A stretch of DNA of 20,661 nucleotides from a virus: positions 1 to 20,661 of IMG/VR virus record IMGVR_UViG_3300002242_002150. One strand, 5' to 3'. The first letter of the stretch is position 1. Every line of letters begins with the position of its first letter. A program made the translations under genes and the position numbers. The notes under the pieces are model-generated. The model was given only the letters and a program-made list of their open reading frames with translations, ran no database searches and was not told where the DNA came from. Of this stretch, positions 1-20,661 are shown piece after piece.

Positions 1-258
1 CCACTTAAGGGTGTTATTATTGGTAATGGCTCAACAGGTTCAATCTCATTTGATACCTATGATTGGGAATTTAAAGGACAGAAGGGAACTTCTATGGCTT
101 TAAAGAATGTACTAGTAACAAACCTTATCCCTTACGAAGCCGCAGAAGCTCCTGGAGCTGAGTTTGGTAAGACAGATGGTTCTGAGTTTGGTTCAGAGGA
201 AAGCCCTTTTAAGGATGATGCTGACCTAGATTTAGATATTGAAGATGATGAGTTTTAA
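1..258 (+). CDS. single-stranded DNA-binding protein, C-terminal part (T7 gp2.5-like)
   Basis: The reading frame is open from the first base, so the 5' end lies outside the window; 85 residues are visible. They contain a beta-rich stretch (IGNGSTGSISFDTYDW, then FKGQKGTSMALKNVLV and LIPYEA), followed by a linker rich in Gly, Ser and Glu and a very acidic tail ending DIEDDEF. An acidic tail with a terminal Phe is typical of gp2.5-type and other SSBs and is used to contact polymerase and helicase. The position at the head of a T7-like replication arm fits. The call rests on tail and context, because the N-terminal OB-fold is not visible. Confidence 0.78.
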   Translation, partial: PLKGVIIGNGSTGSISFDTYDWEFKGQKGTSMALKNVLVTNLIPYEAAEAPGAEFGKTDGSEFGSEESPFKDDADLDLDIEDDEF

Positions 259-412
259 GTAATCCCTACAGAGGGCATTCGTTTCGGAGCGAGTGTTCTC
301 GATAGGGACTATTTTAACAGGCTTAGGGTGAGGTGGGATATCACAACCATTTAGATATCTACCTTACCGCATTTCAACCTAGGCTTGAGTCCCACTTAAT
401 AAAGGAGAGAAG
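259..412 (+). promoter_or_regulatory. structured leader with mutually exclusive hairpins
   Basis: No gene fits this 154-base gap. Hairpin A pairs 263-268 with 303-308 and continues inward (271-281 with 290-300, allowing G-U pairs and small bulges); it is followed by CTATTTTAAC and could act as a weak terminator for ssb. Hairpin B pairs 327-334 with 361-368 and the palindrome GATATC at 337-342 with its copy at 354-359, and 322-326 can pair with 379-383 around it. GGGACT (305-310) is also complementary to AGTCCC (388-393), just before the ribosome binding site near 402-409. That pairing cannot coexist with the base of hairpin A. This looks like an attenuator or a translational switch; no known riboswitch class was recognised. 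Confidence 0.6.
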
Positions 413-547
413 ATGAGATATTACTTAATATTAATAGGTTGGTTAGTGTTTTCAACAGTAGCCATTATAGGTATAGCTAACGCAGGAAGTAACTATGATT
501 TCCCTGCAGAGGATACAACAAAGGAGGTAGAATGTACAAGAATATAA
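413..547 (+). CDS. small protein with signal peptide or membrane anchor, 44 aa
   Basis: ATG follows a good ribosome binding site (AAAGGAGAG). The predicted product begins MRYYLILIGWLVFSTVAI and has one hydrophobic segment of about 18 residues. That segment ends in an ANA-G-like site near residue 25, which could be a signal peptidase I cleavage site, followed by a short acidic polar tail. The last 16 bases overlap the start of pyrD, so translation of the two may be coupled. No homologue is recognised. It could be a small envelope-directed phage protein; the function is unknown. Confidence 0.55.
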   Translation: MRYYLILIGWLVFSTVAIIGIANAGSNYDFPAEDTTKEVECTRI

Positions 548-1653
548 TTAGACCGGTATTGTTTGCATTTGATGCCGAGGAGATTCATGATAACCTAAAG
601 AAAGTTCTAGTTGTTTTAGGTAAGTGTAAGTTAACTAGATTTATAATTAAGAAGATGTTTAGATATGAAGATAAGATTCTAAACACAGTAGTAGATGGTA
701 ACTCTTTTGAGAACCCGGTGGGACTATCAGCCGGCTTTGATAAGAACGGTGAGATGTTAAACATTGTAGGTGAGTTCGGATTTGGCTTTGAAGAGGTTGG
801 CTCAATCACAGGTGAACATTGTGATGGTAATCCAAAACCTAGAGTACATAGGGCTAAGACAACAGGCACAGGTTCAATCAATGTCTGGAATGGTCTTAAT
901 AACTATGGGTCTAAGGTTCTAGCACCTATCATTAAGAAAGAGATGGAAACATCTATTGCAGTAGGTGGTATATCAGCGGCAATGCTTAACTTTAATGGAA
1001 GTGTTGAAGAAGGTATAGAAGACTATGTTAAGACAGTTAGAGAGTTTGCCGGTATAGGTAAGTTCCTAGTTGTTAATATTAGTTGTCCTAATACTGTACA
1101 AGGTGAGCCGTTTATGATTGGTTACAACCTAGAGAAGTTACTTAAAAGACTTAAAGAAGTACGTGAGGAAACAGGTGACTTGAAACCTTGGTATGTTAAG
1201 GTCAGCCCGGATATAACTTTACAAACTGTTCATACGATTGTGAATGTATGTGACGCAGAGGGAGTTAATGGTATTGTTACTACTAACTTAACTAAAGTTA
1301 CTATCCCAGGTGTGAAGAATGCTATCAGGGAGAAAGACCTTAAAGATTGCCCTACAGATAGAGGAGGAATGTCTGGTGAGTTAGTTAGACATAAATCTAA
1401 TATCGTTCTTAAACAAGTAGCTAATCATATTAAAGCTAAAGGTTTTGATATGGTTGTATTAGGTGTAGGTGGTATTACTACAGCTGAGGATGCTTATTAT
1501 AAGATTAGAAATGGAGCATCTTTATTATTACTTATTACTTCTTTTGTCTTTGAGGGACCTAAAGTGGTTAGTGATATTAATAAAGGTCTAGCTGAGTTAC
1601 TTAGAAGAGATGGATTTAGTAGCATCAGTGAAGCTGTAGGGGTTGATCTGTGA
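532..1653 (+). CDS. pyrD: dihydroorotate dehydrogenase, class 2-like
   Basis: Oxidises dihydroorotate to orotate using FMN, the fourth step of pyrimidine synthesis; class 2 enzymes sit on the membrane and pass electrons to quinone. At 373 residues it has the class 2 layout: an N-terminal amphipathic helix region (MYKNIIRPVLFAFDAEEIHD), then NPVGLSAGFDKNGE, GFGFEEVGS, NGLNNYG, KVSPDIT, GGMSG, VGGI and the C-terminal FVFEGP and DGFSSISEAVG segments seen in E. coli and eukaryotic class 2 enzymes. The catalytic-base motif reads NISCPNT (Cys185), where class 2 enzymes normally have Ser and class 1 enzymes Cys. The start has a strong site (AAAGGAGGT). It heads a metabolic cassette in a phage, so it is a likely auxiliary metabolic gene. 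The family is certain; the electron acceptor is inferred. Confidence 0.93.
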   Translation: MYKNIIRPVLFAFDAEEIHDNLKKVLVVLGKCKLTRFIIKKMFRYEDKILNTVVDGNSFENPVGLSAGFDKNGEMLNIVGEFGFGFEEVGSITGEHCDGNPKPRVHRAKTTGTGSINVWNGLNNYGSKVLAPIIKKEMETSIAVGGISAAMLNFNGSVEEGIEDYVKTVREFAGIGKFLVVNISCPNTVQGEPFMIGYNLEKLLKRLKEVREETGDLKPWYVKVSPDITLQTVHTIVNVCDAEGVNGIVTTNLTKVTIPGVKNAIREKDLKDCPTDRGGMSGELVRHKSNIVLKQVANHIKAKGFDMVVLGVGGITTAEDAYYKIRNGASLLLLITSFVFEGPKVVSDINKGLAELLRRDGFSSISEAVGVDL

Positions 1654-1808
1654 GTGGTGAGAATAAAAACGCTATACTTGTCACAGAGCGTAAGCTTTGG
1701 AGAGAACTAGAGGGCATGGGTCCTCCTTTAAAGGAAAGAGATTTTAAAGTATTCAGGGAAATAGAAGCCTATGCTCGTAGTGAGGTTAGGCGTTTAAGAA
1801 GGGAATAA
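1650..1808 (+). CDS. small charged protein, 52 aa
   Basis: Starts at a GTG that overlaps the pyrD stop codon by four bases and ends one base before the next ATG, so it fills the gap exactly. The product (MSGENKNAILVTERKLWRELEG...) is highly charged, largely helical in appearance, and ends in an Arg-rich stretch (SEVRRLRRE). It has no signal peptide or membrane segment. No family is recognised. The tight fit between two genes and the good length for the gap argue that it is real, although the ribosome binding site is weak (TAGGGG). Confidence 0.5.
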   Translation: MSGENKNAILVTERKLWRELEGMGPPLKERDFKVFREIEAYARSEVRRLRRE

Positions 1809-1809
1809 G

Positions 1810-2769
1810 ATGAAAGTAAGTGATGTATTAGTAAAGGCTCTCGAAGACCAGGGAGTTGAATATGTATTTGGCGTACCCGGTGAAGAGAATGCTGATTTTA
1901 TGCAGAGCTTACATAAGTCTGAGAAGATTACATTTATCCTAACCCATGATGAGTCTGCGGCTGGTTTTATGGCGTTAGCTTATGCACAAGTAAAGGGAAC
2001 TCCAGCGGCTGTAGTGGCTACTCTGGGTCCCGGTGTGACTAATCTAGCGACCTCGTTGGCTCAAGCTACTCAGGATGGTGCGCCTTTGATTGCTATTGTA
2101 GGACAAGGGTCTACTATGCGATTAGAGAGAGATTCTCACCAGATTATTAATCAGGTTGAGTTCTTGACACCTATCACCAAAAGGGTTACACCTATCAGAG
2201 TACCTAGTGTTGTCTATAAGCAAGTTGAGATAGCTGTCAAAGAATCTCTATCAGGTAAAGCAGGTGCGGTTGTATTAGAGTTGCCGGAAGATGTTGCTAA
2301 AGAAGAAGCAGTAGTGAGACCATGTGTTAAACCTACTAAGCGTTATCAAGAGATTGATGAAGGCTTAATAAGACAAGCGGCTAAGTTAGTAAGAGATGCT
2401 GAGAAGCCCCTTGTTCTCATAGGTGCAGGTGTTCATAGGGAAAGAGTAACAGAGGAGACTAGAAACCTAATCAATAGACTTAATCTAAGAACAGTTAATA
2501 CTTTCCAAGGTAAAGGTGTCTTTGGAAATAACACTGTAGGTTTTATGGATGGTCATAATCTTGAATTGGTAGATGAGTCAGATGTGGTAATTGCTATCGG
2601 GTATGGTCAAGTTGAGTGTGCCGCAGAGAAGCTTAGATTACCAGAGAGAGGTAGAAAGATAATTCACATTTGTATTGAGAAGCATTCTTTTGACCCTATC
2701 TACTCACCTGATATAGACCTTGTTGGGAATATGTCAGATATTATTTATAGACTAACGGAGGAGATATGA
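1810..2769 (+). CDS. acetolactate synthase-like TPP enzyme, N-terminal half (PYR and central domains)
   Basis: 319 residues covering the pyrimidine-binding domain (about 1-170) and the Rossmann-like central domain (about 185-319) of the acetolactate synthase family. Family features are visible: FGVPGEEN near the start, HDES with Glu48 in the position of the cofactor-activating glutamate, LGPGVTNLATSLAQATQDGAPL, HQ...FLTPITK, then NTFQGKGVFG and VVIAIGYGQVE in the central domain. These resemble the catabolic AlsS type most. The cofactor-binding PP domain is absent from this chain and is encoded by the next gene, whose ATG overlaps this stop codon. Both chains are presumably needed for one enzyme. 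Substrate is unproven; acetolactate synthesis from pyruvate is the natural guess. Confidence 0.85.
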   Translation: MKVSDVLVKALEDQGVEYVFGVPGEENADFMQSLHKSEKITFILTHDESAAGFMALAYAQVKGTPAAVVATLGPGVTNLATSLAQATQDGAPLIAIVGQGSTMRLERDSHQIINQVEFLTPITKRVTPIRVPSVVYKQVEIAVKESLSGKAGAVVLELPEDVAKEEAVVRPCVKPTKRYQEIDEGLIRQAAKLVRDAEKPLVLIGAGVHRERVTEETRNLINRLNLRTVNTFQGKGVFGNNTVGFMDGHNLELVDESDVVIAIGYGQVECAAEKLRLPERGRKIIHICIEKHSFDPIYSPDIDLVGNMSDIIYRLTEEI

Positions 2770-3263
2770 AACCTATTGAAATTCTAAAGGAAGTAAGAGA
2801 GATTTTAGATAAAGATGATATTCTAATCTCTGATGTAGGTAGACATAAGATGGAGATAGCTAGAAATTATGAAGCATTGGAGCCTGGTACTGTTCTTATC
2901 TCTAATGGTTTCTGTAGTATGGGTGGAGCAATCCCTGGTGCTATAGGTGCTTACTTAGCCAATCCTGGTGTTAAGATACTAGCGATTGTAGGTGATGGCG
3001 GGTTTCAAATGTCTATGAGTGAGTTTGAGACAGCAGTAAGAGTTAAAGCAGATATAACAGTAGAGGTTTGGGTTGATGGTGGTTTTGGATTAATCAAGCA
3101 AAAGCAAGATAAACAATTCGGCTGTCATACAGATTTAGATTTTGGGAATCCTGATTATGAATTATTAGCTAAGTCTTTTGGGTGGTTTTACTCTAAAGAT
3201 TTAAAACAAGCTTTTAACCATACGGGTCCATCATTAGTAGTAAGGGAGGTAGACTATGAATGA
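2766..3263 (+). CDS. acetolactate synthase-like TPP enzyme, C-terminal half (PP domain)
   Basis: 165 residues that match only the diphosphate-binding domain: IEILKEVREIL, ISDVGRHKMEIARNY, ISNGFCSMGGAIPGAIGA, then GDGGF with the metal ligand Asp77, followed 27 residues later by Asp104 in WVDGGFGLIKQK, and DFGNPDYELLAKSFG near the end. Catabolic acetolactate synthases have a WND motif at the same spacing, so Asp104 can be the second metal ligand. It starts with its own strong site (GGAGGAG at 2757-2763) and an ATGA overlap with the N-terminal half, so it is a designed two-gene split and not a simple frameshift. The linker present in fused family members is missing. Probably forms a heteromer with the upstream product. 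Confidence 0.85.
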   Translation: MKPIEILKEVREILDKDDILISDVGRHKMEIARNYEALEPGTVLISNGFCSMGGAIPGAIGAYLANPGVKILAIVGDGGFQMSMSEFETAVRVKADITVEVWVDGGFGLIKQKQDKQFGCHTDLDFGNPDYELLAKSFGWFYSKDLKQAFNHTGPSLVVREVDYE

Positions 3264-3423
3264 TTATTTAACAAGCAAGAAACTAGAAGCTGTAATGCTA
3301 GAGATGAAAAATGATATGAAGTATAACCGTCAAACTATGGCGGCAGATTACCCATATATGAAGATTATAGAAATTTTAGAAATATTAACAGAGCCTACAA
3401 AATGTGGGATGGTAAACAAATAA
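3256..3423 (+). CDS. small hypothetical protein, 55 aa
   Basis: ATG overlaps the end of the preceding gene by eight bases and is preceded by GGGAGGT. The product (MNDYLTSKKLEAVMLEMKND...) is Met-rich and mostly helical, polar, with no membrane segment and only one Cys near its end. It closes the metabolic cassette: a terminator-like hairpin follows at once. No family recognised. Confidence 0.55.
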   Translation: MNDYLTSKKLEAVMLEMKNDMKYNRQTMAADYPYMKIIEILEILTEPTKCGMVNK

Positions 3424-3438
3424 ATATATATACAGTTA

Positions 3439-3467
3439 AGCTGTCTATATCAGATAGCTTTATTTTT
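3439..3467 (+). terminator. Rho-independent terminator-like hairpin before the helicase gene
   Basis: AGCTGTCT (3439-3446) pairs with AGATAGCT (3452-3459) around a five-base loop, with one G-U pair, and is followed at once by TTATTTTTC. This is the form of an intrinsic terminator reading rightwards. It would separate the metabolic cassette from the replication genes or reduce read-through; it ends a few bases before the helicase ribosome binding site. Confidence 0.6.
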
Positions 3468-3481
3468 CAATGGAGGCATAT

Positions 3482-5164
3482 ATGAAGCAAGAAGGAGTAT
3501 TTGTAAGACATGAGTCTTGCCCAGAGTGTGGTTCTAATGATAACAGAGCTGTATATGATAATGGTGATAAGATGACTTATTATTGTTTTGGGTGTGAGGA
3601 TACAGGTATATATCTTACAGTAGATGAAGTAGAAGAAAGATTAAATATAAAAACACAAGGAACGGAATTTATGAATATGAGAGAGACAGTAGATGAAGTA
3701 AATGAATTTCCGGTAAGAGGTTTTAGAGAGCGTAAGATTAAGAAATCTGTCGCTGATCTGTATGGTGTTAAAATAGGATATGATGAGAAAGATGGTTCAA
3801 CTATTCAATATCATTACTATCCTGTTACACGTAAAAGCAAGACAGTAGGTTATGAGCGCAGAGAAGTAGCCCAAAAGAAGTTTATAGCTATTGGCTCAGT
3901 AAAGAACTCAGATGAACTATTTGGTCAATCTTTGTTTCCGGCAGGTGGTTGTAAGAGACTAGTAATCACCGAGGGTGCATTAGATGCCATGGCTGTACAA
4001 CAGGTCTACAAAGATAAAGGACAAGAGTGGGCGGTAGTATCAGTAATTAATGGAGCAGGTAATGCTTATAAACAGATTACATCTAACTTAGAGTATGTAA
4101 ATAGTTTTGAGGAAGTAGTATTCTTGTTTGATGCAGATGAACAAGGTAAAGATGGTGCTGAGGTATGTGCTAAATTAGTTCGTACCGGTAAGGCTAAGAT
4201 TGGAGTCCTAGGACGTTACGGCAAAGACGCATCTGATTACCTAGTAAGTGATCATTCTTATGAGTTAGAGAAAGCTATCTGGAATGCTGAGAAGTATTCA
4301 CCAGCAGGTATTGTAAACTCAGCTGATACTTGGGCTTTGTTCAATGAAGATAGAAGAGATGATTCTATACTATATCCTGAATGTTTTGGTAATGTTAATA
4401 AAATGACATTTGGAAGACGTACAGGTGAACTTACTATCTTTACAGCAGGTACAGGTTCAGGTAAGTCCTCATTCGTAAGAGAGGATATCTACCACGTACT
4501 TCAAACGACACAAATACAGATAGGTATCGTATCATTAGAAGAGTCGATTAGGGAGACCCTAGATGGTCTTGTAGGACTACATTTGAACAAGCGTATCAAC
4601 TTACCAGACACACCGTTTGATCGTGAAGGTGATGAAGGTCAGGAAGCTTGGAAGGCAGTTGCCGGAGACGGTAGATTGACTTTGTTAGACCATCAGGGGT
4701 CTTTAAGTGATTCCTCATTAATGGATAAGATTGAGTTCATGGCGGCATCTGGTTGTAAGTTTATTTATTTGGACCACATTACTATTGCAGTAAGTGAGGT
4801 TGATGGTAATGTAAATGAAGCAATGGATAAGACTATGTCAGACTTATTAAAGTTATGTAAGAAGCATGATATTTGGATTGGAGTAGTATCTCACCTAAGA
4901 AAGACAGGTGGTCAAGGTAAGACTTACGAAGAAGGTGCGGCAATTACAGAGGATGCCTTAAAGGGTTCTGGTTCATTAAAGCAGATTGCATTCCAGATTA
5001 TTGGTTTCAGTCGTAATAAATATGAAGAAGATGAGTTTGAAAGAACAAAAGTAAAAATAAGTGTACTTAAGAATCGCTTTACGGGACATACGGGTCCTGC
5101 AGGTAGTTCTAGGTTCGATGATTTAACAGGTAGATTAACGGTTATACCGGAGGAGTTTGTATGA
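3482..5164 (+). CDS. bifunctional DNA primase-helicase (T7 gp4-like)
   Basis: Primes and unwinds DNA at the replication fork. The 560-residue product has the T7 gp4 order: a Cys4 zinc-binding domain (Cys13, Cys16, Cys35, Cys38), a TOPRIM primase domain with Glu164 in VITEGALDAM and Asp217/Asp219 in FDADEQGKDG, then a RecA-like hexameric helicase domain with Walker A GTGSGKS at 323-329, IVSLEES, FIYLDHI as the Walker B region and GSGSLKQIAFQIIGFSRNK near the end. An ATG twelve bases upstream is in frame, but GGAGG lies between the two, so 3482 is the better start. Length is close to T7 gp4 (566). The stop overlaps the next small gene. Confidence 0.95.
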   Translation: MKQEGVFVRHESCPECGSNDNRAVYDNGDKMTYYCFGCEDTGIYLTVDEVEERLNIKTQGTEFMNMRETVDEVNEFPVRGFRERKIKKSVADLYGVKIGYDEKDGSTIQYHYYPVTRKSKTVGYERREVAQKKFIAIGSVKNSDELFGQSLFPAGGCKRLVITEGALDAMAVQQVYKDKGQEWAVVSVINGAGNAYKQITSNLEYVNSFEEVVFLFDADEQGKDGAEVCAKLVRTGKAKIGVLGRYGKDASDYLVSDHSYELEKAIWNAEKYSPAGIVNSADTWALFNEDRRDDSILYPECFGNVNKMTFGRRTGELTIFTAGTGSGKSSFVREDIYHVLQTTQIQIGIVSLEESIRETLDGLVGLHLNKRINLPDTPFDREGDEGQEAWKAVAGDGRLTLLDHQGSLSDSSLMDKIEFMAASGCKFIYLDHITIAVSEVDGNVNEAMDKTMSDLLKLCKKHDIWIGVVSHLRKTGGQGKTYEEGAAITEDALKGSGSLKQIAFQIIGFSRNKYEEDEFERTKVKISVLKNRFTGHTGPAGSSRFDDLTGRLTVIPEEFV

Positions 5165-5253
5165 AAGATAGAAGAGTGTTAGAGGCTACATTGGATGTAG
5201 TGATAGTGTCATCAATAATGTTTATAGGTTATTGGATGTACGTGACATTATGA
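5161..5253 (+). CDS. tiny single-pass membrane peptide, 30 aa
   Basis: ATG overlaps the helicase stop codon and the stop overlaps the next start, both in ATGA style. The peptide has a short charged head (MKDRRVLEA) and a hydrophobic segment (VVIVSSIMFIGYWMYV). Such overlap on both sides, plus GGAGG just upstream (5152-5156), suggests a translated gene. Function unknown; possibly a small membrane partner of the following protein. Confidence 0.45.
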   Translation: MKDRRVLEATLDVVIVSSIMFIGYWMYVTL

Positions 5254-5495
5254 CTAGTATCCAGAAGGCATTATACAAATCAATATCTTACAGAATAATA
5301 TCTGTACTGATAACATTTGTAATCAGCTACTATATCACAGGTGATATGGCAGTGGCTGGTGCTATTATGTCTGCTGATGCCTTAATAAAAATGATCGTAT
5401 ATTTCTACCATGAGAGATTATGGAGGACAATATATAAGAAAGCAAATAAAAATAAATGGAGGAAACGTGGACGAAAAACTAGTAGTAGATATTGA
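5250..5495 (+). CDS. DUF2061-type small membrane protein, 81 aa
   Basis: Two hydrophobic segments (about residues 15-31 and 34-55) precede a motif KMIVYFYHERLWRTI, then a Lys/Arg-rich tail. The pattern SYRIISVLITFVISYYITGDMAVAGAI...ALIKMIVYFYHERLW is what I know from the DUF2061 family of predicted inner-membrane proteins. ATG at 5250 overlaps the previous stop; an in-frame ATG at 5232 lies inside the tiny peptide gene and is less likely. The 3' end overlaps the polymerase start by 29 bases in another frame. Function of the family is unknown; its position inside the replication operon is unusual. Confidence 0.7.
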   Translation: MTSIQKALYKSISYRIISVLITFVISYYITGDMAVAGAIMSADALIKMIVYFYHERLWRTIYKKANKNKWRKRGRKTSSRY

Positions 5496-7413
5496 AGCAA
5501 ACGGATTCCAGAATACGGTTACTGAGGTTTGGTGTATATCTGTATTTAATATTAAAACAAAAGAGAAAGAAACTTTTACAAACCACGATAAAAACCATAG
5601 ACCTCTTAGGGATGGTTTAGAGTTGTTAGCCAATGCAAGTCAGATTATTGGTCATAATTGGATCGCATATGATCAAGTAGTGTTAGAGAAATTGTATAAT
5701 TTTGAGACTAAAGCTACCTTGGTTGATACGTTCTTAATGTCGCAACTCCTTGATTTTAATAGAAAACTTGGACGTGTGACAGGTAGACATGGTTTGGAAT
5801 TTTGGGGTGAACACTTCGGTGTGCAGAAGCCTAAACAAGAACAATGGCTAAAGTACGAGCCAGCTATGCTTAATAGATGTGAGCAAGATGTTTTGATCAA
5901 TGTTCACACTTATGTACAACTTATGAAAGAACTTAAGGCATCTAAGATACCTAAAGATGTTGTACGGAGAGAGTTTGCTATAGCTAAGATTAGCGCAGAG
6001 CAAGTTAGAAACGGTTGGTTGATTGATGAAAGATTAGCTCAAAGACACGTTACTTTCTTAAAACAAGAGACATTGAGGTTAAAAGATAAGATTGAGCCTC
6101 TAATGCCACCTATTATTAAGTGTCCAGATGTTTGGGTGACTAATAAAGAGTGCAATGAGATGTTAGGCACTGAAGGTGTTAACTATGAAGAAGGTTTGAA
6201 AGAAGGTAAACGTCTTAGGAAACCTGTTATACCTAGATATACTAAAGCAGGGAAGTTACACGCATCTCAAGCTAATTGGCTAAGAGAGGGTAATTACTTC
6301 AGTAAGTTCGGTAAGAACAAAGTATGGGGTGCATACTGTAGGGTAGATATTATTCCTGCAAAACTTACACAGCACGCTGAAGTTAAGAAACTATTGTTTA
6401 AGAATGGTTGGAAACCTACTGAGTGGAATACAAAAAGAGATGTTGAAGGTAATTATATCAAGACTTCAGCTAAATTAACGGAGGATAGTTATGAATCTAT
6501 TAAAGGAGATTTGGGACAAGATATCGCTTTACATGCTACGTATCAGCATAGGCTTAACACTTTGCAAAATCAAAAGAATGATGAAAAAGGATGGCTTGGA
6601 GTTAGAAGAGAAGATGGAAGGCTCGAATGTGTCCCATTTACACTCGGTACGGCGACGGGGCGTATGAGTCATAGGAACTTAGTTAATGTCCCAGGAGCAG
6701 GTGCTACTTTCGGTAAAGAGATGAGAGAAGTATTTATTGCCCCTAGAGGTAAAGTTTTAGTTGGGTGTGATTTAGCATCAGCACAACTTAGATTATTAGC
6801 TGCAGCTATGGGTGATGAAAGTTACTCTGAGACTGTTACTACCGGTAAAGAAGCTGATGGTACAGATGTACACACAGTTAATCAGAAAGCGGCAGGTCTT
6901 AAAAGCCGTAGTCAAGCTAAGACATTTATCTATGGTTTCTTATTTGGAGCAGGTGATGCTAAGATTGGTTCTATCACAGGTGGTAAAGCTAAAGATGGTA
7001 AGGCACTTAAAGCTAAGTTCTTAAAGACTTTCCCTGCGCTTAGTAAATTACAGAACAAATTGAGATTAGATTTTGAAAGATCTGGTAAGAGACATATTAC
7101 CGCTCAAGATGGTCGTAAGATACAGGTTGGGTCTGAGCATAAACTACTTAATTATCTTCTACAAGGTAATGAAGCTATTCTTGCTAAAGAGTGGGCTATT
7201 ATTACAGATAAGTTAATTAAGAAGAATAATATTGATTGTAAGTTATTAGCTATTGTACACGATGAGCAAAACTTTGAATGTTCTAAAGAAGATGCACCTA
7301 AATTAGCATCTATACTTGAGAAAGCTGCTACTATGGCAGGTGAGAAGTTAGGGTTTAAATGTAGAATGGATGGTACTTCTAAGATTGGAGGAAATTGGTA
7401 TGAAATCCACTAG
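5467..7413 (+). CDS. DNA polymerase, family A (T7 gp5-like)
   Basis: Replicative polymerase of 648 residues. The 3'-5' exonuclease domain begins at once with VVDIEAN (Asp8, Glu10), then IGHNWIAYDQ and a late CEQDV. The polymerase domain has LGTATGRMSHRNLVNVPG, motif A CDLASAQLRLLA with Asp435, the finger motif AKTFIYGFLFGAGDAKIGSITG, and motif C VHDEQ with His598/Asp599, ending KIGGNWYEIH as in T7. The region between exonuclease and fingers is long enough to hold a thumb insertion where T7 binds thioredoxin, but no thioredoxin gene is in this window. The start is taken as GTG 5467 behind GGAGG; an upstream ATG at 5410 would give an N-terminal extension absent from the family. Confidence 0.95.
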   Translation: MDEKLVVDIEANGFQNTVTEVWCISVFNIKTKEKETFTNHDKNHRPLRDGLELLANASQIIGHNWIAYDQVVLEKLYNFETKATLVDTFLMSQLLDFNRKLGRVTGRHGLEFWGEHFGVQKPKQEQWLKYEPAMLNRCEQDVLINVHTYVQLMKELKASKIPKDVVRREFAIAKISAEQVRNGWLIDERLAQRHVTFLKQETLRLKDKIEPLMPPIIKCPDVWVTNKECNEMLGTEGVNYEEGLKEGKRLRKPVIPRYTKAGKLHASQANWLREGNYFSKFGKNKVWGAYCRVDIIPAKLTQHAEVKKLLFKNGWKPTEWNTKRDVEGNYIKTSAKLTEDSYESIKGDLGQDIALHATYQHRLNTLQNQKNDEKGWLGVRREDGRLECVPFTLGTATGRMSHRNLVNVPGAGATFGKEMREVFIAPRGKVLVGCDLASAQLRLLAAAMGDESYSETVTTGKEADGTDVHTVNQKAAGLKSRSQAKTFIYGFLFGAGDAKIGSITGGKAKDGKALKAKFLKTFPALSKLQNKLRLDFERSGKRHITAQDGRKIQVGSEHKLLNYLLQGNEAILAKEWAIITDKLIKKNNIDCKLLAIVHDEQNFECSKEDAPKLASILEKAATMAGEKLGFKCRMDGTSKIGGNWYEIH

Positions 7414-7543
7414 TGGTTATTGGTGTGAAATGGTGAACGGAGAAAGATGGTGTGTCACCTTTGATGATTATAACAGGGATGGCTTTAGACTAAGTAGCGC
7501 TAAATTATATTCTGAAATATTTGGGAGGGAGTACGTTGATTAA
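7400..7543 (+). CDS. small hypothetical protein, 47 aa
   Basis: Begins inside the last codons of the polymerase gene behind GGAGG and ends inside the start of phoH. The product (MKSTSGYWCEMVNGERWCVT...) is aromatic-rich with two Cys residues (9 and 18) and a mixed-charge C-terminus (YSEIFGREYVD). No family recognised. The overlap on both sides and the good ribosome binding site support translation. Confidence 0.5.
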   Translation: MKSTSGYWCEMVNGERWCVTFDDYNRDGFRLSSAKLYSEIFGREYVD

Positions 7544-8228
7544 AAATAATACATTCACTAAATTGAAGTTAGAATTAGATATAGTTAAACCACTTACTAA
7601 GGTTCAAAAGAGTTTCTTTAAGAATTATAGTAGCGGTAAATCACAAGTCCTAATGGGTTCTGCAGGTACAGGTAAGACCTTCTTAAGTCTATTTAAGGCT
7701 TTTGAAGACCTAAAGAAAAACCCAGAGGAGTTTAGACAGATTGTCATTGTGAGGTCTGCGGTGGCTACTAGAGACATTGGTCATCTTCCAGGGACTTTAG
7801 AGGAGAAACAAGAAATATATGAACTACCTTACAAGAGTATTTGTACAGAGTTGTTCAATGACCCACAAGCTTATGAGAAGATGGTAGAGGCAGGTGTACT
7901 AAGGTTTATGCTAACTTCTTATGTTCGTGGTATCACTTTAGATAATTCTATTGTTATTGCTGATGAGTTTCAGAATATGACAGCTCACGAGGCAGATAGT
8001 ATTATTACTAGATTGGGTAAGTTCTCTAAGATCTTATTCTGTGGTGATATATTTCAAACAGACTTCACTAGACAAGGTGAGAAAACAATTGGCAAATTCA
8101 TAGCAGTCGTTGAGTCTATGGGTGAATGGTTCGATGTGAATACATTCCAAGTAGAGGATATTGTTAGAGGAGAGTTACTTAAGGCTTACATTAGAGCTAA
8201 AGACTTCTCTTACCGAGACGGTTACTAA
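7536..8228 (+). CDS. phoH: PhoH-like P-loop ATPase
   Basis: 230 residues of the PhoH family, common in marine phages; proposed roles are RNA-related NTPase activity or phosphate-starvation response, and the phage function is not settled. Visible motifs: Walker A GSAGTGKT (residues 41-48), IVIVRSAVATRDIGHLPGTLEEK, the Walker B motif IVIADEFQNMT (Asp143, Glu144), and sensor-like KILFCGD followed by QTD. The start is taken as TTG 7536, five bases after GGGAGGGA; an earlier TTG at 7521 falls inside that ribosome binding site. It is the last gene before the structured non-coding block. Confidence 0.93.
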   Translation: MIKNNTFTKLKLELDIVKPLTKVQKSFFKNYSSGKSQVLMGSAGTGKTFLSLFKAFEDLKKNPEEFRQIVIVRSAVATRDIGHLPGTLEEKQEIYELPYKSICTELFNDPQAYEKMVEAGVLRFMLTSYVRGITLDNSIVIADEFQNMTAHEADSIITRLGKFSKILFCGDIFQTDFTRQGEKTIGKFIAVVESMGEWFDVNTFQVEDIVRGELLKAYIRAKDFSYRDGY

Positions 8229-8550
8229 GAACACCTAGCACAAAGATGTTAGGAGGTTAAGATAGCACCTATAAGCTATCGGTACATAAAAGGAGGTGTC
8301 CTATCTCGACCACAACGGTCGTAAGCTGTAGATTCACAACCTACAGTCTGTACCACGTACATGGCTAGCAGCTGTGTACTCTCCTAGGTAAGAGAAAAAC
8401 TGCCTATCAAACATACTACGTTTAGGACCGTGGTGTTACGGACGACCCCCTTACCATCATGTCACATGATACTACTCTCGGGGGTGCAGGTGTCCAAAAA
8501 AGTCCTAGGGTTTAACTTACCCTAGGCATTAATTTAACAAGGAGAAACAA
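8229..8550 (+). ncRNA. candidate structured non-coding RNA: run of about nine hairpins
   Basis: No gene occupies these 322 bases. Reading along the + strand, stems can be drawn at 8234-8240/8247-8253, 8261-8266/8275-8280, 8307-8311/8317-8321, 8326-8331/8341-8346, 8357-8366/8370-8379 (ten pairs, three-base loop), 8403-8405+8409-8412/8420-8426, 8428-8431/8438-8441, 8445-8450/8480-8485 enclosing 8456-8461/8465-8470, and 8504-8511/8519-8526. GGAC at 8440-8443 can also pair with GTCC at 8492-8495, competing with part of the neighbouring stem. A translation start with AAGGAG follows at 8551. This density of stems is far above ordinary phage spacers. It resembles no tRNA, tmRNA or ribozyme that I recognise. 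It could be a leader of the reductase operon, a free RNA, or a set of hairpin promoters. Confidence 0.6.
8496..8526 (-). terminator. intrinsic terminator facing leftwards
   Basis: The perfect eight-pair stem 8504-8511/8519-8526 has a seven-base loop. Read on the - strand it is followed after two bases by six T residues (AAAAAA at 8496-8501 on the + strand), the classical terminator form. On the + strand the hairpin has no T run, so it would stop antisense transcription only, or serve as a 5' stabilising hairpin for the downstream mRNA. Confidence 0.5.
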
Positions 8551-8775
8551 ATGGATAATAGACTATTAGAGGATTGTATAAAAACAGTTTTAGAAGCTGC
8601 TCATGCAGATGGTTTAGATATAATGAGAATGGCAAAAGACCTTTCAGACTTTCATTCCCTTATTCAAGAGGATGATGGATTGTTCTCAGGGTACAAGACG
8701 TATTCTTTAGTTAGTAGGATGTACTACAGAAGGCTTAACGAGTTAGGTCTATTAGATGATGATGAGGATGTATGA
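8551..8775 (+). CDS. small acidic protein upstream of nrdA, 74 aa
   Basis: Follows a clear AAGGAG site and overlaps the nrdA start in ATGA style. The product is helical and acidic (MDNRLLEDCIKTVLEAAHAD..., ending LGLLDDDEDV). No membrane segment and no recognised domain. Coupling to nrdA suggests a link with the reductase or simple co-expression; nothing in the sequence shows which. Confidence 0.7.
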   Translation: MDNRLLEDCIKTVLEAAHADGLDIMRMAKDLSDFHSLIQEDDGLFSGYKTYSLVSRMYYRRLNELGLLDDDEDV

Positions 8776-10553
8776 GAAATTATTTAGGTATAAAAATTGA
8801 TTTTAAGAGAGATGAGAAACTCACTGAACAAGCTAAGGAACTACTAGGTAGTTATTACTTGCGAGGAAATGAGAAGAGTCCACAACAAGCTTATGCGAGA
8901 GCCGCAGTAGCCTATTGTGGTGGAGATTTAGATTTAGCACAGAGGTTATATGATGGGGTTAGTAGCGGTTGGTTTATGTATAGTAGTCCTATTCTTAGTA
9001 ATGCACCTGAGCCGGGTGACGAAGCGCAAGGTTTACCAATTAGTTGCTTCTTGGCTCATGTTCCCGATACTCTTGATGGTCTTATTAGTCATCAATCAGA
9101 GTTGGCATGGCTAAGTGTTAAAGGCGGTGGAGTTGGAGGTCATTGGTCAGATGTACGTGCAGTAAGTGATAAAGCACCATCACCAATACCATTTATGAAA
9201 GTAGCTGATTCAGCAATGACAGCTTATAAACAAGGAAAAACAAGGAAAGGAAGTTATGCAGCATATTTGGACATCAGTCACCCGGACGTTATCGAATTTC
9301 TTAACATTAGAGTACCTACTGGAGGCGACCCGAATCGTAAGTGTTTTAATATTAACAATGCCATTAATATTACTGACAGTTTTATGGATGCTGTTCTGGA
9401 CGGTAGGAGTTGGGATCTTGTGGATCCTCACGACAATAGCGTTAGGGATACGCTCGAAGCTAGAGACTTATGGCAACGCATTCTCGAAACACGTTTCAGA
9501 ACGGGTGAACCGTACCTTAACTTCATTGATGAAAGTAATAGACATCTTCCGCAAGCTTTAAAAGACCATGGTTTGGAAATTAAAGGCTCAAATCTCTGCA
9601 ATGAGATTCACTTACCGACAAATGAGGAAAGAACAGCCGTGTGCTGTTTGTCTTCTCTTAATCTTGAAAGGTTTGATGAGTGGAAAGACACATCTTTAGT
9701 AGGTGATTTAATCACTATGCTCGATAATGTTATTGATGCTTTTGTTCAGGGAGCGCCACCGGAAATGCATAGAGCTATTAACTCAGCTAAGACGGAGAGA
9801 AGTTTAGGATTAGGTGCTATGGGTTTCCATAGTTACTTACAGTCCAAAAATATCCCTTTTGAGTCTGCAATGGCTGTAGGTAGAAACAAGATGATGTTTG
9901 AACTTATTAAAGATCAAGCTCTAGTTGCTACCCAAAAATTGGCTTTAGAGAGAGGTGAGTACCCATTAGGTGAAGGCACAGGTGTACGTAACAGTCATCT
10001 GCTTGCAGTAGCACCAAATGCAAACTCAGGTATGATTCTAGGAACATCACCCTCTATTGAACCCTTAAAGTCCAATGCATTCACTCACAGAACACGTGTA
10101 GGTGCACATCTTATCAGAAATGAACATCTAGTAAAAGTTATGAAAGAGCATAGATTAAGATTAGGTAAAGATGATGAATGGTTAGAAAGGGAATGGAGAA
10201 ATATTATTCACCACGATGGTTCAGTACAGCAACTAGATTACCTAGATGAATGGGAGAAGGATGTATTTAAAACAGCTTTTGAGTTAGACCAACATTGGAT
10301 TGTACAACACGCCGCAGATAGACAAGAGTATATTTGTCAAGGTCAAAGTGTAAACTTATTTTTCCCAGCCGGGACAGATAAGAGCTATGTGAATAGTGTA
10401 CATATTAAAGCTTGGAAGTCTAAACTTAAAGGTTTATACTACTTACGTACTTCTGCAGGTGAGACAGGTGAGAAGGTTGGATCTAAGGTAGAGAGTAATA
10501 AGATTAAGGATTTTAAAATAGGAGATGATGAGTGTTTAGCTTGTCAAGGTTAA
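8772..10553 (+). CDS. nrdA: class I ribonucleoside-diphosphate reductase, large subunit
   Basis: Reduces ribonucleoside diphosphates to deoxy forms together with NrdB. The 593-residue chain has the active-site set: Cys92 in PISCFLA and Cys291 in AVCCLSS as the redox pair, and Asn274, Cys276 (thiyl radical site) and Glu278 in SNLCNEI. It also has LAVAPNANSGMILGTSPSIEP, the radical-transfer tyrosines Tyr556/Tyr557 in LYYLRT, and a C-terminal CLAC (Cys588, Cys591) for regeneration by thioredoxin or glutaredoxin. It is much shorter than E. coli NrdA (761) and starts directly in the barrel region, so the N-terminal ATP-cone that mediates dATP inhibition is missing. Translation is probably coupled to the 74-residue gene, and nrdB starts one base after the stop. 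Confidence 0.95.
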   Translation: MRNYLGIKIDFKRDEKLTEQAKELLGSYYLRGNEKSPQQAYARAAVAYCGGDLDLAQRLYDGVSSGWFMYSSPILSNAPEPGDEAQGLPISCFLAHVPDTLDGLISHQSELAWLSVKGGGVGGHWSDVRAVSDKAPSPIPFMKVADSAMTAYKQGKTRKGSYAAYLDISHPDVIEFLNIRVPTGGDPNRKCFNINNAINITDSFMDAVLDGRSWDLVDPHDNSVRDTLEARDLWQRILETRFRTGEPYLNFIDESNRHLPQALKDHGLEIKGSNLCNEIHLPTNEERTAVCCLSSLNLERFDEWKDTSLVGDLITMLDNVIDAFVQGAPPEMHRAINSAKTERSLGLGAMGFHSYLQSKNIPFESAMAVGRNKMMFELIKDQALVATQKLALERGEYPLGEGTGVRNSHLLAVAPNANSGMILGTSPSIEPLKSNAFTHRTRVGAHLIRNEHLVKVMKEHRLRLGKDDEWLEREWRNIIHHDGSVQQLDYLDEWEKDVFKTAFELDQHWIVQHAADRQEYICQGQSVNLFFPAGTDKSYVNSVHIKAWKSKLKGLYYLRTSAGETGEKVGSKVESNKIKDFKIGDDECLACQG

Positions 10554-10554
10554 T

Positions 10555-11511
10555 ATGAGTTTATTAGATGAGAGTAAGGTCTATAAGCCCTTCAAGTACC
10601 CTTGGGCGATGGAGGTCGCTGAAGACCACGAGAAGATCCATTGGGGCACATGGGAGGTCAAACTTCAAGAAGATGTAGACCAATGGAAACAAGGTAAGAT
10701 TACAGATACGGAGAAGAATCACATTACACAGATTTTTAGATTGTTTACTCAATCAGATGTGCAAGTGGCTCAGAACTACTGTGACTTATTCATACCTAAG
10801 TTTAAGAATAATGAGATTAGGAATATGCTACTATCTTTTGCAAACCGTGAAGGTACGCACCAGAGAGCTTATGCGTTGCTTAATGATACATTAGGTTTTC
10901 CTGATGAGGAGTATTCAGCATTCTTAGATTACAAACAAATGGTAGCAAAAATTGATTTTATGCAAGACAATGATGTGAGTACATTACATGGATTAGGTAA
11001 GTCATTGGCACAAACCTGTATCAATGAAGGTATGAGCTTGTTCTCAGCATTTATTATGTTACTTAACTACCAGCGTTTCGGTAAGATGAAAGGGATGTGT
11101 GAGGTCGTTGAGTGGTCTATTAGGGATGAAACTAAACATGTGGAAGCTATGACTAGACTCTTTAGGGAGTATTTAGAAGAGCATCCTAGGTTAGTCACAG
11201 ATGAGTTTAAGTCAGATATTTATAAAATGATTAGGACAGCTGTTAAGTTAGAAGATAAAGTAGTAGATTTAGCGTTTAAACTTGGAGATGTTGAAGGATT
11301 GACAGCTAAAGAGGTTAAAAAGTATATTAGATATATTGCTGATAGAAGACTTATTCAACTAGGGCTTAAACCTAATTATAGAGTAAAAGAAAACCCTTTA
11401 CCTTGGGTAGAGTGGATTATAGGTGGCGACAGTTTCAAGAACTTTTTTGAGGGAACTGTTACAGATTATAATGCGGCAGGAATGTCAGGAGATGATTGGG
11501 GATGGAAATAA
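10555..11511 (+). CDS. nrdB: class I ribonucleotide reductase, small subunit
   Basis: 318-residue ferritin-like radical subunit. The metal ligands and the radical site can be placed by comparison with E. coli NrdB: Asp68 (QSDVQ), Glu99 and His102 with Tyr106 four residues on (REGTHQRAY), Glu158 (NEGMSLFSAF), and Glu192/His195 (RDETKHVEA). The retained tyrosine suggests a tyrosyl-radical di-iron (class Ia-like) enzyme, though metal type cannot be read from sequence. The C-terminus ends GDDWGWK, probably the tail that docks on NrdA. It starts one base after nrdA and forms one transcription unit with it. Confidence 0.95.
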   Translation: MSLLDESKVYKPFKYPWAMEVAEDHEKIHWGTWEVKLQEDVDQWKQGKITDTEKNHITQIFRLFTQSDVQVAQNYCDLFIPKFKNNEIRNMLLSFANREGTHQRAYALLNDTLGFPDEEYSAFLDYKQMVAKIDFMQDNDVSTLHGLGKSLAQTCINEGMSLFSAFIMLLNYQRFGKMKGMCEVVEWSIRDETKHVEAMTRLFREYLEEHPRLVTDEFKSDIYKMIRTAVKLEDKVVDLAFKLGDVEGLTAKEVKKYIRYIADRRLIQLGLKPNYRVKENPLPWVEWIIGGDSFKNFFEGTVTDYNAAGMSGDDWGWK

Positions 11512-11567
11512 TTTTAAGCTTAATGATACTATGTGTATTGGTTATCATACATAGATATTATAAATAG
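11502..11567 (+). CDS. possible tiny membrane peptide, 21 aa
   Basis: Overlaps the last ten bases of nrdB. The frame gives MEIILSLMILCVLVIIHRYYK, a single hydrophobic segment with a basic end. A GGAG lies upstream at about 8-12 bases. Very short, so it may be chance, but similar overlapping membrane peptides occur after the helicase gene. Confidence 0.3.
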   Translation: MEIILSLMILCVLVIIHRYYK

Positions 11568-11575
11568 GAGAAGAT

Positions 11576-11752
11576 ATGTTATATACGAATAAATGTACTG
11601 TATGTAGTTTAATTGAAGACGAGCAGCGACCCATGGCGGATTACAATAAACCTAGCCCTTGTACCGCTTGTGGTGAGAAAACTAGGGCTGTACTAACAGG
11701 TACAAAAATTAAACCCTTTCCGGAGGGTCCAAATGGAGGTAAAATGCGATGA
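11576..11752 (+). CDS. small zinc-ribbon protein, 58 aa
   Basis: Begins behind AGGAGAAG and ends overlapping the LOG gene in ATGA style. Two Cys pairs, CTVC (residues 7-10) and CTAC (29-32), are spaced as in a zinc ribbon or rubredoxin-like knuckle; the rest is basic and Gly/Pro-rich (IKPFPEGPNGGKMR). Zinc binding is a good inference; the function (nucleic-acid or protein binding) is unknown. Confidence 0.65.
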   Translation: MLYTNKCTVCSLIEDEQRPMADYNKPSPCTACGEKTRAVLTGTKIKPFPEGPNGGKMR

Positions 11753-12318
11753 GTTATTTAGAACATGTAGAGAAAGCCATTTGTGTATTTGGTTCAGCCA
11801 GAGAGAGGTTGATTCCAAAACACTATGAGATAACTGAGGAGATTGCAGGAAGAGCTGTATCATTAGGGTATGCAACAGTTACTGGGGCAGGCCCAGGTAT
11901 TATGGAATCTGCTAACAAAGGTTGTCAAGATGCCGGAGGTCAATCAGTAGGTATTAGGATTAATTTACCTTTTGAACAGCAGGATAATCCTTACTGTGAT
12001 GAAGTGCATCATTTCGATAGGTTTTATAACCGTAAATGCGCTTTAGTTAGAAACTCAGATATATTTGTAGTTATGCCAGGTGGGTTCGGTACACTGGATG
12101 AGTTATTTGAAGTCCTTACCTTAATGCAATGTGGGAAGCTAGAGAAACCTAGGAAGGTTATCTTAGTTGGTAAACAGTTCTGGGGAGGTTTAGTAAAATG
12201 GCTAGAAAGGAATATGGCTGGAGTGACTATTGATAACTCAGATATGGATCTATTTGAATTAGTAGATACAGCTGATGAAGTAATAAATATTATTAAAGGA
12301 GTTGATAATGGGGTATAG
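11749..12318 (+). CDS. LOG-family nucleoside 5'-monophosphate phosphoribohydrolase
   Basis: 189 residues of the LOG/TIGR00730 Rossmann family, first named for lysine decarboxylase by mistake. Signature PGGFGTLDE at residues 110-118, preceded by the substrate loop region VFGSARE, TGAGPGIMESANKG, and FYNRKCALV with the conserved Arg. Known members cut the base from AMP-type or cytokinin nucleotides. In a phage arm full of nucleotide genes, a role in nucleotide turnover is plausible, but specificity cannot be read. The ATG sits behind GGAGG at ten bases and overlaps the zinc-ribbon gene; the stop overlaps the endonuclease gene. Confidence 0.88.
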   Translation: MSYLEHVEKAICVFGSARERLIPKHYEITEEIAGRAVSLGYATVTGAGPGIMESANKGCQDAGGQSVGIRINLPFEQQDNPYCDEVHHFDRFYNRKCALVRNSDIFVVMPGGFGTLDELFEVLTLMQCGKLEKPRKVILVGKQFWGGLVKWLERNMAGVTIDNSDMDLFELVDTADEVINIIKGVDNGV

Positions 12319-12721
12319 ACCTAACAATAGTTGGAGGAATAAGTTTAGAGGAGCGGACTCTAAATGGGAAGGTGAACTCTCAAAGGGTGTTATGCAGAAC
12401 TGTGAACATCACCCTGAGAAGATACATTACACTATAGATCATACGTATACACCTGACTTTAAAGTAAGGAATGTATATGTTGAAGCTAAAGGTAGATTTA
12501 TGGATGCTGCTGAAGCTAGGAAGTATAAATGGGTAAGAGAGTCATTACCTTTTGGTACTGAGTTAGTTTTCTTATTCTATAACCATAAGACACCAATGCC
12601 TCACGCTAAAAAGAGGAAAGATGGCACTAAGCTTAGTCATGGAGAGTGGGCATCTAAGAATAAATTTAGGTGGTTTACAGAAGACACAATAACACAAATA
12701 CCAGGAATAGGAGATAAATGA
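12308..12721 (+). CDS. endonuclease I, Holliday-junction resolvase (T7 gp3-like)
   Basis: 137 residues. The catalytic residues of T7 endonuclease I can be aligned: Glu21 in SKWEGEL, Asp50 in TYTPDF, and Glu59/Lys61 in VEAKG. The family cuts branched DNA, resolving recombination and replication intermediates before packaging and helping break down host DNA. The start is taken as ATG 12308 behind AAAGGAG; a TTG six bases upstream is less likely. It overlaps the LOG gene by eleven bases and the thyX start by four. Confidence 0.92.
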   Translation: MGYRPNNSWRNKFRGADSKWEGELSKGVMQNCEHHPEKIHYTIDHTYTPDFKVRNVYVEAKGRFMDAAEARKYKWVRESLPFGTELVFLFYNHKTPMPHAKKRKDGTKLSHGEWASKNKFRWFTEDTITQIPGIGDK

Positions 12722-13344
12722 AAGTAGATTTAATAGATTTTATGGGAAATGACTCAACAGTAGCAAATGCTGCAAGAGTTTCTTTTAACAAGCACAAGGA
12801 GACGTTTGATGAGCGTGATGAAAAATTGATTTCTTATCTAGCTGATCATCAACATTGGACTCCTTTTTCACACCCTCAGATTGCCTTGAGAATGAAAGCG
12901 CCCATAAGTATCCGTACTCAGTGTTTTAAGCATAAAGTTGGGTTCACTGAGAATGAGATCAGTAGAAGGTATGTATCAGATGAGCCTACTTTCTATTTAC
13001 CTGAATGGAGAGGTAAGCCTACTAATGGGGCTAAACAAGGTTCCTCTGGTAGACATGACCAGATAGCTAGACCTAATGATATGTATAATAAGGCTATTGA
13101 TGCTTGTAAGATAGCATATGAAAGATTATTAAAAGAAGGTATAGCACCTGAACAAGCCCGTTTTGTACTCCCTCAAGGGATGTTTACAGAGTGGTATTGG
13201 ACAGGGTCACTTGCAGCTTTTGCCAGGTTCTATAAACAAAGAACTCATGAAGGTGCACAGGAAGAAATTAAAGAACTAGCTGAATTGATACAAGAAGTAG
13301 TGGAGCCGCTATTCCCTGTATCTTGGAAAGCTTTAACAAAATAG
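12718..13344 (+). CDS. thyX: flavin-dependent thymidylate synthase
   Basis: 208 residues; makes dTMP from dUMP with methylenetetrahydrofolate, FAD and NADPH. The core motif is present but altered: KHKVGFTENEISRRY (residues 71-85) in place of RHRxxSxNExSxRY, with Lys for both Arg residues and one extra residue before NE. The second half has ARFVLP, then FARFYKQR and AQEEIKELAELI, in family order. It works downstream of NrdAB and removes dependence on host ThyA. ATGA overlap with the endonuclease gene. The altered motif resembles other marine phage and bacterial ThyX variants I remember, so the enzyme is probably active. Confidence 0.92.
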   Translation: MKVDLIDFMGNDSTVANAARVSFNKHKETFDERDEKLISYLADHQHWTPFSHPQIALRMKAPISIRTQCFKHKVGFTENEISRRYVSDEPTFYLPEWRGKPTNGAKQGSSGRHDQIARPNDMYNKAIDACKIAYERLLKEGIAPEQARFVLPQGMFTEWYWTGSLAAFARFYKQRTHEGAQEEIKELAELIQEVVEPLFPVSWKALTK

Positions 13345-13353
13345 GAGATATGA

Positions 13354-13563
13354 ATGGATAACGAAATTAAAGTAGTGGGTAAGGTCACTATTCAAACAAT
13401 GGATATGGAAATGCCAATTAGTAATACAACAGTTTATGAGATTGAGGACGTACCTTTAAATGATACAGAGTTACGTAACTTAATTGGTTTTCTTTTAGAG
13501 GCTAAACAATCAAGTTTAGAGCCTGAAGTAAAAGATGAGATCATAATGCCGGAGGATAAGTAA
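13354..13563 (+). CDS. small acidic hypothetical protein, 69 aa
   Basis: ATG lies a few bases after GGAGAT, behind thyX, and the stop overlaps the next start (TAATG). The product (MDNEIKVVGKVTIQTMDMEM...) looks like a beta-strand region followed by a helical, acidic half (LNDTELRNLIGFLLEAKQSS). No family recognised. Confidence 0.65.
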   Translation: MDNEIKVVGKVTIQTMDMEMPISNTTVYEIEDVPLNDTELRNLIGFLLEAKQSSLEPEVKDEIIMPEDK

Positions 13564-13760
13564 TGCAAGAAGTAGGTAATTACCCTGTATGGGGTATCGC
13601 AAGAGCATTGAAGATATCAGTGGATGTTTATGATAAGCTAGATAGTTTAGATTATCCTAGTACATTTGAAGAAACAGCTAAAGAGGAGGTAGAGATTACA
13701 ATCTTAGGGCTGATTAAGTCTTTAAGAATCTCAGCATTCAATAGTTCAGAAAAACAGTAA
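13563..13760 (+). CDS. small hypothetical protein, 65 aa
   Basis: Last + strand gene before the convergent terminator. The product (MQEVGNYPVWGIARALKISV...) is soluble, acidic in the middle, with a predicted helical end (ILGLIKSLRISAFNSSEKQ). TAATG overlap with the preceding gene; GGAGG just upstream (13551-13555). No family recognised. Confidence 0.6.
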   Translation: MQEVGNYPVWGIARALKISVDVYDKLDSLDYPSTFEETAKEEVEITILGLIKSLRISAFNSSEKQ

Positions 13761-13762
13761 GC

Positions 13763-13816
13763 AAAAATTAAGGGTCACATTTAGATAATTAAATCTATTT
13801 GTGACCCTTTATTTTT
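13763..13816. terminator. bidirectional intrinsic terminator between convergent arms
   Basis: AAGGGTCACA (13770-13779) pairs exactly with TGTGACCCTT (13800-13809), and an inner TAGAT/ATCTA stem (13782-13786/13793-13797) extends it. A runs on the left (13763-13767) and T runs on the right (13812-13816) give a proper terminator on both strands. It lies exactly between the last + gene and the first - gene stop. Confidence 0.93.
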
Positions 13817-14050
13817 CTAATAGCCTCTTTCTTGCTTGATAGCTTTTACAACCTGTTGAGCTTTAACTCTACGCTCATTAGCTTCCCTTTTGTCCATACC
13901 AGACTCTAAGTTATCCTTATAGGTCTTATTAATCATGTAAGTATTAACTTTAGGAGTACCTGCAAACTTAGCAGGACCCCCATGAGCCTCTAGCATTTCC
14001 TTATCGGAGATACCTTGAGCGGACATTATATTGTAATCTTTGTACGCCAT
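13817..14050 (-). CDS. small hypothetical protein, 77 aa
   Basis: Last gene of the - strand arm. The start is taken at MAYKDYN because GAGGAGGT stands just before it, overlapping the 3' end of the polymerase-like gene; a longer frame beginning at 14098 would lie inside that gene. The product is polar and ends in a basic helical stretch (REANERRVKAQQVVKAIKQERGY). Its company suggests a minor virion or ejection-related protein, without direct evidence. Confidence 0.7.
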   Translation of the reverse strand: MAYKDYNIMSAQGISDKEMLEAHGGPAKFAGTPKVNTYMINKTYKDNLESGMDKREANERRVKAQQVVKAIKQERGY

Positions 14051-14051
14051 A

Positions 14052-17000
14052 TTAACCTCCTCTAATGACATTAGTAAACATTTCAGTTGGTTGAGCACCT
14101 AAATCAAACTCACGGTCTAAAGATAAACCAGACTTCTTAACCATAGCTATGATGTTCTCTACAGACTCACCAGTAGCCTCAGCTAGACCTTCAATCATCT
14201 TATCCCTAAGATTATAGTTAGCGTGCATATCTTGGAACACCTTACCTGCTAATTGCTTTACAGCTTTAACATCGTTAGGGTGCGCAAAGAAAGCATCATG
14301 TACTACTCTTAGTTCAATACCTTGATCTGCAGCAGCTTTAACTAGTCTATGTAAGTAAGCTGAGTCTAAGCTATGAGTAATATTAGGAGCTAGTCCTTGA
14401 ACTGTATCCTGAATATCTACTTCCATCTCTTTGACCCCTAGAGGACCCTTCTTGGTCTTAGGTTCAGCTGTATAGACAAGAACTTCTTTAGCAGCTCGGT
14501 CTGTCTCTATGTCAGGTAATCTCTCAGCTTTGATCTCTCCCCTGAAGGTCTTCTTAGGTTTCATAACGTACCTAGTTAGGTCTGTCATGCCCCCATCGGG
14601 TCCTTCAACTTTGAAAGGTTTACGGTTCTTAGAGTTCTTATAAATCTTACCAAGAACCTTGTTGAACTGTTTAAACTCGTACTGAGTCTTCAAACCTTCT
14701 TTAAGAGCACCTTGCATATTCTTCCAATGGAAACCCATTAGCTCTTCAGCATCGATACCTGCATCAGACATCTCTAGTCTTTGTCTACCTGTAAGTTGAC
14801 TAACCAAATCTTTATATAGTGAATCATCACCAGCACCATAAGGTACCTTCATAACGATAGGTTTAACTACACCACGACCACTTGATAGGTATTTATCAGA
14901 GAAGAATTTGAAAGCTTGAGCCTTCTGTGGATCTTGGGCTGCTAAATCAGCAAACCCTTTCTCAACATTCTTACTATATAAAACACCTACATCAGTATAT
15001 AAGTCACGTGCAACTGAATCATCTGGAACACCAGCTGTAAGACTTCTTATCTCAGCATTAGTTAAAACTTTACCTTTACCAACTGGTTCAGTTAAAACAC
15101 TAGTCTGCCATAAGATACCTTCATCACCATATTGAGCACCAATGTGCTGAGAACCTGAAGAAGGAGCATCAACCTCAATCATCATATCAGATTCATAAGG
15201 AGTATGCTTACCGGCTAATTCTTTATCAAACTCGCCTCGCTCTACTCTATTGATTAGTTCATCAACCTCACCTTGAGGTAAACCATCTGGATTATCAAGA
15301 ATCTGTTCTTTCTCTTTTATTCTTAAATAATCAAGCATATCAGGAGAGTCGCCCTTAGAAGCATTCTTAATCTTTGCAATTTCCATTACAGCTCTTAAGT
15401 AAGGTCCCTTATCTTTCTGAGCCTTAAGCCACGATGGGTTCCAATCAGGGTTATCTACATTACGTAGAGCCTCATCACCTTGTTGAAGATACTTGTTTTG
15501 ATTCTTAGCCCAATGAGCATGTCTATCTAAACCAGTACCTTGTATCTTACTAAGTTTAGCCGTCTCATCAAACAACACTAAGTCATCTACGATCTGATTA
15601 AATCCTTCATCACCGTAAGAGATAGGTTTCTTAGCTCCTGTAAAACCATGACGTATAGCACCACCAGAGGTTATCGAAGCACCACTAGGGTCTATCGGGT
15701 AAACTCTACCACGTGTATCTACGTTATGTTGGAAGTAAGCACCTGCATCATCACTATTCTCAAAGCGTCTATCTAGTTCTTCAGAAATACGTCTAACAGA
15801 AGACTGTTTAGCAGTTCTCTGGTTACGCATAGTCTTAGTTTCTCTAGCTATAGCCTCTAAAGCTTTAATACGAGGAGTAAAGATCTCATCCTTAAGTTTC
15901 ATAAATTGACTAGCTGTCATACCTTCAGGGTTCTCTAAGTCACCTCTAATTTGTACAACATCAAAAGCTTCATTAAGTTCATCATACTCGTTTGGAGTTA
16001 ATTTCTCCATATCAAGTTTCTCTTTAAATTTAGCTACTGGTTCAGCAGTCTCTTTAAATGCACCTTTCTTACCTAGGTTCTTCCAAAGCTTATAGAAGTC
16101 TTTATCCATACCAGTCTTGTGACTACCTAAGATATTAAGTGAATCAGCAATAAGTGGGAATGCAGAATCTGAAACATCAGCTTTAGTTCCACCAGCAAAG
16201 AAGTCAACCTTAGTGGACCCTTGAGGGTACTCTAGTACTTCACCATCTTTACCAATCTTCCATGTACCGTGAGGTTTAACAGTAGAAGGGTTACGAACTT
16301 CTGTAACATCATCAAATGCTCTAAGCACAGTACGTCCACCAGCCTTAGCCCAATCTTTGAACTCAGAAGAGGTAGTTAGATGCAACTTTTGACCAAACGA
16401 GGTCTTAAGCATATCTTCCTTAATAAACTTACCCATATTACCACGAGCAAACTCTAACATCACAGCACCAACTTCACGTCGTTGTTGTGGAGTCATACGT
16501 TCATCACCAGCTTTCATCATCCTAGACTCAATACGTCTACCTAACTTATCCAGCATATCTTGAAGAGATACTCTTTCATAGACTTTCTCACCACTGATGT
16601 TTTTAAATGCACCAGCTGAGTTCTCATCTATAATCTTTAGAACATCTGCAGCAAAACCTGCTACGTTCCTATCCGATAAATCCTTATCACCTAATAACTT
16701 CTTAATAGCACTACTCTTACGCATATCTGCAAGAGCACCTTTAAAGTTCTTAGTGAACTTACCTAAGTCACTTACTACATTAGAACCTACGTCCGTTAGT
16801 ATCTCAGTTTGAGGTAAATGTTGACTCTTGTCTACATCAGTAAACTTTCTAGGAAGTAAACCTATCTTTTGATCAGCGAATACCGTTTCCCCCGTTTTAG
16901 CAGTTCTATTGGTACGCCCCTCTGGACCCCAATTTAACCACGAGTTCTGACCTCTAGTTTCTGTAGCTAAAGCCCTTTGAGCCTTAGGAGAGAACATAGC

Positions 17001-18068
17001 TGAATGTGATAAGAACGCATTCTCTTCACCGTCACCTCTAAACCCTACACCTTCTTTAACGTGACCATAATAGTCATGCACAGCTCTAAATACATCATTA
17101 GCTGTAGCAGATTCATTACCAAACTTACGACCTGAGTCAGCTAATAAAGGATTATCTTTAAACTTAGCCTCATGTCCAAAACCTTGCTTAGTGGGAAATA
17201 CCCACATGTGATTATTCTCAGTAACATCTTTAGTCATCATACGAGGATTAGGATAAGGATCAGGCATACCTTCTGGTATAAACTCAATCTTTAATCCACT
17301 CTTAACCATCTCATCATACTGAGCACCAGTCTCATCAATCATAGCTTGGTAAGCTTCTTTAACTTCTGGGTTATGAGGATCATGTTTCATCTCATCGAAT
17401 GCCTTAGCAACTTGACGAGAGAACCTAGGATCAATCTTCTTATACTCAACAGGTGGTTTGTAATCCATACCTGTACTCTTCATATATCTACCAGCAGAGT
17501 CTAAAGCAGGTTGAAATGCACCAATAGGTGTATCTACTCCTTCGATATCTGTTGGGAGACCCTTAAGGTTCATATTAGGATCTCTTTCTACCTGTAATGG
17601 TTTAATCTCAAAGATCTCTTGTACATTCTGTTCAGGTATAAAAGTCTCAGGTAACTCAGGGTCATTAGGGTTCAATTGATGTCTACCTTGACCTAATTTA
17701 GCTGAATCAGCTGTCTCAGTTACTACACCAAACTCACGTGAACCATAAGCTGTAGTCTCATCAGCTACATTAGCTGGGGCAGCGAAGATACCTTCACCTT
17801 TACCAGCAGCAGCCGGAGTAGTACCAGAGCGATACTTGAAGTTTCCTTCGTGGATCTCCCCGGGACTATTAGTCCTATGGATAGCTACATCAATAGGAGT
17901 ATCTCCAAATTCAGCTTGTTTAGCTTCGATCTGTTGTAACCTGTTAGTTACTTGATCTGGCTTATCAGCTAACTTAGTGAGCTTATTTACAGCTCTCGTG
18001 TCACCTGCAGCGGCAGCACGTTGAATTGCTTTATTAATCTGTCCTACGACAGCATTGACAAAACTCAT
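14052..18068 (-). CDS. virion-type single-subunit RNA polymerase fused to a phage polyvalent N-terminal region
   Basis: 1338 residues. The C-terminal part has the full T7/N4 RNA polymerase motif set: DTRGR at 784-788 (T7 DWRGR), motif A DAPSSGSQH with Asp967, motif B with Arg1065, Lys1069 and Tyr1077 in exact R-x3-K-x7-YG spacing, APNITHSLD, and motif C VVHDAF with His1257/Asp1258. The N-terminal part has AAGDTRA at 20-26 and a conserved phage domain with HDYYGH (331-336), GEENAFLSH and TETRGQNSWLNWG (369-381); residues about 55-130 may be an ADP-ribosyltransferase-like fold, which is a weak guess. It lies in the virion-protein arm, next to a Gly/Ala-rich 688-residue protein, which suggests that it is packaged and injected like N4 vRNAP. 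Start behind TAGGAGAAAC. The polymerase call is firm; packaging is inferred. Confidence 0.88.
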   Translation of the reverse strand: MSFVNAVVGQINKAIQRAAAAGDTRAVNKLTKLADKPDQVTNRLQQIEAKQAEFGDTPIDVAIHRTNSPGEIHEGNFKYRSGTTPAAAGKGEGIFAAPANVADETTAYGSREFGVVTETADSAKLGQGRHQLNPNDPELPETFIPEQNVQEIFEIKPLQVERDPNMNLKGLPTDIEGVDTPIGAFQPALDSAGRYMKSTGMDYKPPVEYKKIDPRFSRQVAKAFDEMKHDPHNPEVKEAYQAMIDETGAQYDEMVKSGLKIEFIPEGMPDPYPNPRMMTKDVTENNHMWVFPTKQGFGHEAKFKDNPLLADSGRKFGNESATANDVFRAVHDYYGHVKEGVGFRGDGEENAFLSHSAMFSPKAQRALATETRGQNSWLNWGPEGRTNRTAKTGETVFADQKIGLLPRKFTDVDKSQHLPQTEILTDVGSNVVSDLGKFTKNFKGALADMRKSSAIKKLLGDKDLSDRNVAGFAADVLKIIDENSAGAFKNISGEKVYERVSLQDMLDKLGRRIESRMMKAGDERMTPQQRREVGAVMLEFARGNMGKFIKEDMLKTSFGQKLHLTTSSEFKDWAKAGGRTVLRAFDDVTEVRNPSTVKPHGTWKIGKDGEVLEYPQGSTKVDFFAGGTKADVSDSAFPLIADSLNILGSHKTGMDKDFYKLWKNLGKKGAFKETAEPVAKFKEKLDMEKLTPNEYDELNEAFDVVQIRGDLENPEGMTASQFMKLKDEIFTPRIKALEAIARETKTMRNQRTAKQSSVRRISEELDRRFENSDDAGAYFQHNVDTRGRVYPIDPSGASITSGGAIRHGFTGAKKPISYGDEGFNQIVDDLVLFDETAKLSKIQGTGLDRHAHWAKNQNKYLQQGDEALRNVDNPDWNPSWLKAQKDKGPYLRAVMEIAKIKNASKGDSPDMLDYLRIKEKEQILDNPDGLPQGEVDELINRVERGEFDKELAGKHTPYESDMMIEVDAPSSGSQHIGAQYGDEGILWQTSVLTEPVGKGKVLTNAEIRSLTAGVPDDSVARDLYTDVGVLYSKNVEKGFADLAAQDPQKAQAFKFFSDKYLSSGRGVVKPIVMKVPYGAGDDSLYKDLVSQLTGRQRLEMSDAGIDAEELMGFHWKNMQGALKEGLKTQYEFKQFNKVLGKIYKNSKNRKPFKVEGPDGGMTDLTRYVMKPKKTFRGEIKAERLPDIETDRAAKEVLVYTAEPKTKKGPLGVKEMEVDIQDTVQGLAPNITHSLDSAYLHRLVKAAADQGIELRVVHDAFFAHPNDVKAVKQLAGKVFQDMHANYNLRDKMIEGLAEATGESVENIIAMVKKSGLSLDREFDLGAQPTEMFTNVIRGG

Positions 18069-18077
18069 AAGTTTCTC

Positions 18078-20144
18078 CTATTTAAAATAATGTGATAAAT
18101 CCCCATAGAGGTCAGTAAGACCTTTAACAGCCTTATCACCTAAAGCATCTCTAGTATCCTCGGCTTTATAACCTGTATATCCCCAAACACCAGCACCTAC
18201 CATAAAGTCTAGTAGTTTCTTAGTTTCCTTTGGACCAACACCTTTGCTTTCTAGCATTTTACCAATCTGACCTAAGCCTTTTTCTTTAGCTACAGCGTTA
18301 TTAGAGAATACCTTCATAGCTGATCTTTGGAAAGCCTTAGATTTAATTAATGCTTGGAAGATTCCTAAAGAACCTAAAGTACCAATTAGACCACCACCTG
18401 CAAAACCACCTGCGCCGGCAGCTAGTCTTGTAACAAACAGTCCAGCACCACCAGCATCATGTGCATTGTCTAAGATATTACCATAAACCTTCCATTCAGC
18501 CTCTGATTGAATATCACCAAATACTTTCTGTAATACCTTAATACCGCTCTTATTACCTAAGAAACTCTTAAGAGGTGCGGCATTATGGCCTGAGAATAAC
18601 ATCTCGTGTAAAGCTTTCTGTAAGTTTTGTTTCTGAAGATCACCGAAGTTCATATCACCTGATAACCTACCTAACTCATACATATCATCTAAGAACTCAT
18701 CTACTTTATGAGGGTCTTTAGAATTAAGAGCACCTTTTAACTTTCTAGTAGCAGCTGAGAAATTATCCATTGCATTGATGTTAGTTTTGTCATTCTTAAT
18801 ACCTAAGAACTTAGCATAATCTTTATCTAATTCACTAGCCATCTTACCTTTGCCTGCCTTACCAGCAGCACTATTAAATAAACCTCTAGCTTGTTTATAG
18901 AAACCACCCAATACTTGATCAGCACTAGTGTTAGTACCTACTCCTCTCTTAGCTTTATTAAATTCACTACCAAGAGTAGATCTAACTTTACGTAAAGCCT
19001 GAGTAGGTGTAAGATCACCTGATCTCATAAGAGCCGCAGTATCTTCAAGGTTAGCTATTCTATTAACACCTGGTCTACTATGTAAGGTATCAATAATAGC
19101 TTGTACTTCATTCTTGGTTACATTAATCTCACCTAGTTCATCATATCTCCTAGTAAACGCATCTTTAGCATCTGCAATAACATGACCAAGAGAATTTCCA
19201 AAACTTTCAGAAGCTTCAGCAGTACCTTCCTCACCTAAATTCTTAACAAGGTTTTCCTGTACTTCTCTAGCAACACCTTCTTTAGCAGCTTGACCAGCAC
19301 CAATAGCTCTCATACCACCTGCATAAGCACTTTTAACGGTCTTAATAGGATGTGCAATAGTCTTAGCAGTACCTTTAACAGCTTTACCTGTACCAGAGAT
19401 AACCTTACCAACACCTTTAATGGCAGCTGGAGCAACAGCACCTAAAGTAGTACCTAAGCCAGTAGCAATAGCAGTTCTAGTTGGATCATACTCTTGATCT
19501 TCATCTAGTTGCATCTCTACACCAGTTTGAGTACCAACATCATGTGCACCTGTAATACCACCAGCTACAGCACCTGATCTAGCACCTAAGCCAGTTAATA
19601 ACTTCTTAATACCTGCTTTACCTGCTTGATGCATAGCACCACCAGCGATGAACTTACCACCTACCCATGTAGATGGTGCCCATGCAAGAGCGCCAGCATC
19701 TTTAAATTGCTCCCAACCTGATCTTGAGCCTTCACCAGTAATATTAGTTTGCTCGTAGGTATTAAACATACGTGATGTTCTTTCCTTTTGCTTATCATCC
19801 ATTTGAGAGATATCAAAAGCTGTATCACCTAATGAAAGTTCATTAAGTAAAGAGCTATTCCAATATTCAAAGTTTTCTTCTTTTAGGTCATTTACATCAC
19901 CTTCAAAGTCAACACCTTCTCTATCCTTAAAATCATCTTTAAGATCTTGGACGTACTGTTCATTTTGATCTAACTTATCAAAGATTAGACCTCCATCATC
20001 AGCTTCCCAAGACTTCTGTTCAGGGGCACTACCACTTTCTTGTTCAACTATCATATTTTTTAAGAGCTTTGCTGCTCTTGTATCACCAGCATTATGAGCA
20101 TTCATAAATTTCTGCTCTAGCTGTTCAATAGTATATTCAGACAT
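18078..20144 (-). CDS. internal virion or DNA-ejection protein, 688 aa
   Basis: No enzyme motif seen. The N-terminus (MSEYTIEQLEQKFMNAHNAG) leads into AGDTRAA at 19-25, matching the same place in the neighbouring polymerase protein. An acidic linker follows. Then come long Gly/Ala-rich, weakly hydrophobic stretches (about 150-290) with amphipathic Lys-rich repeats such as GTGKAVKGTAKTI, a helical middle, and a hydrophobic segment near 570-605 (GAGGFAGGGLIGTLGSLGIF). This composition is usual in podovirus core proteins that leave the capsid and form a channel through the cell envelope. Strong start site AAGGAGG. The role is inferred from composition and neighbours. Confidence 0.68.
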   Translation of the reverse strand: MSEYTIEQLEQKFMNAHNAGDTRAAKLLKNMIVEQESGSAPEQKSWEADDGGLIFDKLDQNEQYVQDLKDDFKDREGVDFEGDVNDLKEENFEYWNSSLLNELSLGDTAFDISQMDDKQKERTSRMFNTYEQTNITGEGSRSGWEQFKDAGALAWAPSTWVGGKFIAGGAMHQAGKAGIKKLLTGLGARSGAVAGGITGAHDVGTQTGVEMQLDEDQEYDPTRTAIATGLGTTLGAVAPAAIKGVGKVISGTGKAVKGTAKTIAHPIKTVKSAYAGGMRAIGAGQAAKEGVAREVQENLVKNLGEEGTAEASESFGNSLGHVIADAKDAFTRRYDELGEINVTKNEVQAIIDTLHSRPGVNRIANLEDTAALMRSGDLTPTQALRKVRSTLGSEFNKAKRGVGTNTSADQVLGGFYKQARGLFNSAAGKAGKGKMASELDKDYAKFLGIKNDKTNINAMDNFSAATRKLKGALNSKDPHKVDEFLDDMYELGRLSGDMNFGDLQKQNLQKALHEMLFSGHNAAPLKSFLGNKSGIKVLQKVFGDIQSEAEWKVYGNILDNAHDAGGAGLFVTRLAAGAGGFAGGGLIGTLGSLGIFQALIKSKAFQRSAMKVFSNNAVAKEKGLGQIGKMLESKGVGPKETKKLLDFMVGAGVWGYTGYKAEDTRDALGDKAVKGLTDLYGDLSHYFK

Positions 20145-20153
20145 AATGCCTCC

Positions 20154-20661
20154 TTAATAAAGATCTAAAGCTGACTGTAAATCAGCACTTCTCTTAGTTG
20201 TTGTTTTCTTCTCACCAATCTTACCCATCTCGTGCATTCTCTTAACAGCATCAGGAGCCTCAATAGAACCATCTAATCTACCTAATAAATATTTAGCACC
20301 AGGTCCAGTATTAGCAGCCATAGTCTCAGTAGTAGACTTCATTTGCTGTAACTTGAACTTAACAGTCTCCGGATCATCACCCACTTGTGGGATATTCGTA
20401 GCGATGTAGTCCATGATCTCAGTCTCTGAGTAAGCAGCACCTGTATCAGCACGTAGTAATGATTGTAGCCAAGCTGAAGTAGCAGACTTGAACTTCTGTG
20501 GTAATTCATCACCAAGAGCCAAGTTAATACTTGCAGCAGTTACTTTATCATTCGCATGACCAGCAGCGTACGATTGTAGACCACCTAGGGCACTTGTAAG
20601 CTTATCAATGTTCTCAGGATTAGATAACATATTCTCAATAACTGGGAATGAATCCACAGAT
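20154..20661 (-). CDS. probable virion protein, C-terminal part
   Basis: The frame is open to the window edge; about 168 residues are visible and the 5' end is missing. The GTG at 20657 is inside the open frame and is not taken as the start. The visible part is helical, Ala/Ser-rich and soluble (SALGGLQSYAAGHANDKVTA..., ending KRSADLQSALDLY). It is cotranscribed with the two virion-type genes downstream, with nine bases to the next start, so an internal or ejection protein is likely. No family recognised. Confidence 0.6.
   Translation of the reverse strand, partial: SVDSFPVIENMLSNPENIDKLTSALGGLQSYAAGHANDKVTAASINLALGDELPQKFKSATSAWLQSLLRADTGAAYSETEIMDYIATNIPQVGDDPETVKFKLQQMKSTTETMAANTGPGAKYLLGRLDGSIEAPDAVKRMHEMGKIGEKKTTTKRSADLQSALDLY

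Follow-up and report, generated by a model that had tools for sequence, protein, structure and literature searches.

To our knowledge, the known single-chain RNA polymerases that are carried in virions all come from N4-like phages. In these phages (Schitoviridae), the replication genes on the plus strand are followed on the minus strand by the genes for the virion RNA polymerase (vRNAP, gp50), gp51 and gp52, and the vRNAP is followed in action by a second phage polymerase, RNAPII. The lack of cysteine in N4-type vRNAPs was noted earlier and tied to entry into the cell (PMC2784036). In Roseovarius Plymouth podovirus 1, the vRNAP carries an ADP-ribosyltransferase (ART) domain and is a polyvalent injected protein (PMC5512222). 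For StenR_269, the proposal of a vRNAP role was based only on size, helices and the absence of cysteine (PMC10747016). A gene with features of both the N4 vRNAPs and the T7-type enzymes of Autographiviridae (PF00940, phrog_414) is described here from a linear virus record of 20,661 bases, and this whole stretch of DNA is called the window below.

A T7-type polymerase gene and its domains

The 1338-aa product of the gene matched PF00940 (RNA_pol) in Pfam at residues 1019-1299 with 53.9 bits (1.7e-14; curated cut-off, 22 bits) and phrog_414, annotated 'RNA polymerase', in PHROGs at 9e-31, and its matches to T7 and mitochondrial polymerase chains in the PDB were weak. The PF00940 cut-off was also passed independently by divergent relatives (L003, 58.7 bits; L036, 50 bits). 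The initial annotation had named Arg1065, Lys1069, Tyr1077, Asp967 and Asp1258 as catalytic residues, and these were found exactly as described, with 291 residues between the motif A and motif C aspartates compared to 275 between D537 and D812 in T7. The DxxGR motif, a catalytic element that had not been listed, was present as well. The DxxGR, A, B and C motifs with their catalytic residues had the order and spacing of single-subunit RNA polymerases, and none of 20,000 shuffled versions of the protein contained the ordered set. The earlier claim of a complete single-subunit RNA polymerase is thus borne out by PF00940, phrog_414, the ordered motifs and the profile alignment to T7-type enzymes, which together confirm at the level of sequence that a catalytically complete T7-type enzyme is encoded.

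Table 1. Positions of the features in the window
Feature	Position	Strand	Remark
Cys-free T7-type single-subunit RNA polymerase gene	14052..18068	-	single frame, ATG start, 1338 aa
Polymerase part common to all relatives, residues 424-1338	14055..16799	-	catalytic motifs 784-1258
Motif C aspartate, residue 1258 in VVHD (T7 D812)	14295..14297	-	
Motif B, residues 1065-1077, Arg1065/Lys1069/Tyr1077 in RGVVKPIVMKVPYG (T7 R627, K631, Y639)	14838..14876	-	
Motif A aspartate, residue 967 in VDAPSSGSQH (T7 D537)	15168..15170	-	
DxxGR motif, residues 784-788 (T7 D421-R425)	15705..15719	-	
Clean insert, residues 161-422	16803..17588	-	missing in 1038-aa relatives; phrog_3170, function not assigned
N-terminal part shared with relatives, residues 1-160	17589..18068	-	
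688-aa Cys-free protein, next gene upstream of the polymerase	18078..20144	-	placed like N4 gp51; ejection role proposed
Cys-free protein truncated at the window end, C-terminal part	20154..20660	-	48% identical to the 928-aa protein of L003
End of ssDNA-binding protein gene	1..258	+	relatives: early-arm polymerase about 2 kb upstream

A profile search against T7 RNAP and the N4 enzyme had been proposed in the initial annotation, and the two halves of it came out differently. In hhalign, the family profile matched T7-type polymerases with an E value of 3.3e-18 across 562 columns, beginning near residue 555 of the window protein, and when the most distant copy (G019) was added the value was 4.2e-18. 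The N4-type vRNAPs gave no match to the family profile (E 0.44, and 0.16 with G019 added), nor did phrog_2206 (N4-type vRNAP) match the 1338-aa protein in the PHROGs search. A joint alignment that included the window, L003, L036 and the N4 vRNAPs showed that the T7 residues D421, R425, D537, the Q of SGxQH, R627, K631, Y639, G640, H784, H811 and D812 were identical in the window, L003 and L036. The N4 vRNAPs lacked several of these, including the equivalents of D421, SGxQH and H784, all of which were present in the window family. A tree placed the family on the T7-type side as a single, long-branched clade (100/100). An AlphaFold model built from 16 sequences was poor (pLDDT 53.9, pTM 0.39; TM about 0.2), and the top 17 PDB matches that Foldseek found with this poor model were all T7 or mitochondrial RNA polymerases. 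By these sequence tests, the polymerase belongs to the T7-type side and outside the N4 vRNAP family.

The enzyme has in common with the T7-type polymerases the catalytic domain and all catalytic residues, and it ends 80 residues after motif C compared to 71 in T7. In contrast to them, the window family is Cys-free, lies at the end of a late minus arm, has extra N-terminal domains and forms a deep separate branch. An N-terminal non-polymerase region is shared with N4 vRNAP, whereas the window family has T7-type motifs and no detectable sequence match to that enzyme. The family members are 1038-1342 aa long compared to about 3400-3800 aa for N4 vRNAP, and they end 80-130 residues past motif C without the large C-terminal domain of the latter. 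The initial comparison of its size with that of N4 vRNAP should be amended: complete relatives have 1038 aa (1342 aa in the distant one), the surplus of the window protein is an insert, and no domain like the C-terminal one of N4 vRNAP follows the catalytic part.

IMG/VR contained over a dozen contigs that encode the same protein at about 54-62% identity. L036 was more distant (36% to L003 and about 40% to the window core), and the G019 copy, a protein of 1342 aa, was the most distant, with 28.7% identity. No close relatives were found in bacterial genomes. The insert of 262 aa accounts for most of the surplus of the window protein over its kin, and its domain recurs in large proteins from other phages, including those of Planktothrix and Mycobacterium, with one such protein annotated as 'large polyvalent protein', and in IMG/VR contigs L009-L013, there without a polymerase match. 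The N-terminal 160 residues contain an AGDTRA helix motif that is also found in the product of the next gene, and as a guess this conserved part may serve packaging. By eye, residues 55-160 (17589-17906, minus strand) show an HRT...GEGIF...AYG pattern that resembles the ADP-ribosyltransferases of polyvalent proteins; no Pfam or other profile matched the N-terminal part as such an enzyme, and the assignment was rejected. The vRNAP of Roseovarius Plymouth podovirus 1 is similar in that a polymerase is fused with further domains and the whole protein is presumed to be injected, but that polymerase is N4-like whereas the window polymerase is T7-type with an ART resemblance by eye only.

Cysteine content and the minus arm

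There was no cysteine in the polymerase (1338 aa), in the 688-aa protein or in the fragment of the 928-aa type. At the rate of the plus arm of the window, the absence of cysteine from 1338 aa has a probability of 1.2e-8, and 17 cysteines would be expected from the base composition of the polymerase gene itself. All relatives, complete or partial and up to 1342 aa in length, were likewise free of cysteine. The same was true for T7 gp15 and gp16, for the vRNAP and its neighbours in N4, EE36phi1 and LIT1, and for the presumed ejection proteins of SIO1, VpV262, HMO-2011 and 1.208.B. T7 gp14 has 1 cysteine, the portal and tail proteins that were checked have 1-5, and the cytoplasmic single-subunit phage polymerases that were checked have 4-14. 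The absence of cysteine is the mark of a class of proteins and may have a different cause.

The polymerase gene is the last of the minus arm and converges on the plus-strand replication arm, so that the window reads replication genes (+) and then, on the minus strand, the polymerase, the 688-aa protein and the end of the 928-aa-type protein. The position at the junction of convergent arms, the lack of cysteine in the enzyme and in its ejection-type neighbours, and a second phage polymerase alongside are all features of N4 vRNAP. The neighbours showed no homology to ejection, tail or other known virion proteins in tblastn, Pfam, PHROGs and hhalign, and the contigs of the lineage all stop short of the capsid, portal and terminase genes. 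Of the initial description as a late minus-strand virion arm, strand and position were upheld; homology did not support the word 'virion', which is a label drawn from position and composition. Because the polymerase is encoded last in the minus arm, next to other Cys-free proteins, an injected virion enzyme is the best explanation, in agreement with the earlier proposal that it is carried in the particle.

The initial annotation had also described the SIO1/VpV262 type of phage as having T7-like replication but no RNA polymerase, which for SIO1 agrees with the cobavirus paper (PMC6775973), and had suggested that the window enzyme may be the one missing from these phages. The nearest relatives of the window DNA polymerase are indeed in Zobellviridae (Vibrio phage 1.208.B, 36.7%). 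The large internal virion proteins of this group (SIO1 gp26, VpV262 ORFU) also resemble the window polymerase in being Cys-free and encoded in a minus arm next to a similar replication module, but unlike it they have no polymerase motifs that we could find. In a search of low sensitivity, in which N4 vRNAP itself reached only 0.007, neither PF00940 nor the polymerase family matched SIO1, VpV262, ICBM1, CVT22 or 1.208.B, and there was no match in HMO-2011 either. Motif B was not found at the corresponding position in the big internal virion proteins of SIO1, VpV262 and 1.208.B (a look-alike of it was seen in some DNA polymerases), and the minus-arm proteins did not match Zobellviridae virion proteins. 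We therefore set the 'missing enzyme' suggestion aside as unsupported, as the window represents another lineage, and only the replication module ties it by sequence to SIO1/VpV262.

A second polymerase and a proposed course of infection

Nine related contigs that reach far enough into the replication or early arm carried a second PF00940 gene there, a polymerase that the initial annotation had not noticed. This early-arm polymerase is 742-743 aa where complete, has 6-7 cysteines and is an ordinary T7-like enzyme with about 27% identity to those of Autographiviridae. With both genes present in nine contigs, the lineage resembles N4 in having two single-chain polymerases. The statement that the enzyme is not encoded among the early genes thus applies to the gene in the window, but not to the second polymerase of its relatives. 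In G002 and G019 a ClpX-like gene and the second polymerase are followed by the exonuclease, ssDNA-binding protein, primase-helicase and DNA polymerase genes, and G019 shows the whole order and shares 69-76% identity with the window in the endonuclease, the DNA polymerase and the primase-helicase. As the window starts inside the ssDNA-binding protein gene, its own copy of the second polymerase, if present, would lie beyond the left end. In G027-G030, which include a 49.8-kb contig and carry more distant kin of the second polymerase (36-37%), this was the only polymerase seen. The two polymerases of one phage were joined in the tree only at support 54/50 and on long branches, and a recent duplication is not claimed. 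The ClpX-like ATPase gene, named by eye, lies directly upstream of the early-arm polymerase (L052 3791-5134; G019 21247-22596, minus strand).

We consider it likely that a virion-carried, ejected T7-type polymerase transcribes the first genes and that the early-arm polymerase acts after it. The first enzyme would be produced late with the rest of the minus arm and packed in the head together with the 688-aa and 928-aa-type proteins. It would then be ejected with the DNA, after or with the proteins encoded upstream of its gene, and would transcribe the incoming early arm including the gene for the second polymerase. The latter would probably take over later transcription and may use repeated TTAYRCGGAYGTATAGATA sites in the early arms of G002, G005 and G006. 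We infer the packaging, the ejection, the first-to-transcribe role and the presence of a second polymerase in the window phage itself. The scheme is like that of N4, with the difference that the virion enzyme is T7-type.

An ordinary, non-virion polymerase for late genes that merely happens to be placed at the end of the late arm would agree with the T7-type sequence and with the fact that no neighbour is proven to be a virion protein. This is unlikely, however, as the family has no cysteine despite divergence to 28.7% identity whereas the cytoplasmic polymerases checked, including the second polymerase, have 4-14; the neighbours are Cys-free too, and these phages already possess an ordinary polymerase in the early arm. 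More doubtful still is a true N4 vRNAP in shortened form that recognizes hairpin promoters and has kept more of the ancestral sequence. The failure of the profiles (E 0.44 and 0.16) and of phrog_2206 to match, the equivalents of D421, SGxQH and H784 that are present here and missing in N4 vRNAPs, and the missing C-terminal domain argue against such an origin, even though the gene position, the lack of cysteine and the second polymerase alongside are the same and N4 vRNAP is so diverged as to leave room for common descent as virion enzymes. The large N-terminal extension and the long branch might also suggest a polymerase relic that is injected but has no promoter-specific transcription, its role being that of an internal virion protein such as a DNA entry motor or a scaffold. 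We regard this as very improbable, because all catalytic residues are kept among members that are only 29-44% identical, which argues for selection for catalysis.

In the best reading, the T7-type enzyme is a small equivalent of N4 vRNAP that evolved independently and produces the first transcripts. We lean towards a second independent origin of a virion single-chain polymerase, in which a T7-type enzyme was turned into an ejected protein and infection starts without host RNA polymerase. With similar, modest confidence we suggest that all cysteines were lost on this route, that the N-terminal and exchangeable injected domains were gained and that another T7-like polymerase was kept for later genes. 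If true, the strategy of carrying a single-chain polymerase in the virion arose more than once, and the lineage offers an injected polymerase that is compact (about 1000 aa) and tractable and has to refold after its passage through a tail. Host-independent early transcription would also become directly testable in the lineage, and the absence of cysteine may tell injected from cytoplasmic members within one enzyme family.

Early-arm elements and cargo genes

A promoter-like repeat of about the length of a T7 promoter, TTAYRCGGAYGTATAGATAYAAA, was seen in the early arms of L052 (446 and 1357), L054 (1334 and 2991) and L055 (9831, 10952 and 12209, minus strand). It was absent from the window, and no promoter was identified for the Cys-free polymerase. 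Another element of about 60 nt is repeated before early-arm genes and has the core of a hammerhead ribozyme in type II order (GAAA - stem III - GUC - stem I - CUGANGAG); its stem II is reduced, and its loop I forms a pseudoknot with the 3' flank. It was found at L052 5, 3296 and 9599, at L054 126, 593, 1273, 2386, 4783 and 9811, and in L055 and others, but not in the window. The pseudoknot had 5 pairs in 16 of 16 distinct copies compared to a mean of 3.9 when the flanks were re-dealt. With Rfam, seven loci gave no hit at the gathering scores, and L054 1-5200 gave none at E 1. A possible role of the element is to process the 5' ends of phage transcripts.

Between the ssDNA-binding protein and primase-helicase genes, the window carries an unusual cargo (532-3263), consisting of a gene for dihydroorotate dehydrogenase and one for a thiamine-pyrophosphate enzyme that is split in two frames (1810-2769 and 2766-3263). 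At 8229-8771, between PhoH and NrdA, about 330 bases looked non-coding and contained apparent inverted repeats, and Rfam found nothing in this stretch. A two-gene NrdA/NrdB ribonucleotide reductase follows at 8772-11511, and its place is taken in close relatives (L003 12067-14007, G019) by a single reductase of 646-658 aa from another family (phrog_367).
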